A stretch of DNA of 64,000 bases from an uncultured bacterium (GTDB lineage: Bacteria; Krumholzibacteriota; Krumholzibacteriia; LZORAL124-64-63): positions 1-64,000 of the forward strand of contig CALEMW010000220.1 in assembly GCA_937910695.1 (NCBI GenBank). Direction: 5' to 3'. The position numbers and the translations under genes are program-made. Below are positions 1 to 64,000 of this stretch, piece after piece; the first letter of the stretch is position 1; each line of letters opens with the position of its first letter. The notes under the pieces are model-generated. The model saw only the letters and a program-made list of their open reading frames with translations. It was not told the origin of the DNA and searched no databases.

Positions 1-756
1 GGGATGGGCGCGGTGTCCGGCGCGCAGTCCTACCTTCCAACGGTCGTCAGCCGTGCGGTTCGACTTCAAGGCGAACGTCGCCCGCAGATCATCGCGGCTG
101 ACTTCGAGTTCCGAAGGTGCATCATAACGCAGGGAGGCGGCGTCCAGCCTCAGGTCGGCGGCACAGACGTCGAGTTCACGTCGCCAGCGCAGATCCAAAT
201 CGGCTTCGCGCCAGTCGCTGCTGAGATTCCAGGCAGTGGTGCCGCGGTAATGGACATTCTGCAGATCCGCACCGAGTTCCCACCGCGTAGGGCCCCCGCC
301 GGGATTCCATTGCCATTGCGTGTCCAGCTCCGTGCGCACGCGCTCGGAACCGACGGCGAGCTGGGGAGCCAACCGCCAGGCACCCGCGGAGGTATCGTGT
401 GTCTCCCCCACAGCCGAGAGGATCAGTTCATATTCGGACAGGGTTTCGGATGTGTCTTCGAGGGCCAGGAAGTATGTCTGCACATAAGTGTCGTAGCCGG
501 TGGCCATCGAGCCGGACCAGGCCCAGCCCGTCGGAGTTCCGACAGACGACGGCGCGGGTTTGAGCAACGCAAGCAAGCTGTCCACTACGGCGCTTTCGGC
601 CTGGAGCAGATCGAGCCAGAAATCCAAGGAATCGTCAGCGGCCACGGCGACGGCCGGACCGTTGGACGCGGCGAAAACCTCGCCGGTGAAGGTGAAGACG
701 CCCAGGGTAAGGGCGAGGGCCGTCAAGAGCCCTTGCATGCGGGCATGACGGCTCAC
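1..756 (-). CDS. Secreted barrel-like protein of unknown function, 3' end cut by window edge
   Basis: A minus-strand frame stays open from a GTG at 756 to the first base of the window (252 codons, no stop), so the gene continues beyond the edge. The GTG overlaps the stop of the upstream helical protein by four bases (GTGA), which suggests translational coupling; an in-frame ATG at 738 is the alternative start. The N-terminus has a hydrophobic signal-like segment ending near VFAASNG. The rest is rich in alternating polar and aromatic strands such as ELDTQWQW, WNLSSDW and ADLDLRWRREL, as in outer-membrane barrels. It probably shares the sigma-54-type promoter at 1830-1845. I do not recognise the family; the barrel is inferred from composition. 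Confidence 0.6.
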   Translation of the reverse strand, partial: MSRHARMQGLLTALALTLGVFTFTGEVFAASNGPAVAVAADDSLDFWLDLLQAESAVVDSLLALLKPAPSSVGTPTGWAWSGSMATGYDTYVQTYFLALEDTSETLSEYELILSAVGETHDTSAGAWRLAPQLAVGSERVRTELDTQWQWNPGGGPTRWELGADLQNVHYRGTTAWNLSSDWREADLDLRWRRELDVCAADLRLDAASLRYDAPSELEVSRDDLRATFALKSNRTADDRWKVGLRAGHRAHP

Positions 757-1793
757 GGTAGGAGCTCGGCCGCCTGGCGTTGGAGATTCAGGGCCGAGCG
801 GATGATCCGCAGAGCATCAGCAGGACGACCATCCTCGAGTGCCCGACCGGCGTCGTGGCGCAGACCGAGAGCGTGCCCCAAGGGGCGTGCCGCGTTGGCG
901 GCACGGGCTTCAGCGACACGGGCCGTCAGGTCCTCCTGGCGGGCGTCGAAACGCTCGAACTCACGTTCCACGGCTTCCGTTTCAGGGGCGCCGCCGGATT
1001 GCCGCAACACCTGTTGGGCGAGTTGACGGGAGTGGCGTGCGCGGCGCAGGGCCAGCAGGGGATTGTCGGCGGCCAGGGCTTCGCGTGCTTCAGAGAGTGC
1101 GCGTTCCGCTTGGTCCAGTTTACGGCCCAGGCTCGGGTCCGAGGTGTCATCGAGCCGGTCCCGGGCTACGGCGATCAGGTTTTCGGTGCGGTCCAACTCC
1201 TGCTCGAGTCCTTCGGCGTCCCCGGTGTCGAGCAGAAGTCGGGCCGCACGCCTCAAGACCGTCTCGGCTTCTTCGAGCAGACGGAAGGCGCTTTCATAAT
1301 GGGTCTGGTTGAACTGGTCGCGGGCTCGCACAAACAGTGTTTCGGCGCGGTGCACCAGGTTCATTGCCTGCTGGTTGCCGGCCTCCTGGGCACGGTCCTT
1401 CACATCCCGATGCATGTCCTGCAACCGCTCCAGATAGCGGCGAGCGCGTTCCTGATGATTCTGAGAACCCAGAGCGATGCGCTCGGCCTGCCGTCCGATC
1501 TCGCGCGCCTTCAGGGACAGCCGGACCGCCATGGCGGGACGCTCGGCTGCGAGCTGCTGCACCGCTTGGATCTGCTTCGCGACGGCGTCGCGGAAAATGC
1601 GCCGGGCCTGCTCGCTGTCCGACTCCTGCACGATCACGTTGATATCGCGGAGGATTTCTTCGGTGCGCTGCAGCACATCCGAAGCGTCGACATCGGAGCC
1701 CTGGGCGGCGACGGGAGACACTGCACCGACGATCGCCGCGAGCGCGAAGGCCAGCAGGATCGTCAGGCGGCGGATGTTCATCTCGGTGGTCAT
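753..1793 (-). CDS. Periplasmic helical repeat protein, function unknown
   Basis: This encodes 346 residues from ATG 1793, chosen because AGGAG lies seven bases upstream and because the signal peptide (hydrophobic segment LTILLAFALAAIVGAV, cleavage near VAAQ) starts there. The mature part is almost entirely predicted alpha-helix, rich in Ala, Arg, Glu, Leu and Gln with heptad-like spacing, and contains TPR-like stretches such as ESAFRLLEEAETVLRRAARL. It is probably a periplasmic scaffold or adaptor. It is first in a two-gene operon with the barrel-like gene ending at the window edge. A sigma-54-type promoter lies just upstream, and the NtrC-family activator gene is the next gene up. No catalytic motif was seen. 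Confidence 0.75.
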   Translation of the reverse strand: MTTEMNIRRLTILLAFALAAIVGAVSPVAAQGSDVDASDVLQRTEEILRDINVIVQESDSEQARRIFRDAVAKQIQAVQQLAAERPAMAVRLSLKAREIGRQAERIALGSQNHQERARRYLERLQDMHRDVKDRAQEAGNQQAMNLVHRAETLFVRARDQFNQTHYESAFRLLEEAETVLRRAARLLLDTGDAEGLEQELDRTENLIAVARDRLDDTSDPSLGRKLDQAERALSEAREALAADNPLLALRRARHSRQLAQQVLRQSGGAPETEAVEREFERFDARQEDLTARVAEARAANAARPLGHALGLRHDAGRALEDGRPADALRIIRSALNLQRQAAELLP

Positions 1794-1829
1794 GATCGCT
1801 CTCCTGAGGTCGGTGTTCGGCCTATTTCG

Positions 1830-1845
1830 AGCAAGGGATGGGCCA
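1830..1845 (-). promoter_or_regulatory. Sigma-54 (-24/-12) promoter candidate
   Basis: On the minus strand the site reads TGGCCC, five bases, TTGCT. It matches the TGGCAC-N5-TTGCW consensus at 10 of 11 fixed positions, with the invariant GG and GC exactly ten bases apart. Transcription would start near 1820, about 27 bases upstream of ATG 1793, with the ribosome site in between. The adjacent NtrC-family activator is the natural candidate regulator. Confidence 0.7.
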
Positions 1846-1951
1846 GAGATCCTGAGGCGCTCAACATCCGCGAACATATTGTTATTATGGATGTTACGCA
1901 TCCCATCGGCACGGTACCGGCCGCCGGAAGCGTCGAAGTGTCCCTCCGGGG

Positions 1952-3322
<1,371 letters not shown>

Positions 3323-3323
3323 C

Positions 3324-4703
3324 TCAGGATCCTTCCTCTGCGGGACCGGCGTAGGGCAACGTAACCGTCACGACCGCGCCGGAGCCGTCGCCGCGGTCGG
3401 CGATGCGTACGCGACCGCCGTGGTCTTCGGCTACCTGCCGCACCACCGACAGGCCCAGGCCGCTGCCCTTCTCCTTGGTCGTGTGGAACGGCGTGAACAG
3501 GGTTTCGGGGTCGATGCCGCCAAGTCCCGGCCCCGTATCGGTCACCGTCATCATCACCGAATCCCCGGCGTGGTCCAGCACGATCTCCACACGCGGGTCT
3601 TCCGCTCCGGTCACGGCGTCGCGGGCGTTGAGCACCAAGTTGATCAGGAGTTGCTGGATCGCCGCAGGATCGATCGTCACCGGACGGAGTGCGTCGCGGA
3701 CGGTGCAAGAGGTCTTCACGCCGGCCTTGTCCAGCTCCTCGCGGAGATTGCGGAGGGTCGAGCGGATGAGGGTTTCCAGATCATGAGGCGCACAGGTCAG
3801 TCCGCCGCCGCGGCCGAACGTCAGATAGCGCGTGAGGATGCCGTCGAGGCGGTCGACTTCGTCGATCACGAAACCGGCCAGAGTGGCGTCTTGGCCTTGT
3901 CCTTCAAGACGCTGTTGGAGGGCCTCGCCGGCGCCGCGCATGATGCCCAGGGGGTTGCGGATCTCGTGGGCGATGCCAGCGGTCATGCGGCCCATGGCGG
4001 CCAACTTCTCCTGCTCCGCCAACGAGGCGCGGTAACGCACGATGTCACGGAGCAAACGAGCCAGGGCGATCAGAAGAATCGAGAGGACCACGAGCACCAC
4101 GCCCCCGGTCAACCAGGCTCCTCCGCGCAGGGTCGTCAACGCCCCGAAGAAATCGGCCTCGGCCTCCACGCTGACCACACCGATCACGGTACCGCGGTCA
4201 TTGATGACAGGCGCATGGGCGCTCTTCTGCACCAGGCCGCCCTGGTCATAGAGCATGCTCGAGGAAGCGAAGCCGCCCTTCGCCACATCGACGGCCCCCT
4301 GGTCGAGGGCCCAGAACGTATTGTAGTCGCCGCGGATGATGCTCCGGCTGGCGGAGATGATCACGAAGCCGTCGGCGTCGCAGAGCGAGACTTCGGCGAG
4401 TCCGTTGTCCCGGCGGATCCGCTCGAAGCGTTCCCGGAGCCGGGCGAGATCGTCGGTGTCCTGGGGATCGAATGACCAGACGAAGACCGAATCCGGGTCG
4501 GCCAGATAAGCCGCCGTCACAGCGATCCCTTCGAGCCGCTGGCCGAACGTTTCGTCCAGACGCTCCCGTGCGGCGCGGTGCAGACTCACGAGCCCGACGG
4601 CCACGGCCGCCAACACGGCCAGTGCCAGGAGAACGGCGCTCAGCAGCCAGCGCCGGGAGCGGTCGTCGCGTCCTTGGGGGTCTCGATCGGCTCGATGGGC
4701 CAT
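3324..4703 (-). CDS. Membrane sensor histidine kinase, partner of the NtrC-type regulator
   Basis: The 459-residue protein starts at ATG 4703 with AGGAGG four bases upstream. It has a transmembrane helix at about residues 19-41, a periplasmic sensor of about 145 residues, a second helix near 190-210, a HisKA domain with the phosphorylated His in AGIAHEIRNPLG, and a HATPase_c domain with N-box LLINLVLNARDAV and glycine boxes DTGPGLGG and GSGLGLSVV. It should autophosphorylate and transfer phosphate to D52 of the regulator encoded one base downstream. Its first 64 bases overlap the 3' end of lipA, which is long for an operon overlap, but the strong ribosome site supports this start. The sensor domain ligand is not recognisable. 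Confidence 0.92.
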   Translation of the reverse strand: MAHRADRDPQGRDDRSRRWLLSAVLLALAVLAAVAVGLVSLHRAARERLDETFGQRLEGIAVTAAYLADPDSVFVWSFDPQDTDDLARLRERFERIRRDNGLAEVSLCDADGFVIISASRSIIRGDYNTFWALDQGAVDVAKGGFASSSMLYDQGGLVQKSAHAPVINDRGTVIGVVSVEAEADFFGALTTLRGGAWLTGGVVLVVLSILLIALARLLRDIVRYRASLAEQEKLAAMGRMTAGIAHEIRNPLGIMRGAGEALQQRLEGQGQDATLAGFVIDEVDRLDGILTRYLTFGRGGGLTCAPHDLETLIRSTLRNLREELDKAGVKTSCTVRDALRPVTIDPAAIQQLLINLVLNARDAVTGAEDPRVEIVLDHAGDSVMMTVTDTGPGLGGIDPETLFTPFHTTKEKGSGLGLSVVRQVAEDHGGRVRIADRGDGSGAVVTVTLPYAGPAEEGS

Positions 4704-5608
4704 GAAGCCTCCTGATCATGCCCTTCGGCCTGCTCGCGAGCATGATAGCTCGACCGCACCAGTGGTCCGGCCTCTACCCAACGCAGGCCCAACTCGCGTC
4801 CTTCGCGAGCGATCTCCGCAAATTCCTCGGGAGTCCAGAACCGTACCACCTCGTGATGGCTCGGCGTCGGCTGCAGATACTGGCCGACGGTCAGGATATC
4901 GACACCATGAGCCACACAGTCCCGCATCAAGTCCACAATCTCGACGAGGGTCTCCCCCAACCCCAGCATGATGCCGGTCTTGATCCGCATGCGCACACCC
5001 TGGGCATCGGCCCAACGACGGGCGGCCTTGAGGACCGTCAGCGAACGCTGATAGCCGGCCTGGGGGCGCACCTCGTCGTACAGACGAGGCACTGTCTCGA
5101 GATTGTGAGCGAACACGTCGGGGCGGGCCTGCAAGACCTTGTGGAGCTGGAGCGGCAGTCCGAGGAAGTCGGGCGTCAGGACCTCGACCCCGCATTCGGG
5201 ATTGAGGCGGCGGATCCAGCGGATCGTCGCCGCGAATTGGGCCGAGCCGCCGTCGGGATGCTCGTCGCGGTTGACCGAGGTGACCACCGCGAACTTCAGG
5301 CCCAGATGGCGTACCGTCTCGGCCACGCGCCGCGGCTCTTCGATCTCCAACGGCGCCGCCGGACCGGTCAGCACGTTGCAGAACGAACATTTTCGCGAAC
5401 AGACATGGCCCATGATCATGAACGTGGCGGTGCGGTTGCTGAAACATTCACCGCGGTTGGGACAGGCGCCGCTCTCGCAGATGGTGTTGAGCTTGGCGGT
5501 CCGCAAGAGGCTCTTCACCTCCTGGTAGGTCTCGCCGCCCTTGCTGCGCACCTTGAGCCAGGCCGGCTTTTCGAGATGATTGCGGCGGACGCTCTTGACG
5601 GTGTTCAT
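4640..5608 (-). CDS. lipA: Lipoyl synthase
   Basis: LipA is a radical-SAM enzyme that inserts two sulfur atoms into octanoyl chains on lipoate-dependent proteins. The 322-residue product has both diagnostic cysteine sets: the auxiliary cluster Cys44, Cys49 and Cys55 (CESGACPNRGEC) and the radical-SAM CxxxCxxC at Cys70, Cys74 and Cys77 (CSRKCSFC). Length and the C-terminal RSSYHA motif are typical. The start at ATG 5608 overlaps the stop of the upstream hydrolase by four bases (ATGA). The C-terminal tail overlaps the downstream kinase gene by 64 bases. No lipB or lplA was seen in the window. Confidence 0.97.
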   Translation of the reverse strand: MNTVKSVRRNHLEKPAWLKVRSKGGETYQEVKSLLRTAKLNTICESGACPNRGECFSNRTATFMIMGHVCSRKCSFCNVLTGPAAPLEIEEPRRVAETVRHLGLKFAVVTSVNRDEHPDGGSAQFAATIRWIRRLNPECGVEVLTPDFLGLPLQLHKVLQARPDVFAHNLETVPRLYDEVRPQAGYQRSLTVLKAARRWADAQGVRMRIKTGIMLGLGETLVEIVDLMRDCVAHGVDILTVGQYLQPTPSHHEVVRFWTPEEFAEIAREGRELGLRWVEAGPLVRSSYHAREQAEGHDQEASWPIEPIETPKDATTAPGAGC

Positions 5609-6462
5609 GAGGTTCTCTCGTCCAGGGTGTACGGAGGATCGGCAGTAAACCTGCCGTCCTTGTAACCGACGCCGCAGCACTCCACCAACGGATCGTGCTC
5701 GAACACGAGAGTGAAATCGTCTTCCAGCGCCCGGCTCAAAAACCGCTTCTTCTCTTCGAGTGTCAGCAGCGGATTGAGGTCGAAGCCCATGATCCATGGT
5801 ACCCGCAGCTGGCTGGCCAGGGGCAGCAGGTCGCCCACGTAGGCCACCACGCCATCGTCCGTATGAAATTCCACAACCTGTTGGCCGGGGGTGTGGCCGT
5901 GGACGGGAGTCACACGGACGCCGGGCATGATCTCGCCGGCACCGGCGATCTTCTCCAGCTGGCCCTGAGTTTCGAGAATGGCGAAATCCTCGCTGCGGAA
6001 ACTGGCGCGGTCGCGTTCCGACGGTAATTGAGCCCAGCGCCAGTGTTTGTCCTGAACCCAGTGCTTTGCCCTGGGAAAAGTGGGTTCGAGGCCGTCGCCG
6101 TCGTCGCTGATGGTGCCGCCACAATGGTCGAAATGGAGGTGGGTGAGGATCACGTCGGTCACGTCCGAGGGCTCGACGCCGAGGGTGCGCAGCTCTTCGA
6201 CCAACTGGTTGGGGCGCCGCTTGATAGCAAAAATGCGCCGATGCTTCTCTTCCCAGCGATCGCCGATCCCCGTGTCGACCAGGATCTTCCTCTCACCATG
6301 CTCCACCAGCAGGCAGCGCAGACTCAGTTCGATGCGGTTCTGGTCGTCCGGCTCATGGTGCTGCTCCCACATCACACGGGGTACCACGCCGAACATCGCT
6401 CCGCCGTCGAGCCGGAAACAGCCGTCGCTGACGGTGCGGAATGTCCAATCACCTCGCTGCAT
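5605..6462 (-). CDS. Metallo-beta-lactamase-fold hydrolase
   Basis: The 285-residue protein has the metal-binding motif THLHFDHCGG, a following His in PVHGHTPGQ, an Asp in VGDLLPLA and a C-terminal His in VFEHDP, the usual ligand order of this superfamily. The arrangement resembles the lactonase/AttM-like and general MBL-fold hydrolases. The substrate cannot be told from sequence. ATG 6462 was chosen because GGGAG lies seven bases upstream; an in-frame GTG sits two codons earlier. It is translationally coupled to lipA, but I know of no functional link. It lacks a signal peptide, so it is probably cytoplasmic. Confidence 0.88.
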   Translation of the reverse strand: MQRGDWTFRTVSDGCFRLDGGAMFGVVPRVMWEQHHEPDDQNRIELSLRCLLVEHGERKILVDTGIGDRWEEKHRRIFAIKRRPNQLVEELRTLGVEPSDVTDVILTHLHFDHCGGTISDDGDGLEPTFPRAKHWVQDKHWRWAQLPSERDRASFRSEDFAILETQGQLEKIAGAGEIMPGVRVTPVHGHTPGQQVVEFHTDDGVVAYVGDLLPLASQLRVPWIMGFDLNPLLTLEEKKRFLSRALEDDFTLVFEHDPLVECCGVGYKDGRFTADPPYTLDERTS

Positions 6463-6539
6463 GCCCACACTCCCGGAATCGGTTTGAGACGCCCGACAGC
6501 ATAGCCCCAGGGGCCCGGGCGGGCAAGGATCGAGGCCGC

Positions 6540-7043
6540 TCAGTCGGGGCCGCGCGTCGAGAAGTGTGATACGAGCTTGATCGACCAGACAAGACCGTAG
6601 AGAAGAAATGCCCCCGTTGCCGTCCAGAACGGAGCTGAGGGCAACAGCGGTGGCACAACCAGGTTGGCGCTGATGGTCAACTGGTGGGTCCAGAGTAGGA
6701 AACCGTAGGTGACCAGGCCGAAGGCTTCTAGCTGACCGGCAACGTAGGCGGCGGTCTGCTCCCTACGCTCCGGAGCCAACCAATAATCGCGGTGGGGTAC
6801 GTTGATCCCCTTGCCGCCCATGCGGCGGATCATCCAGGAGAGGGCGTAGAACAAACCGAGTGTGAAGGCCATCATGAGCATGAAGGCGCCCAGAAACGAT
6901 CCCTTGTCCGACCAGCCGTTGGCCGTGCCGTCGTAGTCGAAGTTCGACACGACCTGATCCGGCAACCGCGGTTCATACCAGCCGATCTGAGCCGCCGTCA
7001 CGACCAGCAGCAGCAGCAGGACATGATGCCGTCCGATCCTCAT
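6540..7043 (-). CDS. DUF1648-domain membrane protein
   Basis: The 167-residue protein starts at ATG 7043 with GGAGG six bases upstream. The N-terminal segment LLLLLVVTAAQIGWYEPRLP followed by VVSNFDYDGTANGWSDK matches the DUF1648 pattern found in SdpI-like immunity and membrane proteins (LPD..., then an H/N-F-x-G-x-x-G-W motif). Four hydrophobic segments can be seen at about residues 8-24, 50-72, 115-135 and 142-160. The function is unknown. It lies between the hydrolase and DUF255 genes without an obvious functional partner. Confidence 0.75.
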   Translation of the reverse strand: MRIGRHHVLLLLLVVTAAQIGWYEPRLPDQVVSNFDYDGTANGWSDKGSFLGAFMLMMAFTLGLFYALSWMIRRMGGKGINVPHRDYWLAPERREQTAAYVAGQLEAFGLVTYGFLLWTHQLTISANLVVPPLLPSAPFWTATGAFLLYGLVWSIKLVSHFSTRGPD

Positions 7044-7130
7044 GGCCACCTCCCACAAGGAAGGTAACCTCTGGATGTAGACGGAGTCGAGCAATTGCAC
7101 GGCTTCCGGCGATCCGCAGAAAACCGACGA

Positions 7131-9257
7131 TCAGTGTTTCCAACCGTCCAGGAGTTGGGCCCGGAGCTCGGCGGCTTCATGCACGGGCTGTTGGCAGATC
7201 CCGAGCACGCAGACGTAGGCCGTCGCTCGCCCGTCACGGGCCGTTTTGCCCGCGGCGGCAGGCATCAAAGCCAGCGTCGCGGCATCGGCTCCGTCGGCAG
7301 GGACCATCGCGAGTACGGCGTGGGAAGGCGCAACGGTGCGGAACGCTTCGTGAAGTGCACGGGTGTCTGCAGCGGTGGAATCACCGGCGATCACGACGTC
7401 GTAGAATGGCGCCGTCCGCCACAGCAGCGCATCGGCCCACCAGGCCATCTCCATACCGGCGCGTGACATCAGCCCGGCCTGAGCGGCGAGGGCCCGGTCG
7501 GCCTCGGCGATCAAGGCGGGATCACCGACAAGGCTGCCGAGCGTAATCAGGACCTGGGTCATGACTGCTGCGCCTGAGGGCTCTACGCTGTCGAATATCT
7601 CTACTCGACGCCCGAGAGGCGCGGCCACGTCCGCGGCAGTGAGGAAGAAGCCCGACTTGGGATGAGTGAACGTTGCGCGGGCGGTCTCAACGAGGTCGTG
7701 GGCGCGTGACAGGGAAACGAGATCTCCGGTAGCCTGATGCAGGTCCAAGAGGCCGGCGGCGAAGAAGGCGTAATCGTCGAGGATGCCGGCGCCGCTCACT
7801 TGACCATTCGTCGAGGAGCGTGCCAGACGTCCTTTGGTATCGCGATGGACGCGCCAGAGGAAGTCGGCGGCACTCTCAGCGGCGGCGCGGTAGCGGTCCT
7901 CGCCCGACACGGTATAGGCCCGGGCCAGGGCAGAGATCGTCAAACCGTTCCAGGCCGTCACGACCTTCTGGTCGAGTCCCGGCCACGTGCGTGCTGCGCG
8001 TGCCTGGTAGAGGGGCTCGCGCCAAAGTTCGAAGAGAGCGGGTACGGCGGTTTCGTCGGTGCGCCGGGTGAGGATCGTCTTGCCTTCGAAATTACCTCCG
8101 GCCTGGACCCCGAGCAACCGCATCAAGGCAGGGCCGTCCTGCCCCGCCACCGCGTCGATCTCCGCCGGCGTCCACACATAGAAACTGCCCTCCTCGCCGC
8201 CGCTGTCGGCGTCGAAGCTGGCGTAGAAGCCGCCCTCGGGGCTGTGCATGGCCCGGAGCAGGAAATCGAGCACACCCAGGCCGGTACGCACGTGGCGCTC
8301 TTCGTCAAAGACCTGGCCCGCCTCGAGGTACAAGCCCGCGAGCTGGGCGTTGTCGTAGAGCATGATCTCGAAATGGGGCACCAGCCAGGTACGCTCTGTG
8401 GTGTAGCGGTGAAAAGCGCCGCCGAGGTGGTCGTGGATGCCGCCGGAGTCCATGGCCTCGAGGGTATGACGCAGCGCCTTGATCATACGCTGGTCGCCTG
8501 TGCGTCGGGCGTGGTGGAGCAGAAAGCGCCAACGCAGGGGCGTGGGGAACTTCTGGCTCTGTTGGAATCCGCCCCACTCGCCGTCGTAGGACTGCATGGC
8601 GACAGCGGCCACGGCGTCGACCAGCGCGGCGTCGGCGGCCGTGCCGTTGTCGCCCCGCGGTACGCGGTTCACTTGGCCGGCCAGTTCACCGGCCTGCTTC
8701 AGGATGTCGTCGCGGTGCGTCGACCAGTGCGTGACCACCGAGGTGCAGAGTTCGAGGAAGGGATCGTGGGGCACGTAGGTGCCGCCCCAGAACGGTTCCA
8801 GGTCCGGTGTGAGGAACACGGACATGGGCCAACCGCCGCGGCCTGTCATGGCCTGCACCGCCTCCATGTACACCGCGTCAAGATCGGGTCGCTCTTCCCG
8901 GTCGACCTTGATGCACACGAAGTGCTCGTTCACATAGGCGGCCACATCGTCGTGCTCGAAGACTTCGTGCTCCATCACATGGCACCAGTGGCAGGAACTG
9001 TAGCCGATGGAGAGGAATACGGGCTTGTCTTCGGCCTTGGCCTTGGCCAGCGCCTCATCTCCCCAGGGGTACCATTCGATGGGATTGTGTCCGTGTTGGC
9101 GAAGGTAAAGCGAGCCCGCGGCAGCGAGACGGTTGCCTTCGGAACGGATACGTTCGGGCGTGCGGGGCTCATCGCCCGCGGAACAGGAGGCGTTCATGAA
9201 CAAGACCGCCAGGAAAGCGGCCAGCAGCCGCGTGGGTGTCGGGTGTGATGAAGTCAT
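7131..9257 (-). CDS. DUF255/thioredoxin-like and glycosidase-fold protein (YyaL/SPATA20 type)
   Basis: This protein of about 708 residues starts near ATG 9257; an in-frame GTG lies at 9266. The N-terminus has a hydrophobic export segment ending in FMNASC, a weak lipobox. A thioredoxin-fold DUF255 domain follows, with the conserved [18 protein letters not shown] and ERPDLDAVY. The remainder is an (alpha/alpha)-barrel of the N-acylglucosamine epimerase type, with [13 protein letters not shown] and [14 protein letters not shown]. Length and domain order match the YyaL/SPATA20 family, whose biochemical role is not established. The likely exported form is notable, because many homologues are cytoplasmic. 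Confidence 0.9.
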
Positions 9258-9278
9258 GCCCGACACCCTACGCCTGAA

Positions 9279-10256
9279 TCACGCCGTCCGCACCCCGACC
9301 ATGATTGCGGAATGCGGCGGAACGTCCAGCCGCTCGATCGCGCTGAAGCCAGCGTCGGTGAGCATCCGTCTTGTTTCGCCTACGGAGTAGGATTTCCCCT
9401 TCTCCGTCCCCACCAGCATGTTCACGGCGAAGCGCGCCGCGTAGTGGGGGGACGTCATGCTGTCATCGAGGAAGAAATCCTTCACCAGCAGCCGTCCGCC
9501 GGGCACCAGCGCTTCGCAGCACTTGGCGTAGAGGGCCGACGTCTCCTGATCGCCCATGCTGTGGATGATGTTTGAGAGGTAGACCACGTCGTAGCCCCCG
9601 CCCAGATCGTCCACGTGGTAGTCGCCGGGCATTACGCCCACGCGCGCGCCCAAACCCGACGCCTCGATGCGTTCGCGGGCGATGGCGCAGGGCGCGGGAA
9701 GATCGAAGACGGTGCAGCGGAGGTGCGGCCACCGCTCCGCGAAAGTCAACGCGGCGGTGGCCGGCCCCCCGCCGAGGTCGAGCAGGTGCCTCACAGCGGA
9801 AAAATCGACGACATCGAGAACACCGCGCAGGCTCCGCTTCTGGATGTCTTCCATACCACAGATGAAATCCCGCAGCTCGGACTCGGATCGTTCGCCGTGT
9901 GGTACCGGTCGGCCGTTGGCCAACACCTCGTCGAGACGGGCCCAGCGTTTCAACAGGTGCTCGTGATGCCCGAAAATCGAGACCTGGGTGTCAGCGCCGT
10001 CGCTGCGCAGGACACGGGCACGGTCCTCCAGCAGGGTGAACCCCTTCCCTTCCTTGACGAGTACTCCGGTGGCGGCCAAGGCATGGAGTACCATCGAGAC
10101 GGCGCGCACATCGAGCCCGCGGGCGGTGGCCACGTCGGCGGCGGTGCGCGGGCTCGTGTCGAGTTCATCGAACAGGCGGTGACGGATCGCCGCGAGTAGA
10201 ATCGCCGCATCCTGATATCCCGCCGCCATGGCGTCGAGTCGTTCATTCCAGTTCAT
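9279..10256 (-). CDS. SAM-dependent O-methyltransferase (acetylserotonin O-methyltransferase-like)
   Basis: The 325-residue protein has an N-terminal winged-helix dimerisation domain (about residues 15-80, with AADVATARGLDVRAVSMVLHALAATGVL) and a C-terminal Rossmann methyltransferase domain with SAM motif LDLGGGPA near residue 162 and VYLSNIIHSMGDQE, a form of the usual LHDW-like catalytic stretch. A GGAGG ribosome site precedes ATG 10256. It belongs to the plant-type and hydroxyneurosporene-type O-methyltransferase family (Methyltransf_2). The substrate is unknown, and no biosynthetic cluster surrounds it. The divergent glycosyltransferase gene starts 80 bases away. Confidence 0.9.
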   Translation of the reverse strand: MNWNERLDAMAAGYQDAAILLAAIRHRLFDELDTSPRTAADVATARGLDVRAVSMVLHALAATGVLVKEGKGFTLLEDRARVLRSDGADTQVSIFGHHEHLLKRWARLDEVLANGRPVPHGERSESELRDFICGMEDIQKRSLRGVLDVVDFSAVRHLLDLGGGPATAALTFAERWPHLRCTVFDLPAPCAIARERIEASGLGARVGVMPGDYHVDDLGGGYDVVYLSNIIHSMGDQETSALYAKCCEALVPGGRLLVKDFFLDDSMTSPHYAARFAVNMLVGTEKGKSYSVGETRRMLTDAGFSAIERLDVPPHSAIMVGVRTA

Positions 10257-10335
10257 ATGACCTCCTTCGATGACGTTGAGTGTACCAGCTCGGCTAATGT
10301 TGTGTTAGCTTGTCGGGCATCGATCCGGAGGAAAT

Positions 10336-11304
10336 ATGCAGCTTCCCAGCATCAGCGTCGTCATCCCCGCCTGGAACGCGGCGGCCACCCTGCCCGCCAC
10401 ACTCGAGTCGGTCCTCTCCCAGGACCACCCCGACGTCGAGGTCATTGTCGTCGATGACGGTTCGACCGACGGCACCCCCGAATTACTGGCCCGCTGGGCA
10501 GCCCGCCATGACGGTCGTTTCCGATACGAACGGATCCCCAACAGCGGCGGTCCCGCACGGCCCCGCAACGTAGGTGTGGGCCTGGCCCGCGGCGAACTCG
10601 TAGCGATGTTCGATTCCGACGACATCATGGAGGAAGGCAAACTCTCTGCCCAAGCCGCGGTGTTCACCGCCCACCCCCGCGCCGGCCTCTGCTTCACCGA
10701 TTTCATGGTCGTCGACGAGGACGGAGATGTCCTCAAGGAGTGCATGCTCGACGATTACCAGGCCTTCCGCGAGCATCTGCAGCCGGCCGGATCCAATCCT
10801 GAGCTGCCGCCGGTCGCCCTGTTCACCGGACCACCCCTGCACCACGCTCTGATCCACGCCAACTTCATCGGCACGAGCAGTGTCGTGGCCCGCCGCGAAC
10901 TGCTGACCTTCGAAGGGGGCTTCGACGAGCAGCTGGGCAACGGCGACGACATCGACATGTGGCTCAAGCTGGCACGCTCGGGCGTCGTGTTCGCGTTCCT
11001 CGACGCCATCGGCCACCGCTACCGCAAAACCGCGGGCGGCGTCACCGCTCGGGGCTGGCGGCGCTTGCCCGCCGTGGCCGAAGTCCGGGAACGGCAACGG
11101 GGATACATCAACGACCCCGACGTGCTCCAATACCTGGACACCTTCATCCTAGGCTGCAAGCTCGGCGAAGCCTGGGGTCTGCGTCGCGAGAAGCGGTACG
11201 ACGAGTCCCTTCAGACCTACAAGGACGCTCAAGCCTTTCATCCGACATGGACGGGGTTCAAGGGGTTGTGGTTGACCCGAGTGGCCAAGCTGCTGCGCCT
11301 CTAG
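10336..11304 (+). CDS. Family 2 glycosyltransferase
   Basis: The 322-residue GT-A-fold enzyme starts at ATG 10336 behind GGAGG. It begins with ISVVIPAWNAAATLPATLESVLSQ-type family signatures, has VVDDGSTDGT for nucleotide-sugar binding, the metal-binding FDSDD and a later GNGDDIDMWLKLA acidic motif. There are no membrane segments, so it is probably a soluble or peripheral transferase that adds a sugar to a surface polysaccharide or protein. The acceptor is not predictable. The gene stands alone on the plus strand between minus-strand genes. Confidence 0.92.
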   Translation: MQLPSISVVIPAWNAAATLPATLESVLSQDHPDVEVIVVDDGSTDGTPELLARWAARHDGRFRYERIPNSGGPARPRNVGVGLARGELVAMFDSDDIMEEGKLSAQAAVFTAHPRAGLCFTDFMVVDEDGDVLKECMLDDYQAFREHLQPAGSNPELPPVALFTGPPLHHALIHANFIGTSSVVARRELLTFEGGFDEQLGNGDDIDMWLKLARSGVVFAFLDAIGHRYRKTAGGVTARGWRRLPAVAEVRERQRGYINDPDVLQYLDTFILGCKLGEAWGLRREKRYDESLQTYKDAQAFHPTWTGFKGLWLTRVAKLLRL

Positions 11305-11375
11305 CTGCAGCGGCTCGGACGTGGAACGGGCGACCCGGCAGGGCCGCCCGTTCTTCATTCATCACCCTCGATCCG

Positions 11376-14108
11376 TCAGTCGGTCACCAGCGGAAAATCG
11401 TTGGTGGCCGCAGAGGACCACTTGTGTGCCGTCAGGGCATCGTGGAACAGGGCGTTGCTGCCGAACTTCAGGCTATAGGCGTCATAACCCAGCATGTTCA
11501 GATACGCGGTGATCTGGCTGCTATGCTGGCCAGTCCAGCAATAGATGACCACAGGCATATCTGTGGGTATGTGAACCAGCATTTCCTCGACACCCATGCT
11601 GGCGTAAGGCGTGTACTGGAATGCACCAGGAATGTGGCCCGGGACACCGCTGGTGCCGGCTCCCTCATAGTCGGCCTCGCCAAAGTAGTTGATCACGAAG
11701 TAGTTTTCGAGACCGTTGGTGACCATGTCGGCGTAATTGATGCCCTTGAATCCACCTGTCAACATCGCGGCGACGCGATCAGCCACCGTACCGCTCAGCT
11801 CAGGGAAGGTGTAATAAGCAAGATCGCCGTTGTTGTTATCCGTTTCAGCTACGGCCAGCGCATTGCCGATCCCGCCGTCCCAGGATCCCCTGAGGGTGCT
11901 GTTCCAACTCGCCATTCCGAATAGCAGCGACTGCACGTTCTCGTAGCCAGATAGCTCCAGAGCGATCTTGGCATGACCCGCAGACTGACCTGTGTAGCAA
12001 GCCACCACGATATTGTCGCTCGTGGTCGCATTAGCCGCGACATCAACCAACAGAGTCGAGAGCGTCGTGTTGATGGCCCCTTGGATGTGACCGGCTGCAA
12101 AAACGGTAGAGGACCGCAGATCGAAGATCTTGTAATTGGTCGCCCCGTTCGTGTTCAACGTCGCCGCTGAGATCACTCCCGGGCAATCAGCACTGTCGTT
12201 CACGTAATCAGAGCCCGCGGCCGCCATCGCCGAGAAGTCGGCATTGGGGGCCAGACCGTACTCCATGTCGAATTCATTAACGGCCGCATCGCCCCACTTA
12301 TGAGCCGTCAGATCGGTGTGGAACAGGGCATTGCTTCCGAACTTCAGACTGTAGGCCTCATAACCCAGCATGTTCAGGTATGCGGTGACCTGGCTGCTGT
12401 GCTGGCCGGTCCAGCAGTAGACGACCACAGGCATATCCGTCGGTACGTGCGGCAGCATCTGTTCGATGCCCATGCTCTCGTAGGGTGTGAATTGGAAGGC
12501 ACCCGGAATGTGGCCAGGAACGCCGCTTGTGCCGACGCCTACATAATCAGCCTCGCCGAAGTAGTTAATGATGAAGTAGTTCTCGAGACCGTTGAGAGAC
12601 ATGTCGGTATAACTGATGCCCTTGAACCCACCAGCCAACATCGACGCTACCTGCTCGTCCACGGAGCCAACCAATTCTGGGAAGACATAACCGCCGAGAT
12701 CAGCATTGTTGTTCATCGTCTCAGCGAGAGGCAGCGCGTTGCCGACGCCGCCATCCCACGAGCCGCGCAGGACGCTGTTCCAGCTCGACATGCCGAAGAG
12801 CAGCGACTGCACGTTCTCATAGCCCGAGAGCTCCAGTGCGATTTTGGCGTGGCCCGCGGACTGGCCCGTATAACAAGCCACCACAATGTTGTCGGACATC
12901 GAGGCGTTCGCCGCCACATCAACCAGAATGCTCCCCAGGCTGGAATGGATCGCCCCGGGGATATGCCCATTGATGTAGGTCTGCTCGCTGCGGATGTCGA
13001 AGATCTTGTAGTTCTCCACACCGTTGGCGTGCAGGGTCGCCGCCGAGATCACGCCCGGGCAATCGGCGCTATCGTTCACGTACGCAGCACCGGCGGTGGC
13101 CATGGCCGCGAAATCCGCATTCGCGGGCAGTCCATAGTCCATGTCGAATTCGTTGATGGCCGCTGCTGACCATTTGTGAGCCGTCAGGTTGTCATGGAAC
13201 AGGGCGTTGCTGCCGAACTTCAGGCTGTAGGCCTCATAGCCCAGCATGTTCAGGTACGCGGTGATCTGGCTGCTGTGCTGACCAGTCCAGCAGTAGACGA
13301 CGATGGGCATGTCCGTCGGCAGGTTCCCAAGCATCTGGTCGACGCCCATGCTTGCGTACGGAGTGAACTGGAACGCTCCCGGGATATGGCCGGGCACGCC
13401 GCTGGTGCCGGCGCCCAGGTAGTCGGCCTCTCCAAAATAGTTGACGATGAAGTAGTTCTCGAGGCCGTTGGCCAGCATGTCCGTGTAGGCGATACCCTTG
13501 AAACCTCCGGCCAGCATGGCCGCCACGCGGTCGGCCACGACGGTCGCAACATCATCGCTGAGGGTCGGCACGGTGTGAGTCGTCAGCGAGGCGTTGTTGT
13601 TGGTCGTTTCGGCGCCGGCGCCAAGGGCGTTGCCGATCCCGCCGTTCCAGCTACCGCTCGTGGCGGTGCACCAGCTCGACATGCCGAAGAGCAACGACTT
13701 CACGTTCTCATAGCCCATGAGTTCAAGAGCGACCTTGGCGTGGCCGGCCGACTGGCCGCTGTAGCAGGCCACCACGATGTTCGCATCCATCGGCAGTGCC
13801 TTGGCCGCCACGTCCGACAGGATGGTGCCCAGGCCGGCATGGATCGCACCAGGGATATGCCCGTCCAGGTAGGCCTGCTCGCTGCGGATATCGAAGATCG
13901 TATAGTTCTCGAGGCCGTTAGCGACCAGGTCGGCCGCGGAGATCACACCGGGGCAGTCGATGCTGTCATTGATATAGGCTGCACCAGCTTCTACCATCAT
14001 TTCATAGGCGGTCTGGGTCGGTGTTACGGGACTATCATCGTCGGAACAACCCCACATGGCGGCCATGGCGACCAGCACCACTGCCAACCAGCTCCTACGT
14101 TTCATCAT
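11376..14108 (-). CDS. Lipoprotein with six tandem rhodanese-like domains
   Basis: The 910-residue protein has a lipoprotein signal ending in the lipobox MWGC (Cys21). The rest is three copies of a unit of about 293 residues; the DNA repeats with an 879-base period. Each unit holds two different rhodanese domains: one with FDIRSE, GHIPGAIH and the loop CYSGQSAGH or CYTGQSAGH, the other with GHIPGAF and the loop CWTGQHSSQ. All six loops keep the catalytic Cys, so persulfide or sulfur-relay chemistry, or a redox role, at the cell envelope is plausible. It is the last gene of the cytochrome island. From memory, rhodanese-like lipoproteins also occur in the Geobacter extHIJKL cluster. GGAG lies six bases before the start. 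Confidence 0.93.
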   Translation of the reverse strand: MMKRRSWLAVVLVAMAAMWGCSDDDSPVTPTQTAYEMMVEAGAAYINDSIDCPGVISAADLVANGLENYTIFDIRSEQAYLDGHIPGAIHAGLGTILSDVAAKALPMDANIVVACYSGQSAGHAKVALELMGYENVKSLLFGMSSWCTATSGSWNGGIGNALGAGAETTNNNASLTTHTVPTLSDDVATVVADRVAAMLAGGFKGIAYTDMLANGLENYFIVNYFGEADYLGAGTSGVPGHIPGAFQFTPYASMGVDQMLGNLPTDMPIVVYCWTGQHSSQITAYLNMLGYEAYSLKFGSNALFHDNLTAHKWSAAAINEFDMDYGLPANADFAAMATAGAAYVNDSADCPGVISAATLHANGVENYKIFDIRSEQTYINGHIPGAIHSSLGSILVDVAANASMSDNIVVACYTGQSAGHAKIALELSGYENVQSLLFGMSSWNSVLRGSWDGGVGNALPLAETMNNNADLGGYVFPELVGSVDEQVASMLAGGFKGISYTDMSLNGLENYFIINYFGEADYVGVGTSGVPGHIPGAFQFTPYESMGIEQMLPHVPTDMPVVVYCWTGQHSSQVTAYLNMLGYEAYSLKFGSNALFHTDLTAHKWGDAAVNEFDMEYGLAPNADFSAMAAAGSDYVNDSADCPGVISAATLNTNGATNYKIFDLRSSTVFAAGHIQGAINTTLSTLLVDVAANATTSDNIVVACYTGQSAGHAKIALELSGYENVQSLLFGMASWNSTLRGSWDGGIGNALAVAETDNNNGDLAYYTFPELSGTVADRVAAMLTGGFKGINYADMVTNGLENYFVINYFGEADYEGAGTSGVPGHIPGAFQYTPYASMGVEEMLVHIPTDMPVVIYCWTGQHSSQITAYLNMLGYDAYSLKFGSNALFHDALTAHKWSSAATNDFPLVTD

Positions 14109-14220
14109 CGCGTTCTCCTTTGGTCGGGACCGAGACCCAAGCTCTTAAATTACGATCGACGACCGTCCTCGGTCCAGCCGGCGATCAAGATCAAGGCACC
14201 GTGAACGTGGCCCGACGCGT

Positions 14221-15630
14221 TTACCGGTCGTCTTCGATCACAATGCCGATATTGGCATCGTAGTCGGAAAGTCTGGTCACACCGTCGGCTTCATACAGAT
14301 CGCTCTCCCTCAGGAAGAAGCCTTCGGGACCGTCGGGAGTGCCGTGGCAACTGGTCGAACAACTGCCGCCGTCAGGTAGCGTTGTCTGCGCCGTCCAGCG
14401 CCGGATGTTGTGGGGCGAGGCGTACTTCCACGTCGGCAAAGACGTGTAGGACGCCGGGTCGAGGGTCAGCCCCCAGTCGGCGTAGGTGCCTGGGTCGACA
14501 GGCACGTGCCGAACCACGACGAATTCGTACTCGCCGCGATAGTCGGTTCGAGGGTTCCTGGCGATCTTGAACTGCACCCGGCTCGGCTCGATATCGAACT
14601 TCTCCTCGGGATCAGCTATGAGATTGTGGCAGTTCGTACAGTTCTTGTAGGGCTGCGAATGACAGACCTGGCACTGCAGCTCGGGACCGAAGCCGCCGAC
14701 GTGCGCCGAGTGGTAAGAGTTCGACACGCCGTCGTGGCAGTCCTCGCAACGCGGCATGGTGGCCACCTCGTAGCGATGCTCGTAGTGGTCGCCGACATGC
14801 TGGTCGTCGCCGTGGATCTCCTCGGCCGAGTGGCAGGCCTCGCAGCGCATGCCTCGGCTGTAATGAGCGTCCGGAAGATTGCCTTCGATCTGCCCCAGGA
14901 AATCCGTCCCCACCCGTGAACCGTGACAAGCCGTGCACTGCTCCGTCATGTGCGGCGTGGGCTGGAAGCTATGCGACAGATAGGTGAAGGTCTTGGGGAA
15001 ACCACCACCCACGCTGTTGGGCCGGCTGACATGACACTGACCGCAAGTCGTATGGCAGCCCGCACACTTCTGATCGAAGTACGTTTCGTAACCGCTACCC
15101 TCGAACGTGCAGTCGCCGCGCTGTTCGATGACCTTCTTCTCCCCCCAGAGGTTCGTATGCAGACTGTTCGCATTGGCAGCGACGATGCCGGCGTGACAGC
15201 CGTCACATGCACCGACGGCGCTCGGATCGCGGATCATTCCCGTGTGGGCCTCATCCATCGTCTCGAACGTGAGATCGGCCGCACCTTGATGACAGCTCTG
15301 ACAGGTTCCGGAGCCATGGACGCTGCCGAGGAACTCTGAGAGCTTGCTGCCCGTCATGTAGACCTTTTCCCAAGCTTCCAGCTCGGGTACGTCGCCGCCT
15401 CAGCCGTCGCCCTTGTCGGGTACCGGCACCTTGGATCCCGATTCCTCACCGAGAGCCAATACCAGTTCCGCCTGATCGCTGTGACAGCCGAGACAGGTCT
15501 TGTCCGTCACGACCGGATCGGGCCCCGGGTCGACGGGGTCGGCGGGACCGTTCGAAGTGTCGTGTTCGCAGCCCTGAATCAACAGCGTCGCGAACATCGT
15601 GATCATCAGAATCGGAAGAATGCGCTTCAT
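14221..15630 (-). CDS. Multiheme c-type cytochrome lipoprotein with in-frame UGA (putative selenocysteine)
   Basis: Read through one TGA at 15402-15400, this is a 469-residue protein with Sec at residue 77. The first 76 codons carry a lipoprotein signal (lipobox LIQGC) and heme site CLGCH. After the TGA the same frame continues without interruption through GGDVPELEAWEKVY into nine more CxxCH sites (CQSCH, CDGCH, CAGCH, CGQCH, CTACH, CEACH, CEDCH, CQVCH, CTNCH) and one CxxxCH. A SECIS-like hairpin begins 12 bases after the TGA. No ribosome site or signal peptide supports independent translation of the downstream part. The role is probably envelope electron transfer. The tetR gene ends 16 bases upstream. 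If Sec is wrong, it is a pseudogene. Confidence 0.85.
15369..15387 (-). promoter_or_regulatory. Bacterial SECIS-like hairpin of the cytochrome UGA
   Basis: Twelve bases after the UGA the mRNA reads CCCGAGC, loop UGGAA, GCUUGGG. This gives seven consecutive base pairs including one G-U. The loop begins 19 bases after the UGA and has G at its second position. Both properties fit published rules for bacterial SECIS elements (loop 16-37 bases from UGA, G within the first two loop bases). Confidence 0.75.
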
Positions 15631-15646
15631 GTTCGGACCATCCCTG

Positions 15647-16270
15647 TCACGCCACTTCTCCCGGAGTCTTCTTCAACAGTCCCCGGGCGAAGATCGGCAC
15701 ATTGTTGCAAACCACGGTCTCGGCTTCGAATGCGACGCCTGTCAAACGGCTCCACACGCCCGAATGCAAAGCGCAATCCATCACCATGCCGACGAAGCAG
15801 CGGCTGGTGATGTAGGGTTCCACATCCCTCAGTTCTCCCGTAACGATCCTGTCGGTGATCTGTCCGCTGAGGAATTCGATGTAGGGGGCGCGGATTTCCT
15901 GGAAGAGGGTGGCGGTGGCATGATCCGCCTCGAGGCTGCTGCTGAACATCAGCCGCACGAGTTCCGGATCGCGATCCGCAAGGGCCAGGATATGGTGGGC
16001 GACGGCGGTCAGGATCTCTTCGATGGTCCGACCGCCCACGCTCTCGAAGAGATCGCCTCTCAGATCGTGCTGCCGCGCCTTGAAGCGGATGACTTCGCCA
16101 TAGAGATCCGCTTTGTGCTCGAAATGCCTGTAAATCGCGGCTTCAGTGATGTCGCATGCCATGGCGATGCTCCGTATGGCCGTACCCTCATACCCGTGCT
16201 GGGCGAAGATAGGAGCTGCCTTTTCAAGGATTTCGAGGCGGCGGTTGGGATGGCGTGCTGTGGCGGCCAT
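15647..16270 (-). CDS. TetR/AcrR-family transcriptional regulator
   Basis: The 207-residue protein has an N-terminal TetR helix-turn-helix (ILEKAAPIFAQHGYEGTAIRSIA, then ITEAAIYRHFEHKADLY) and a C-terminal ligand domain of about 140 residues with no recognisable ligand motif. AGGAG lies four bases before ATG 16270. The gene is the first of an operon with the UGA-containing cytochrome, 16 bases downstream, and follows the porin-cytochrome pair. It is likely to control one or both transcription units of the island. The inducer is unknown. Confidence 0.93.
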   Translation of the reverse strand: MAATARHPNRRLEILEKAAPIFAQHGYEGTAIRSIAMACDITEAAIYRHFEHKADLYGEVIRFKARQHDLRGDLFESVGGRTIEEILTAVAHHILALADRDPELVRLMFSSSLEADHATATLFQEIRAPYIEFLSGQITDRIVTGELRDVEPYITSRCFVGMVMDCALHSGVWSRLTGVAFEAETVVCNNVPIFARGLLKKTPGEVA

Positions 16271-16309
16271 GGTGCTCCTGCGTGTCAGCGAACGTTGACC
16301 AACACAAGG

Positions 16310-16337
16310 ACGATAGCCGTTGTTTTATGATTGTCAA
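16310..16337 (-). promoter_or_regulatory. Sigma-70-type promoter for the tetR-cytochrome unit
   Basis: On the minus strand TTGACA (16337-16332) is followed after 16 bases by TATCGT (16315-16310), within an AT-rich stretch unusual for this genome. Transcription would start near 16303, about 33 bases before the tetR start. Confidence 0.6.
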
Positions 16338-16396
16338 ATACTGTTATATAATTAACTTAGCCGGACCTATCCCATCGATAAAGTGGGAAATGAACG

Positions 16397-16436
16397 CAAA
16401 AACGACGCCCCCAACCAGAGTTGGAGACGTCGTTAT
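16397..16436 (-). terminator. Intrinsic terminator after the MtrB-like gene
   Basis: Minus-strand arms AACGACG and CGTCGTT enclose an inner CCAAC/GTTGG pairing, followed by a run of five T. It separates the decaheme-barrel unit from the tetR unit. Confidence 0.85.
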
Positions 16437-16451
16437 TCATGGCTGCCTGGA

Positions 16452-18284
16452 TCAGAACCGAGCCGACACCGAAACCGCATACAAATCGAGGATGTAATCA
16501 TCCCAGCGGTTCTCATCGAACTCGTACTTGCGGTACAGGCCGGTGATGGTCATCCGCTCGTTCATCACATAACTCGCCTGGGCGAACCAGCGATCGTAGT
16601 CGTTGGACACGGAGTCGGTATTGCGCACAGCTTCCCAGTGGCCTTCCAGTCGCCACTTGTCGCCGAAGCTCATCAACATGCCCGGAGCAAAGCGCATGGT
16701 CGTAGTGTCGTAGGTCACTTCGGCTGTTCCGGTGGCGGGCGTTACGCCGTCGGGCAGATCATAGACTTCGTGGCCGAAGGACACGTTGCCCAGCAACGTT
16801 ACGTTGTCCGTGGCCAGCCACGACATGGTCGCATAGCCGCGGTCGGCATCGAAGGTGTTCTCCACGCCCGTGATGTCCGTGCGCTCGAAGGTCTGGCGGA
16901 TCGTCTGCCCGCCCAGATCCAACCTCAGGCCGGCACGCGGCGCATAATTCACGGCCAACGCAGCCTTCATGCGGTCGCGCTTGCGGTCGCCCTGCCAGTA
17001 GCGAAGGTCGCCCGTCTCGGCCTGCACGATCTCCAGCTTGCTCGAACGGATGTCGGCCTTGGCCGAGAACTTCGCCGAGAACCGCCGGCTCGCCTTGAAC
17101 GAAAGGGTCGTGGTCGTGCGTTCCTGGTCAGTCACCTGAGCCGGATCCAGCGTGCCGCCGGCTTCGACCAAGGTCTCCAACAGGTCGCTCTTGTCGTGGC
17201 GGAAGCCCACAATCACACGAGTGCGGGCCGGGGCGGTCCACCTGAGGTCTGCGCGCAGCCCGGTACGGGTGCGCTCGCGGTCGAGGCTTTCGACCTCTCC
17301 TGCGTCGGGGGTCGCGCCGTCGGTTTCGACTTTCTGGACGCGCGCGCTCACGGTAAGGCCGAGGCTCGGCGAGGGGCGCCACATGGCGGCAGCCGTGCCG
17401 GCCTTCGAAGTCTGTTCGAGGTCGACGTGCTCCTCGGCCGACACTCCTTCGGCAGGAGTCACGTCGAGCTTCGCGGCGGAAAACCGTCCGAGCAGAGCCA
17501 GGCCGTCGCCGTTCCAGGCCACACCACCGTTGACCACCGTCGAAACACGGTCATCGCTATAGGCGTGTTGACCGCGCAGCAGACGTGAACCGTCGTCCTT
17601 GCCCAACGTCAGGCCGAGGTCTCCGTGCAGACCACCGGCGCGCCAGTCGGCGCCCACGGTGCCCCGCACCGATTTGGTCTCGAACTCCTTCACGCCCGGC
17701 GCCGCCAAGCCCCTTGCGGTACGGGCCAGACTGCCCTTCTCTCCGGATCGGCGGATCTCGTCGATGCTCGCAAAAAGGGTGAGCTGACCATTCAGGCGAT
17801 AGCGGGTGTCCATGCTGCCGCGGGCCCAGCGCAGGTCGGGCCGAAAAGCAAGGTACTCGGGGGCGGTCTCCATGGGATAACGCAGTTCGCTCGTACCGTC
17901 GTAGTAATGGTTGAAGCTCTTGTAGGATGCTCCGTAGGTGAATACCCCAGGAGCGCCGCCGTCGAGGTCGAAGGCACCCGCCCCGCCGTTCTCGCCGCGG
18001 TTGTTGCCCGCGCCACGCATCGTGAGCCAGCGGCCGCTGTCCCAGACACGGTTCCAGGCGAAGACGCCAGCGAAGGCATGCTCGTCGAACAGACCCCAAT
18101 CTTCCGCTGATTTTCCCTCGTAACCATAAGCGTCCAAGGTCTCTACAGTTGCGGTCCAGTGGTTGAAAAGGCCTACCTGGTCGCCCGGCTCCGCCCAGGG
18201 ACGTGCCGTATCGCCGGCCGTCGCCGCTGTGGCACCCAGCACCACTGCGAGGATCAGGAGGCCGTATGTCTTTGCGTTCCTCAT
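16452..18284 (-). CDS. Outer-membrane beta-barrel, MtrB/PioB-like porin partner of decaheme cytochrome
   Basis: The 610-residue protein has a signal peptide (YGLLILAVVLGATAATAG), then many alternating amphipathic strands, and ends in VSVSARF, a C-terminal Phe as recognised by the BAM machinery. Length, strand density and position directly after a decaheme cytochrome gene fit the barrel of porin-cytochrome electron conduits, in which the barrel sheathes an MtrA-type cytochrome across the outer membrane. The N-terminal CxxC of Shewanella MtrB is absent. ATG 18284 was chosen because AGGAGG lies eight bases upstream; that ribosome site overlaps the stop of the cytochrome gene, implying coupled translation. 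Assignment rests on features and context, not on alignment. Confidence 0.82.
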   Translation of the reverse strand: MRNAKTYGLLILAVVLGATAATAGDTARPWAEPGDQVGLFNHWTATVETLDAYGYEGKSAEDWGLFDEHAFAGVFAWNRVWDSGRWLTMRGAGNNRGENGGAGAFDLDGGAPGVFTYGASYKSFNHYYDGTSELRYPMETAPEYLAFRPDLRWARGSMDTRYRLNGQLTLFASIDEIRRSGEKGSLARTARGLAAPGVKEFETKSVRGTVGADWRAGGLHGDLGLTLGKDDGSRLLRGQHAYSDDRVSTVVNGGVAWNGDGLALLGRFSAAKLDVTPAEGVSAEEHVDLEQTSKAGTAAAMWRPSPSLGLTVSARVQKVETDGATPDAGEVESLDRERTRTGLRADLRWTAPARTRVIVGFRHDKSDLLETLVEAGGTLDPAQVTDQERTTTTLSFKASRRFSAKFSAKADIRSSKLEIVQAETGDLRYWQGDRKRDRMKAALAVNYAPRAGLRLDLGGQTIRQTFERTDITGVENTFDADRGYATMSWLATDNVTLLGNVSFGHEVYDLPDGVTPATGTAEVTYDTTTMRFAPGMLMSFGDKWRLEGHWEAVRNTDSVSNDYDRWFAQASYVMNERMTITGLYRKYEFDENRWDDYILDLYAVSVSARF

Positions 18285-18296
18285 CGTCGGCACCTC

Positions 18297-19211
18297 CTAG
18301 CGGTCCTGGAAGTTGGGGTCGAGGTTCGAGCCGTGGATCTCATGATGGCAGTCGTAACAGCGGGACTCCTGAGCCAACATGGCGCCGTGAGGCACGTCGC
18401 CGATGGTCGGAAAGCCCGGCTCGTAGTGGCACTGCAGACAGAGCCCGTTGGCGTCCTGCACCAGCAGCTTGTCGTTGATCGAGCCATGGGGCATGTGGCA
18501 GGCCGTGCAGCCATCACCCGCGACGCCCTCGTGTTCGAAGACGAAGGGGCCGGCCATTTCAGTATGACAGCGGAAACAAGCCTGATCGGCGCCAGCAATG
18601 CCGTAGGACGCCTCGAGTTCGCCGTGGGGCGAATGACAGTCGGTGCAGCCGATCTCGCCCTCGAGCACGCGGTGCCGGTAAGGCATGCGGAAATCGGCCG
18701 TGCGGTCCTGGTGGCACTGCAGGCAGAACTCGCCCTGCACCCGGAAGTCCGCAGCAGGACGCACATCGCTCACCGCATGCACAACGTCGGTGTGGCAGGT
18801 GAAGCAGTCCAAATCAGCGTCGGCGTGGGGCCCTGCATGCCAGGTGTCGCCCTTGGGCGTGTGGCACTGGGTGCACATGGTGCGGCGCGCGGCGGCGTCG
18901 AGACCGGCCAGCAGGGACGGGCCCGCGATGGGACCATCGCCGTCACCGGCCACGTGCAGGCTGCCGGGACCGTGACAGGCCTCGCAGGACGCCACATCGG
19001 TGCCTGGAACCGTAAAGCCGCGTTCGACTGCGTGGGGCGTGTGCCGGAAGAAGTCCGCGACGTCGTCGTGGCAATCCAGGCAGGTGGCGGAGCCCACATA
19101 GGAGGCTCCTTCGAGGGTCGGGAACTCGGCCGCATAGCCACCGGCAGACATCGCCAGCACGGGCCAGGCGAGCACCAGAAGTCCACAGGCCAAGACGTTG
19201 CGTCGCGTCAT
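18297..19211 (-). CDS. Decaheme c-type cytochrome, DmsE/MtrA-like
   Basis: The 304-residue exported protein has a signal peptide (LACGLLVLAWPVLAMSAGG) and exactly ten CxxCH heme sites (CLDCH, CEACH, CTQCH, CFTCH, CLQCH, CTDCH, CFRCH, CTACH, CLQCH, CYDCH), with many CH...HG pairs that could supply distal His ligands. Size and heme number match the DmsE/MtrA family, which moves electrons between the periplasm and the outside inside a barrel. GGAGG precedes ATG 19211. It is the first gene of a two-gene operon with the MtrB-like barrel. The direction of electron flow (metal or oxidant respiration versus oxidation) cannot be told. Confidence 0.93.
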   Translation of the reverse strand: MTRRNVLACGLLVLAWPVLAMSAGGYAAEFPTLEGASYVGSATCLDCHDDVADFFRHTPHAVERGFTVPGTDVASCEACHGPGSLHVAGDGDGPIAGPSLLAGLDAAARRTMCTQCHTPKGDTWHAGPHADADLDCFTCHTDVVHAVSDVRPAADFRVQGEFCLQCHQDRTADFRMPYRHRVLEGEIGCTDCHSPHGELEASYGIAGADQACFRCHTEMAGPFVFEHEGVAGDGCTACHMPHGSINDKLLVQDANGLCLQCHYEPGFPTIGDVPHGAMLAQESRCYDCHHEIHGSNLDPNFQDR

Positions 19212-19230
19212 GGGTTGCCTCCGTGTTCAG

Positions 19231-19246
19231 GAGTGAACGGTCACTC
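19231..19246. promoter_or_regulatory. Inverted repeat, possible operator of the decaheme operon
   Basis: Perfect 6-bp arms GAGTGA and TCACTC flank four bases. The site lies just downstream of the predicted transcription start and upstream of the ribosome site, a usual place for a repressor. The TetR-family protein of the island is the obvious candidate, but no clear copy of the site lies before tetR itself. Confidence 0.4.
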
Positions 19247-19259
19247 GTCCATCGGCGGA

Positions 19260-19288
19260 AGCATAGAAGACTGGTGTTCGCCCGACAA
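19260..19288 (-). promoter_or_regulatory. Promoter candidate for the decaheme-barrel operon
   Basis: TTGTCG (19288-19283) and TATGCT (19265-19260) on the minus strand are 17 bases apart. The start would be near 19253, about 40 bases before the cytochrome ATG. Confidence 0.5.
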
Positions 19289-19377
19289 GGAATATGACCA
19301 TCCTCCGACAATCTCCAGGGCTGAGGTTGCCCCCCGCCCCGAGCGGCTCCATACTTCGCCGCAACGGGAGGTTGAAC

Positions 19378-20043
19378 ATGGATACCTGGGGATTCGCTCT
19401 CTTTTCTCTATCGTCGCTCTTCGCAGTCATCGATCCTCTCGGCTGCATTCCGTTCTTCAGCGGCCAGACCGCAGACATGAGCCACCGCGCCAAGCGCCGG
19501 GTCCTAGTCCGGGCCCTGATCGTATCACTGCTCCTGCTGCTGATGTTCGCCTACGCAGGCAATCTCGTGCTGCATGCTTTCGGCATTACCGTCGACGCCT
19601 TCCGCATCGCCGGCGGCGTGATCTTCTTCGGCATCGGGCTGGACATGCTCCAGTCGCGCCCCCGCCGCTGGCAGACGGGACTGCGTCGCGCCTACGAGGC
19701 CGATCACGCAGACCACGCTCCCGAACCCGACGGCGACCCTTCGATCACGCCGCTGGCCATCCCCATGATCGCCGGCCCGGGCTCGATCACGACGGTCATG
19801 GTGCTGCGCGCCGAGGCGAGCACCGCCGTCGGCCTCGCGACCGTGGGCGGCGCCGTGCTGGTGATCCTGCTGCTGACTGGGTTCATCCTCTGGGCCGCCG
19901 ACCGCGTGTTGCTCCGGCTCGGACAGACGGGCATGAAGGTCGTGGAGAAGCTGATGGGTCTGCTGGTCACGGTCATCGCCGTGCAGTTGATCCTCAACGG
20001 CGTCACACCGTTCCTCCGCGGGTTGCTCGACTCCGCATCCTGA
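19378..20043 (+). CDS. MarC-family integral membrane protein
   Basis: The 221-residue protein starts at ATG 19378 behind GGGAGG; the longer in-frame N-terminus upstream lacks a ribosome site and is not typical. Six hydrophobic helices can be seen. The signatures FSLSSLFAVIDPLGCIPFF near the N-terminus and PLAIPMIAGPGSITTVMVL after the central loop are typical of the MarC/UPF0056 family. The function of this family is not established despite the name. A hydrophilic acidic/His-rich loop (about residues 105-120, DHADHAPEPDGD) is longer than usual. Confidence 0.9.
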   Translation: MDTWGFALFSLSSLFAVIDPLGCIPFFSGQTADMSHRAKRRVLVRALIVSLLLLLMFAYAGNLVLHAFGITVDAFRIAGGVIFFGIGLDMLQSRPRRWQTGLRRAYEADHADHAPEPDGDPSITPLAIPMIAGPGSITTVMVLRAEASTAVGLATVGGAVLVILLLTGFILWAADRVLLRLGQTGMKVVEKLMGLLVTVIAVQLILNGVTPFLRGLLDSAS

Positions 20044-20065
20044 TTCCGCGTCCACCACAGGACAA

Positions 20066-20097
20066 ACGAAAACCCCCGGCGCCGAGGCGCCGGGGGT
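20066..20097 (-). terminator. Intrinsic terminator after the porin gene
   Basis: A near-perfect 12-bp GC-rich stem (ACCCCCGGCGCC and its complement) is followed by four T on the minus strand, just past the porin stop. It lies between convergent genes. Confidence 0.85.
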
Positions 20098-20118
20098 CAT
20101 CGGTTCCAGCCGGGACTG

Positions 20119-21462
20119 TTAGAAGCCGAAGGACGACTGCAGGAAGGCCCACTTCGCCGTCGCGGCGTCGGCGCCCGCCCAATCCTCGTTGGCCATGAAG
20201 AAGCTAAGGCCGCCCTTGATCTTCATCGATCCGGCCTTCTTCACAAGGGTGATGTCGAGCTCGTTACCGATGCTGGACTTGCCATCCGCGTACTCCTCGG
20301 TGCTGCTGAACATGTGAGCGTCAGCCTTCACCCAAAGAGTCTCGTTGATCGGATGCGCAACCCGAACGGCGATGTCGGTCAGACCGTTGTCGCCGTTGCC
20401 GTAGCTGCCGTTGAAGAAGTCCATGTAACCGTTCCACTTGTGGCCGGTGTACAGCAGGTTGTTGAAGGCTTCGTACTCGTCGGTCGTGCTGTCGTCGCCG
20501 GTGGTGTAGTCGACCAGGGCGGACACCGTGGTGCCGCTCTCCATGTTCATGCCGACTTCCAGGTTCAACATCATGCCGCTCAGATCGGTCGTGTCGCCGC
20601 CGGTAGCCCATTCCTCGTACGTGCCGGTCTGCATGGCGACCATGGCGTCGTAGAACAAGTTCGAGCCGAACTCACGGCTGCTGTAGGCACCGAAGGTCAT
20701 CAGGCTGACGTCGTCGCTGCGGCCAGCGGAGTAATCCGAATCGAAGAACAGGTCAGAGCCACCACTCAGCAAGTACATGAAGAAATCGACGTTCTGCTCC
20801 GAGAGATTCAAGTCGAGCATGTAGAACATCGGGTCGGTGGCGTTGTCGTCACCGTTGTCGAAGTTCTGCTCGGCGATCTGCAGAGCGCCACCGATGATCG
20901 AGACGTTGTCGTTCAAGCTGCGCTTGAACATGAGGCCCTCGGTCGTCCGACCGACCTGGTCCCAGTTGACCTCGCCTACGAGACGCTGGTTGTGCATGTT
21001 GACGCCAAAACGTCCGACCTTGATGGAACCCTTCTCACAGGGGTTGTGCCACAGGTAGGCCTGGCGGACGCCGAAGTCGTTCGCATAGCCACCGATGTTC
21101 TTGTAAGGACCATCGTAGTAAAAATTCTCGAAGCTGTTGCCGTTGGTGAACGTGCCGTTCAGCGTACCCGGGGTGTCGCCCAGCACACGGGAATCCTGCA
21201 CCTCGAACACCATGCCCGAGTTGCCGCGGGAGGCCTTCACGCCCAGACGGGTGCGCATGTACTGCATCCAGTCCATGTTGGCGTCCTTGTCGAACGACTT
21301 GCCGTCGATCTCCAGGCGGTGACGGGCACTGCCGTAGACAACGATGTCGGCCTTCTCGCAACAGGCTTCCTTACAGTCAGCACCACACGCACCAGCGGTC
21401 GCGAACGGAGCAGCGATCATCAGCATCATGGCCATCAGGATGGCAGTCTTGAGCAACTTCAA
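20119..21462 (-). CDS. Porin-like outer-membrane beta-barrel protein
   Basis: The 447-residue protein has a signal peptide (ILMAMMLMIAAPFATAGA) and a short Cys-rich segment after cleavage (CGADCKEACC). Barrel strands follow from DIVVYGSARHRLEI to the C-terminal LQSSFGF, ending in Phe. Regular aromatic-ended strands and Asn/Asp/Gly-rich loops suggest an anion- or substrate-specific porin of the alginate-export kind; the substrate is unknown. The start codon is TTG at 21462 with AAGGAG six bases upstream, which places the signal peptide correctly. A Fur-box-like site lies about 130 bases upstream, so iron control is possible. The four cysteines could form disulfides or bind metal. Confidence 0.85.
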   Translation of the reverse strand: MKLLKTAILMAMMLMIAAPFATAGACGADCKEACCEKADIVVYGSARHRLEIDGKSFDKDANMDWMQYMRTRLGVKASRGNSGMVFEVQDSRVLGDTPGTLNGTFTNGNSFENFYYDGPYKNIGGYANDFGVRQAYLWHNPCEKGSIKVGRFGVNMHNQRLVGEVNWDQVGRTTEGLMFKRSLNDNVSIIGGALQIAEQNFDNGDDNATDPMFYMLDLNLSEQNVDFFMYLLSGGSDLFFDSDYSAGRSDDVSLMTFGAYSSREFGSNLFYDAMVAMQTGTYEEWATGGDTTDLSGMMLNLEVGMNMESGTTVSALVDYTTGDDSTTDEYEAFNNLLYTGHKWNGYMDFFNGSYGNGDNGLTDIAVRVAHPINETLWVKADAHMFSSTEEYADGKSSIGNELDITLVKKAGSMKIKGGLSFFMANEDWAGADAATAKWAFLQSSFGF

Positions 21463-21588
21463 GGGAATCTCCTTTTCGACGAATCCTTTCGTGCCCTCCG
21501 GAGCGATCAGTTGCTCTCCGGCGGCGGAACCTTGCGGCGAATGGTGCCACCTGAAAAAATGACAATCAAGGTAAATATCGATCTATAT

Positions 21589-21607
21589 GATATTGATTTT
21601 CATTTGC
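21589..21607. promoter_or_regulatory. Fur-box-like operator
   Basis: GATATTGATTTTCATTTGC matches the 19-base Fur consensus GATAATGATAATCATTATC at 14 positions. It sits between the divergent porin and antiporter genes. A Fur-family regulator is encoded at 32076-32561. Confidence 0.55.
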
Positions 21608-21680
21608 CGCCAGGGTTGATAAACGATCCAAAGCCACAAAACTCAGCGAATGGACAGAATTCATCTCGTTTCGCCCAACG

Positions 21681-21709
21681 TTGACACCCGCCCTTACCTC
21701 CTCTAGCTT
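21681..21709 (+). promoter_or_regulatory. Sigma-70-type promoter for the antiporter operon
   Basis: TTGACA (21681-21686), 17-base spacer, TAGCTT (21704-21709). The start would lie near 21716, some 85 bases before ATG 21802. Confidence 0.55.
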
Positions 21710-21801
21710 CAAGTCCGCGATGATGAAGTCGATAGCATAGACTTCGCGCTGGTGCAGGGATGCACCGTCCCGGGACCCCGTTCCCCTGCAGAGGAGCTGG
21801 C

Positions 21802-23382
21802 ATGGATTGTATGTTGTTCGTCCGAAGAGCTTTGGGCTTCGCTTCATTACTCATCGTTCTCGCCGCCCTGGTCCTGCTACCCGCTACCGCAGGAGCCACA
21901 ACACCTCAACACGATGACCAGGCCGCGCAGGTTCAGGTCGACGAGCACGCCGTCGACGCCGTCGACGCCGACGAACACAACAGCGAACAACCCGCCGTCC
22001 ACGTCGAACACCACGAACCCGGTCTCGGCACGCGCCTCCCGCTGTGGAGCGCCATCCCCTTCGTGGGCATCCTGCTGAGCATCGCCGTGTTCCCCCTGGT
22101 CGCCCCCCACTTCTGGCACAAGAACTTCCCGAAGATCTCGGCCCTCTGGGCGCTGCTCTTCGCGGTTCCGTTCCTGATCGCCTACAAGGCTGAGGCGCTG
22201 CAGGCGATTCTGCACATCTACCTCATCGACTACATCCCGTTCATCATCCTGCTCTGGGCGTTGTTCACCGTCTCGGGCGGGATCTACGTGGGCGGGTCTC
22301 TGCGGGGATCGCCGAAAGTGAACCTCGTGCTGCTGATCATCGGCACACTGTTGGCCTCGTGGATCGGCACCACCGGCGCAGCCATGGTTCTGATCCGGCC
22401 GCTGCTGCGGGCCAATGCCTGGCGCCAGCAGAAGGTGCATGTTGTCGTCTTCTTCATCTTCCTGGTGGCCAACGTCGGCGGTTCGCTCACACCGCTGGGC
22501 GACCCACCGCTCTTCCTCGGCTTCCTCCACGGCGTGCCGTTCTTCTGGGTCACGAAAGCCCTCTTGCCCGAGATGATGCTGGTGTCGATCCTGCTGTTGG
22601 CGATCTTCTTCGTCATCGACACTCTCGCTATTCGCAAGGAAGGCGACGCACCCGACGACGGCGTCAAGGAGCCCCTGAAAATCGAAGGCCTGCACAACCT
22701 GATCTTCCTGCTGGGCATCATGGCGGGCGTGCTCTTTTCCGGATCGGTCAAACTCAGCCACATCCCCATCTTCGGTCATGTCTATGTGGAGCTGCAGAAT
22801 TGGCTGCGTGACGGCTTCCTGATCCTGATGGGCGTTCTCTCGCTGCGCACGACCACGAAGATGATCCGCAAGAAGAACGAGTTTTCCTGGTTCCCCATCC
22901 AGGAAGTCGCCTACCTCTTCGCCGGCATCTTCATGTGCATCATACCCGCCTTGGCCATTCTGCAGGTGGGCACCCAAGGTGCCTTGGCGGGGCTCATCGA
23001 GTTCGTCAAGACGCCCATGCACTACTTCTGGGTGACAGGCGGCCTGTCCAGCTTCCTCGACAACGCGCCCACGTACCTCACGTTCTTCAACACGGCCTTG
23101 GGCAGCTTCGGAATGCCTGAGTCGGCGGTGCCCGGCATGCTGGGTTACGCGGACGTTGCCCTACGCAATCCCGCTTTCATCGCCGACCTGAAGGCCATCA
23201 GCGCCGGCGCCGTGTTCATGGGCGCCATGACCTACATCGGCAACGCGCCCAACTTCATGGTCAAATCCATCGCCGAGGAGGCCGGCATCCCGATGCCCAG
23301 CTTCTTCGGCTACCTGCTCAAGTACTCGCTCCCGATCCTGGTGCCGGTCTTCGTGATCGTCACCCTGGTCTTCTTCGTATAG
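21802..23382 (+). CDS. Sodium:proton antiporter, NhaD/CitMHS-like
   Basis: The 526-residue protein starts at ATG 21802 behind GAGGAG. It has an N-terminal signal-like helix, a His/Asp/Glu-rich extramembrane segment (about residues 30-75), then about twelve transmembrane helices of the ion-transporter superfamily. Motifs include FVGILLSIAVFPLVAP, NVGGSLTPLGDPPLFLGF and SSFLDNAPTYLTFFN, the conserved NhaD-type substrate regions. It should exchange Na+ or Li+ for H+ across the inner membrane. A gene of unknown function follows ten bases later. Confidence 0.88.
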   Translation: MDCMLFVRRALGFASLLIVLAALVLLPATAGATTPQHDDQAAQVQVDEHAVDAVDADEHNSEQPAVHVEHHEPGLGTRLPLWSAIPFVGILLSIAVFPLVAPHFWHKNFPKISALWALLFAVPFLIAYKAEALQAILHIYLIDYIPFIILLWALFTVSGGIYVGGSLRGSPKVNLVLLIIGTLLASWIGTTGAAMVLIRPLLRANAWRQQKVHVVVFFIFLVANVGGSLTPLGDPPLFLGFLHGVPFFWVTKALLPEMMLVSILLLAIFFVIDTLAIRKEGDAPDDGVKEPLKIEGLHNLIFLLGIMAGVLFSGSVKLSHIPIFGHVYVELQNWLRDGFLILMGVLSLRTTTKMIRKKNEFSWFPIQEVAYLFAGIFMCIIPALAILQVGTQGALAGLIEFVKTPMHYFWVTGGLSSFLDNAPTYLTFFNTALGSFGMPESAVPGMLGYADVALRNPAFIADLKAISAGAVFMGAMTYIGNAPNFMVKSIAEEAGIPMPSFFGYLLKYSLPILVPVFVIVTLVFFV

Positions 23383-23392
23383 GGGGATACCG

Positions 23393-23992
23393 ATGGCGAC
23401 CCAGAACACGACCACCCGGCCGAGCACCTATTTCGAACTGAGCCTGGCCGGCCCTGAAGACCTGGCCCACGGCTTCCTGACCGGCTTGATGGTCGGCGCC
23501 GGCCACGACGGCATGATCGTCCACGGCCCCGACGAGGACATCCCCGGCCCGACCTTCCGCGAGAAGATCAAGGCGGCGCTGCGGGTCCACCCCCACGAGG
23601 TCCACGTGGTCGTCGACGGCACAACCCGGGCCCTCGTCAAAAAGCACGCCAAAACGATGTTTGCTGAGACCGGGCTGCAGATCCTGGAAGAGCGCAAGAT
23701 CCGACGGGCGAAGTTCTGCTTCGGCTATCAGGCCTACGCGCCCCGGTACGGTCGTGAGATCGAAGGGCTTCTCAAGAGCCTGCCCAGAGGCTTGAAGATC
23801 GTGAACTACGATCGCAAAGAGACCATCGACCCCTCCGCCAAGGGCGTCGAAGCCTATGCATCGACCCACGACTACGAACTCAAGGGCAAAGGCGAGATCA
23901 TCGGCCGGTTCGACCTGGTCCTGCAAGCCCGCCGCATCCTCGACACCCACCCCTTGGTCGATGTCGACAACCTCAACCTAGAACTCCTCTAA
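23393..23992 (+). CDS. Conserved-looking protein of unknown function
   Basis: This 199-residue soluble protein has no signal peptide or membrane segment. It lies ten bases after the antiporter stop, so it is probably cotranscribed. It begins with an acidic/aromatic region (STYFELSLAGPEDLAHGFLTGLMVGAG) and has a mid-protein ERKIRRAKFCFGYQAYAPRYG. The C-terminal half looks like an alternating beta-strand and helix fold. I do not recognise a family. The context suggests an accessory to ion transport or an unrelated passenger. Confidence 0.75.
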   Translation: MATQNTTTRPSTYFELSLAGPEDLAHGFLTGLMVGAGHDGMIVHGPDEDIPGPTFREKIKAALRVHPHEVHVVVDGTTRALVKKHAKTMFAETGLQILEERKIRRAKFCFGYQAYAPRYGREIEGLLKSLPRGLKIVNYDRKETIDPSAKGVEAYASTHDYELKGKGEIIGRFDLVLQARRILDTHPLVDVDNLNLELL

Positions 23993-24010
23993 CAGTCTAC
24001 CCAATGAACG

Positions 24011-24036
24011 AGGCCCCGGGCATCAGCCCGGGGCCT
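24011..24036 (+). terminator. GC-rich hairpin after the antiporter operon
   Basis: Arms AGGCCCCGGGC and GCCCGGGGCCT are an 11-bp perfect stem with loop ATCA, 19 bases past the stop. No T-run follows, so it may be a weak or factor-assisted terminator. Confidence 0.5.
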
Positions 24037-24058
24037 AAGTTGCCCCCCCCCACCATGA

Positions 24059-24120
24059 GGAGGAGAGGGGCCGTCCTGAACGATGTCAGGCAGTTTCGTT
24101 CAGGACGGCCCCTCTCCTCC
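24059..24120. repeat. Perfect 25-bp inverted repeat
   Basis: Positions 24059-24083 and 24096-24120 are exact reverse complements with a 12-base loop. The hairpin ends two bases past the stop of the minus-strand C25 protease and lies between convergent operons. It lacks a T-run on either side. Confidence 0.9.
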
Positions 24121-24122
24121 GA

Positions 24123-27100
24123 TCACTTGAGGAGGGTCATCCGCCGCACCGCCATCCCACTGTCCGTCGACAACCGGTAATAGTAGGTGCCGCTGGGTAC
24201 GACACGGCCCCGATCATCACGCCCTTGCCATTCGACGGAATGAGTCGTGGCCGGCAGAACCTCATCGACCAGGGTTCGCACCAGTCGTCCAGCCAGATCG
24301 TAAACCTTCAGATCCGCCCGACCTTCCCGCGGCAACGAGAAGCGGATCGTCGTGGAAGGGTTGAACGGGTTCGGGTAGTTCCGCTCCAGAGTGAAGGCAC
24401 TCGGGGCCTGTTCTCCGGTTCCGGTCACGGTGGCGGTGTAGGTCAGCTTCAGGCACCATTCATTGAGGGGCCCGAAATCGAAGTTGCCGACATCGTGGAG
24501 GTGGAGCGTCCACGGACCTGCGACCTGAGTCCCCACCAGCGCCGTCAGGGGACTGCTCGGTGTGATTTCGCTCGGATACCAGCCCAGGATGTTGTCGGCG
24601 CCGGCCCCGGTGTTGTGATGGATCGCAACCGTAGTGCCGTCCGGTGCGATCAGATCGATCACGAGATCGCCGATGAACGGGTGGGTGATGTCGAGGTAGA
24701 GCTCAACACTCGAGATGGTCTGACTCAGAGAGCCCGCCACCGGGATCGTCACGTCGATACCCGTGAGGTCGCCGTCCGGAATCATGATCGCCGTCTGGTC
24801 GCAGAACGTATCGACGATCACCGGCAGAAGTGTGAAATCGACGCCCGTCAACGACTGGTCAGCGACGAGAGTCACAGGAACCTGCTCCGTGCTCCAGTCA
24901 GCCATGCCGGCTTGGACCGTGTAGCTGCCGGGGAACACGCCGACGAAACCGTAGTCTCCACCCGCATCGGTCGTCGTGGACTCTCCGCCGGGCAGCAAGG
25001 TGACCAGTGCGCCAGCTGCAGGCGATCCGCCCAGCTGGCTCACATTGCCGCTCACCGAGCATGATCCGATCTCGACGCCCAGCAACCATGCCGCTGCGTT
25101 CTCGAGCAGTCCGACCCGGGCCGTCGCCTCCATTACGTCGTAGTTGAAGGTGAAAAACACGATTTGACCTGCCTGGGGCAGCGCATTGTCATCGAACGTG
25201 ACGACGCTGCCATAGGTCGAGTAACTGCTCCAGCGGCCGGGCATGACCGCATCGGCCGTCGCCGTGACACGGTCCTGGTCGCCGTAACCGGAATAGCCCA
25301 CGCTGATGGGACCGACCACGGTGTTGGGAGTGCTCATCACCGGATGACCGGCATCGCCGACGGTCACACTGCCGCTCGAGTCGCCGTTCCAGGCGCTGAC
25401 GTGCATGACGGAGTTCTTGATGGACGTGTCGCTGTTCCAACTGTAGGCGACCTCGCCGCCCTCGAGCAACAGATGGCCGCCGCCCTGGCAGTACGACACC
25501 AACGCCGCACGGAACGCGGCGTTGCTCAGCGACGATGTGTTCGCACCGCTGGACACGACCAGCAAGTCGTACGTGGACCATGTGCCTGGATCGGTCGTGT
25601 CCATGGCCTCGTTGGTCACCGAGTAGCCCATGGCCGTCAGATCGGCGGCCATGGTCGCAGCCGAACGGTCCGCTGCGGCCATGTAGCCCTGGGCCAGCAG
25701 AGACTGGTCCTTGGGATTCACTTTGTCCGCTGCGACCCCGTCGCTGCGGCCGTCGTTGATCACCAGGATGTTGCCGTTGGTCACATCGAGTACGAAGTCC
25801 TTGGCCACCGTAGGTGCATCGACGGTCACCGCGACGGTCGAAGGTACGTGACCTACGCTGACAACCTGCACGTCGTAGGTGAAGTAGGACAGTGAAAGAG
25901 TATAGGAACCATCGAGGGGATCGGTGGCGATCTGGGCCACCAACGACCCATTGTCGCTGCGCAAGGCTTTGACCGTAGCGGCCAATGGTGCGCCGGTGCC
26001 AAGCTCGGTCACCGTACCTGAGAGATCACCAGCGGAAGCCGCGGCCAGCCCGATGTCGAAGGTGTTGGCTCCGTAGCCGAGGAAGAAGCTGTTCTCGTAG
26101 TGCAGGAATCCGAAGAAGTCGACGACCACCGTATAAGGTGCAACCACCTGGTCCACAGTCACGGTGTAATCACCCGACGCGTTGGTCACCGCCGTGAAGA
26201 CTTCGGCGGCGGCGCCGTCGAGGAAGCGTACAACGGCGCCCACGGCAGGACCGCCTGCGGCGTCCACGTGCCCGCCCACGGTGCCGAAGGCCGTGATGAC
26301 ATCGAAATCTTCACTGTACAGATCGTAGCCACTCAAGGCGATCAGTCCCGTCACCAAACCTAGCTGCGCCGGCGTCGCGGCCAGCGACGTGCCGACGATG
26401 CTGGAAGTGGCGCCGTCGGGCATCACAGCGTGCAAAGTGGCGCCGGGTTCGCCGACGCTGGCATTGAGGATGCCTTCGAGATTGAGTCCGAACTGATCGA
26501 CCATGCCGAAGGCCGTGCTCACGGTCAGGTCCGGCGACGTCAGAGCCAGAGCGTTCACTCCTAGCAGCTCGCGGAAGAGTTCGTAGGCGGCGCCGCTTTC
26601 CTGGCCGACGACGTCCAGGCTCGGCCCATAGGAATACGTGAGCGAAAGGACGACTTGGCCGTTGACGTCGGTCGTGCCCGCAGGAGATGTATAGTCGAGG
26701 CCTTCGGCCCAGACCGACACGTCGGGCACCGGCGTTACGCCGTCGGAACCATAGACCGTCACCGTGACGTCCGTGGTCACGTTGGCGTCGATGGCGGTGG
26801 GGGAAAGAACAACCGTCGAGGGGTTGATGGCCGACAGAGTCTGGATGTAGGGCACTTTGTTGAAACCGGTCACCGTCAGCGTCACATCTCCGGGCGTCGT
26901 GACCGGCGTATCGAAGACGATGGTCGCTGCGCCTGTGCCATCGGTCACGGCAGAGCCGTAGAGCACGCCACCGGAGTACACAGCCGCCGTCAGTCCTGCC
27001 TCACCGGGCACGCTCACATCGAAGGTCGGCGCGTTGAGCGGCACGACCGGCGGATGGACGGCTGCAATGGCCGTCGGCACGTCCGAGCGCACGATCATCG

Positions 27101-28790
27101 AGCAGTCGCCGAAAATGCTGTACTGCTCCACGAACTTCTGGCCCTCGCCGTTCGTGCCAGGGTAACCATCGAGCACCTTCATGGCACCGAAGTAGTAGAG
27201 GGCGCCGATGGTGTTGGTGGTCTCGGCTACGAAAAGATCCACGGCCTCGTCCATCATCACCGTGGGCGGCACCCAGGCGCAAGTCCCCCACGACGAGAAG
27301 ATGGCTACGGCGCCTTCGGGCTGAGCCGTCGTCCCGAGTCGCATCCAGGTTTCGGCCATGCAGGGCTCGAGGGTCATGGTGCCGTTGGAGCACGAGACAT
27401 CGATGATCCAGGGCTGCATCCAGCCGTTGTTCAGGTTGGGGATCGTGGAGTTGCTGTAGGGCGGGTTGCTCCAGCTCGTGCCGCTGCCGTGGCCGATGTA
27501 GTAGAGAAGGCTGCGACCGTTGTCGAGGGCCGCGGTGATCTGTGCCGTGGTGCCGCTCGGCTGATAGATCTGATCCACGTCGGTGAAGTTGTAGCCAAGC
27601 AGATCGGTGCGAACCCAGTCGGCGCGCTCGGCGTCGGACGGGCTGCCCTCATTGGACGCCAGCCCCGAGGCCTTGTGATACCAAGCCGCCGATGTGCCCG
27701 TATCGGGATCACGCTCATATCGGATGAACTTGTTGGTCTGGATCTGGACTTCGGTGGGATTGCTCGCCGAGATCCTGGAAATGAAGAGATCGGTATAGAG
27801 ATCCGATCCATCCACCATGGCGTAGAGAGCATCGGAGTGGTTCCCCTCCGCGGTCCCCGTCGGGCTCGGAATCTGCGCCACATCGCCCACCAGGATCACG
27901 AACGTCAGTCCCTCGGGCTCGTTGTAACGCGTCGTGATGGCGTTCTGGACGCCTGCCAACGTTCCACCCACCGAGCTGGTGGTGATGACTTCGACGGTCA
28001 GACCCTTTTGGCGCTTCCAGGCCACGAAATCGGTCATGGCGCCCTGCAGGGCGTCGTCGGTCACCACGAGCATGCGGCCCGGATGGTTGACCGGCACATA
28101 TTTATCAGCGCCGTAGTTGGCGAACAAGCCCCGATAGATGCGGTCGAACTGGGCATCCACGGTGCGTGTCGTCGACAGCTTCTCGTTGACGCCGACACCC
28201 TTGGTCTCCACTTCGACGACCACACGGGTCAGGACCATCAACACGCCGCGGTCGGCGTCGTAACGGAACGGATGCAGCTGCAGGTTCACGCCGCGCACAT
28301 CACGCACGATGAACGGGTCGGCGGATTCGACGGTTGTCGTCGGCCACACGCCGCCCTGTGCATAGAAGTCAGCAAACTCGTAGGAGACCATGCCGGGATC
28401 GATGTCGCGGCTGAAGTGTCCCTTGGAAGGTGCGACAGGATCGGCTGCGATTTCGATCCATTCCGTATCCACAACTCGGAGGAGAGGCGAACCGGTGCCT
28501 GCAATCATGAGACTCGTCGAGATGAAGGGAAGCTCGGGATAGCCCCGTTCCATCATCTGCTGGTGGCCCGGCAGGGTGACGCGGCTGTAGCTTGAGCCCT
28601 CGATTTCGACCGAAGAGAGATCGAAGCCCGCAACATCGATTTCCAGAGTGATCAGATCGCCACCACCCGACGTCGTCACCAAAGGGCGGACACTGTCTGG
28701 ACGTCCGAGGTCAACCCATGCGGCATCGGCCGGTAGGGACAGAACGACAGTTAGAACCAATGCGGTCAGTATGACGAATCTCGAGGGCAT
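24123..28790 (-). CDS. Secreted gingipain-type C25 cysteine peptidase with sorting domain
   Basis: The 1555-residue protein has a signal peptide, a propeptide region of about 200 residues, and a C25 catalytic domain with the dyad His434 (YYIGHGSGTSW) and Cys467 (IIDVSCSNGTM). Several Ig-like and carboxypeptidase-regulatory-like repeats follow, then a flavodoxin-like/ThuA-type segment near residues 1000-1190. A P-type domain (TVAIHHNTGAGADNILGW) precedes a C-terminal FlgD-Ig-like domain with NYPNPFNPSTTIRFSLP and ending RRMTLLK. That terminus resembles type IX sorting signals, so surface export is likely. PorX, a known regulator of that system, is encoded in the window. The gene has its own promoter. 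Confidence 0.93.
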   Translation of the reverse strand: MPSRFVILTALVLTVVLSLPADAAWVDLGRPDSVRPLVTTSGGGDLITLEIDVAGFDLSSVEIEGSSYSRVTLPGHQQMMERGYPELPFISTSLMIAGTGSPLLRVVDTEWIEIAADPVAPSKGHFSRDIDPGMVSYEFADFYAQGGVWPTTTVESADPFIVRDVRGVNLQLHPFRYDADRGVLMVLTRVVVEVETKGVGVNEKLSTTRTVDAQFDRIYRGLFANYGADKYVPVNHPGRMLVVTDDALQGAMTDFVAWKRQKGLTVEVITTSSVGGTLAGVQNAITTRYNEPEGLTFVILVGDVAQIPSPTGTAEGNHSDALYAMVDGSDLYTDLFISRISASNPTEVQIQTNKFIRYERDPDTGTSAAWYHKASGLASNEGSPSDAERADWVRTDLLGYNFTDVDQIYQPSGTTAQITAALDNGRSLLYYIGHGSGTSWSNPPYSNSTIPNLNNGWMQPWIIDVSCSNGTMTLEPCMAETWMRLGTTAQPEGAVAIFSSWGTCAWVPPTVMMDEAVDLFVAETTNTIGALYYFGAMKVLDGYPGTNGEGQKFVEQYSIFGDCSMIVRSDVPTAIAAVHPPVVPLNAPTFDVSVPGEAGLTAAVYSGGVLYGSAVTDGTGAATIVFDTPVTTPGDVTLTVTGFNKVPYIQTLSAINPSTVVLSPTAIDANVTTDVTVTVYGSDGVTPVPDVSVWAEGLDYTSPAGTTDVNGQVVLSLTYSYGPSLDVVGQESGAAYELFRELLGVNALALTSPDLTVSTAFGMVDQFGLNLEGILNASVGEPGATLHAVMPDGATSSIVGTSLAATPAQLGLVTGLIALSGYDLYSEDFDVITAFGTVGGHVDAAGGPAVGAVVRFLDGAAAEVFTAVTNASGDYTVTVDQVVAPYTVVVDFFGFLHYENSFFLGYGANTFDIGLAAASAGDLSGTVTELGTGAPLAATVKALRSDNGSLVAQIATDPLDGSYTLSLSYFTYDVQVVSVGHVPSTVAVTVDAPTVAKDFVLDVTNGNILVINDGRSDGVAADKVNPKDQSLLAQGYMAAADRSAATMAADLTAMGYSVTNEAMDTTDPGTWSTYDLLVVSSGANTSSLSNAAFRAALVSYCQGGGHLLLEGGEVAYSWNSDTSIKNSVMHVSAWNGDSSGSVTVGDAGHPVMSTPNTVVGPISVGYSGYGDQDRVTATADAVMPGRWSSYSTYGSVVTFDDNALPQAGQIVFFTFNYDVMEATARVGLLENAAAWLLGVEIGSCSVSGNVSQLGGSPAAGALVTLLPGGESTTTDAGGDYGFVGVFPGSYTVQAGMADWSTEQVPVTLVADQSLTGVDFTLLPVIVDTFCDQTAIMIPDGDLTGIDVTIPVAGSLSQTISSVELYLDITHPFIGDLVIDLIAPDGTTVAIHHNTGAGADNILGWYPSEITPSSPLTALVGTQVAGPWTLHLHDVGNFDFGPLNEWCLKLTYTATVTGTGEQAPSAFTLERNYPNPFNPSTTIRFSLPREGRADLKVYDLAGRLVRTLVDEVLPATTHSVEWQGRDDRGRVVPSGTYYYRLSTDSGMAVRRMTLLK

Positions 28791-28851
28791 GGACGGTCTC
28801 CTTCAATCGAACCCATGACGATGTACGGGCGGATCATCAGGCGGGAACCCT

Positions 28852-28880
28852 ATTATACCCTACGGAGATCAAGTCTTCAA
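28852..28880 (-). promoter_or_regulatory. Promoter of the C25 peptidase gene
   Basis: TTGAAG (28880-28875), 17-base spacer, consensus TATAAT (28857-28852) on the minus strand. The start would be near 28845, about 55 bases before the ATG. Confidence 0.7.
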
Positions 28881-28894
28881 TAGGCGGCACCATG

Positions 28895-28933
28895 AATCAA
28901 AAGAAACGGCAGGCCGTCCATGGCCTGCCGTTT
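28895..28933 (-). terminator. Intrinsic terminator after the repeat lipoprotein gene
   Basis: A 12-bp perfect stem (AAACGGCAGGCC and complement, loop of six) is followed on the minus strand by TTTCTTTTG. It insulates the C25 peptidase promoter. Confidence 0.85.
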
Positions 28934-28953
28934 CCCATCGTGCCCCATTGCGG

Positions 28954-30117
28954 TTACTCTATGGATTCTGCATCCTCGTCACAGAGTGTCGCCCAGCGAC
29001 CCGAGAAGAATCCGCCCGGTCGATCCGCGATCTGGACATACCCGCCGCCCAGCACACCTTCCACAGTGCCGGCCCGGTTGATCCACTGGCCGCTGAATGT
29101 GCCGTGTCCGTTCTCGTCCATGGCTTCGTACATGCCTTCGAGCAACCCTTTGAATCGACCGGTTCGGGAGATGTACTTGCCGAAGAACACCTGCTCGCCT
29201 GCATCGTTCACGCCGTAGCGCCCGCGCATGTGCCCCATGGCCCGGCCCCAAAGGCTCATCCAGCGCCCCTTGAAGAAACCGCCCTCGACCACGGTGCCGT
29301 CTTCGAGAACCAGGTCCTCATCGACCCAGATACCCGACAGGAAGCCCTTGGGGCACAGATCCAGATCGGAAAGGTGGAAGCCCTCGAGGCGAAGCGCGTT
29401 ACCCAGGTCATCGACGGTGAAGGTCTCACTCATGCCTGCCAAGTCGGCTACGTTCAGATCCAGGTTCAGCTGCGGAGTGCGCAGGTGGATCATGTTCGGA
29501 CCCATGTCTGTCGCCGTGGAATCCGCAGGACCCGCAGGGGGCTCGATGATTTCGAGTACCAAGCCGTCGTAATGCGGGCCGGTATGAGAGACGAAGGCCA
29601 CCGTGTGACGGTCGATACGGGGTCGCACTACATGGTCGCGAGGCTTTTCGAAGAGAATCAGACGCCGGGCCACGACAATGCCGCGATCGGCCTGGAACAG
29701 CCCGCTCCAATCCAACGGTTCATCTGTCTCGATGATGTCTTCAGGCAGTCCATCGAGCTGTCCCCAAGTCAGACGCACGACGGTGATGATCGGTCGCGGC
29801 CGGCCGCCGGCGGGATCGGCCTGGCCGAGGTTTTGCTGCTCATAGAGCTCCACCTCGAGGTCGTCCTGCAGGGGGTCTTCGGTTTCGGCTTCGATCTCGA
29901 CATCTTCGACCGCCACTGTGGCAAAGTAGGGATCGTCAAAGTCGATCTGCTCATCGGTGGCGGTCAGACCGCCGTAGGCCTTGTCCAGATCCATGGTCTC
30001 GTAATCGTCCACGGCCACCTGATCGGTGGCGGTGGGGTTCGTCTCACTGCATCCGGTCAGCCCCATGACCAGCAGGATCAGCATGGCGACGATGCCCAGA
30101 AGTTTGATGGTCCTCAT
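28954..30117 (-). CDS. Lipoprotein with C-terminal G-x-F-x-G-x-W repeats, function unknown
   Basis: The 387-residue protein has a lipoprotein signal (lipobox LTGC, Cys23), an acidic linker up to about residue 95, a middle domain of about 150 residues, and a C-terminal third built from short repeats: GFLSGIWV, GGFFKGRWM, MRGRYGV, FFGKYIS, GTFSGQWI, GGFFSGRWA. Such repeats probably form a beta-solenoid or small beta-propeller. I do not recognise the family. A sigma-54-type promoter lies about 85 bases upstream and a strong terminator follows, so it is a single-gene unit. Confidence 0.8.
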   Translation of the reverse strand: MRTIKLLGIVAMLILLVMGLTGCSETNPTATDQVAVDDYETMDLDKAYGGLTATDEQIDFDDPYFATVAVEDVEIEAETEDPLQDDLEVELYEQQNLGQADPAGGRPRPIITVVRLTWGQLDGLPEDIIETDEPLDWSGLFQADRGIVVARRLILFEKPRDHVVRPRIDRHTVAFVSHTGPHYDGLVLEIIEPPAGPADSTATDMGPNMIHLRTPQLNLDLNVADLAGMSETFTVDDLGNALRLEGFHLSDLDLCPKGFLSGIWVDEDLVLEDGTVVEGGFFKGRWMSLWGRAMGHMRGRYGVNDAGEQVFFGKYISRTGRFKGLLEGMYEAMDENGHGTFSGQWINRAGTVEGVLGGGYVQIADRPGGFFSGRWATLCDEDAESIE

Positions 30118-30196
30118 GTCGTGCTCCTTCCCATTGCCCTCGAAATGTGCCGGAATCCATAAGGTCGCCGGCTCGTCATCACAATGGACGACCTAC

Positions 30197-30212
30197 AGCA
30201 TTGGAAGTGCCA
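30197..30212 (-). promoter_or_regulatory. Sigma-54 promoter candidate for the repeat lipoprotein
   Basis: The minus strand reads TGGCAC, five bases, ATGCT. This is 10 of 11 fixed positions of TGGCAC-N5-TTGCW with GG and GC exactly ten bases apart. The start would be near 30186, about 70 bases before ATG 30117. Confidence 0.6.
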
Positions 30213-30342
30213 CAAAGGCTATGGAGGTTTATCTTCAATAATATTAATCAGTTATAAAATATGAAGACTTGAACAAGAAGCCCGAACGCAGCCCAAGTGT
30301 CCCTAGGAGGACACATCGAGGACGCAGAGGAACACCGAAGAG

Positions 30343-30807
30343 TCATCCAGCTTCAGGAGCAGATCTGCGGGCGCGGATCTTCAGAGCCATGAGCTCCTCG
30401 TGGGACACTCCAAGCAGGGTGCCCACTTTGTGCATCATGGCGTCTTCATGGCTTTCCAGGACGCCATCGCTCCAGACGACGCGCCACAGCGACTCCACTA
30501 CGGCCAGTTTGTCTTCGCGCGTGAAGTGATCCTTGATCAGACGCGTGAACTGGTACAGGTCGTTGCTGGCGCTCAACTCCTCAGCGGCGAGATCCAAGAG
30601 TCGTTCGACGCTGTCCTCGTCCAGATGGAACTGGCGGCGCACCGCCGCGATCACGGCGTTCCGCTCCTCGGGAGCAACATGGTCATCGGCACCGGCCACT
30701 TCGAGCAACAAGGCGCATGTTGCAAGACGGAGCCGCAACCCGGTCGAGACGTTTGTGTCCGCAGAACCCATCTCATCGTCGAAGAAACGTCGGATCCCAG
30801 AAAACAC
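30343..30807 (-). CDS. TerB-family protein
   Basis: The 154-residue all-helical protein starts at GTG 30807, with AAGGAGGT eight bases upstream inside the 3' end of alr. The sequence LRLATCALLLEVAGADDHVAPEERNAV and the later LWRVVWSDGVLESHEDAMMHKVGTLLG show the two acidic metal-binding D-x-x-x-x-x-E-x-x motifs of TerB-like domains. These proteins are linked to tellurite resistance and envelope stress, but many members have no known role. It is translationally coupled to alanine racemase. No other ter genes are present. Confidence 0.85.
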   Translation of the reverse strand: MFSGIRRFFDDEMGSADTNVSTGLRLRLATCALLLEVAGADDHVAPEERNAVIAAVRRQFHLDEDSVERLLDLAAEELSASNDLYQFTRLIKDHFTREDKLAVVESLWRVVWSDGVLESHEDAMMHKVGTLLGVSHEELMALKIRARRSAPEAG

Positions 30808-30808
30808 G

Positions 30809-31957
30809 TCAGTCGACCTCCTTGCGGGTCCAGCTTGCGCCGGGACCCACTAGAACTTCATAGGGTATGGTACCAAGCCAACCGGCCAGGTCCTCCACCG
30901 AAATGTATTCCTCCCCTTGGCGGCCGAGCAGTACGGCCACGTCGTCACTCTCGACATCGGGGATATGGGTCACGTCCACCATCGTCAGATTCATGCAGAT
31001 CCTGCCGACCACAGGCGCGCGACATCCTCCGAGCAGAACATGAGCACGCCCAGATAGGCCGCGAGGATATCCATCGGCGTAGCCCACCGGCAGCACGGCG
31101 ATCCGACTCTTCACCGGGGCCTTCCATTGACGTCCGTATCCAACCGTCTCGCCGGCCGGCACCATCCGCACCTGGGACACACGGCAACGCCAACTCAAGG
31201 CAGGACGCAGGTCCAGATCGGCAGCGTTGCGGTTCCGCGCCGAGACCAGGGTCTCCCGCGACGGCCACACGCCGTATCCCGCAATCCCGATCCTGACGAG
31301 ACCGACCTCGGAAAGAGGCCAGAGAATCGCCGCCGCACTGCATGACATGTGGACGCACAACCCCCTGTGTCCGCGTTCGACGAGGGACGACTTCCAGTTC
31401 TCGAAACGGGCCGACTGGATTCGGGCAAAGGAATGGTCGGTTGTGTCTTCGATGTCGGCAAAGTGACTCGACAGTCCGACAAGTCTCAGTCCCTTTTCCC
31501 CGGCGAAGATATCGAGCACTTCATCGAGTTCTTTCTCGACAATGCCCTGCCGGTTGACGCCGGTCTCCACTTTCAGATGAACGCGCACAGAACGGTCGCC
31601 GGAGGACACGGCGGCAGCTGCTGCATGAGCCCCGCTCACCGAGGACACCGTGATCTCGACTCCCAAACGAGCCGCCTGCACCGCCCCATCCCGATCCAGC
31701 GGCCCCAGCACCAAAACCGGCGCCGCAACGCCTGCAGCCCGGAGAACCGCCGCCTCATTGATGGAATGAACGCCGAGCATATCGGCGCCGCCCTCCAGAA
31801 AGGCACCGGCTGCTGAAATCAAGCCATGTCCGTAAGCCTCGGACTTCACGACAGCCAGGAGACGGACCGCCGTGGGCAGATGCCGACGGAATTCCGACAT
31901 GTTGTGCCGCAGCGCACCGCGATCCACAAGGATGTGGAGCCAACCTTCCCTGGACAT
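30809..31957 (-). CDS. alr: Alanine racemase
   Basis: This PLP enzyme interconverts L- and D-alanine for peptidoglycan. The 382-residue product has the PLP lysine Lys38 (VVKSEAYGHG), the catalytic Tyr in VGYGRQWK, and C-terminal signatures PVGYADGYPR and VGRICMNLTMVDVT. ATG 31957 was chosen because AGAAGG lies just upstream; a GTG two codons earlier is the alternative. The fur gene lies upstream, separated by a strong terminator. Confidence 0.96.
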   Translation of the reverse strand: MSREGWLHILVDRGALRHNMSEFRRHLPTAVRLLAVVKSEAYGHGLISAAGAFLEGGADMLGVHSINEAAVLRAAGVAAPVLVLGPLDRDGAVQAARLGVEITVSSVSGAHAAAAAVSSGDRSVRVHLKVETGVNRQGIVEKELDEVLDIFAGEKGLRLVGLSSHFADIEDTTDHSFARIQSARFENWKSSLVERGHRGLCVHMSCSAAAILWPLSEVGLVRIGIAGYGVWPSRETLVSARNRNAADLDLRPALSWRCRVSQVRMVPAGETVGYGRQWKAPVKSRIAVLPVGYADGYPRGLSGRAHVLLGGCRAPVVGRICMNLTMVDVTHIPDVESDDVAVLLGRQGEEYISVEDLAGWLGTIPYEVLVGPGASWTRKEVD

Positions 31958-31978
31958 GGTCACCTTCTGGGAAAATGC

Positions 31979-32015
31979 AAAAAACGGCCGCGCCCGTCGC
32001 GGGGGCGCGGCCGTT
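31979..32015 (-). terminator. Intrinsic terminator after the Fur-family gene
   Basis: Thirteen-base arms AACGGCCGCGCCC and GGGCGCGGCCGTT are followed by a run of six T on the minus strand. Confidence 0.9.
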
Positions 32016-32075
32016 GCGCATCAAGATGCGTCAACCCGCCGGATGGAGCCAGCGTTTTTCGATTCCGGGCGCCGG

Positions 32076-32561
32076 TTAGCCCTTCCGCTGAGCCTTGCGC
32101 TTGTGACAACCATCGAGATCCGTGCACTTCCCATAAAGCTCGAGACGATGCCGGTGGATTTCGAAATGGTGCTCCACGGCCAGCTTCTCCTGCAGAGCCT
32201 CGAGTTCAGGATTGAAGAACTCAAGAATCCTGCCGCATTCCTGGCAGATCATGTGATCGTGGTGCTCAACCTGGGAATGGCCTTCGTAGCGGGCAAGACC
32301 GTCGCCGAACCGTCGTTCCTCGACAAGACTGCTTTCAACGAGCAGGTGCAGGGTTCTATAGACCGTCGCATACCCGATCTTGGGATTGACGGCTTTGACC
32401 TCTCGCAGCAGCTCCTCGACGGAAATATGCCCCATCATATTGAAGAACACGCTGACGATCGTGCTGCGTTGCTTGGTCGATTTCAGACCGCGAATCTGAA
32501 TGAATTTCTGAAAGTCTCGCTCTTTTTCGCTGACGACATCGGCGGTAACTTGTTTTTCCAT
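32076..32561 (-). CDS. Fur-family metalloregulator
   Basis: This protein of about 161 residues is counted from ATG 32561, which gives a normal family length; an upstream GTG at 32567 is closer to the ribosome site GGAAGG. It has the winged-helix DNA-binding domain (KSTKQRSTIVSVF, HISVEELLREVKAVNPKIGYATVYRTLHLLVE) and a C-terminal dimerisation domain with metal ligands HHDHMICQECG and GKCTDLDGCHK. The two CxxC-like sets suggest a structural zinc. It may be Fur itself or a Zur/PerR relative; the regulatory metal cannot be fixed from sequence. A Fur-box-like site lies before the porin gene at 21462. Confidence 0.92.
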   Translation of the reverse strand: MEKQVTADVVSEKERDFQKFIQIRGLKSTKQRSTIVSVFFNMMGHISVEELLREVKAVNPKIGYATVYRTLHLLVESSLVEERRFGDGLARYEGHSQVEHHDHMICQECGRILEFFNPELEALQEKLAVEHHFEIHRHRLELYGKCTDLDGCHKRKAQRKG

Positions 32562-32655
32562 GGCCACGAGCGCCACCTTCCTCGCAGGAGTAGTGAACCT
32601 GACACTCAAATTCAGATAACATGGATAACTCAACGATGAGGCTCTGTCAAGTCGC

Positions 32656-33432
32656 CTATTCCCACTCTACGCGGAGGAGATAACCCGTTCCAGCCGGCAG
32701 AAGCCACAAAGACCCCTGTCCCCAGACCAACGCAATCTCTTCACCGCGACGAAAATAAGAGTCGGCCGAGACCGTACCATTCCAGACGCTGCCGCCTTTC
32801 GACAGTCGATCCAACCGACCTGTGCCGAAGTCGCTGATCCAGAGAAAATGGCCGTCGTGAGCCACGCCGGAGGGAGAAAACCCGGGCGACGGCCTGGATC
32901 GGGTCACATCTTCCGAATCTAGATCAAAACGATCGAGACGGCCGCGATCATGATCGACGATCCAGAACGAGTTCCCGTCCCAGGCGATGTCAGTAGGACG
33001 ATGCCCCGGCAGCTCGTAGCTCTGCTCGACATAGAGCGTGTCGGGTTCGAGTTGCACGAGCAGGGCGCCCGTCTCGGAGGTGGGATCGGCAAGACTCCAC
33101 AACCACTCGCCATCGTAGGCCAAGCCCCGGGAGAGCAAACCGGTCACGTCGAATTCACGCAAGACATTCCCGTCGCCGTCACTCCACACCAGGGTAGTGC
33201 TCAAAGGTGGGGAGCCAGGCGTCGAATCGGGATCGGCGACAAGGGCGAGGATCGTGTCGTCACTGATCCACGCCAAACCGCGCAGTTCCAGATCGGTGAT
33301 CCTGAGCGTGTCGACAATGCTCAATCGTAGTCCGTCCGCAACAGGTTGGGCAACTGCTGGCAGGGCGAGCAGCACAAGCACGGACGCAACGAGCATGGTC
33401 AGACGGTGATCAAGGTTACTCGAGGAGGTCAT
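32656..33432 (-). CDS. Secreted beta-propeller-like protein, function unknown
   Basis: This protein of 258 residues from ATG 33432 has a signal peptide (LTMLVASVLVLLALPAVAQP) and about five propeller-blade-like repeats, e.g. RGLAWISDDTILALV, RGLAYDGEWLWSLAD, DIAWDGNSFWIVDHDRGRLDRFD and GVAHDGHFLWISDFGTGRLDRL, resembling glutamine cyclotransferase or SMP-30-like propellers. GGAG precedes the ATG. The start overlaps the end of the upstream frameshifted gene by 17 bases, so the two are probably one operon. No catalytic residues can be named. Confidence 0.8.
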   Translation of the reverse strand: MTSSSNLDHRLTMLVASVLVLLALPAVAQPVADGLRLSIVDTLRITDLELRGLAWISDDTILALVADPDSTPGSPPLSTTLVWSDGDGNVLREFDVTGLLSRGLAYDGEWLWSLADPTSETGALLVQLEPDTLYVEQSYELPGHRPTDIAWDGNSFWIVDHDRGRLDRFDLDSEDVTRSRPSPGFSPSGVAHDGHFLWISDFGTGRLDRLSKGGSVWNGTVSADSYFRRGEEIALVWGQGSLWLLPAGTGYLLRVEWE

Positions 33433-34344
33433 CCCCGGACTCCTCTCCCCCCGGCAGGGCCAGGGACCAGACGGCGAGCACGCGAGTTGCGAACGGGCGA
33501 TCCTGATCGTCGCCGAGATGATGTTCCAGGCACAAGCGGCACCGTAGCCCTTCGCCGAGGCTCCGCCCAGCTTCGATCCGGAGCAGCTCCAGCACCGTCT
33601 GATTGCTCGAAGCGGCGGACAGTCCACCCTCGAGCCTCCAGGTTCCACCCGGATTCACGCGGAGAACCGCCCCCCCCCCGACCAGCCGACCATGGCGTCT
33701 TCGGTCAGGAGATCTCCTCCCGGAGCCATGTCCCTGGTTAGAAACCCGTCGAAAGCCAGAGTAAAAGCCGGCCCGAGGTCGAGCTCCTTGCGCAAAGCGA
33801 TTCGGCCTGAAATGCTGCGCGCAGCATATGGATAGAGTTCATTGGAGGCGAACGGGAGCCATGCGCTTGCGGCGTAGTTCAATCCGCCGAGCAACGGCCA
33901 CTGCATTGAGCCCAAGATGCCGAATTCAGGACGGCTCCAACCCACATGACGATCGAGGACGTTCCAGAGCAGGACCTCATCACTCTGTCTGAGCTCTCCA
34001 TCAGGTATGGCGACCTCGACAGGTTCCATCACGCCGATTTCCGGCCAACGGTCGGAGGCATTGACTCCCGCATCGTCGTAGACCACGTGGAACCAACGTG
34101 CATAGGCCCGCGTACGCTCACCGGTCGGCAATCGGAACATCAGACCGGCATGATTCGACGACCAACCCGTTCGCTCATCGTCGCTCAATCCAATGGTGAC
34201 CGCCAGAGAGGATTCATCATCCAGGAGGTGCCAGGGAGTGGGCTCGTTCGTCACGGAGAGAGCCTGTGCCGATGTCGCGGCGAAGAGCATCCCGACCAGC
34301 GTCAGGACGATCTGATTCCGGCGGTCATGCCTGCCGGGAGCCAT
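33416..34344 (-). CDS. Secreted barrel-like protein split by a frameshift at a G10 tract
   Basis: The first part (from ATG 34344, 229 residues) has a signal peptide (VLTLVGMLFAATSAQA) and strand-rich sequence. It ends abruptly in GWSGGGRFSA just after a run of ten G (minus strand; 33670-33679). One more G, or two fewer, joins it to a second open stretch (VLRVNPGGTWRLEGGLSAA onward to DDLLE, stop at 33416). The joined protein is about 309 residues and its stop overlaps the next gene by 17 bases, as expected of an operon. The break is an assembly or sequencing indel, a phase-variable switch or a real mutation. The start overlaps the zinc-ribbon gene by 20 bases. The family was not recognised. 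Confidence 0.7.
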
Positions 34345-34933
34345 CGTCCTCGATGAGCCGGACAAGGCCGGCCTCGGCGAAGCGGACCTTGAGGACCCAC
34401 CGGTTGCCGGGAAGCTGCTCTTTGTCGAGAACCACGCCATGATCGTTCCAGGCCAGATGATGGAGAATATCGCCGGCCGCATATGTCTGCCACGGCCGAT
34501 AGGGGACGGCCTTTGAGACATCCATGGCCTCGAGGAGTTCCAGGCCCTCGTCCTGGTCGGTGACCAGCACTGCTGCATCCTTCACCTCGGGGGATGGTTC
34601 GTCTTCCGTGTCAGGGATAATCGCCGCGACGTCATCGAGGTCCATGTCCAAGACCTCAGCCACATCCCCGATGTTGACCACTTCAGGCTCCGGCGTCTGA
34701 GCCGATGGGTCAGAAACCGACTGATTCCCGAGGGTAGTGCCGCTCTGGGAGACCGTCGCCGCCTCATCCGCCTCCCTTTGGGCATCGACCACTTGTAGGC
34801 TCGACTTGACCTTGGGTAGATATCCCTTACAGACGGGGCACTGGAGCCAGAGGACGCCGTCGTCGTCGGCTGTGGGAACCACGTCCATATCGTACTCTGC
34901 CTTACAGACAGAGCAATACTGGAGGATCATCAT
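34325..34933 (-). CDS. Zinc-ribbon protein with C-terminal small beta-domain, function unknown
   Basis: This 202-residue protein starts at ATG 34933 with AGGG four bases upstream. An N-terminal zinc ribbon (YCSVCKAEYD and LQCPVCKGYL, residues about 6-45) is followed by a long acidic linker (about residues 55-130) and a C-terminal domain of about 55 residues (YAAGDILHHLAWNDHGVVLDK, WVLKVRFAEAGLVRLIED). The linker suggests two tethered binding modules. The C-terminal domain vaguely resembles CarD/TRCF-type modules with a GD-x-I-x-H...G-x-V pattern; that is a guess. Its neighbours give no clear pathway. Confidence 0.75.
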   Translation of the reverse strand: MMILQYCSVCKAEYDMDVVPTADDDGVLWLQCPVCKGYLPKVKSSLQVVDAQREADEAATVSQSGTTLGNQSVSDPSAQTPEPEVVNIGDVAEVLDMDLDDVAAIIPDTEDEPSPEVKDAAVLVTDQDEGLELLEAMDVSKAVPYRPWQTYAAGDILHHLAWNDHGVVLDKEQLPGNRWVLKVRFAEAGLVRLIEDDGSRQA

Positions 34934-34985
34934 AGCGCCCTGATCTGGGAGGGACGAGCCGACGATGAAAGGGGCCGTAGCCCCA

Positions 34986-35168
34986 TCACGGAAGGATCTT
35001 GCAGCAACTCTCGGCCTCGTACTTAGCACAGTAGCGCATGCCGCAAGTCAGACACTTGAAATGACCGTCGAGACGACCTTCGGACTCCGCCTTGGAGAGA
35101 AGACGTTCGAACTTCACATAGGATTTGTCTTTGACGAGAATGTCTTTTTCGTCCCGGATCCGCTGCAT
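34986..35168 (-). CDS. Small Cys-rich protein, function unknown
   Basis: The 60-residue product starts at ATG 35168, which has AGGAGG six bases upstream; this strong ribosome site decides the start over longer frames. The N-terminal half is charged and helical (DEKDILVKDKSYVKFERLLSK). The C-terminal half has CLTCGMRYC and ESCC, a likely metal-binding knuckle. It lies 52 bases before the zinc-ribbon gene and may share its transcript. Confidence 0.7.
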   Translation of the reverse strand: MQRIRDEKDILVKDKSYVKFERLLSKAESEGRLDGHFKCLTCGMRYCAKYEAESCCKILP

Positions 35169-35316
35169 CCCATTCCTCCTTGAAAAACTTCGACCCGAAG
35201 CAAATGCGTGGTGCGAAGCAGGACAGCGTCGATCTGATGTGGTCGGTATCCTAACGCAAGCAGACCCGAGAGTCAACCGGGTGGGGAAAGATCGAGAAAA
35301 TGGTGTATGAAAACGA

Positions 35317-36159
35317 TCACCCTGCTCGGGCAGCCATCTCGTCACCGTCATGATCGGTGTCTTCCAGGAACGATGTGAGACGGTAGAGATCTCCGAAAAC
35401 GGCGGCCCCACTCACCACCGCTTGTTCCAGGGCGTGCGCCAAAACACCGGCGGTGGCCAAGGCGTCTTCGCCGGCCCGGTGAGGACGATCGTGGGTCACG
35501 GCGAAGCTGCCGGCGAGGTCTTGCAGTCTCCAGCCATCGTGATCGGGCCACAGCTGCTGGGCGAGACGGAGCGTACAGAGCCCCGGCAGCTCTGGCATGA
35601 CGTGGCCGTGCCGCGCTAGCTCCCAGCCCAGGAAGTTGAGATCGAAACGGACGTCATGGGCTACAAAGGAATCGGCACCACGGAGCATATCCATGATGAT
35701 GGGGGCCACCTCACCGAAGGCGGGCGCGCCGTCGAGATCGCTCGATCGGATCCCGGTCAGGCGTCGGATGCGGCCCGATACCGGACGACTGCTATGAGTT
35801 AAGCTGCTGAAGCGCTGCGTAATGCGGCCGCCCTCGAGTACGGCAATGCCGACTTCGATGATGCGGTCGACGCCGATCAGGCTCCCGGTGGTCTCGAGGT
35901 CGACCACGACATGACGAAGCTCATTCAAGGGATGCTCTAGGAACGGGGCGTCGAAGGCGATCCAGCGCGCATCGTGCCCTCGGCAGACGGCGGGGTCGCC
36001 GTCTAGAATATTGCGTACGACGAGCTGCGCGACCGGGTCTTCGTGGCGTTGAGGCCCGAAAAGGTGGCGCGCAATCTCCTGCGGCGTACAACTGCGGTTG
36101 GCGTTCAGGATGAAGTGGTGAGCTTGCTGCCTGAGGTGCCAAAGTTCATTCGTGAGCAT
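35317..36159 (-). CDS. DEDDh-family 3'-5' exonuclease (DNA polymerase III epsilon-like)
   Basis: This 280-residue protein, from ATG 36159, has an N-terminal region of about 90 residues with no recognised domain, then the RNase H-fold exonuclease: motif I VVVDLETTGS (Asp, Glu), motif II FVAHDVRFDLNFL (Asp) and motif III HRAGEDALATA (His and Asp five apart). It could proofread or repair DNA, or act on RNA. As a stand-alone protein it is not DnaQ by context. The ribosome site is weak, so the exact start is uncertain. Confidence 0.88.
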   Translation of the reverse strand: MLTNELWHLRQQAHHFILNANRSCTPQEIARHLFGPQRHEDPVAQLVVRNILDGDPAVCRGHDARWIAFDAPFLEHPLNELRHVVVDLETTGSLIGVDRIIEVGIAVLEGGRITQRFSSLTHSSRPVSGRIRRLTGIRSSDLDGAPAFGEVAPIIMDMLRGADSFVAHDVRFDLNFLGWELARHGHVMPELPGLCTLRLAQQLWPDHDGWRLQDLAGSFAVTHDRPHRAGEDALATAGVLAHALEQAVVSGAAVFGDLYRLTSFLEDTDHDGDEMAARAG

Positions 36160-36190
36160 ATGACATGATACCACAGATGCGGGGCATCCA

Positions 36191-36979
36191 TCAACCCCCG
36201 CCGCCGGAGTGGGTGTCCGAGATCCCGAAGTCGATGAGCTCCATCGTCTCGATTCGCAGACGAGGAGGAGGTTGGCGACGACGCCCGGGCGGGTCGAGTT
36301 CCGATCTGGTCTCTCCCCTCTCACTCGCGTACACCACGCCGAGAAAAGGAACACTGTCATGGAGGGTCACACTCACGGTCCGTGTATGGACCTGCAGCAG
36401 CACGCCCTTCGGCAGTTCGATGCGCGTCGAGTCGCAGGCCGATAGATTCAATCCCGAACACAGGAGATCCCGACCTGCCACGACACGCGTCGTATCGCCG
36501 GACCGTTCGCGGGAGTCAGGATTGAAGCCGTCACCGAGCGTGACGCTCAACAGAGGATCTTCCCGCCACTCGCGGTCGGCAATGGATCGGCGCTCTCCCT
36601 CCTCCACACGCTCGACGTCATGGACATGATCGATGAATCGAGCGCCTCCGGCACCGTCACGATCCAGAGTGAAGCTCCAGGAACCCTCCGCAACGTCTTC
36701 GAGGAATCCGTCCAGGTCGATCACCGGCGACACGCTCAGGCGCCAGCCGTGATCGTCCGCATGTTCGCAACGTACACGGACGATGTCCTCGGATCGCCGA
36801 CCTGCATCCATGGTCACCATACGGTAGAGGACCCAGTCCCCGGCCGAGACATCGAGTGTGATCTCGGGATCGTTCCAGAATGTGAAGAGGTCGAGAGCTG
36901 CCGCACCGAGCGGAACTAGCATCATCAACACGAACCCGATCACCGCGACGGCCGGACTCATCGGAGTCCGGCCGTTCAT
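36191..36979 (-). CDS. Secreted protein of unknown function
   Basis: The 262-residue protein, from ATG 36979 or from the Met at 36961, has a signal-like segment (AVAVIGFVLMMLVPLGAAA). The mature part has many short strands and two cysteines (LLCSGLNLSACDSTRI). It ends in a Gly-rich tail. The start follows the stop of the Sec-containing phosphatase-cytochrome gene by about 20 bases, so the two may be one operon. No domain was recognised. No good ribosome site was seen at either Met, so the start is uncertain. Confidence 0.65.
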   Translation of the reverse strand: MNGRTPMSPAVAVIGFVLMMLVPLGAAALDLFTFWNDPEITLDVSAGDWVLYRMVTMDAGRRSEDIVRVRCEHADDHGWRLSVSPVIDLDGFLEDVAEGSWSFTLDRDGAGGARFIDHVHDVERVEEGERRSIADREWREDPLLSVTLGDGFNPDSRERSGDTTRVVAGRDLLCSGLNLSACDSTRIELPKGVLLQVHTRTVSVTLHDSVPFLGVVYASERGETRSELDPPGRRRQPPPRLRIETMELIDFGISDTHSGGGG

Positions 36980-36998
36980 GGTGCGGTGGAGATTCACG

Positions 36999-38336
36999 TC
37001 AATGCGCAATCTTGGCCCAGTAGGCGTCATAGTCGAACTCCGGACTGTTTTCCTGATCGTGACAAGACACGCAGCTCGCACGTGCCTGGGCCAACCAGCT
37101 GCCGTCACGGCTGTGTTCAGTGCCGTATCCGTGGCAGGCCTCGCACTGGACGTTGGTCAGGCGGTTCCGGGGCGGTTGGTCGTCGTATCCGTTCATATAG
37201 AGGTAGCCTGTCGTGTGACAGACCAAACACTCGGGACTCTGAGCCTGCCCCTTGCGAGCCAAGGTCGTAAAAGCGACCTGATGTGTCGATTCGCGCAGGG
37301 CCTCCCAGACATCCGTATGACACTTGCGGCACTCACGCTCGGTCAGGAAGCTCTCCTTGTCCGAGCCCTTGGTCGGCTGATAGGGACCACGGGCTACGAG
37401 ACGGAATTCTTCGAGGTGCTCTTTGAATTTATTGACCCGATCGAGCATGATCGGATCGTCGGCGATCTCCTCGCCCAATTCAAGAATGGTCACGTCGAAA
37501 GCCTTAAGGTCGCCCGATACGCCGAGGTCGACGTCCATTCGGCCGAGATAACGGCCCTCGAACGACGATGAGATCAGAGACGTTCTGTCGACGAGCCTCT
37601 CGCTCCGGAAGGGGCGGCGGCTGTGCCCCACGAGGCATACGTCCACACCCGTCACGTCATTGAGCAACTGTTCGGCTTTCTGGTCGCCGAGGTGGGCGAT
37701 CACCACGACGGTCTGAGCCCCCGCCGCACGCATGCGCGGCAGCAGATCCCGCAGTACCGACAGGGGTTCATCGACTGTGTATTCTTCGTCCTGGGCGCTC
37801 ATCGTGAGAATCCGCTGCTCGGCATCGAGGACGGAGCATACGCCGATCTTGAAGCCGGCGCGCTCGACCATCAGAAACTCGGGAAGAATGAGTTCGCCGG
37901 AGCCGTCGCGCACGTTGGCGCTTGTGTAAGGCAGACCGTATTGCTCGATCATCTCCCGCAGGAAGTCGATACCGTAGTTCAGGTCCATCTCGCCGAGACC
38001 GATGGCGTCGTAGCCGAACTCGCTGTGCACCTCACAGAGGAAGCGTGTCTGCTCCCGCTCGATGCGGGTGCGCTGGCCGAACATGTCGCCGGCATCGAGC
38101 ATGAGCACGGGCTTGCCAGTGTTCCAGATCTCGTCGAGCCGAAGTGCGCGTCGGGACAGACCGCCCCGTCGATTGCTCTTTCAGCCACAGGGTTCAACTT
38201 TACCGCCGATGTCTCCCGTGTAGACCATCACCAACGGGGTCCAGGGGCCGTCTTTGGCCGCCGGCGTCTGGCCGATCACCGGCACGACGAGCAGCAACAA
38301 GGCGATCAACACGCAGAGGTTCACAATTCCTCGCAT
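36999..38336 (-). CDS. Metallophosphatase-like/tetraheme cytochrome fusion with in-frame UGA (putative selenocysteine)
   Basis: Read through the TGA at 38183-38181, this is 445 residues with Sec52. ATG 38336 has GGAG eight bases upstream and begins a signal peptide (VNLCVLIALLLLVVPVIG). Before the TGA lies VYTGDIGGKVEPCG, after it KSNRRGGLSRRALRLDEI and LMLDAGDMFG, as in 5'-nucleotidase-like metallophosphatases. In relatives I recall the motif as EPCGC, so Sec replaces Cys. The usual DxH metal motif here reads D-I-G. After about residue 300 come four heme sites (CRKCH, CLVCH, CEACH, CVSCH), a cytochrome c554-like module. Periplasmic or surface location is expected; the substrate is unknown. 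Confidence 0.85.
38149..38171 (-). promoter_or_regulatory. Bacterial SECIS-like hairpin of the phosphatase UGA
   Basis: After the UGA (base 1 follows it) bases 13-17 CGGGG pair with 25-29 UCCCG, closing loop CGGUCUG; C10-G32 and G11-C31 add a lower stem across an A-A mismatch. The loop begins 18 bases after the UGA, has G at its second base, and contains GGUCU, the loop sequence of the E. coli fdhF SECIS. Confidence 0.75.
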
Positions 38337-38470
38337 GGGACGTTCTCCAAATCTTGAAAGCACGATTGTCGACAGCGGATCATCGGTAATCTTCGGCCGT
38401 TCTCAAACGGCGGCGAGGCGGATGGAGTTCCCGCCTCGGCTGTATTATACCCCCGACAAGGTTGCCGGGC

Positions 38471-38500
38471 AAGCAAAGGGGCGGCTGACAGCCGCCCCTC
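38471..38500 (-). terminator. Intrinsic terminator after the HU gene
   Basis: Eleven-base arms AGGGGCGGCTG and CAGCCGCCCCT with a one-base centre, followed on the minus strand by TTGCTTG, a weak T-rich run. Confidence 0.7.
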
Positions 38501-38527
38501 GCTTCGGAAATCGAAGCCCGATACCCT

Positions 38528-38824
38528 TTACTTCTTGCCGACGCGGTCCTTGAGGGACTTGCCGGCCGAGAAGGCGGGGTACTTGGTCGCCGGGACCATG
38601 ATCTCGGCACCGGTCTGCGGGTTGCGCGCCATACGCTTCTTGCGGTTGCGGCGCTCGAAGGTGCCGAAGCCCGTCAGCTGGACCCGCTCCCCCTTCGCCA
38701 CCTCGGTGGCGATGATGCCCTCGCGGGGCACCGTGGAGAAGATGGCGTTCACCGCGGTCGAAGCATCCTTCTTCGTCATTCCAGTCTTCTTCACCAGGGC
38801 ATCGATCAGTTCTGTCTTGTTCAT
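38528..38824 (-). CDS. HU/IHF-family DNA-binding protein
   Basis: The 98-residue histone-like protein starts at ATG 38824 behind a near-perfect AGGAGGTGATC ribosome site. It has the family start MNKTELIDALVKKTGMTKKDA, GFGTFERRNRKKRMARNPQTG and the beta-arm tip with Arg-Asn-Pro intercalating motif, ending with KSLKDRVGKK. It bends and compacts DNA as a dimer. The strong ribosome site and own terminator fit an abundant protein. HU is more likely than IHF, without certainty. Confidence 0.96.
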   Translation of the reverse strand: MNKTELIDALVKKTGMTKKDASTAVNAIFSTVPREGIIATEVAKGERVQLTGFGTFERRNRKKRMARNPQTGAEIMVPATKYPAFSAGKSLKDRVGKK

Positions 38825-38845
38825 TCTGATCACCTCCTAGAGGCG

Positions 38846-38874
38846 ATGGAACCCGTCCCTGTGGGAACTGTCAA
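38846..38874 (-). promoter_or_regulatory. Promoter candidate of the HU gene
   Basis: Consensus TTGACA (38874-38869) lies 17 bases from a poor -10, TTCCAT (38851-38846). The -35 is convincing, the -10 is not. Confidence 0.35.
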
Positions 38875-38886
38875 CATTAAAAATGC

Positions 38887-38908
38887 GAAAACCCGGTCCT
38901 GGGACGGG
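38887..38908 (-). terminator. Intrinsic terminator after lptD
   Basis: A stem CCCGTCC/GGACCGGG with one bulge is followed by TTTT on the minus strand, about 55 bases past the lptD stop. It ends the long housekeeping block. Confidence 0.65.
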
Positions 38909-38962
38909 ATTCCACAACCGGACACTCGACAAACCCGATGAAACAGGGCTTTCCAGAGGGGG

Positions 38963-41900
38963 TCAGCGGGTCAGAAACGAGCCCCCGCCAAGGCCAGACA
39001 GACCGCCGACAAGGTCGTCCTTCCCCTTGGTCACCTTGATGTCGGGGATCGCCTTGAGGGAAATCACGAATCCGAACTGCTGGTCGCTGGCTGTGATGTT
39101 GCGGGAAAAGCGCATGGACCAGCAATGGAGATCCTTCTCGAGATTCCACGATTGGGTGGTCATGATGCCCTGTTCCAGATCGTAGTTTCCACGCCAGGAG
39201 AACTTCCAGGTCCGCGTCAGAGTCGCACTTGCGTTGAGGCCCAGCCTGGCGGTCACACTCTCGCTGAGATGGTTCTTGGAGTAGGAGAAGGAGCTGCCGG
39301 CGCGCCAGGGAATGAAACGTCCGCCTTCGGTATCATCTCGGCCTTCTTCTTGATTCTGCTCTCCGAACCGGCTGAACCCGATATCGTTCTGCTCGTTGTT
39401 TGTGTCGTTTTCGGCCCAGAGAGCTTCGTTGTCCAGGTCGGCGGGGTCGTCATCCGTCTCCACCGGGGCCGTGTTCAGCGAATCAAGTCCTGCAAGCAGC
39501 CCTATGGATTCATTCAGCTCTTCCTGTACTTCGACGATCTTGCCGCCGGTGTCGATCTTGCCGCCCAGGCTCAATCCATAGGTCAGCCGGGTACTCGTCA
39601 TGCGCATCTCGTAGGGATCAAAGACATTGTTGACGGTGACCTGGGCGTTCCGACTCGTTCCGGGTTTGAGCTTCAGAGTGCTCGTAATCGTGGACCAGCG
39701 CGAGTCATGGTCGTTGTCCGGGTCATAACTGGTGCTCAGGTTCCAGTCAACGACTCCGTCGAGCTTGCGGTACTGCTCGGTGCTGTCACGCCCAGCGCGG
39801 GCCGAATTGTCGAGGAACTTGAGATCGAAACTGTGTCCCATGCTCAGATTGAAGCGCTGGTCGGCGATCTGGGTGCCGGATATTTCCGGCCGCCATGAGT
39901 GGCTGGTGCTGAAGCGTACGGTGTGGCGAATACCGCGCAGGGAACCTATGTGAGGCGTGAAGAGGCCGTAAAGGGTAGTCGAAACACTGGAGTTCACCGA
40001 CACGCTCTTGGCGCTTTCCTCCACGAGTTCGGTGGCGTCGACTACGACGGTGTCTCCTTCGATGATCTGATAGATCTCCCCAGTGGTTTCGTCGCGGTTC
40101 CAGGAGAAGCCGCTGCTCACACCCGACGATACGTTGAAAATGACGACGCGCGGCGGCTTGATGTCCAGAGACAGCGTTCCCGAGGCCTTATCGTTGGTCC
40201 TGGTCGTCGTTTCGAAGTTTGTTCGATTGGAGGCAGCGTTGTAAGAATGACGTACATAAGTGTTGCGCAGCATGTTGCCGAAGAAGTTGCCCTTGCCGCC
40301 GCCACGCAGGGGAGCCTTGAGAGCCCGACTCTTGAAGGATAGCGAGAGTGTGGGGAAGTTCTGGACGTTGAGCCGGTTGTTGGACGTCAAGACCGAGTCG
40401 GCGGCATTGACGTATTCGTCGCGGGTGAAGGCCAGCGAACCACTCACGTTCTGCCAGCTGCGGCTCACGCTGACGTTGGACTTCTGTTGACCGTTGATCA
40501 CCTGCTGGGCGACGTCGTTGAGCAGGTCCTCCCGTTCGATCTCGCTGCTCGACATGCTCAGCTCGGCGCTGAAACGGTAATAGTCGAAGAGCTCGGGCTG
40601 GCTGTGGTTCCAGCGGAGCTGCCACTGCTTGGTCCGGGCAGCATCGCCGAAGGTCGATCGTCGTGAATAGTGGATCCTGCCATCGAAGGCATAGCGCTTG
40701 CGGTACTGGTTGCTGATCTGCCAGGTCAGTTCGCGGCGCTCATTGTAGTCGCCGCGGAAGGTGACGTCGGTGTAGTCGCTGGTCGCCCAATAGTAGCCCC
40801 AGTTCCTGATATAGCGCCCGGTGCGGCTGCCCCAGCCGAAATCGAAAGTAGGAAATAGGATACCGGAGCGGCGGCCCGTCTTCAGGGACTTGAAGTAGAA
40901 GGGCAGGGCGAAGATCGGCACTTCGCCGATCTTCATCACGATGGGCTTGGCGACGACCTTGTCGCCGAGCTGGATCTTCATCTGATCCGACCAGAAGTGG
41001 TAATGCGGGCGGGCGAGATCGCACGATGTCATCTTGCCGCCGCGGATTTTGAGGTCGCCGTCGCCGAAGCGCTTGATGCGGTCGCCCACGTAGTAGTAAT
41101 CGTCCATGGCCGTGGCACCGTTGTTCACCGCTCCGGTGCGGTTGCCGAAATCGTAGGCCATATCCTCGCCGGCAATCTTCTGCGAGCCGTCCACGAGCAT
41201 AGGATCATCGGTGGCGTACAGCTCCCGCTTGTCTGTATCGAGACGGATATCGCCTCCGGTCAGATCCATGGTGCCGTATTTCATGTGCCCATTGCCTCGG
41301 ATGGCGATCTGTCGCTCCCCAAGCAGGAAAAGACCCATGTGGCCGTCATAATCCACGAACTCGCGAAGCGAACTGAAGTCCACGATATCGTCTCCGGAGG
41401 CTGTCGTATCGACAGAGGAGACAGCCAGGATACGCCTGGCGGCGTAGGCCAACGTGCTGTCTCTGCCGGCGACAAGGCTGTCGGCAAGCACGGCGGCCAT
41501 GGCCATCGCCAGGGCGGGATCCAGAGATTCCCAACCACCGCGGACGAGGGGAAGTGCGGCGGCGAGGGAGTCTGGCAACAGTAGGGCCAGCGAATCCCCC
41601 TGCATCGTCAACAGACTGTCCAGGGCGGCGATGGCGTCGGTTGCCATCTGCTCCAGATTCTCGAGACGCATGAAGGAGTAGGACCCCTTCATCCCCCCGC
41701 GGACATCAACCTGGTGCACCCTGCGGTCCTCGAAGGACAGGACGATGGTGTCGCCCGACACATCGTTGTAGGCGATTTCCTTGGCCGCGTCGACAGGCAC
41801 GAACACACTGCGGGCGTTACCCACCACGAGCGACCGCACCGGATGGCCGTCTTCCATGTCGAGAGTGATGGTGTCCCCCGACAAAGTATTGGAATCAGGG

Positions 41901-42850
41901 AGTCCTCGGAAACGGGATGCGAGATCTGCCGGATCGGAGTCTTCGACGACGGCCGATCCCATCAGGACCATGCTCCTCACTTCGCCGTCGGCGTACCAGT
42001 ACTCCATAGCCTCGGCCCGAAACGTGCCGCCGGTTCCATCGTCGGCCGTGGGTGGTCCCCCCGTCAACAGCATGCGTTCACGACCGAACACCTGGGCGGT
42101 ATCGGCCAAGGCCAAGGTTGTTCCTTGGCGGATACTCACGCTGTCTACCATCACGATGCGGTCGAGATCGCGCAGGAAGTGCATGCGCAAAGCCGTTGCG
42201 AGCAGGGGATCGTCGCCCTGCTCTCGGCTTTCCATCTTGGGTCCGCGGTCCACGGTCATACTGCCGCCGCCGCGGTCGAAGGTGGCGTGGCCTCCGGTTA
42301 CGACGCTCGAAGCGTCCGGTTCGACCAGGATGACGTGTCCCCAGGCCTCTCCCTCGTCGATGTCCTCGTAGCGGGCGATGGTGTCGGCGTGAACGACGTA
42401 CCCGGGCGTCACGACGCGGGCGTTCCGAATCAGCAGGAGCAGATCGCCGGCCCGGCGCAACTCGGCACGGTCGCTCGTGGCGATCTGATCGCCTTCGACG
42501 ATGCGCACACCGTCTGCGAAGTCGGCGTCGTTGGTGCGGTCGTTGTAGAAGGCCGTCCCGCAGGTCAGGACCGATGCGCCTCTCGTCATGCGCACACGGC
42601 TGTAGAAGTCGTACTCCTCGACGTCGGGATAGAACACGGCAGAGTCGGATTCGACGACCATGGAGTCACGGTCGATGCGGACGTTTTCATAGAGAAATAC
42701 GACCGACTCGCCGTCGATCGTCCGATTCACCATCCGTTTCGCAATGATGTCTGTTTTCGTACCGCCCGGCTCAGCAGCCTGCACCGCATCCGGCGCACGG
42801 GCTCCAGCGGTCGCCAAAACCAGGATGAGGATGCCGGTCCGCAACATCAT
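38963..42850 (-). CDS. lptD: LPS-assembly protein LptD, unusually large
   Basis: The 1295-residue product is far longer than proteobacterial LptD (about 780). It has a signal peptide, an extended OstA/LptA-like beta-jellyroll region (about residues 30-560, with FLYENVRIDRDSMVVESDSAVFYPDVEEYDF), and the C-terminal barrel from about residue 580 (KIQLGDKVVAKPIVMKIGEVPIFALPFYFKSLKTGRRSGIL is shown here only by its parts: KPIVMKIGEVPIFALPFYF and SGILFPTFDFGWGSRTG). The latter are classic LptD signatures. It should insert lipopolysaccharide or a related glycolipid into the outer leaflet. Its start overlaps the ROK kinase stop (ATGA). The cysteine pattern that oxidises in E. coli LptD is not obvious. 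Confidence 0.9.
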   Translation of the reverse strand: MMLRTGILILVLATAGARAPDAVQAAEPGGTKTDIIAKRMVNRTIDGESVVFLYENVRIDRDSMVVESDSAVFYPDVEEYDFYSRVRMTRGASVLTCGTAFYNDRTNDADFADGVRIVEGDQIATSDRAELRRAGDLLLLIRNARVVTPGYVVHADTIARYEDIDEGEAWGHVILVEPDASSVVTGGHATFDRGGGSMTVDRGPKMESREQGDDPLLATALRMHFLRDLDRIVMVDSVSIRQGTTLALADTAQVFGRERMLLTGGPPTADDGTGGTFRAEAMEYWYADGEVRSMVLMGSAVVEDSDPADLASRFRGLPDSNTLSGDTITLDMEDGHPVRSLVVGNARSVFVPVDAAKEIAYNDVSGDTIVLSFEDRRVHQVDVRGGMKGSYSFMRLENLEQMATDAIAALDSLLTMQGDSLALLLPDSLAAALPLVRGGWESLDPALAMAMAAVLADSLVAGRDSTLAYAARRILAVSSVDTTASGDDIVDFSSLREFVDYDGHMGLFLLGERQIAIRGNGHMKYGTMDLTGGDIRLDTDKRELYATDDPMLVDGSQKIAGEDMAYDFGNRTGAVNNGATAMDDYYYVGDRIKRFGDGDLKIRGGKMTSCDLARPHYHFWSDQMKIQLGDKVVAKPIVMKIGEVPIFALPFYFKSLKTGRRSGILFPTFDFGWGSRTGRYIRNWGYYWATSDYTDVTFRGDYNERRELTWQISNQYRKRYAFDGRIHYSRRSTFGDAARTKQWQLRWNHSQPELFDYYRFSAELSMSSSEIEREDLLNDVAQQVINGQQKSNVSVSRSWQNVSGSLAFTRDEYVNAADSVLTSNNRLNVQNFPTLSLSFKSRALKAPLRGGGKGNFFGNMLRNTYVRHSYNAASNRTNFETTTRTNDKASGTLSLDIKPPRVVIFNVSSGVSSGFSWNRDETTGEIYQIIEGDTVVVDATELVEESAKSVSVNSSVSTTLYGLFTPHIGSLRGIRHTVRFSTSHSWRPEISGTQIADQRFNLSMGHSFDLKFLDNSARAGRDSTEQYRKLDGVVDWNLSTSYDPDNDHDSRWSTITSTLKLKPGTSRNAQVTVNNVFDPYEMRMTSTRLTYGLSLGGKIDTGGKIVEVQEELNESIGLLAGLDSLNTAPVETDDDPADLDNEALWAENDTNNEQNDIGFSRFGEQNQEEGRDDTEGGRFIPWRAGSSFSYSKNHLSESVTARLGLNASATLTRTWKFSWRGNYDLEQGIMTTQSWNLEKDLHCWSMRFSRNITASDQQFGFVISLKAIPDIKVTKGKDDLVGGLSGLGGGSFLTR

Positions 42851-43809
42851 CCTCCGGCCACCTCATCGAGGGCCATCACGGCGGCGCCCAAGGCCGCAGC
42901 CCGAGGACCGAGGTCGGCCAGGACGATGGGAACGGACTTGCTGCGCTCGCCCAGAACCACCCGCGGCACTTCGGCGCGGCAGGTAGCCAGGAGCAGGTCG
43001 CCGGCCTGGGCTACGCCACCGCCGATGATCACGCGGTCGGGGTCGAGTGCATTGACGAGGTTGCCGACCGCAAGGCCGAGCATGGTGCCCGCACGGGCGT
43101 AGATGTCGACAGCTTCTGCGTTGCCCGCTACGGCAAGAGCGGCCAGACCTCGCGGGTCGGCGTCGGTGCGGCTGCAAAAGGCGACAAGGTCGAGATCGGC
43201 ACCAGGGACGGCGGCACGACGTCGGGCTTCCGCCATCAGTCCGCTGGCGCTGGCATAGGCTTCAAGGCAGCCCCTGTTCCCGCAACCGCAGGCGGGGCCC
43301 TCGCGGTCGAGAATCATATGACCAAGTTCCGCTGCGCCGCACCGTCCTCCGACCAGCAAAGATCCATGCACGACGATACCGCCGCCGACCCCTGTTCCGA
43401 GAGCGAGCATCAGAAGGTCGCGGCAACCGCGACCGGCACCGAGGCGCCACTCGCCCATCAGAGCCGCATTCACATCATTGGCGAGAACCGCAGGCAAGCC
43501 AGCGAAAGCGGCTCCCGCAAGAGCCGCGAGATCGGTCCCTTCCCAACCGGGCAGATTCGGAGCTCTCCCTAGTCGACCCGCGACAGGATCCACGATGCCA
43601 GCACAGGCGAATCCGACGGTTTCTACGTCGCCCCAGGCCGCGCCCAACCGCGAACGGATCGTTCCTGCAAGATCATCGAGAGTGTGGCCGGGGTCGGTGG
43701 GGTCGCAGAATATCTCGCCCTCTACCCGAGGTGTGTACGACGCGTCCGTCACCACGTACTTGACCGCGGTCCCCCCCACATCGGCTCCGATGACCAGACT
43801 CTCGCTCAT
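42847..43809 (-). CDS. ROK-family sugar kinase (glucokinase-like)
   Basis: The 320-residue protein starts at ATG 43809 with GGGAG five bases upstream. It has the N-terminal phosphate motif IGADVGGTAVKYVV, the ROK signature LMLALGTGVGGGIVVHG, the catalytic DVNAA region and the structural zinc motif CGCGNRGCLEAYAS. It should phosphorylate glucose or a related hexose with ATP. The start overlaps the folC stop by four bases and its stop overlaps lptD, so it is embedded in a coupled operon. The sugar specificity is not certain. Confidence 0.92.
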   Translation of the reverse strand: MSESLVIGADVGGTAVKYVVTDASYTPRVEGEIFCDPTDPGHTLDDLAGTIRSRLGAAWGDVETVGFACAGIVDPVAGRLGRAPNLPGWEGTDLAALAGAAFAGLPAVLANDVNAALMGEWRLGAGRGCRDLLMLALGTGVGGGIVVHGSLLVGGRCGAAELGHMILDREGPACGCGNRGCLEAYASASGLMAEARRRAAVPGADLDLVAFCSRTDADPRGLAALAVAGNAEAVDIYARAGTMLGLAVGNLVNALDPDRVIIGGGVAQAGDLLLATCRAEVPRVVLGERSKSVPIVLADLGPRAAALGAAVMALDEVAGG

Positions 43810-45224
43810 GACCGCTCCCATTCTCTCCTGTTCAGAACATCCGCAGCTAGGCGAACGGTTCTCGTTTCTTCCATATCCCTTACGCCCAGCCGCCACAAAA
43901 CGTCGGCCACCATGAAACAGGAGCCGGTGACCAGCACCTTATCCTCCGGAGCGGTGCGGTCGGCAAGATCGGTCAGCGCATCGTTGAGGTCGCGATGAAC
44001 GACTGCGCCATTCTCTCCCGCAAGTCCCCAACGGTCCATCAACGATTCCAAGTCGCCTGGGTTCCGTGATCTCGGCAGGGCGATCGGTGCGCAAACCACC
44101 GAGTCGACGTCGAGGAGCAGGGAACCGACTACGTCGCCGGGATCCTTGTCCGCCATACCGCCGAACAACACGTATCTGCGGCCGGAGCAGGGCCTCTCCA
44201 GGAAGGTCGTCACGACCCCGGCCAGAGCTTCGGCGTTGTGGGCCGTGTCGACGATCCAGTCTGGATTCGTCAGGACCGTCTGGAATCTACCCGGCAGGAA
44301 AAGACTCGCCAGCGACGCCGCTGGGTCCGGAGGCATGGGCGTCACACCCCGGGCGGCGAGGTCCTCGAGGGCCAGCAGGGCCAACGATGCATTGCGCTGC
44401 ATGGGCTCGGAGCTCAAAGAGGGCAAGCCTTGATAGACCTTCTTGCGCGTCGTCAGAGTCCATGTCTCGTTATCGTCAGCGCACCTGCTCAACTCGTCCA
44501 GAAAATACACCGGTGCATCGGCCGCAACTGCGGCGGCGAAGGCTTGGGACTTGAGTTCGCCGACGACGGAGGTGTAGAGAGGGACACCGGGCTTGAGCAG
44601 GCCCAATTTTTCCGCGGCGATGGCTTCAAGCGTGTCGCCGAGGATATGCTGATGATCGAGGGAGACTCCTGTCAAAAACACAGCTTCAGCGGGCAGAGCG
44701 TTGCTGGCGTCGAGACGTCCGCCCAGCCCTGCCTCGCAGCATAATATGTCGACCCCGGCGTCATTGGCGAGAGCCACCGAAGCAGCCGTCAAGGTCTCGA
44801 ACCAGCTTGCCTCGTGGCGCTCGACCAGAGGTTTCATCCGTTCCACCATCGCGTGGAAGGCATCGGGGTCAACGGAAACGTCATTGATGTACAATCGCTC
44901 GTAGACGTGAAGCAGATGGGGGCTCGTATAGCAGGCGACCTTCAGGCCGCAGTCCTGCAGCAGCCGCGCCAGGATGCGGGTCGTGCTCCCTTTGCCGTTG
45001 GTTCCCGCCACGACCAAGGTCTTCATGCCCTGTTCAGGGTGCCCCAGATCCTGGAGCAGACCGCGCACGCGTGACAGGCCGGGTCTGATCCCCATGCGGT
45101 TCAGGGCGAAAAGCCAGCGCGTCGTTTCGTGCTCCGCGATGAACGGGGGCCTGGCGTAGGTTTCGATGCCGGGCTCGCCGGGATACACAGGATCGTGCGG
45201 CACCCCGGGAGGCGTGTTCTTCAT
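43806..45224 (-). CDS. folC: Folylpolyglutamate/dihydrofolate synthase
   Basis: The 472-residue Mur-ligase-family enzyme adds glutamate to folates and may also make dihydrofolate. It has the P-loop VVAGTNGKGSTT near residue 70, EAGLGGRLDASN and the conserved VDTAHNAEALAG (DxAHN), with a C-terminal ligase domain. Length is normal to slightly long. It starts three bases after accD ends. The next gene overlaps by ATGA. Confidence 0.95.
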   Translation of the reverse strand: MKNTPPGVPHDPVYPGEPGIETYARPPFIAEHETTRWLFALNRMGIRPGLSRVRGLLQDLGHPEQGMKTLVVAGTNGKGSTTRILARLLQDCGLKVACYTSPHLLHVYERLYINDVSVDPDAFHAMVERMKPLVERHEASWFETLTAASVALANDAGVDILCCEAGLGGRLDASNALPAEAVFLTGVSLDHQHILGDTLEAIAAEKLGLLKPGVPLYTSVVGELKSQAFAAAVAADAPVYFLDELSRCADDNETWTLTTRKKVYQGLPSLSSEPMQRNASLALLALEDLAARGVTPMPPDPAASLASLFLPGRFQTVLTNPDWIVDTAHNAEALAGVVTTFLERPCSGRRYVLFGGMADKDPGDVVGSLLLDVDSVVCAPIALPRSRNPGDLESLMDRWGLAGENGAVVHRDLNDALTDLADRTAPEDKVLVTGSCFMVADVLWRLGVRDMEETRTVRLAADVLNRREWERS

Positions 45225-45227
45225 GAT

Positions 45228-46109
45228 CTACCCGCGGAAGGGCTGGCGTTCCGAGATGTCGCGACCGTCCACGAACCAATGCAGAACCTCGGCCAAACGG
45301 CTCTTTAGATCCTTGCGGTGGACGATCATGTCCAGCATACCGTGCTCGAGCAGAAACTCCGACGACTGAAAACCCTCGGGCAGTTCGCTGTTGATGGTCT
45401 GCTGGATCACGCGAGGGCCCGCGAATCCGATCAGAGCCCCCGGCTCGGCCATGATCACGTCGCCGAGCTGGGCGTAGCTTGCCGTCACACCGCCCGTGGT
45501 CGGATTGGTGATGATCGACACGAAGGGGACGGCCTCCTCGCGCAGACGGTTGAGCATGGCGCTGGTCTTGGCCATCTGCATGAGCGAGAGCAGAGACTCC
45601 TGCATTCGCGCCCCACCCGAACGCGAGAGGATGATGGCCGCCGTGCGTTCCTTCACGCAGTCCTGGAGCATGCGGGCCAGCTTCTCGCCCACCACAGAAC
45701 CCATGCTGCCGCCCATGAAATCGAAGTCCATGACTGCTAGCCCCACCGGCACGTGATCGATTTCACCCCGCCCCACGACTACAGCATCGTCGCGTCCGGT
45801 CTTCTTGAGGCTGGCTTTGATCCGGTCTTCGTAGCGTTTGGAGTCCTTGAAGCCCAGCGGATCGACAGACGTGATTCCCCGGTGGGTCTCATGCCACGAC
45901 CCCTCGTCAAGCAGCAGGTCGAGGTACTGATCGGTCGAGATGCGCAGATGGTGTTCGCAGCTGCTGCACACCCAAAGGCTGCGCGACAGTTCCCTGTGGT
46001 AGAGCACGTCGCCGCAGGAGGGGCATTTGCTCCAGAGGTTGTCAGGGATTTCTTTTTTCTGCGTGGTGATGGCCTGAATGCCCTTCTTGGCCTGAGTGAG
46101 CCAGGACAT
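45228..46109 (-). CDS. accD: Acetyl-CoA carboxylase carboxyltransferase beta subunit
   Basis: The 293-residue protein has the N-terminal zinc ribbon (CPSC at about 29-32 and CSSC at about 48-51) and the crotonase-like carboxyltransferase domain with VMDFDFMGGSMGSVVGEK, SRSGGARMQESLLSLMQM and NPTTGGVTASYA. It transfers carboxyl from carboxybiotin to acetyl-CoA together with AccA, for fatty-acid synthesis. accA was not seen here. GGGAGG precedes the ATG. The accD-folC order is common in bacteria. Confidence 0.97.
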   Translation of the reverse strand: MSWLTQAKKGIQAITTQKKEIPDNLWSKCPSCGDVLYHRELSRSLWVCSSCEHHLRISTDQYLDLLLDEGSWHETHRGITSVDPLGFKDSKRYEDRIKASLKKTGRDDAVVVGRGEIDHVPVGLAVMDFDFMGGSMGSVVGEKLARMLQDCVKERTAAIILSRSGGARMQESLLSLMQMAKTSAMLNRLREEAVPFVSIITNPTTGGVTASYAQLGDVIMAEPGALIGFAGPRVIQQTINSELPEGFQSSEFLLEHGMLDMIVHRKDLKSRLAEVLHWFVDGRDISERQPFRG

Positions 46110-46233
46110 GTCGACCTCCCCTGGGGCTTATGGTGATGAACTCGAGCTGCGTCATCAAAAACGGATCCTCACGATAGCCATTTCAGCTGAGTGAAACAAC
46201 CACTATCCCGCCTGGCCCATCGAGCCGATCCGG

Positions 46234-46692
46234 TCAGATCCGACACGAGAGAATCAGTGCGTCTTCCCCGTTGTCTGCATAATATCGGGGTCTCCGACCA
46301 ACCTCGAGCATCCCCCAGCGCTGGTAAAACGCAATGGCTGCAGCATTGGAAACACGGACCTCGAGGGTCGCCAAGACGCAACCTGACGCCCGAGCTTCAT
46401 CAAGGCCGGCTTCCAGCAACTGGGTTCCGAGACCCCCGCGGCGACCGGACGGGCTTACAGCGATGTTCACGATGTGATATTCATCGACCACGATCCAGGC
46501 CATCAGATATCCCTCGATCTCCCCGTTGCGGACTATCACCAGGGGTCGGCGACGATCATCCGTATCGAGTTCGGTGCGCAATGCGATCAGCGGCCAGGGA
46601 TCGTCGAAACTCAGCTGCTCGATCACGGCGATGCGAGTGATGTCGTCGGCGTGTCCCCGTCGGACTGTCACCTCTCCCGGCGAGAGCTTCAC
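46234..46692 (-). CDS. rimI: Ribosomal-protein-alanine N-acetyltransferase-like GNAT protein
   Basis: The 152-residue GNAT domain starts at GTG 46692, whose bases overlap the tsaB stop (GTGA); an upstream AGGAAG supports it. It has the N-terminal VRRGHADDITRIAVIEQLSF, acetyl-CoA loop SPSGRRGGLGTQLLEAGLDEAR and VRVSNAAAIAFYQRWGM, as in RimI proteins. The location next to tsaB and tsaE is the classic arrangement. RimI was named for acetylating ribosomal S18; in many bacteria the substrate is untested. Confidence 0.9.
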   Translation of the reverse strand: MKLSPGEVTVRRGHADDITRIAVIEQLSFDDPWPLIALRTELDTDDRRRPLVIVRNGEIEGYLMAWIVVDEYHIVNIAVSPSGRRGGLGTQLLEAGLDEARASGCVLATLEVRVSNAAAIAFYQRWGMLEVGRRPRYYADNGEDALILSCRI

Positions 46693-47489
46693 GATCCGCT
46701 CTTCCTCGGCATCCGATCCTCCATGGCCGCCAATCCCTCCCGTGCGTCGCCGGGAGTGAGGTCCAATCCACGTTTGACCTCGGCTTCGGACGCTCGTAGA
46801 TAGAGGGGGGTCAGAGCGAAGGGATCGATCGGCGTCAACATCGTCGACGGCGAACTCGCAGCCCAGGCCACGGCGGGAGCCGTGGCGGGGTGTGCGGCGG
46901 TCCAACTGCGCAGGACGGGGGCACCCTTGGCTTGAAGCTCGGGCCTCAGGTCTTCACCGTCTCCCAACAAAATCGGTGTGCCGCTGCCAGCGTAGCAAGG
47001 GGAGTCCGGGTCTCCGACCCGAGAAAGAATCGACTGCCACCACAGCTCGGCGGGAAGGCCTGACTGCTCCACAACCGCTTCGACCCAATCGCCACGACGC
47101 CTGAACAGCCCGGCGAAGATCTCGCCTCGCCGCGCATCGAGAGAGGGTACCGCCCATTCGCGGTCGGAATGCTCGCTGAACATGGCCGCCGCCATCGCCT
47201 CCAAAGTCGAGACGGCGTACAAGGGGACGTCCAGGGCATAAGCCAGAGCCTTGGACATTGCCACGCCGATGCGGACTCCCGTGAAGCTGCCGGGACCTCT
47301 GGTGACGGCCAGAGCCCCGACATCGCCGAGGCTCAGATTCTGCTCGGCCAGCATGGACTCCATGACCGGCAGCAGGGCGTCGGCATAGCTGCCCATGACG
47401 TTGTGGGGACGATACACCAACGGTTTGCCGTCGCGGGCGAGTGCAAACCTTCCCCAGGGCGTTGCGGTATCGAAGGCCAAGCAGAGCAC
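46689..47489 (-). CDS. tsaB: tRNA threonylcarbamoyladenosine biosynthesis protein TsaB
   Basis: The 266-residue ASKHA-fold protein starts at GTG 47489 with GGAG eight bases upstream. Signatures are LAFDTATPWGRFAL, ALAVTRGPGSFTGVRIGVAMSKALAYAL and the LDARRGEIFAG segment. TsaB forms a complex with TsaD and TsaE to make the t6A modification at A37 of ANN-decoding tRNAs. The tsaE gene lies two bases upstream and rimI overlaps downstream. tsaD is elsewhere. Confidence 0.95.
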   Translation of the reverse strand: MLCLAFDTATPWGRFALARDGKPLVYRPHNVMGSYADALLPVMESMLAEQNLSLGDVGALAVTRGPGSFTGVRIGVAMSKALAYALDVPLYAVSTLEAMAAAMFSEHSDREWAVPSLDARRGEIFAGLFRRRGDWVEAVVEQSGLPAELWWQSILSRVGDPDSPCYAGSGTPILLGDGEDLRPELQAKGAPVLRSWTAAHPATAPAVAWAASSPSTMLTPIDPFALTPLYLRASEAEVKRGLDLTPGDAREGLAAMEDRMPRKSGS

Positions 47490-47491
47490 GA

Positions 47492-47998
47492 TCAGATCTC
47501 CTCCATCATGGCAGCCCAGCTTTCAGGAACATCGGGCAATCCGCGCAGATGCCAGATTCGCTCGTCTTCACCCTCACCGTGGGATGCCATAAACTCTAGC
47601 CGCGGCCCCAGCCACGGCAGAAGCGGATCCGGCCACTCGACCAGAAGAACGGCTTCGGCGGCATCCGCATCGTCGAGCAGGGCTTCAATACCGATGTCCT
47701 GCAGATCATCCTGCTCGGTCAGACGATAAAGATCCAGGTGATGAACCGTCAACCTGCCCCGATAGGTGTTGACCAGGGTGAACGTCGGGGAATTCACTTC
47801 TGGATCGTCCACCTCCAGCCCCCGGCACACCCCTTGTACGAAGAGGGTTTTACCGGCGCCGAGCGGTCCCCAGAGCAGAACGATCTCTCCTCCCCGGAGC
47901 AGCTTGGAGACCCGTTCACCCAATCGAAAGGTCGCCTCGGGACCGTCGCTGAGACGGGATAGGGGGAAAAGTCCGGAATCGGGTAGCGGATGCTCCAC
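47492..47998 (-). CDS. tsaE: tRNA threonylcarbamoyladenosine biosynthesis ATPase TsaE
   Basis: The 168-residue P-loop protein starts at GTG 47998 with GGGAG upstream. It has Walker A LWGPLGAGKT near residue 43, the conserved SPTFTLVNTY and HHLDLYRL, and VLLVEWPD. It is the ATPase that drives the TsaB-TsaD complex. It lies ten bases after porX, linking the housekeeping modification genes with the PorX two-component genes on one transcript. Confidence 0.95.
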   Translation of the reverse strand: MEHPLPDSGLFPLSRLSDGPEATFRLGERVSKLLRGGEIVLLWGPLGAGKTLFVQGVCRGLEVDDPEVNSPTFTLVNTYRGRLTVHHLDLYRLTEQDDLQDIGIEALLDDADAAEAVLLVEWPDPLLPWLGPRLEFMASHGEGEDERIWHLRGLPDVPESWAAMMEEI

Positions 47999-48008
47999 GT
48001 CTGACTCC

Positions 48009-49562
48009 CTAGCGAGGCCGCATCACGACGAACGGCACGATCATCTCCTCGAGACTGATCCCGCCGTGCTGGAAGCTGTCCCGATACAGCCGTTCGTATT
48101 CATGGAAGTTGGTCGGATAGACCAAGTAGTAGTCCTCGGTTGTGATGGCGTAATTCTCGATGGCCGACTGACGCGGCAGCATGTAGTCCTCGGGATCCTT
48201 CATGAGGAAGACCTGCTTCTCGTCCACGCCCAAATTGTCGCCGTACTTATAGCGCACGTTGGTGCTGGTCTCGCGATTGGCCCGTACCGTGGTGGCGCGA
48301 TTACAGTATACCGAGCCGTGGTCGGTCGTCAGGATCACGGTGCAGTCGCGCCGAGCCAGGGTTTTGAGAACGTCGTAGAGGGTGGAGTGCTCGAACCAGC
48401 TGCGCATGAGCGAGCGGAAGGCAGGTACGTCGGGAGCCAACTCCTTGAGGATTGTCGACTGCGAACGTCCGTGGGCCATGATGTCCAGGAAATTGTAGAC
48501 GGCGGCCACCAGCTTCACACCGTCGAGGCTGCCCACCTGTTTTGAGAGGTCGTCGGTGTCGCGGGCGTCGAACACCTTGAAGTATCTGTAGCTTTCAGCC
48601 GCAGAGGAACCCATCCGCTTGAGCTGTTCGCCCAGGAGTTCCGCTTCGTGGGCGTTCTTGGAATGCTGCTGTCGACTCGAACCGCGCCACCAATCGGGGT
48701 AGCGGGAGGCGATCTCCCGTGGATAGAGTCCGCTGAACAGGGCATTGCGTGCGAACGGAGTGGCAGAAGGCAGGATCGACCAGTAGTGCTTCCGCTCGAG
48801 GTGGTAATATGGCTCGAGGAGAGACTCCACGAAACGGAATTGGTCGAGCCGCATGCAGTCGATGACGATCCACACGACCTGGGGTGCATTGTCGAGTTCC
48901 GGTGCGACCCATGTCTTGAACAGGTCGGGACTGAGCAACGGCGAGTCATCGGAGCCGTTGACCCACCCGGCATACTTGTCGCGAACGAAGCGGATGAAGT
49001 TGCGGTTGGCCTCGGCGAGCATCTCCTGATGTGTGGCAAGCAGTCCGTGATCGCCGTCGGCGAAGAGATCGAGCTCCCACTGCACGAGATCGTTGTAGAG
49101 GTTCGTCCACTCGTCCGGCGTATCCGCGCGACCGATGCGATCCTGCAGCCCCATGAAGCCCTGGGTGAAGTCCCGGCTCAGCTGCTCCCCCCGGATGCGT
49201 CGTCCTTCGAGAAGACGTTTCAAGGCCGATACGATCTGCAGGGGCGACACCGGCTTGACGAGGTAGTCGTCGATGCGCTTGCCGATGGCGCGGTTCATCA
49301 GGTCCTCTTCCTCACTCTTGGTGATCATGATCACCGGCACCGATTCCCTGACTTTCTTCAGCTCGGCGAGGGTCTCGAGTCCGCTCATCCCTGGCATCAT
49401 CTCATCGAGAAGGATGGCATCGTAAGGTTGCATCCTGAGCTTCTCGACGGCGTCCTGACCGTTGGACACTCCGTCCACATCGTACCCTTTGCCGCTTAGA
49501 TAGACGAGATGGGACTTCAACTCTTCGATTTGATCGTCAACCCATAGAATCTTGAAGGCCAC
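48009..49562 (-). CDS. porX: PorX-like response regulator with PglZ phosphatase domain
   Basis: The 517-residue protein has a CheY-like receiver (residues about 4-120: DD at 9-10, phospho-acceptor Asp53 in LLDEMMPGMSG, Lys103-region YLVKPV), a helical linker, and a PglZ/alkaline-phosphatase-like domain (about 200-517) with VIDCMRLDQF, LPSATPFARN and TTDHGSVYC for zinc. This is the architecture of PorX, which controls the type IX secretion genes in Bacteroidota. The start is GTG 49562 with AGGAG seven bases upstream, overlapping the kinase gene by 26 bases. The kinase encoded just before it is its likely phosphodonor. Confidence 0.93.
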   Translation of the reverse strand: MAFKILWVDDQIEELKSHLVYLSGKGYDVDGVSNGQDAVEKLRMQPYDAILLDEMMPGMSGLETLAELKKVRESVPVIMITKSEEEDLMNRAIGKRIDDYLVKPVSPLQIVSALKRLLEGRRIRGEQLSRDFTQGFMGLQDRIGRADTPDEWTNLYNDLVQWELDLFADGDHGLLATHQEMLAEANRNFIRFVRDKYAGWVNGSDDSPLLSPDLFKTWVAPELDNAPQVVWIVIDCMRLDQFRFVESLLEPYYHLERKHYWSILPSATPFARNALFSGLYPREIASRYPDWWRGSSRQQHSKNAHEAELLGEQLKRMGSSAAESYRYFKVFDARDTDDLSKQVGSLDGVKLVAAVYNFLDIMAHGRSQSTILKELAPDVPAFRSLMRSWFEHSTLYDVLKTLARRDCTVILTTDHGSVYCNRATTVRANRETSTNVRYKYGDNLGVDEKQVFLMKDPEDYMLPRQSAIENYAITTEDYYLVYPTNFHEYERLYRDSFQHGGISLEEMIVPFVVMRPR

Positions 49563-50805
49563 GTGCGGGCTCCTCTCCTGGAATCGTGATCTGGAATGTG
49601 GTGCCTTGGGAGCCGGTGTCCTCTACGAAGATACGACCGCCGTGATACTGCGCCACAATGCGCCGCACGAGAGCGAGGCCCATGCCCCACCCCCGTGCCT
49701 TGGTAGTGAACCCTGCTTCGAAGATCCGGTTCCTCCGGTTGGGCGCTATTCCGCTTCCTGTGTCGCGGACTCGGATGCGGACCGTGCCTCCGGGGCCGTC
49801 GTCGAGGTGGATGTCGATGCGTCCGCTCCGCCCCTTCAGCGCATCGATCCCATTCTTGATCAGGTTCTCGAGCACCCATTCCATCAGATCGCGGTTGAAC
49901 CGGCAGGTGAGCGTCGCCTCATCGACGAACGCGAGCTCCACTTTGCCGCCGAGATGCGGCAGCCGGCGTTCGAAGTACGCAACGCTCGCAGCGATGGTCC
50001 CCGCCAGATCCGTGTCCTGGAGCTGGGGCAACGACCCGATCTGACTGAAGCGTTCGGACACCTTGCCCAGTCTCTGGATGTCCCGGGAGAGTTCCGTGAT
50101 GAGTTCATCGTCGCCGTAACGGTCGCGCAGGATCTCGACCCAGCCCAGAATCGAGGTGATAGGCGTGCCCAGCTGGTGGGCGGTCTCCTTGGCCATGCCT
50201 GCGAACAGTCGCTGCTCCTCACCGTCCCGCTTGACGCTGAGGGCCCAGGCGATGGAAAGGAAGAACACGGTGAGCAGCGCGAGCTCAGCCCAGGGCATCC
50301 AGCGGATCTGCCGTCCGATGGCGGAACGTCCGTAATGCAACGTCAAAAAACGCTGGCCGCTGGTTGGGCTGGTGATGGCGAACGGCTCGTTGATGGCGTC
50401 GTATTCCTGGATCAGTTCAAGGATACGATCGATCTCGGGCGAATTGCCGCCTTCGGGATCGACGCCCAGGAGCGTGAGCTTCTGTTCCGGCATCGGAATG
50501 CCAACAACCGGACCGTTCCAGAGCATCGGCCGTCCCATGTTGTCGGTGACGATGAAGGGGACTTCGAGGCGACGCGTGCGCTCCATCACGTCCTGGAGAC
50601 CGCCGCGTTCGTTCTGGCCGAGGTGCAAACTGGCGAAATGAGAGAGCAGCCAGGTGCTCAGCCGTGACTGTTCTTCGACACGATCGGCCACGCGGAAGGT
50701 CATCAGACCGACGACGAAGACGATGACGGCCGTTCCGCTCAGAACGAAGGCCCCGAAGACCTGTCGCTTGCGAACGATGTTGAGCGCCCTGGGCCACCAG
50801 GTCAC
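49537..50805 (-). CDS. Membrane histidine kinase paired with PorX
   Basis: The 422-residue protein starts at GTG 50805, five bases after AGGAGG that overlaps the serS stop. It has a transmembrane helix at about 14-36, a periplasmic domain of about 120 residues, a second helix near 165-185, HisKA with the His in ETAHQLGTPITSILGW, and HATPase_c with NLIKNGIDAL and DTGSGIAPNRR. The HQLGTP variant of the H-box is one I associate with Bacteroidota kinases. The gene overlap of 26 bases with porX suggests they are a functional pair, whereas PorY is unlinked to porX in Porphyromonas gingivalis. Confidence 0.92.
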   Translation of the reverse strand: MTWWPRALNIVRKRQVFGAFVLSGTAVIVFVVGLMTFRVADRVEEQSRLSTWLLSHFASLHLGQNERGGLQDVMERTRRLEVPFIVTDNMGRPMLWNGPVVGIPMPEQKLTLLGVDPEGGNSPEIDRILELIQEYDAINEPFAITSPTSGQRFLTLHYGRSAIGRQIRWMPWAELALLTVFFLSIAWALSVKRDGEEQRLFAGMAKETAHQLGTPITSILGWVEILRDRYGDDELITELSRDIQRLGKVSERFSQIGSLPQLQDTDLAGTIAASVAYFERRLPHLGGKVELAFVDEATLTCRFNRDLMEWVLENLIKNGIDALKGRSGRIDIHLDDGPGGTVRIRVRDTGSGIAPNRRNRIFEAGFTTKARGWGMGLALVRRIVAQYHGGRIFVEDTGSQGTTFQITIPGEEPARGLQDSMG

Positions 50806-50814
50806 GGCCACCTC

Positions 50815-52074
50815 CTAGCCGATGAACTCGGCACCGTCCATGTAGGGCTGCAGGGCCAGTGGAATACGGATCCTGCCGTCGGGCGTCTGCCCGTTTTCCA
50901 TGATCGCCACGATCACACGCGGCAGAGCCAGCCCCGAACCGTTCAGCGTATGCACGAAACCCTTGTCGTCGCCGCCCCGGTAACGGATTCCGGCTCGCCG
51001 GGCCTGAAAATCCTCGAAGTTGCTGCACGACGAGACTTCGAGCCACTGCTGTACGCCCGGCGACCAGACTTCGAGGTCGTAGCACTTGGCTGCGGCGAAG
51101 CTCAGGTCACCCGAAGCAAGGGACAGGACTCGGTATGGGAGTTCGAGGCGCCGCAGGATCTCCTCAGCGTCGCCTGTGAGGCTTTCGAGGGTTTCATAAG
51201 AGACATCCGGCGCCGTGAACTGCACCATCTCCACCTTGTGGAACTGGTGAACACGAAGCAGACCTCGTGTGTCCTTGCCTGCGGCGCCGGCCTCGCGTCG
51301 GAAGCACGGCGAGAAAGCCACGTATTTTACGGGCAGGAGTTCGAGGTTCAACGTCGACTGGCGATGGATATTGGTGACCGAGACCTCGGCGGTGGGAATC
51401 AGGTAGAGGTCGTCCACGGCACAGTGATACATGTCGTCGGCCATCTTGGGCAACTGACCGGTCCCGGTCATCGCCTCGGCGTTCACCAAATAGGGGACGT
51501 TGACTTCCTCATAACCCTGCTCCAGATGCACGTCGATCATGAAATTGATCAACGCCCGTTCCAGTCGGGCGCCCTGCCCCTTCAGCAACGTGAATCCGGA
51601 ACCGCTCATTCCCGAGGCGGCATCGAGATCGATGATCCCCAGCGCGGCGCCGATGTCCCAGTGAGGCTGGCACGGGAAATCCGGTTCGAGGGGCTCGCCC
51701 CAGGTGCGGACGATGACGTTGTCCTCCTCGCCCCCGATCGGCACGGAAGAATGGGGAACGTTGGGAATACGCAGGTAAAGAGCCTCGACCTCGGCTTCGG
51801 CTTCGACGGCCCCCGCCTTCAGTTCCTTGATATGAGCCGAGACGACCTTCATGTCTTCGATGGCGACTGCTGTGTCCTCGCCTGCCTTGCGGGCTTCGGC
51901 GATAGATTTGTTGGCTCTGTTCGCCTCGGCCTGGAGAGTTTCGACTTCCTGGAGCGCTGCCCGGCGGGCTTCGTCCTTTTCGTAATAGGCGTCGACATCG
52001 ACACTCTCACGCTTGGCAGCGACAGCGGCGGTCACCGTCTTCCTGTTTTCGCGCAGAAACTTACGATCCAGCAC
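50815..52074 (-). CDS. serS: Serine-tRNA ligase
   Basis: The 419-residue class II synthetase starts at GTG 52074 with AGGAGG eight bases upstream; the longer upstream frame would reach into the pyrF promoter region and is unlikely. An N-terminal coiled-coil arm (about residues 30-110) binds tRNA-Ser. Motif 2 FRREAGAAGKDTRGLLRVHQ and motif 3 NGSGLALPRVIVAIMEN are clear. The enzyme charges tRNA-Ser and, if present, tRNA-Sec, which matters given the two UGA genes in this window. It heads the long minus-strand block. Confidence 0.97.
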   Translation of the reverse strand: MLDRKFLRENRKTVTAAVAAKRESVDVDAYYEKDEARRAALQEVETLQAEANRANKSIAEARKAGEDTAVAIEDMKVVSAHIKELKAGAVEAEAEVEALYLRIPNVPHSSVPIGGEEDNVIVRTWGEPLEPDFPCQPHWDIGAALGIIDLDAASGMSGSGFTLLKGQGARLERALINFMIDVHLEQGYEEVNVPYLVNAEAMTGTGQLPKMADDMYHCAVDDLYLIPTAEVSVTNIHRQSTLNLELLPVKYVAFSPCFRREAGAAGKDTRGLLRVHQFHKVEMVQFTAPDVSYETLESLTGDAEEILRRLELPYRVLSLASGDLSFAAAKCYDLEVWSPGVQQWLEVSSCSNFEDFQARRAGIRYRGGDDKGFVHTLNGSGLALPRVIVAIMENGQTPDGRIRIPLALQPYMDGAEFIG

Positions 52075-52137
52075 AGGGTTGCCCTCCTCAAAGGTGCCCA
52101 GTCCGTCCTTGCATTCGCTTGGGTCGATTGCTAGAAG

Positions 52138-52166
52138 GGTATAGACTATCGCTCCAGGGGCGACAA
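52138..52166 (-). promoter_or_regulatory. Promoter candidate of serS
   Basis: TTGTCG (52166-52161), 17-base spacer, TATACC (52143-52138) on the minus strand. The start would lie near 52131. It sits in the divergent serS-pyrF region. Confidence 0.4.
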
Positions 52167-52209
52167 GGCAAATCGCCCCATACAGCCTTCCCTGACAGGA
52201 TCGAGGACG

Positions 52210-52965
52210 ATGAACCGCGCTACCCTTCTCGCGCAACTCCGCGAGACTCCCATCGCCAGGCGGATCATAACCGCCCTGGACGTTCCCGACATCGCCGCGG
52301 CCGAGGTTCTCAACGGCCGCCTCGGCCCCCAGGCCCGCTGGGTCAAGGTGGGTATGGAGCTGTTCACAGCCGCCGGTCCCCGCGTGGTCGACGATCTGCA
52401 CGAAGCCGGCCGGGAGATTTTTCTAGACCTCAAGTACATGGACATCCCGAACACAGTCGCCGGCGCCGTGCGTTCTGCCTGCGCCCTCGACATCGGCATG
52501 CTCACTCTTCATGCTTCAGGGGGCCGGCGCATGCTCGAGGCCGCCGTAGACGCCGCTCAGGCCTCTCCCGCTCACGGTGGTCGACGACCCGCCCTGCTGG
52601 CCGTCACCGTTTTGACGAGCTTTACCCTTGCCGAACTCGACGAGGTGGCTCCCGGCGGCGGCGCCATGTCTGAGCGCATCGTCCGTATGGCGCGCACAGC
52701 CTGGGAGAGCGGCTGCGACGGCATCGTCTGCTCACCCGCCGACCTGTCCGCCGTGAGGGCAGAACTGGGTGCTGAGATCCTCGCTGTCACACCAGGCGTT
52801 CGACCCGCCTCAACATCAGGCGGCGACGACCAACGCCGCGTGGCCACACCAGCTGAAGCCATGGCCGACGGCGCCGACTTCCTCGTCGTAGGCCGTCCGG
52901 TGACTCAGGCCGCCAACCCGACCGCCGCCCTGGCGGGCATCGTCAAGGAGCTGAACCAGCAATGA
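52210..52965 (+). CDS. pyrF: Orotidine-5'-phosphate decarboxylase
   Basis: The 251-residue TIM-barrel enzyme converts OMP to UMP. It has ITALDVPDIAAAE at the N-terminus, WVKVGMELFTAAGP, the catalytic DLKYMDIPNTVAGAV (Asp-x-Lys-x-x-Asp) and the phosphate loop TPGVRPASTSGGDDQRR (the group I form). It overlaps pyrE by four bases (ATGA). It diverges from serS. UMP synthesis is completed by the product of the next gene. Confidence 0.96.
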   Translation: MNRATLLAQLRETPIARRIITALDVPDIAAAEVLNGRLGPQARWVKVGMELFTAAGPRVVDDLHEAGREIFLDLKYMDIPNTVAGAVRSACALDIGMLTLHASGGRRMLEAAVDAAQASPAHGGRRPALLAVTVLTSFTLAELDEVAPGGGAMSERIVRMARTAWESGCDGIVCSPADLSAVRAELGAEILAVTPGVRPASTSGGDDQRRVATPAEAMADGADFLVVGRPVTQAANPTAALAGIVKELNQQ

Positions 52966-53537
52966 ACGACATGGAGATTCTGGACCTGATGAAGGAACTG
53001 GGCGCCCTAAAGCAGGGGCACTTCCAGCTCAGCAGCGGCAGACACAGCGACGCATATTTCCAGTGTGCACAGATCCTGCAGTTTCCAGACCTCGCCCTCG
53101 AAGTGGGACGCCGGATCGCCTCGAGGGTCGACGCCGACAACATCGACGTCGTGGTCTCCCCCGCCCTCGGCGCTGTCCTGCTCGGCCACGAAGTGGCCCG
53201 CGCTCTGGGCCGGCGGTTCATCTTCACCGAGCGCAAGGACGGTGTGATGGCCATGCGTCGAGGATTCGCCTTCGAAGAGGGAGAAAAGGTGTTGATCGTT
53301 GAGGATGTCGTGACACGCGGAACATCAACCCGCGAAGTCGCCAACATCATCGAGTCGGGGGGCGGAGTGGTGACGGCGGTCGCGTGCCTGATCGATCGGA
53401 CCGACGCCTCGGTCGCTCTTCCGGCGGCGATGACATCCCTGGCCAAGGTTGAAGTCGTGACCTGGGGCCCAGAAGAATGTCCTCTGTGCGCCAAAGGCGA
53501 GGCTGTGGACCAGCCCGGCAGCCGGGGCCCGCGCTGA
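52962..53537 (+). CDS. pyrE: Orotate phosphoribosyltransferase
   Basis: The 191-residue type I phosphoribosyltransferase makes OMP from orotate and PRPP. It has LSSGRHSDAYFQC for orotate binding, the PRPP motif VLIVEDVVTRGTSTREV near residue 112 and the flexible catalytic loop TERKDGVMAMRRGF. The C-terminal ECPLCAKGEAV with two cysteines is typical of the short archaeal and bacterial PyrE form. Translation is coupled to pyrF. Confidence 0.96.
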   Translation: MNDMEILDLMKELGALKQGHFQLSSGRHSDAYFQCAQILQFPDLALEVGRRIASRVDADNIDVVVSPALGAVLLGHEVARALGRRFIFTERKDGVMAMRRGFAFEEGEKVLIVEDVVTRGTSTREVANIIESGGGVVTAVACLIDRTDASVALPAAMTSLAKVEVVTWGPEECPLCAKGEAVDQPGSRGPR

Positions 53538-53578
53538 CGATCAGCGTATCCTGGGTGAGTCGTTTGCCGGAGTACGGT

Positions 53579-53845
53579 TCAGCGAACCAGAGCGAAAACG
53601 AAACCGCCCAGCAGGCAGATCGGCAATGCGACCAGCACGAGAACCAAAGGCACCGCCGCGGTCAGAAGGACTCCTCCGACTAGGAGCACCGGCACGAGAA
53701 CCACCAATGTCAGCAGTCCCTTGCTCAAGAACAGCAGCAGCCGCAAAGGCAGGATGGCGAGGGTGAAAACGACCTTCAGCAGAAACAGCCCCACCGAGAG
53801 CAACACCATCAACGCCACAAGGCCGAATATCAGCTCCAAAAACAT
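53579..53845 (-). CDS. Small membrane protein, function unknown
   Basis: This 88-residue protein starts at ATG 53845 with GGGAG seven bases upstream. It is almost wholly hydrophobic: about three helices rich in Leu and Val (LIFGLVALMVLLSVGLFLLK, LTLVVLVPVLLVGGVLL, LVLVLVALPICLLGGFVFAL) with a few basic residues. No family is recognised. The product is an inner-membrane protein, if expressed. It converges with pyrE. Confidence 0.6.
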   Translation of the reverse strand: MFLELIFGLVALMVLLSVGLFLLKVVFTLAILPLRLLLFLSKGLLTLVVLVPVLLVGGVLLTAAVPLVLVLVALPICLLGGFVFALVR

Positions 53846-53984
53846 GGTCGATCTCCCTTGTCTTGGTCCAGGATTCGCATCGAATCACAGTACGTTGGGC
53901 TCCGCCACTGGTTGCAAAGGATCGGCGAGAACTGACGCATGACAGAACAATTACGCAAATTTTATTGCCCCTACATACGTTCTT

Positions 53985-53997
53985 GTGATATTATCAC
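53985..53997. promoter_or_regulatory. Palindrome overlapping a promoter -10
   Basis: GTGATATTATCAC is a perfect 6+1+6 palindrome. It covers TATTAT (53989-53994), which lies 18 bases after TTGCCC (53965-53970), so a bound protein would block transcription into the candidate RNA. Confidence 0.45.
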
Positions 53998-54000
53998 TCA

Positions 54001-54187
54001 TTGAAGAAGCTGCCTGTCATGGTGACGCCCCGGAGTCCGCATGGAGTCGCGCTGCCTGGGAGAGTCCGGGTAGACCTCTCAAGCGGCTTCTCTCCTCCTC
54101 CCAGCGGGCCGAGTGGAGATCGGTTTCGCAGGGAACGGGGAGCCAAGAAAAGCGGGCCGTGGTCTTCGACCAGGGCCCGCTTTCTTA
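54001..54187 (+). ncRNA. Candidate small RNA of about 187 nt
   Basis: A promoter-like sequence (TTGCCC-18-TATTAT) precedes the segment and an intrinsic terminator with TTTCTT ends it. Inside, CCCCG (near 54028) can pair with CGGGG (near 54136) and CTGGGAG with CTCCCAG, leaving a large internal loop. The rod-with-bubble outline and size recall 6S RNA, but I see no decisive conserved sequence. Confidence 0.25.
54146..54187. terminator. Bidirectional intrinsic terminator
   Basis: Arms AAGCGGGCC and GGCCCGCTT enclose GTGGTC-TTCG-GACCAG. T-rich tracts follow on both strands (TTTCTT on plus, TTTTCTT on minus), so it can end the M16 peptidase gene as well as plus-strand transcripts. Confidence 0.85.
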
Positions 54188-54207
54188 ATCCATCGCAGAC
54201 GAAGAAC

Positions 54208-56328
54208 CTATTTGAAGGTGTCGTCGCCGATCGCAGGGTTCAGGCTGAACGACTTGGTCGTGCCGGCGGCGAAGTGTTCGTCATCATGTCGAATCTCAAA
54301 GGTGCCATAGTAGGACACACCATTGAAATTCTTCCACTCAGAATAGAACACCTTTTGGACAACCGGGCCGCCCATGACCGGATCCTGCCCCTTGGACTGC
54401 TCCATGAAGGGCCGGTGGCTGGACTGGTCCAGGCACAGCAGCGTGAAGTCATCGCCCAGCCCGGTGATGTACACACGGTCGCACATCACGCCTTCGACTT
54501 CGGCGGGATCTAGGGCCTGGCAGGTCAGCTCGGCGCTGTCGCGCAGCATCATCACCAGACTCGACTTCATCTCATCGCGCAGGTCCTCGACGGGAACCTC
54601 CTGCTTGCCCATGGGCCCCACGGCCCAGGCGTTCTCGCCGTCGAGAACCTGGGACATTTCACCGAAGGGCGTCTTCTGGATCATCTTCATGCGGCCGGGC
54701 AACGCCACGATCGTCTCGATACCGAAAGTCAGATCCATGCCCTGGATCGTCAGGTCCAGGCTCATCTCAGAGGCAAAGCCCTTCATGGTGACGATCTTCG
54801 AACTCACGGTATTGCGGGCCAGACTCATGAGTTCCTGACCACGGGCCAGATTCTCGGGAGTCGCGGCCGGCACATCGAGGGTCATTTCAGGCTCGGGGAT
54901 CGTGATGTCGATCTCGTTGACCGATCCGAACTTGCTCAGGTCGCCGTCGAAGTCGGCGGGATTGCCCACCGCCAGAATCGACATATCGTCGGCTTTCCAA
55001 AGATCCCCGGCAGCAGCCATGACCTTCTCTGCCGTCATGTTCTGGACTTCGGAGCGGTACTTCGTGAGGAAGTCGTTCTCGTAGCCGTTCATCTCGAACA
55101 CGACCATGCGGTCGAGGATCTCGCGCTTGGTGTCGTAGTTGAACACGTCGCTGTTGAGGATGCCGTCCACGGCGCCCTCGAGTTCCTCCGCCGTCACCTG
55201 CTCGGTGGACATCCGCTTGATCTCGTCAAGGATCACCGTAGTGGCCTGCTCGGCGGTCTCGTTCTTTGTGCCAGCGAAGGCGACGAAAGTTCCAGGGAAC
55301 CGCCAACCTGTCCCTGGAGCGCTACCGGTCGAATATGCCAAGCCGCGAGCGCTGCGCACCTCGTTGAACAAACGGGAGCTGAACCCACCGCCGAGGATGC
55401 GGTTGGCAACCTGGATCGCTGCATACTGCGGGTGATCGTTGCGAACGCCCTTGATTCCCAGGATCACTGTCGACTGAGTCAGGTCTTCCTTGGGCGCCAC
55501 GTTGACGGTCCGCGGCATGGACGGAATCTCAGGATCCGCAGGCAGGGGCTCACTGGCCTTCTCCCAGCCTTCGAACGCCTTCTCGATCTTGCCGATCATC
55601 TCAGCGCTATTGAAATCGCCGATGACGACCAGCCACATACGATCGGGATGGAAGAAGCGGCTGTGGAACTCCACCAGATGATCGCGGGTGATCGAGTTGA
55701 TGGTGTCGTATTCCTCGTTCCGTGCCAGGGGATGATCGGGACCGAACATCACACGCGTGAACTCACGACGCGCGATGGACATCGGCTCGTCGTTCCGCCT
55801 CGAGATCCCGGCTTTCGCCGAAGTCTTGGCCAGATCGATCTTCTCGTCCGCGAACTGGGGGTGCATCAGGATGTCGGCGAGGATCTCCAGGGCGATGTCG
55901 GCATCCTCCTTGAGGGCCGACAGGAAGGCACCACCCTCGGTCTGACCCACAAAGGTCTCGACCGCCACACCCATGCTCTCCACAAGCTCGTCAATCTCAT
56001 CCCCGGTCCACTTGGCGGTGCCGCCGGTACGGAGCACTTCGCCGGTGATCGAGGCCAGGCCCGTCAGCTCGGCCGGCTCGTAGATGGCGCCGGCCTGGAT
56101 GGTGGCCGAAAGCTGTACCATGGGCAGCTCATGGTCTTCGGTGAGATACAGCACCATACCGTTGGCCAGCTCAACCCGTTCGTAGGACGGAAGCTGGATC
56201 TCGCTCAGATCGGGATACTTGAACTTCTCCCACGGCGTTTTACGCGCCGCGGAGGCCGGCGTGGTCAGCGAGACCACCACCAGGACCAGCAGCAGCAGGG
56301 CCGCGCTTTTCTGCATGAATCGGGTCAT
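54208..56328 (-). CDS. M16-family peptidase subunit lacking the HxxEH motif
   Basis: The 706-residue exported protein has a signal peptide (LLLLVLVVVSLTTPASA), then an M16 N-domain (NGMVLYLTEDHELPMVQLSATIQAGAIYEP) in which the zinc motif is replaced by GLASITGEV. It is therefore probably the non-catalytic partner. A second M16 domain (TQSTVILGIKGVRNDHPQYAAIQVANRILGG is a conserved region, shown here by ILGIKGVRNDHPQYAA) and an extra C-terminal domain of about 230 residues of unknown function follow. The active partner is encoded 33 bases upstream. Such pairs work as heterodimers in the periplasm. Confidence 0.88.
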   Translation of the reverse strand: MTRFMQKSAALLLLVLVVVSLTTPASAARKTPWEKFKYPDLSEIQLPSYERVELANGMVLYLTEDHELPMVQLSATIQAGAIYEPAELTGLASITGEVLRTGGTAKWTGDEIDELVESMGVAVETFVGQTEGGAFLSALKEDADIALEILADILMHPQFADEKIDLAKTSAKAGISRRNDEPMSIARREFTRVMFGPDHPLARNEEYDTINSITRDHLVEFHSRFFHPDRMWLVVIGDFNSAEMIGKIEKAFEGWEKASEPLPADPEIPSMPRTVNVAPKEDLTQSTVILGIKGVRNDHPQYAAIQVANRILGGGFSSRLFNEVRSARGLAYSTGSAPGTGWRFPGTFVAFAGTKNETAEQATTVILDEIKRMSTEQVTAEELEGAVDGILNSDVFNYDTKREILDRMVVFEMNGYENDFLTKYRSEVQNMTAEKVMAAAGDLWKADDMSILAVGNPADFDGDLSKFGSVNEIDITIPEPEMTLDVPAATPENLARGQELMSLARNTVSSKIVTMKGFASEMSLDLTIQGMDLTFGIETIVALPGRMKMIQKTPFGEMSQVLDGENAWAVGPMGKQEVPVEDLRDEMKSSLVMMLRDSAELTCQALDPAEVEGVMCDRVYITGLGDDFTLLCLDQSSHRPFMEQSKGQDPVMGGPVVQKVFYSEWKNFNGVSYYGTFEIRHDDEHFAAGTTKSFSLNPAIGDDTFK

Positions 56329-56361
56329 GTCGGATCCTTTCTATGCTTGGACGCGGTGGCC

Positions 56362-58023
56362 CTAGTCTTCTACCGTTTCGATGTAAACGACGGTACGGTG
56401 GTTGGGCTCGAAGATCTCGGCGGCGACGCGTTTCACATCGTCGACCGTCACGGACTCGATGGCGTCGAGCTGGCTGAACATATCCCGCCAGTCGCCATTA
56501 CGGCCCTGGTAGAAGGCCAGCTGGCGGGCCAAGCCCTGGTTGCCCTGGAGGCCGCGCACATATCCGGCACGGGCGCGACGCTTAACACCGGCCAGCTCTT
56601 CCTCGGTCACACCGTCGGCCTTCAGCTTCTCGATCTCCTCGAAGATGGCGGCTTCGATTTCGAGGGCCGTGACATCCTTGGCTGGAATGCCCAACACGGC
56701 CAGCTGAGTCGGATACTTGTCGCTGGGGAAGCCGGCGAACGACACGGCCTGGACGGCGATGTTGTCCTGCTTCACCAAGCGCTTGTTCAGTCGGCTGGTC
56801 CGGCCTTGGCCCAGGATATCGGCGATGGCCGAGTAGACCGCTGCGTCGGGATGGGCGTAGTTGCCGATATGGAAACCTGCGATGTAGAAGGGCTGGGCAT
56901 CGTCCTGAATGACCATGCGCTTCTCGCCGTTCTGCTCGGGCTCGTAGGTGTCGAGCCGAGGCGCAGGAGAGCCGGAGATGCCTGCGAAGTACTTCGTGGC
57001 CAGCTTCTTGATCTGAGCGAAGTCCACGTCGCCGACCACGGCCACCGTCATGTTCTCCCCGACATAGTGCGTGTCGTAGAAGTCCTGACAGTCCTGGCGG
57101 GTGATGGAGTTGATGTCGCTCATCCAACCGATCGTCGAATGGTGATAGGGATGAGCCTTGAAGGCCAGATTCTGGAACTCTTCGATGAGCTTACCGACAG
57201 GACTATTCTCCGTGCGCATGCGACGCTCTTCAGTGACCGGACCGTCCTTCTCCGTGTAGAACTCACGGAAGATGGGGTTGGCCATGCGGGTGCCCTCGAG
57301 GTACGCCCACAGCTCGACCCTGTTGCTGGGCATGCTGTAGAAGTAGTTCGTTTCGTCGGTCCAGGTGCCGGCGTTCATGCCGCGGCCGCCGTTGTTCTCG
57401 ACGATCTGCCCGAACTCGTTGCTCACAACGAATTCACGGGCGGTGTCTTTGGCCATTTCGAAGGAATGGCTGGCGATCACCAGAACGCGGTCTTCATCGT
57501 CGAAGCTCGTGACGTACTGCTTCTGCTCCCAGTCCAAAGCACGAGCTGCGCCCAGGTTCGAGACTTCGCCGTTGACGATCATGACGCGGGCGTCGTCGCC
57601 CAATTCAGCCAGGGCGTCCTCGCCCAGGAACGTCACCGAAATGTCCTGACCGAGACGAAGCATACGGTTGCGCTCGTTCTTGAGGGTCAAGAAGGTTGCG
57701 TCCTCGGCCGCCATGGCCTTGAGCTCCTTCTTGATGTCCTCGGTCCCGACCTCGCTTGTGCCTTTGAAGGCCATGTGCTCCAGGATATGGGCCAGACCGG
57801 TGATCCCGGTGACCTCCTGAGCGCTGCCGACATCCATGTAGATATCGAAGGAAAACACAGGAACGTCATGACGCTCCAACACGATGAAATGCACCCCGTT
57901 GTCCAGGGTGAACTCCTTGACCTGACCCTGCAGATCCTCGTAGCTGCCGGCGGCCAGAACGGTCCCGGCCAGCATGAGGAGTGCGGCGGCGGTCAGGCCG
58001 ACTGTCTTGCGATTGACGGGCAT
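56362..58023 (-). CDS. Zinc M16-family peptidase, catalytic subunit
   Basis: The 553-residue protein starts at ATG 58023 with GGAGG six bases upstream and has a signal peptide (LTAAALLMLAGTVLAAG). The inverted zinc motif GLAHILEHMAF (HxxEH) is intact near residue 85, with a downstream Glu in TEERRMRTENSP. Two M16 domains follow, with a central helical insert (about residues 105-195). It should degrade peptides in the periplasm with the inactive partner encoded just downstream. The longest branch of the family with this insert is sometimes called the PqqL/pitrilysin-like group; the exact substrate is unknown. Confidence 0.92.
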   Translation of the reverse strand: MPVNRKTVGLTAAALLMLAGTVLAAGSYEDLQGQVKEFTLDNGVHFIVLERHDVPVFSFDIYMDVGSAQEVTGITGLAHILEHMAFKGTSEVGTEDIKKELKAMAAEDATFLTLKNERNRMLRLGQDISVTFLGEDALAELGDDARVMIVNGEVSNLGAARALDWEQKQYVTSFDDEDRVLVIASHSFEMAKDTAREFVVSNEFGQIVENNGGRGMNAGTWTDETNYFYSMPSNRVELWAYLEGTRMANPIFREFYTEKDGPVTEERRMRTENSPVGKLIEEFQNLAFKAHPYHHSTIGWMSDINSITRQDCQDFYDTHYVGENMTVAVVGDVDFAQIKKLATKYFAGISGSPAPRLDTYEPEQNGEKRMVIQDDAQPFYIAGFHIGNYAHPDAAVYSAIADILGQGRTSRLNKRLVKQDNIAVQAVSFAGFPSDKYPTQLAVLGIPAKDVTALEIEAAIFEEIEKLKADGVTEEELAGVKRRARAGYVRGLQGNQGLARQLAFYQGRNGDWRDMFSQLDAIESVTVDDVKRVAAEIFEPNHRTVVYIETVED

Positions 58024-58155
58024 GGAAGCCTCCATCGTTCATGTCCGGACCAAAACGCAACAATGCGCACTCGGGACGGACGTCCACGGATCGACCCACG
58101 ACGCGGGCCACTAGGATGTCATATAGAAACTGTTGGGGGTAGGGGTCCCGGCAGG

Positions 58156-58184
58156 ACGCTACCATCGTGCAGCTCGTCTGTCAA
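58156..58184 (-). promoter_or_regulatory. Promoter candidate of the M16 peptidase pair
   Basis: Consensus TTGACA (58184-58179), 17-base spacer, TAGCGT (58161-58156) on the minus strand. The leader would be about 130 bases. Confidence 0.4.
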
Positions 58185-58197
58185 ACCACACTCCCGA

Positions 58198-59046
58198 TCA
58201 GCGGAAGATCTCCTTCCGCCTCAGCAAGCGGGTACCGAGGACCGTGGTGACGACCGTAACCCCGAGCAGCACCAGAAAGGACTGCCAAGCCGGCGGCGGG
58301 ACCTCGTGCATGAGCATCGACCGCAACTCTTGCAGGAGGTTGGGCATGGTCTGGGAGGATTGAGCCGGATTGCTGATCATATTGCGCAGGTGGAAGACGA
58401 CGGTCATCTCCTGGAGTCGCAGCGGAACATTGCCGCTGATGGACTCCCACCCAAACGCAAAAAGAATGGCTGGAAGCATGGGTTTCTTCAGCCAGGTACC
58501 GACCATGGCGAAGATGGCCGTGTAGACGAAGCCTCCGTACATGATGACCAGGCATGTCGAAGCATAGAGCTTCAGGAACGAGAAGCTCAGCACGCCCGGG
58601 TTGGCGATCGTCATGACCATGAAACAGGCGACGAGCGACAACGCTACCAGAACGCCCGAAACTGTTTGCGCCGCCCACAACCGCCCCAGGTAGATCGCCT
58701 CGCGGCTCAGAGGCCTGGTCCAGTAGTAGATGATCGTGCCTTCGTCGGCCGTCTCCCCGATGGCGGAGATGCCGAAAGCCAGCGACACGATGGCCACCAT
58801 GGCATGGATGTAGACCATGCCGCTCAGATTGGCCAGCAACAACTGAGCGCTGATCAGACCTTCCTTGTCGAGCAACCGCCACGTCACCGTCAGGATCACC
58901 GGCAGAAGCATGAGCAGCCCTACCGATACGATGCGCTTGCGACGGATCATTTCCTTGAAGGAAAAGTATCCGATCCAGAAGGACGAGGTCACCAGACTCA
59001 GGGGGCCGTCGGAACCTGGTGTCTGCACGATGGTCTGGGCGTTCAT
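58198..59046 (-). CDS. ABC-2-type transporter permease
   Basis: The 282-residue protein starts at ATG 59046 with GGGAG five bases upstream. It has six hydrophobic segments and the ABC-2 pattern GETADEGTIIYYWTRPLSR between the second and third. It pairs with the ATPase gene whose stop lies one base upstream. The substrate is unknown. It is the last gene of a four-gene unit of two ATPase-permease pairs. Confidence 0.9.
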   Translation of the reverse strand: MNAQTIVQTPGSDGPLSLVTSSFWIGYFSFKEMIRRKRIVSVGLLMLLPVILTVTWRLLDKEGLISAQLLLANLSGMVYIHAMVAIVSLAFGISAIGETADEGTIIYYWTRPLSREAIYLGRLWAAQTVSGVLVALSLVACFMVMTIANPGVLSFSFLKLYASTCLVIMYGGFVYTAIFAMVGTWLKKPMLPAILFAFGWESISGNVPLRLQEMTVVFHLRNMISNPAQSSQTMPNLLQELRSMLMHEVPPPAWQSFLVLLGVTVVTTVLGTRLLRRKEIFR

Positions 59047-59047
59047 A

Positions 59048-59995
59048 CTACTCCCCCACCAGGTAGTCGAAGACCGCCTGCAGGTTGTCGTCGAGGGTCC
59101 GGAACTCGCTAACGGGAATATCCGCTTCGAGCAGCTTCGCCGGCAGTTCACGGTAGAAGATCACGGCGTGCTCGGTGCGAGCCACGACCCGTCCCAGGTC
59201 ATCCAATTCCACGCCCATCACCAGTTCCTGTCCCGCAAGGAACGACGCCAGGCGCCGCGGCTCTGGACTGTCGAAGGCCACGATGGTCGGGTGGTCGTGA
59301 ATGGCATCGCGGATTTCGGTAATGTCGCCTTCGGCCATGAGCTTGCCGTGGTGGATGAGCACGATGGAGCGGGTCATGGTCTCGATCTCGGGCAGAATAT
59401 GGCTCGAGACCACCACGCATTTGCCCTCGTCGCCGAGTTGCTTGACTAATCCGGCGATGTCGCGGCGCGACACCGGGTCCATGCCGTTGAGGGGTTCGTC
59501 CAGGAAAATGATCTCGGGGTCGTGGGCAAGAGCCTGGGCCATCTTGATCTTCTGGCGCATGCCCTTGGAGTACCCGCCGATGCGCGCATCGGCGGCATGG
59601 CTGAGCCGTACAAGTTCAAGAGCCCTGTCGCAACGGATCTTGGATTCAGGACCGTCGAAACCCATCAGCCGGATCATCAATGTGAGGAATTCACGTCCGG
59701 TGAGCCAGTCGAAAAGTGCATCGCTCTCGGGGCAGAATCCGATGCCTCGAAACAACCCCACCTCTCGGCGCAGGGCTCGGCCGCGCACGAGTACTTCGCC
59801 CTGGCTGGGCGTGATCAGGCCTGACAGAAGCTTGAAGAGGGTGGTCTTGCCGGCTCCGTTCAAACCGAGCAGACCGGTGACGCCGGGGCCGAGATCGAGA
59901 CTGCAGTCGTTGACCGCGATGACCTCTCCGAACCACTTGCTCACACGATCGGCGCGCAGTACCGAGCCGTTTCCCGTAGGAGTGACGCCGTTCAC
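59048..59995 (-). CDS. ABC transporter ATP-binding protein
   Basis: The 315-residue ATPase has Walker A LLGLNGAGKTT near residue 45, signature GYSKGMRQKIKMAQAL, Walker B IIFLDEPLNGMD and the switch His in VVSSHILPE. The C-terminal extension of about 85 residues is common in ABC-2 exporters of the CcmA/NatA class. It overlaps the upstream permease gene by four bases. It energises the permease encoded just downstream. Confidence 0.94.
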   Translation of the reverse strand: MNGVTPTGNGSVLRADRVSKWFGEVIAVNDCSLDLGPGVTGLLGLNGAGKTTLFKLLSGLITPSQGEVLVRGRALRREVGLFRGIGFCPESDALFDWLTGREFLTLMIRLMGFDGPESKIRCDRALELVRLSHAADARIGGYSKGMRQKIKMAQALAHDPEIIFLDEPLNGMDPVSRRDIAGLVKQLGDEGKCVVVSSHILPEIETMTRSIVLIHHGKLMAEGDITEIRDAIHDHPTIVAFDSPEPRRLASFLAGQELVMGVELDDLGRVVARTEHAVIFYRELPAKLLEADIPVSEFRTLDDNLQAVFDYLVGE

Positions 59996-60840
59996 GAAAC
60001 CACCTCCACGGGCCGCACGCGGCGTCGCAAGACGAGCGCTCCCGCCGCCATCCAGAGGACGACGATCAGGAGGCTGACTACCGGAGCCACACCTTTTATT
60101 CCATCTCCCCCGAGGAAGAGCACACCCATGTTCAGGTGCTGCCCCGGGAAGTCCAGAATCTTAAGGGAAGGTGCGAACATGGCCATGATCTCGGCCAGAC
60201 CGTCGGTGGCGAAGAGCAGAACCCACCACAAGGCAACGAATACCGTCCGCGTACCGACGGACGAAAGCGCCAGCAATACCAGGCTGTAACACACTCCCGA
60301 AATCGTGCAGTAGACCAGGGACTTCAGGGGAATCAACAGCAGCATGTCCATGCCGGTCGCCCCATTGGTCACCAGATATCCGAACACGCACAACCCCAAA
60401 ACAGGGAAGAGGGTGACACAGAAGTAATAGAACAACGTGATTGCACCCTTGCCCATCACGTAATCCCGCACGCCGAGAGGACGAGAGAAGTAGAGTGCGA
60501 GCCCATTCTCGGCCTTGTCCTTGGTGATCAGGCCCGAGCCCACGATGGCCAGGATGATCAGTACGAACGGTGTCTGCCATTCGAGGAACGAGCGGAAGCC
60601 CGGCGAGGAGATATCCGTCCAATTGCCGCCGATGAGCTTGCTCAGCTCGCCCATCTTGAAGGTGAAATACAGGATGCCGCCCTTGACGATAGCCGGCACC
60701 CAGGCAACCACGAGCAACAGGAGGAACCGGCGGCTTTTCAGGGGATCGGTGATGCCGCGCCGAGCGATGGCCCACCAGGCCGGTGTCCCTGCACCTCCAG
60801 AATGTTCCCAGGATCGATAACCTCGTTCGTAGACCGGCAT
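59992..60840 (-). CDS. ABC-2-type transporter permease
   Basis: The 282-residue protein starts at ATG 60840 with GGGGAGGG upstream; longer frames overlap the upstream ATPase gene and lack support. It has six transmembrane segments and KDKAENGLALYFSRPLGVRDYV, equivalent to the conserved segment of the other permease. The start lies one base after the ATPase stop. The two permeases share layout but little sequence, so the system may form a heteromeric exporter or two independent ones. Confidence 0.9.
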   Translation of the reverse strand: MPVYERGYRSWEHSGGAGTPAWWAIARRGITDPLKSRRFLLLLVVAWVPAIVKGGILYFTFKMGELSKLIGGNWTDISSPGFRSFLEWQTPFVLIILAIVGSGLITKDKAENGLALYFSRPLGVRDYVMGKGAITLFYYFCVTLFPVLGLCVFGYLVTNGATGMDMLLLIPLKSLVYCTISGVCYSLVLLALSSVGTRTVFVALWWVLLFATDGLAEIMAMFAPSLKILDFPGQHLNMGVLFLGGDGIKGVAPVVSLLIVVLWMAAGALVLRRRVRPVEVVS

Positions 60841-60841
60841 G

Positions 60842-61843
60842 TCAGTGCCCTCCCCTATCATGACCCGTGAGGGCTCCCAGGACACCGGCGGCCTCGTCAC
60901 CCGACTCGTCCACGAGCTGGAAGAAGAGATCCTCAAGAGTTTCGGTATGGCGCTGCATACGGCGCAGTGCGTATCCGGAGGCGGAGGCGGCCTCGAGAAT
61001 GAGGCGGGGTCCTGAGTCGACGTCGGTGGTAGCCACGAGCTGCCGTTCCTCGATGGTCGGTTCGATACCGCGCGCTCTGAGTGCGACGGCGAAGGACTCG
61101 ACATCACCGAATCCTTCGAGGACGAACTGGGCTGTGCGGGTTTCCGCGTCGGTGTCGACGCGACCGTGATCCAACAACTTGCCCTGACGCAACACGACGA
61201 TCTCTTCGCAGACGGCCTTGACGTCGGCCAGCAGGTGCGTCGAGAGGATCACACCGAAGCCCTTGTCGCGGGCTAGGTCCTTGACGAGATCCAACATCGA
61301 AAGACGTCCCCGGGGATCGAGTCCGGCTGTCGGCTCGTCCAGGAATAGCCAGGCGGGATCGTGGACCAGGGCCTGAGCCAGCTTCAACCGTTGGCGCATG
61401 CCCTGGCTGTAGGTGTCGGCTTCACGGTAGCGTTCGTCGGCGAGGCCGACATAATTCAGCACTTCGTGAGCCCGCTGGAGGGCGTCGGTGCGGGGCATGC
61501 CACCCAACTCGCCCAGGTACGCCACCATGGCAACGCCGCTCATGCCCGGCAGTATTCCGCCCCGTTCCGGCATCCAACCGATGAAACGGCGAGCCGGATA
61601 GGCGTCGCGAGCCATGTCGAAGCCCATGGTAGAAACCATGCCGGCTGGTATGTGCAGATGACCCAGCAGGGCGCGCAGAAGAGTGGTTTTTCCCGATCCG
61701 TTGGGGCCGAGCAGTCCCACAGAGCATTGATCGAGACGAAAGGTCACGTCCTTCAGCACAGGATCGGATCCATAGGCAAAGGTCAATCCCTTCACCTGGA
61801 TCGAGCAGTCCGAAGGTTTGACTTCGAATGGGCGGCTGGCCAT
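60842..61843 (-). CDS. ABC transporter ATP-binding protein
   Basis: The 333-residue ATPase heads the four-gene unit. It has Walker A LLGPNGSGKTTLLRALLG, signature TYSQGMRQRLKLAQAL, Walker B WLFLDEPTAGLDP and switch His in ILSTHLLAD. A C-terminal domain of about 110 residues follows, as in NatA-type exporters. It works with the permease encoded immediately downstream. The divergent PLP enzyme gene starts 136 bases away. Confidence 0.94.
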   Translation of the reverse strand: MASRPFEVKPSDCSIQVKGLTFAYGSDPVLKDVTFRLDQCSVGLLGPNGSGKTTLLRALLGHLHIPAGMVSTMGFDMARDAYPARRFIGWMPERGGILPGMSGVAMVAYLGELGGMPRTDALQRAHEVLNYVGLADERYREADTYSQGMRQRLKLAQALVHDPAWLFLDEPTAGLDPRGRLSMLDLVKDLARDKGFGVILSTHLLADVKAVCEEIVVLRQGKLLDHGRVDTDAETRTAQFVLEGFGDVESFAVALRARGIEPTIEERQLVATTDVDSGPRLILEAASASGYALRRMQRHTETLEDLFFQLVDESGDEAAGVLGALTGHDRGGH

Positions 61844-61979
61844 TATGAATCCTCAGGATCGATCGGGGCAGTTACGGACTGGTCCAACGGGCCGTGTATA
61901 CGAGACGACGTCCCTATTGTTCCAGAGACGGCCAGGAATTCAAGTGCGGAAACGAAGGCACGATACAGGGGGCAGGCCC

Positions 61980-63191
61980 ATGGCTAAGCAAGGATTCAAC
62001 ACGCGATGCGTGCACGGCACCAGCCGCAACGACGCCCGCTGGCGCAAGTCACGTCCGGTTTCGACCCCCATTTTCCAGACATCGACCTTCGCCTTCGAGA
62101 ACGCAGACCACGGTGCCGCCATCTTCGCCGGCGAAAACGACGGCTTCCTCTACACGCGCCTCGGCAATCCCACCCAGGAGGCACTCGAGGATCGCATGGC
62201 CGCCATCGAAGGCGGCGAAGCCGGACTCGCTCTGGCCAGCGGCATGGCCGCGGCGACAACCGCTGTGCTGACCCTGTGCGAGAGCGGTGATCACATCGTC
62301 TCCGGCGATACGCTGTACGGCGGCACCCACCAGCTCTTTACCCACACCTTGCCCCGCCTCGGCATCCGAGTCACCGAAGTGAAGGCCGACGATCCCGCCA
62401 ATTTCGCCGCCGCCATCACCGAGAAGACGAAGCTCGTCTATCTCGAGTCCCCGGCCAATCCGACCCTCGTGCTCACCGACATCGCTGCGGTGGCCGCAGT
62501 GGCCCACGAACACGGCATCCCGGTACTCGTGGACAACACGTTCTGCACGCCGTACCTGCAACGTCCCCTCGAACTCGGCGCCGACATCGTGCTGCACAGC
62601 GCCACCAAGTACATCGGCGGTCACGGCGACGCCATCGCCGGCGTCCTGGTCGGCAGCGAAGAATTCATCACCCGCGCCCGCTTCGAAACCCTGCGGGATG
62701 TGGGCGGCTGCATCTCGCCGTTCAACGCCTGGCTGCTGATCCGCGGCCTGAAGACCCTGCCGGTCCGCATGGACCGCCATTGCGCCAACGCTGCCCTCGT
62801 CGCCGAGTGGCTCGAAACCCAGCCGATGGTCACGAAGGTCATCTACCCCGGACTGAAAAGCCATCCTCAGCACGAGCTGGCGAAGCGGCAGCAGAGCGGT
62901 TTCGGCGGACTGGTGAGTTTCCATGTGGCCGGCAACGACGTGTTGACCCCGCGCGAGGCGGGAAAAGTCGTGATGGACAATGTGGAGCTCTGTACGCTGG
63001 CTGTCAGCTTGGGCGATGTCGACAGCCTGATCGAGCACCCCGGCACCATGACGCACTCCACCTACTCGGAGGAAGAATTGCTGAATGTGGGGATCGATCC
63101 GGCGATGATCCGTCTCTCGGTCGGTCTGGAGGATCCACAGGACATCATCGCCGATCTCGCACAGGCCCTGGGGCGGATCCAGACGACTTGA
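61980..63191 (+). CDS. Cys/Met-metabolism PLP enzyme (methionine gamma-lyase or cystathionine gamma-synthase/lyase)
   Basis: The 403-residue enzyme starts at ATG 61980 behind GGGGGC. It has NTRCVHGTS at the N-terminus, YTRLGNPTQEALEDRMAAIEGGEAGLALASGMAA, the YGGTHQLF segment, Asp in VLVDNTFCTP and the PLP lysine in LHSATKYIGGHGD, and ends with SVGLEDPQDIIADL. The Cys in VDNTFCTPYLQ and the R-L-G-N-P-T pattern are like methionine gamma-lyases, but family members cannot be told apart reliably by sequence. It handles sulfur (possibly selenium) amino acids in the cytosol. Confidence 0.9.
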   Translation: MAKQGFNTRCVHGTSRNDARWRKSRPVSTPIFQTSTFAFENADHGAAIFAGENDGFLYTRLGNPTQEALEDRMAAIEGGEAGLALASGMAAATTAVLTLCESGDHIVSGDTLYGGTHQLFTHTLPRLGIRVTEVKADDPANFAAAITEKTKLVYLESPANPTLVLTDIAAVAAVAHEHGIPVLVDNTFCTPYLQRPLELGADIVLHSATKYIGGHGDAIAGVLVGSEEFITRARFETLRDVGGCISPFNAWLLIRGLKTLPVRMDRHCANAALVAEWLETQPMVTKVIYPGLKSHPQHELAKRQQSGFGGLVSFHVAGNDVLTPREAGKVVMDNVELCTLAVSLGDVDSLIEHPGTMTHSTYSEEELLNVGIDPAMIRLSVGLEDPQDIIADLAQALGRIQTT

Positions 63192-63230
63192 CGGTTGTCA
63201 TGTGGCTCCCGATCAGGTTTTAATACCGCT

Positions 63231-63710
63231 ATGGTCGAACGCTCCTCCGACGATGGAATCATCCATTTCTCAACGTTCAACAGACCATCGAAGGACCTCG
63301 ATGCCGAAACCTTCGTCGCCGGGCTGCTCAAGCTGGTGCCGAAGTCCATGTTCTTCCTGCTACCCGTCTTCGCGGCGGTGCTGGCGGTCATCTACTGGCG
63401 CTCCCACCGCAAGTTCATCGAACACCTGGTATTCTCCTTGCACTACCACGCCTTCCTTTTTCTACTGTTCGCCATTGCCCTTATCGTCGACCAGAACGCA
63501 TTCCACATCACGGTCTTCTTCGGCATGCAAGTGTACCTTTTCTTCGCCCTTCGCCGCATCTACACCCAGGGTTGGTGGAAGACAGGCCTCAAGTTCTTCC
63601 TGCTGACCGGCACCTACAACGCCATCCTCTTCACATTGCTTGTCATCGTCGCGGTGTCCACAGCTCAGCTCATGGAATTACGGGAGACCCACCCGATGCT
63701 GGTGCAATAG
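63231..63710 (+). CDS. DUF3667-like membrane protein (C-terminal half only)
   Basis: The 159-residue protein, from ATG 63231, has about four hydrophobic helices. The stretch YWRSHRKFIEHLVFSLHYHAFLFLLF resembles the C-terminal part of DUF3667 proteins, which usually also have an N-terminal zinc ribbon missing here. It may be a short variant or a remnant. No good ribosome site was seen at 63231, and an alternative TTG start at 63195 is possible. It follows the PLP enzyme by 39 bases. Confidence 0.65.
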   Translation: MVERSSDDGIIHFSTFNRPSKDLDAETFVAGLLKLVPKSMFFLLPVFAAVLAVIYWRSHRKFIEHLVFSLHYHAFLFLLFAIALIVDQNAFHITVFFGMQVYLFFALRRIYTQGWWKTGLKFFLLTGTYNAILFTLLVIVAVSTAQLMELRETHPMLVQ

Positions 63711-63742
63711 ATCCTCAATTAGATCCGGATCTTGCCGCCATG

Positions 63743-63776
63743 AAAGAAGCCCCTCGAATCGATGATTCGAGGGGCT
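63743..63776 (-). terminator. Intrinsic terminator of the minus-strand gene at the window edge
   Basis: Thirteen-base arms AGCCCCTCGAATC and its complement with loop GAT, followed by TTCTTTC on the minus strand. It could also end the plus-strand DUF3667-like gene. Confidence 0.8.
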
Positions 63777-63797
63777 ATAGGCTTATTTAGGCAGGAA

Positions 63798-64000
63798 TCA
63801 GTGGACGGTCGCCGTCTCCGCTTCAGACTCCGTATCAGCGGCGACACGTTCAGAAGCCCACTCGTCGGCCAGCTTGATCAGATCTGCCGTGGTGGAAACG
63901 CGACGGAAGAGATCAAGGGCTTCCTGGAGCTGCACGTCGTCCTCGATGGCGACCCGGTAGGCGGCTTCCTGACCGAACTTCAGCCTCATGAGCTCTCGGC
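63798..64000 (-). CDS. C-terminal end of an unidentified gene (5' end outside window)
   Basis: The frame is open from the window edge (63998) to the stop at 63798 (about 66 codons). An internal ATG at 63989 has no clear ribosome site, so the gene probably begins outside. The visible part is helical and acidic (EDDVQLQEALDLFRRV, DLIKLADEWASERVAADTESEAE) and ends TATVH. The family cannot be identified. Confidence 0.55.
   Translation of the reverse strand, partial: RELMRLKFGQEAAYRVAIEDDVQLQEALDLFRRVSTTADLIKLADEWASERVAADTESEAETATVH

What the first reader, a model, noticed from the sequence alone, without database searches (positions are those of the whole stretch)
36999..38336. Metallophosphatase-tetraheme fusion with Sec in the EPCGC motif
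The frame before the TGA (38183-38181) ends GKVEPCG and continues KSNRRGGLSRRAL and LMLDAGDMFG. In relatives as I recall them the motif is EPCGC, so the TGA sits where Cys is expected. A hairpin with loop CGGUCUG starts in the right place and contains GGUCU, as in fdhF. The protein also carries four c-hemes and lacks the usual His of the DxH metal motif. A redox-coupled hydrolase or a chalcogen-handling enzyme is possible.
Basis: partly seen in the sequence, partly recalled or inferred. Interest (0 to 1): 0.93.

Follow-up and report, generated by a model that had tools for sequence, protein, structure and literature searches.

The report
Selenocysteine protein wired to four hemes
The gene is real and its internal stop codon almost certainly codes for selenocysteine, but this protein family is already catalogued; what the comparison adds is evidence that the selenium residue, not the old phosphatase metal site, is the part evolution keeps.

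Summary
On the minus strand, 38336-36999 is one frame of 445 residues with a TGA at codon 52 (38183-38181), in EPCG-U-KSNRRGGLSRR, ahead of four CxxCH motifs. The host genome has SelA, SelB, SelD and tRNA-Sec. Among 85 dereplicated family members, the window included, 68 have TGA and 17 a Cys codon at this column, none anything else. In the Sec members two pairs of the downstream hairpin form far more often than synonymous codons predict; in the Cys members they do not.

Fusion and Sec are not new. Both halves match NCBIfam NF041198 'UshA-like (seleno)protein' (E 5.6e-78; 262.8 bits, below the 275 naming cut-off), listed as CxU in papers of 2008, 2022 and 2026. I saw no tested function.

Added here: the phosphatase GNH motif is gone (Asn 0 of 85, His 1 of 85), other metal ligands were lost repeatedly, and Cys50 was lost in one Sec clade, while residue 52 stays Sec or Cys. 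One copy in a second set has neither. I propose an exported Sec-based oxidoreductase, possibly for sulfur compounds; the substrate is unknown.

The parts
36999..38336 (-). Selenoprotein gene, 445 residues plus stop, Sec at residue 52
   Evidence: Sequence and translation with TGA=U; family match
38181..38183 (-). In-frame TGA, Sec52
   Evidence: TGA at the same column in 68 of 85 dereplicated members, Cys codon in 17
38152..38168 (-). SECIS-like hairpin, loop GGUCU at 38158-38162, starting 13 nt after the TGA
   Evidence: Fold; two pairs formed above synonymous-codon expectation in Sec members only
38268..38336 (-). Likely signal peptide, residues 1-23
   Evidence: Read by eye (hydrophobic run after the start); no signal-peptide program was run
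37383..38237 (-). UshA-like (5'-nucleotidase-fold) domain, about residues 34-318
   Evidence: NF041198 positions 3-267; PDB profile match to 5'-nucleotidases; Foldseek
37002..37346 (-). Cytochrome c554-like tetraheme domain, about residues 331-445
   Evidence: Pfam PF13435 43.5 bits, cut-off 20.8; cytochrome c-554 1.3e-19; NF041198 348-518
37317..37331 (-). Heme motif 1 (CRKCH)
   Evidence: Sequence; conservation
37215..37229 (-). Heme motif 2 (CLVCH)
   Evidence: Sequence; conservation
37131..37145 (-). Heme motif 3 (CEACH)
   Evidence: Sequence; conservation, partly by construction because searched for VQCEACHG
37059..37073 (-). Heme motif 4 (CVSCH)
   Evidence: Sequence; conservation
36194..36961 (-). 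Downstream gene for a probably secreted protein of unknown family, possible partner
   Evidence: A homologue lies downstream on the same strand within 400 bases (first or second gene) in 26 of the 80 loci L121-L200; no Pfam or NCBIfam hit; weak LolA/LolB-like fold match

Best explanation
The gene encodes an exported selenoprotein of the UshA-like (seleno)protein kind (NCBIfam NF041198). Strongly supported by sequence: UGA 52 is decoded as Sec by the host's SelB/tRNA-Sec system, helped by the hairpin just after it; the N-terminal half has a 5'-nucleotidase fold without the GNH motif; the C-terminal half is a cytochrome c554-like tetraheme module. Inferred: the Sec has replaced the metal centre as the working residue, reacts with a small periplasmic substrate, and passes electrons to or from the four hemes and on to other c-type cytochromes. 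I think an oxidoreductase of a sulfur or other chalcogen compound or a thiol is most likely; the direction of electron flow and the substrate are guesses.
For: Sec: SelB 336.3 bits, SelA 441.7, SelD 358.5 (itself with a TGA) and tRNA-Sec 68.3 bits in the host genome, all over cut-off; SelA over cut-off in 77 of 80 genomes of the phylum against 1 of 14 controls. Column 52 is U in 68 and C in 17 of 85 dereplicated members; in a second set 46 Sec, 2 Cys, 1 neither of 49. SECIS: pair +16/+27 formed in 67 of 68 Sec rows against 40.6 expected from synonymous codons, +18/+25 in 61 of 68 against 41.5; in Cys rows 7 of 17 against 8.6 and 12 of 17 against 8.4. Repurposed active site: residue 52 and G58, G59, N141 invariant (85 of 85), while N116 is 0 of 85, the GNH His 1 of 85, H44 6 of 85; the trio D84/H215/H238 is lost in 36 of 85, with at least nine changes on the tree. 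Cys50 is Ala, Gly or Ser in one Sec clade of 5 rows, one change on the tree, so a C50-U52 bond is not essential there. Electron path: the four CxxCH His and H352, H408 in 76 of 76 rows with four hemes, H445 in 68 of 76. In the second set 9 of 40 loci have a gene with CxxCH motifs among the two nearest on either side. Sulfur hint: CBS-type PLP enzyme directly downstream in L165, L183, L187; Cys/Met PLP enzyme in L184; rhodanese and MauE in L171; CcdA and TlpA-like in L172; DsbA-like in L186, L189.
Against: No substrate or activity has been shown. The window's protein keeps D42, D84, E116, H215 and H238, so it could hold a metal ion. Some members lack the heme half (seven changes on the tree, a count that includes copies cut by contig ends such as L079 and L094); the named set was found by the heme peptide VQCEACHG, so heme conservation is partly built in. 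The sulfur-type neighbours are 12 of the 56 loci L145-L200 by my count (9 checked by Pfam by similarity; two of the 12 loci are from one genome), no background rate was measured, and I saw none beside the window gene. In the second set they are rare: one of 40 by eye, L263, unchecked. Two Sec members of the second set have 7, not 5, residues between Sec and GG (L255, L259), and L213 has neither Sec nor Cys. Loss of the metal trio is not associated with Sec against Cys (Fisher p 0.10; 5 independent pairs, no signal). Hairpin pairs +15/+28 (27 of 68, 32.2 expected) and +14/+29 (31, 31.0 expected) are not above expectation, and the fold energy of Sec against Cys rows, each against synonymous codons, does not differ significantly (p 0.11). 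tRNA-Sec also passes its cut-off in 5 of 14 control genomes, so it is a less specific sign than SelA.
Confidence: 0.6

Rival explanations
1. It is still a metal-dependent hydrolase: Sec52 (or Cys52) serves as a metal ligand or nucleophile beside a metal at the D84/E116/H215/H238 site, and the hemes regulate it or only anchor it.
For: D84, H215 and H238 are kept together in 49 of 85 members and in the window; residue 116 is Glu in 55 of 85, which could bind metal; the fold is that of 5'-nucleotidases, and SoxB also matches.
Against: GNH Asn and His are absent nearly family-wide (0 and 1 of 85); the metal ligands were lost repeatedly while residue 52 stayed.
Confidence: 0.2
2. It is a thiol-disulfide oxidoreductase in which Cys50 and Sec52 form a selenenylsulfide, with a thioredoxin-like partner.
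For: CxU is the motif in print; DsbA-like genes lie beside Cys copies L186 and L189, and CcdA and TlpA-like genes beside the mixed copies of L172.
Against: One Sec clade has Ala, Gly or Ser at position 50; L270 has the Cys at another spacing, CPTU; in most of the loci listed I recognised no such partner among the nearest genes, though only 20 neighbour proteins were scanned.
Confidence: 0.15
3. The TGA is a real stop, or a sequencing error, and the downstream frame is a separate or dead gene.
For: A plain ORF caller gives a 369-residue ORF starting after the TGA; the window hairpin alone is unremarkable.
Against: TGA or a Cys codon at this column in 85 of 85 dereplicated members, conserved protein on both sides of the TGA, sel genes present.
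Confidence: 0.02

Closest known systems
NCBIfam NF041198 UshA_like_PCGU, UshA-like (seleno)protein (COG0737 UshA-like, CxU)
   Same: Both halves matched (profile 3-267 and 348-518), PCGU motif, tetraheme half included in the model
   Different: Window protein scores 262.8 bits, below the naming cut-off of 275; I saw no tested function for the family
NCBIfam NF049981 UshA-like (seleno)protein family 2 (CxxU in print)
   Same: UshA-like; partial match 2.1e-6, 27.4 bits
   Different: Far below its cut-off of 140. Two heme-free copies here read CPTU; the one scanned, L270, matches NF041198 better (221.7 bits) than NF049981 (82.9), both below cut-off
5'-nucleotidases: CD73, UshA
   Same: Fold (Foldseek E 1.1e-22 to CD73) and profile match 1.7e-33 to venom 5'-nucleotidase
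   Different: GNH motif and, in most members, the DxH His missing; Sec loop and heme half added
SoxB thiosulfohydrolase
   Same: Same superfamily: 3.1e-18, 4.9e-20 to 2wdc with the family profile
   Different: 65.4 of 550 bits; no SoxB over cut-off in the host genome; other sox genes were not searched for
Cytochrome c554 (Nitrosomonas)
   Same: Tetraheme half: PF13435 and 1bvb 1.3e-19
   Different: Here fused to an UshA-like domain

Membership tests
Bacterial selenoprotein | In-frame UGA at a column that is Cys in homologues | tested here: met
   68 Sec and 17 Cys of 85 dereplicated members
Bacterial selenoprotein | Sec machinery in the same genome | tested here: met
   SelA, SelB, SelD and tRNA-Sec over cut-off
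Bacterial selenoprotein | SECIS hairpin with G in a small apical loop shortly after UGA | tested here: met
   Hairpin with loop GGUCU, not significant alone; two pairs above synonymous expectation in Sec members; criterion seen in passages of PMC1088965
Bacterial selenoprotein | Selenium in the protein | not testable with these tools
   Needs labelling or mass spectrometry
NF041198 UshA-like (seleno)protein | PCGU motif, UshA-like half, tetraheme half | tested here: met
NF041198 UshA-like (seleno)protein | Score over NCBI's naming cut-off (275 bits) | tested here: not met
   262.8 bits. I treat this as a naming threshold: the window sits inside a 19-row clade (SH-aLRT 100) with L064, L073, L074, L077 and L083, whose copies pass the cut-off; 14 of 80 genomes of the phylum pass it
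Metallophosphoesterase / 5'-nucleotidase (as an enzyme) | Fold | tested here: met
Metallophosphoesterase / 5'-nucleotidase (as an enzyme) | DxH and GNH motifs | tested here: not met
   Window has DIG and GEM; family 6 of 85 with the DxH His, 0 of 85 with the Asn and 1 of 85 with the His of GNH. Roles of the motifs are recalled
SoxB | SoxB profile over cut-off | tested here: not met
   65.4 of 550 bits
Cytochrome c554-type tetraheme domain | Four CxxCH and PF13435 over cut-off | tested here: met

The most novel reading that the evidence does not exclude
A large family of exported enzymes has turned a phosphatase fold into a selenium-based redox enzyme: one Sec (or Cys) residue, able to work without its neighbouring Cys and without the old metal site, exchanges electrons directly with a fused four-heme wire, probably to convert a sulfur or other chalcogen compound.
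Probability: 0.35. Interest if true: 0.7.

Novelty: new member of a known kind. Interest (0 to 1): 0.42.

Why it matters
UshA-like proteins are counted among the twenty major selenoprotein families of an ocean survey (passage of PMC2398784), yet I saw no tested function. The data here narrow the question: test Sec52 and electron exchange with the hemes rather than phosphatase activity. They also name natural variants (without Cys50, without metal ligands, without hemes, with Cys for Sec) that separate the possible mechanisms, and a conserved uncharacterised downstream gene. Because a plain ORF call starts after the TGA, such genes are easily annotated short.

Tried and rejected
Sequencing error or true stop: rejected. 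Rfam search of the window: no match; I recall no Rfam model for bacterial SECIS. Window hairpin on its own: not significant. A phosphatase reading: weakened, not excluded. Idea that metal-site loss goes with Sec: not supported. Idea that Sec-to-GG spacing is fixed: true for 68 of 68 Sec rows of the first set (that script also flagged the Cys row L095, which has an earlier CGC, a parsing slip), but 2 Sec members of the second set have 7. The 80 of 80 genomes matching NF041198 at 1e-20 is not specific, since 7 of 14 control genomes also ring; I rely on the TGA column and on 14 of 80 over the cut-off (controls 0 of 14). SoxB in the host genome: none over cut-off. Operon logic in the second set (40 loci, first family copy and two nearest genes per side): neighbours vary, no common pathway. 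Partner structure (pLDDT 87.2) against PDB: only weak half-barrel hits, TM-scores mostly 0.2 to 0.4. My first guess that the CPTU copies belong to NF049981 was not borne out for L270.

Rows dropped and limits: 140 member places gave 108 distinct sequences and 87 below 75% identity. L110 (motif misread by my script; one search shows PAGU) and L111 (a Cys form, dropped needlessly) were left out of the 85; with them the count would be 69 Sec and 18 Cys of 87. One search counts 86 rows. The tree is a quick search with SH-aLRT support only. The rank sum test (p 4e-7) does not correct for kinship. The second set consists of the best-scoring loci and 40 regions that I picked. In one search the printed tally is offset by the pattern used; I counted from the printed contexts.

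Full report
What is there. On the minus strand of the window, 38336 to 36999 reads as one frame of 445 residues with a TGA at codon 52 and a terminal TGA. The start is followed by a hydrophobic run that looks like a signal peptide (by eye, no program). The TGA stands in GDIGGKVEPCG-TGA-KSNRRGGLSRR. Four CxxCH motifs lie in the last 115 residues. A plain ORF list gives a 369-residue ORF starting after the TGA.

Is the TGA selenocysteine? The genome that holds the window (4.14 Mb, 237 contigs) has SelB (336.3 bits, cut-off 242.25), SelA (441.7, cut-off 267.9), SelD (358.5, cut-off 125, with one TGA inside) and tRNA-Sec (68.3, gathering 47). SelA is over its cut-off in 77 of 80 genomes of the phylum, against 1 of 14 control genomes; tRNA-Sec is less specific (5 of 14 controls over cut-off). 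From the titles of the nearest named records (many but not all say Krumholzibacteriia or Krumholzibacteriota) I infer that the phylum is Krumholzibacteriota. This gave 140 member places, 108 distinct sequences and 87 below 75% identity. Two rows were dropped (L110 misread, L111 needlessly), leaving 85 on the tree, the window among them. Residue 52 is TGA in 68 and a Cys codon in 17; nothing else occurs. The Sec/Cys state changes at least seven times on the tree. A second set was drawn from 297 genomes of the phylum of L195 (a Syntrophaceae record; phylum Desulfobacterota recalled): 99 of 297 genomes match at 1e-40, 58 over the cut-off. Of 49 distinct members read in loci L201-L270, 46 have Sec, 2 Cys and 1 (L213) neither.

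The SECIS. The window hairpin has a GGUCU loop starting 19 nt after the TGA. Alone it is unremarkable (29 of 200 shuffles of the 23-nt piece, 53 of 200 of the 44-nt piece and 156 of 200 of the 61-nt piece fold at least as well). Across the family, I compared base pairing in a fixed register with that of random synonymous codons. In 68 Sec rows the pair +16/+27 forms in 67 (40.6 expected), +18/+25 in 61 (41.5) and +13/+30 in 39 (19.6); +17/+26 is forced by the protein (68, expected 67.6); +15/+28 (27, expected 32.2) and +14/+29 (31, expected 31.0) are not raised. In 17 Cys rows +16/+27 forms in 7 (8.6 expected) and +18/+25 in 12 (8.4). The window itself uses a register shifted by one base. Fold energy against plain shuffles gives mean z -1.34 for Sec rows and +0.10 for Cys rows (not corrected for kinship); against synonymous codons the means are -0.45 and 0.01, Sec rows differ from zero (Wilcoxon p 0.012) but not significantly from Cys rows (p 0.11). 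I take the two pairs at partly silent positions as good evidence for a SECIS.

What the protein is. NCBIfam NF041198 'UshA-like (seleno)protein' is the top hit, 5.6e-78, 262.8 bits against a naming cut-off of 275. Both halves match, profile 3-267 and 348-518, so the known family already includes the fusion. Copies within the same clade pass the cut-off. UshA-like CxU stands in selenoprotein lists: 76 sequences in the 2008 ocean survey as COG0737 (PMC2398784, passages), the 2022 review (PMC9312934, passage) and the 2026 review, which names NF041198 (PMC13188914, passages). Beyond the COG name, those passages give no function and do not mention hemes for this family. Paper searches, seen as listings: no paper; 10 of 75 shown; in none did I see a functional study. 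The 2005 and 2006 surveys PMC1088965 and PMC1794560 do not contain 'UshA' or 'COG0737' (term searches).

The N-terminal half. A model built from 25 aligned sequences is confident (mean pLDDT 85.9, pTM 0.79). Foldseek's best hits are CD73 and other 5'-nucleotidases (E 1.1e-22), and the family profile finds venom 5'-nucleotidase (1.7e-33) and SoxB (4.9e-20) in the PDB. That alignment puts residue 52 in the loop between the first Asp and the GGVARR helix. I recall that DxH, GDxx, GNH[DE] and two further His carry the metals and the catalytic His. Counted on the 85 rows: D42 60, H44 6, D84 56, N116 0 (Glu 55), GNH His 1, H215 58, H238 52; far rows may be misaligned at the last two. The trio D84/H215/H238 is intact in 49 rows and lost in 36, with at least nine changes on the tree. 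Residue 52, G58, G59 and N141 never vary in the 85. The window's protein keeps D42, D84, E116, H215 and H238, so a metal there is possible. Loss of the trio is not linked to Sec or Cys.

Cys50. The literature motif is CxU. One clade of five rows has Ala, Gly or Ser at 50 and still Sec at 52; L110/L156 are of the same type. So an internal selenenylsulfide cannot be the general mechanism. Other variants: CNC and CTC in Cys forms, CAU in two heme-free copies, CPTU in two heme-free copies of the second set, of which L270 scores better with NF041198 than with NF049981, both below cut-off.

The C-terminal half. It matches cytochrome c554 (PF13435; 1bvb). In the 76 rows with four hemes, H352 and H408 are invariant and H445, the last residue here, is His in 68. 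With four CxxCH His and three further His, one heme may lack a conserved distal ligand, as I recall for cytochrome c554. This is inference.

Surroundings. In 26 of the 80 loci L121-L200, as in the window, a gene of one unknown family lies downstream on the same strand within 400 bases; it has no Pfam or NCBIfam match. Its predicted structure is confident (pLDDT 87.2), but PDB hits are weak LolA/LolB-like half-barrels. Upstream in the window lie an HU/IHF-like gene and an LptD-like gene, both below the naming cut-offs, an order seen in related loci too. In other lineages the neighbours suggest sulfur or thiols: CBS-type PLP enzyme (L165, L183, L187), Cys/Met PLP enzyme (L184), rhodanese, MauE and an Fe-S protein (L171; similar genes in L160 and L176), CcdA and a TlpA-like protein with three family copies within about 6 kb (L172), DsbA-like proteins (L186, L189, similar in L166, L196). 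That is 12 of the 56 loci L145-L200 by my count, two of them from one genome. In the 40 loci of the second set I saw one such neighbour by eye (L263, unchecked), and CxxCH-bearing neighbours in 9. No background rate was measured.

Mechanism. Supported by sequence: Sec insertion, 5'-nucleotidase fold without GNH, tetraheme half. Inferred: export, Sec52 as the reacting residue, electron exchange with the hemes, sulfur-type substrate. I put 0.95 on the Sec, about 0.6 on a Sec/heme oxidoreductase and about 0.35 on the boldest form, Sec working alone on a chalcogen compound.

Verdict. A correct observation of a known but uncharacterised selenoprotein family; ordinary as a find, moderately interesting because the comparison makes its function testable.

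Noticed in passing
window 11379-14108 (-): 910-residue protein with several tandem rhodanese domains (three stretches pass against GlpE); by eye the start looks like a lipoprotein signal.
   Followed up: no
window 16458-19211 (-): DmsE-family decaheme cytochrome (207.9 bits, cut-off 192.2) beside a protein with a weak GSU2204-like match (3e-5): possibly an MtrA/MtrB-type outer-membrane electron conduit.
   Followed up: partly
window 36194-36961 (-): Protein family without Pfam or NCBIfam match, downstream of the selenoprotein in 26 of 80 other loci; weak LolA/LolB-like fold.
   Followed up: partly
L172: Three copies of the family within about 6 kb with CGC, CGU and CGC, and CcdA and a TlpA-like gene between them.
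   Followed up: partly
L178, L182: Heme-free copy with PCAU beside a heme copy with PCGU; in L178 a 16-CxxCH protein with a NapC-type domain follows.
   Followed up: partly
L213: Copy with SGR in place of CGU: both Cys50 and Sec52 gone; the same genome (G170) has another copy with TGA.
   Followed up: no
L255, L259: Sec copies with seven instead of five residues between Sec and GG, so the hairpin distance must differ.
   Followed up: no
L270, L263: Heme-free copies reading CPTU; L270 scores 221.7 bits with NF041198 and 82.9 with NF049981, both below cut-off.
   Followed up: partly
L019 (own genome, C232:2992-3912): The host's SelD match contains one TGA, so SelD is itself probably a selenoprotein.
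   Followed up: no
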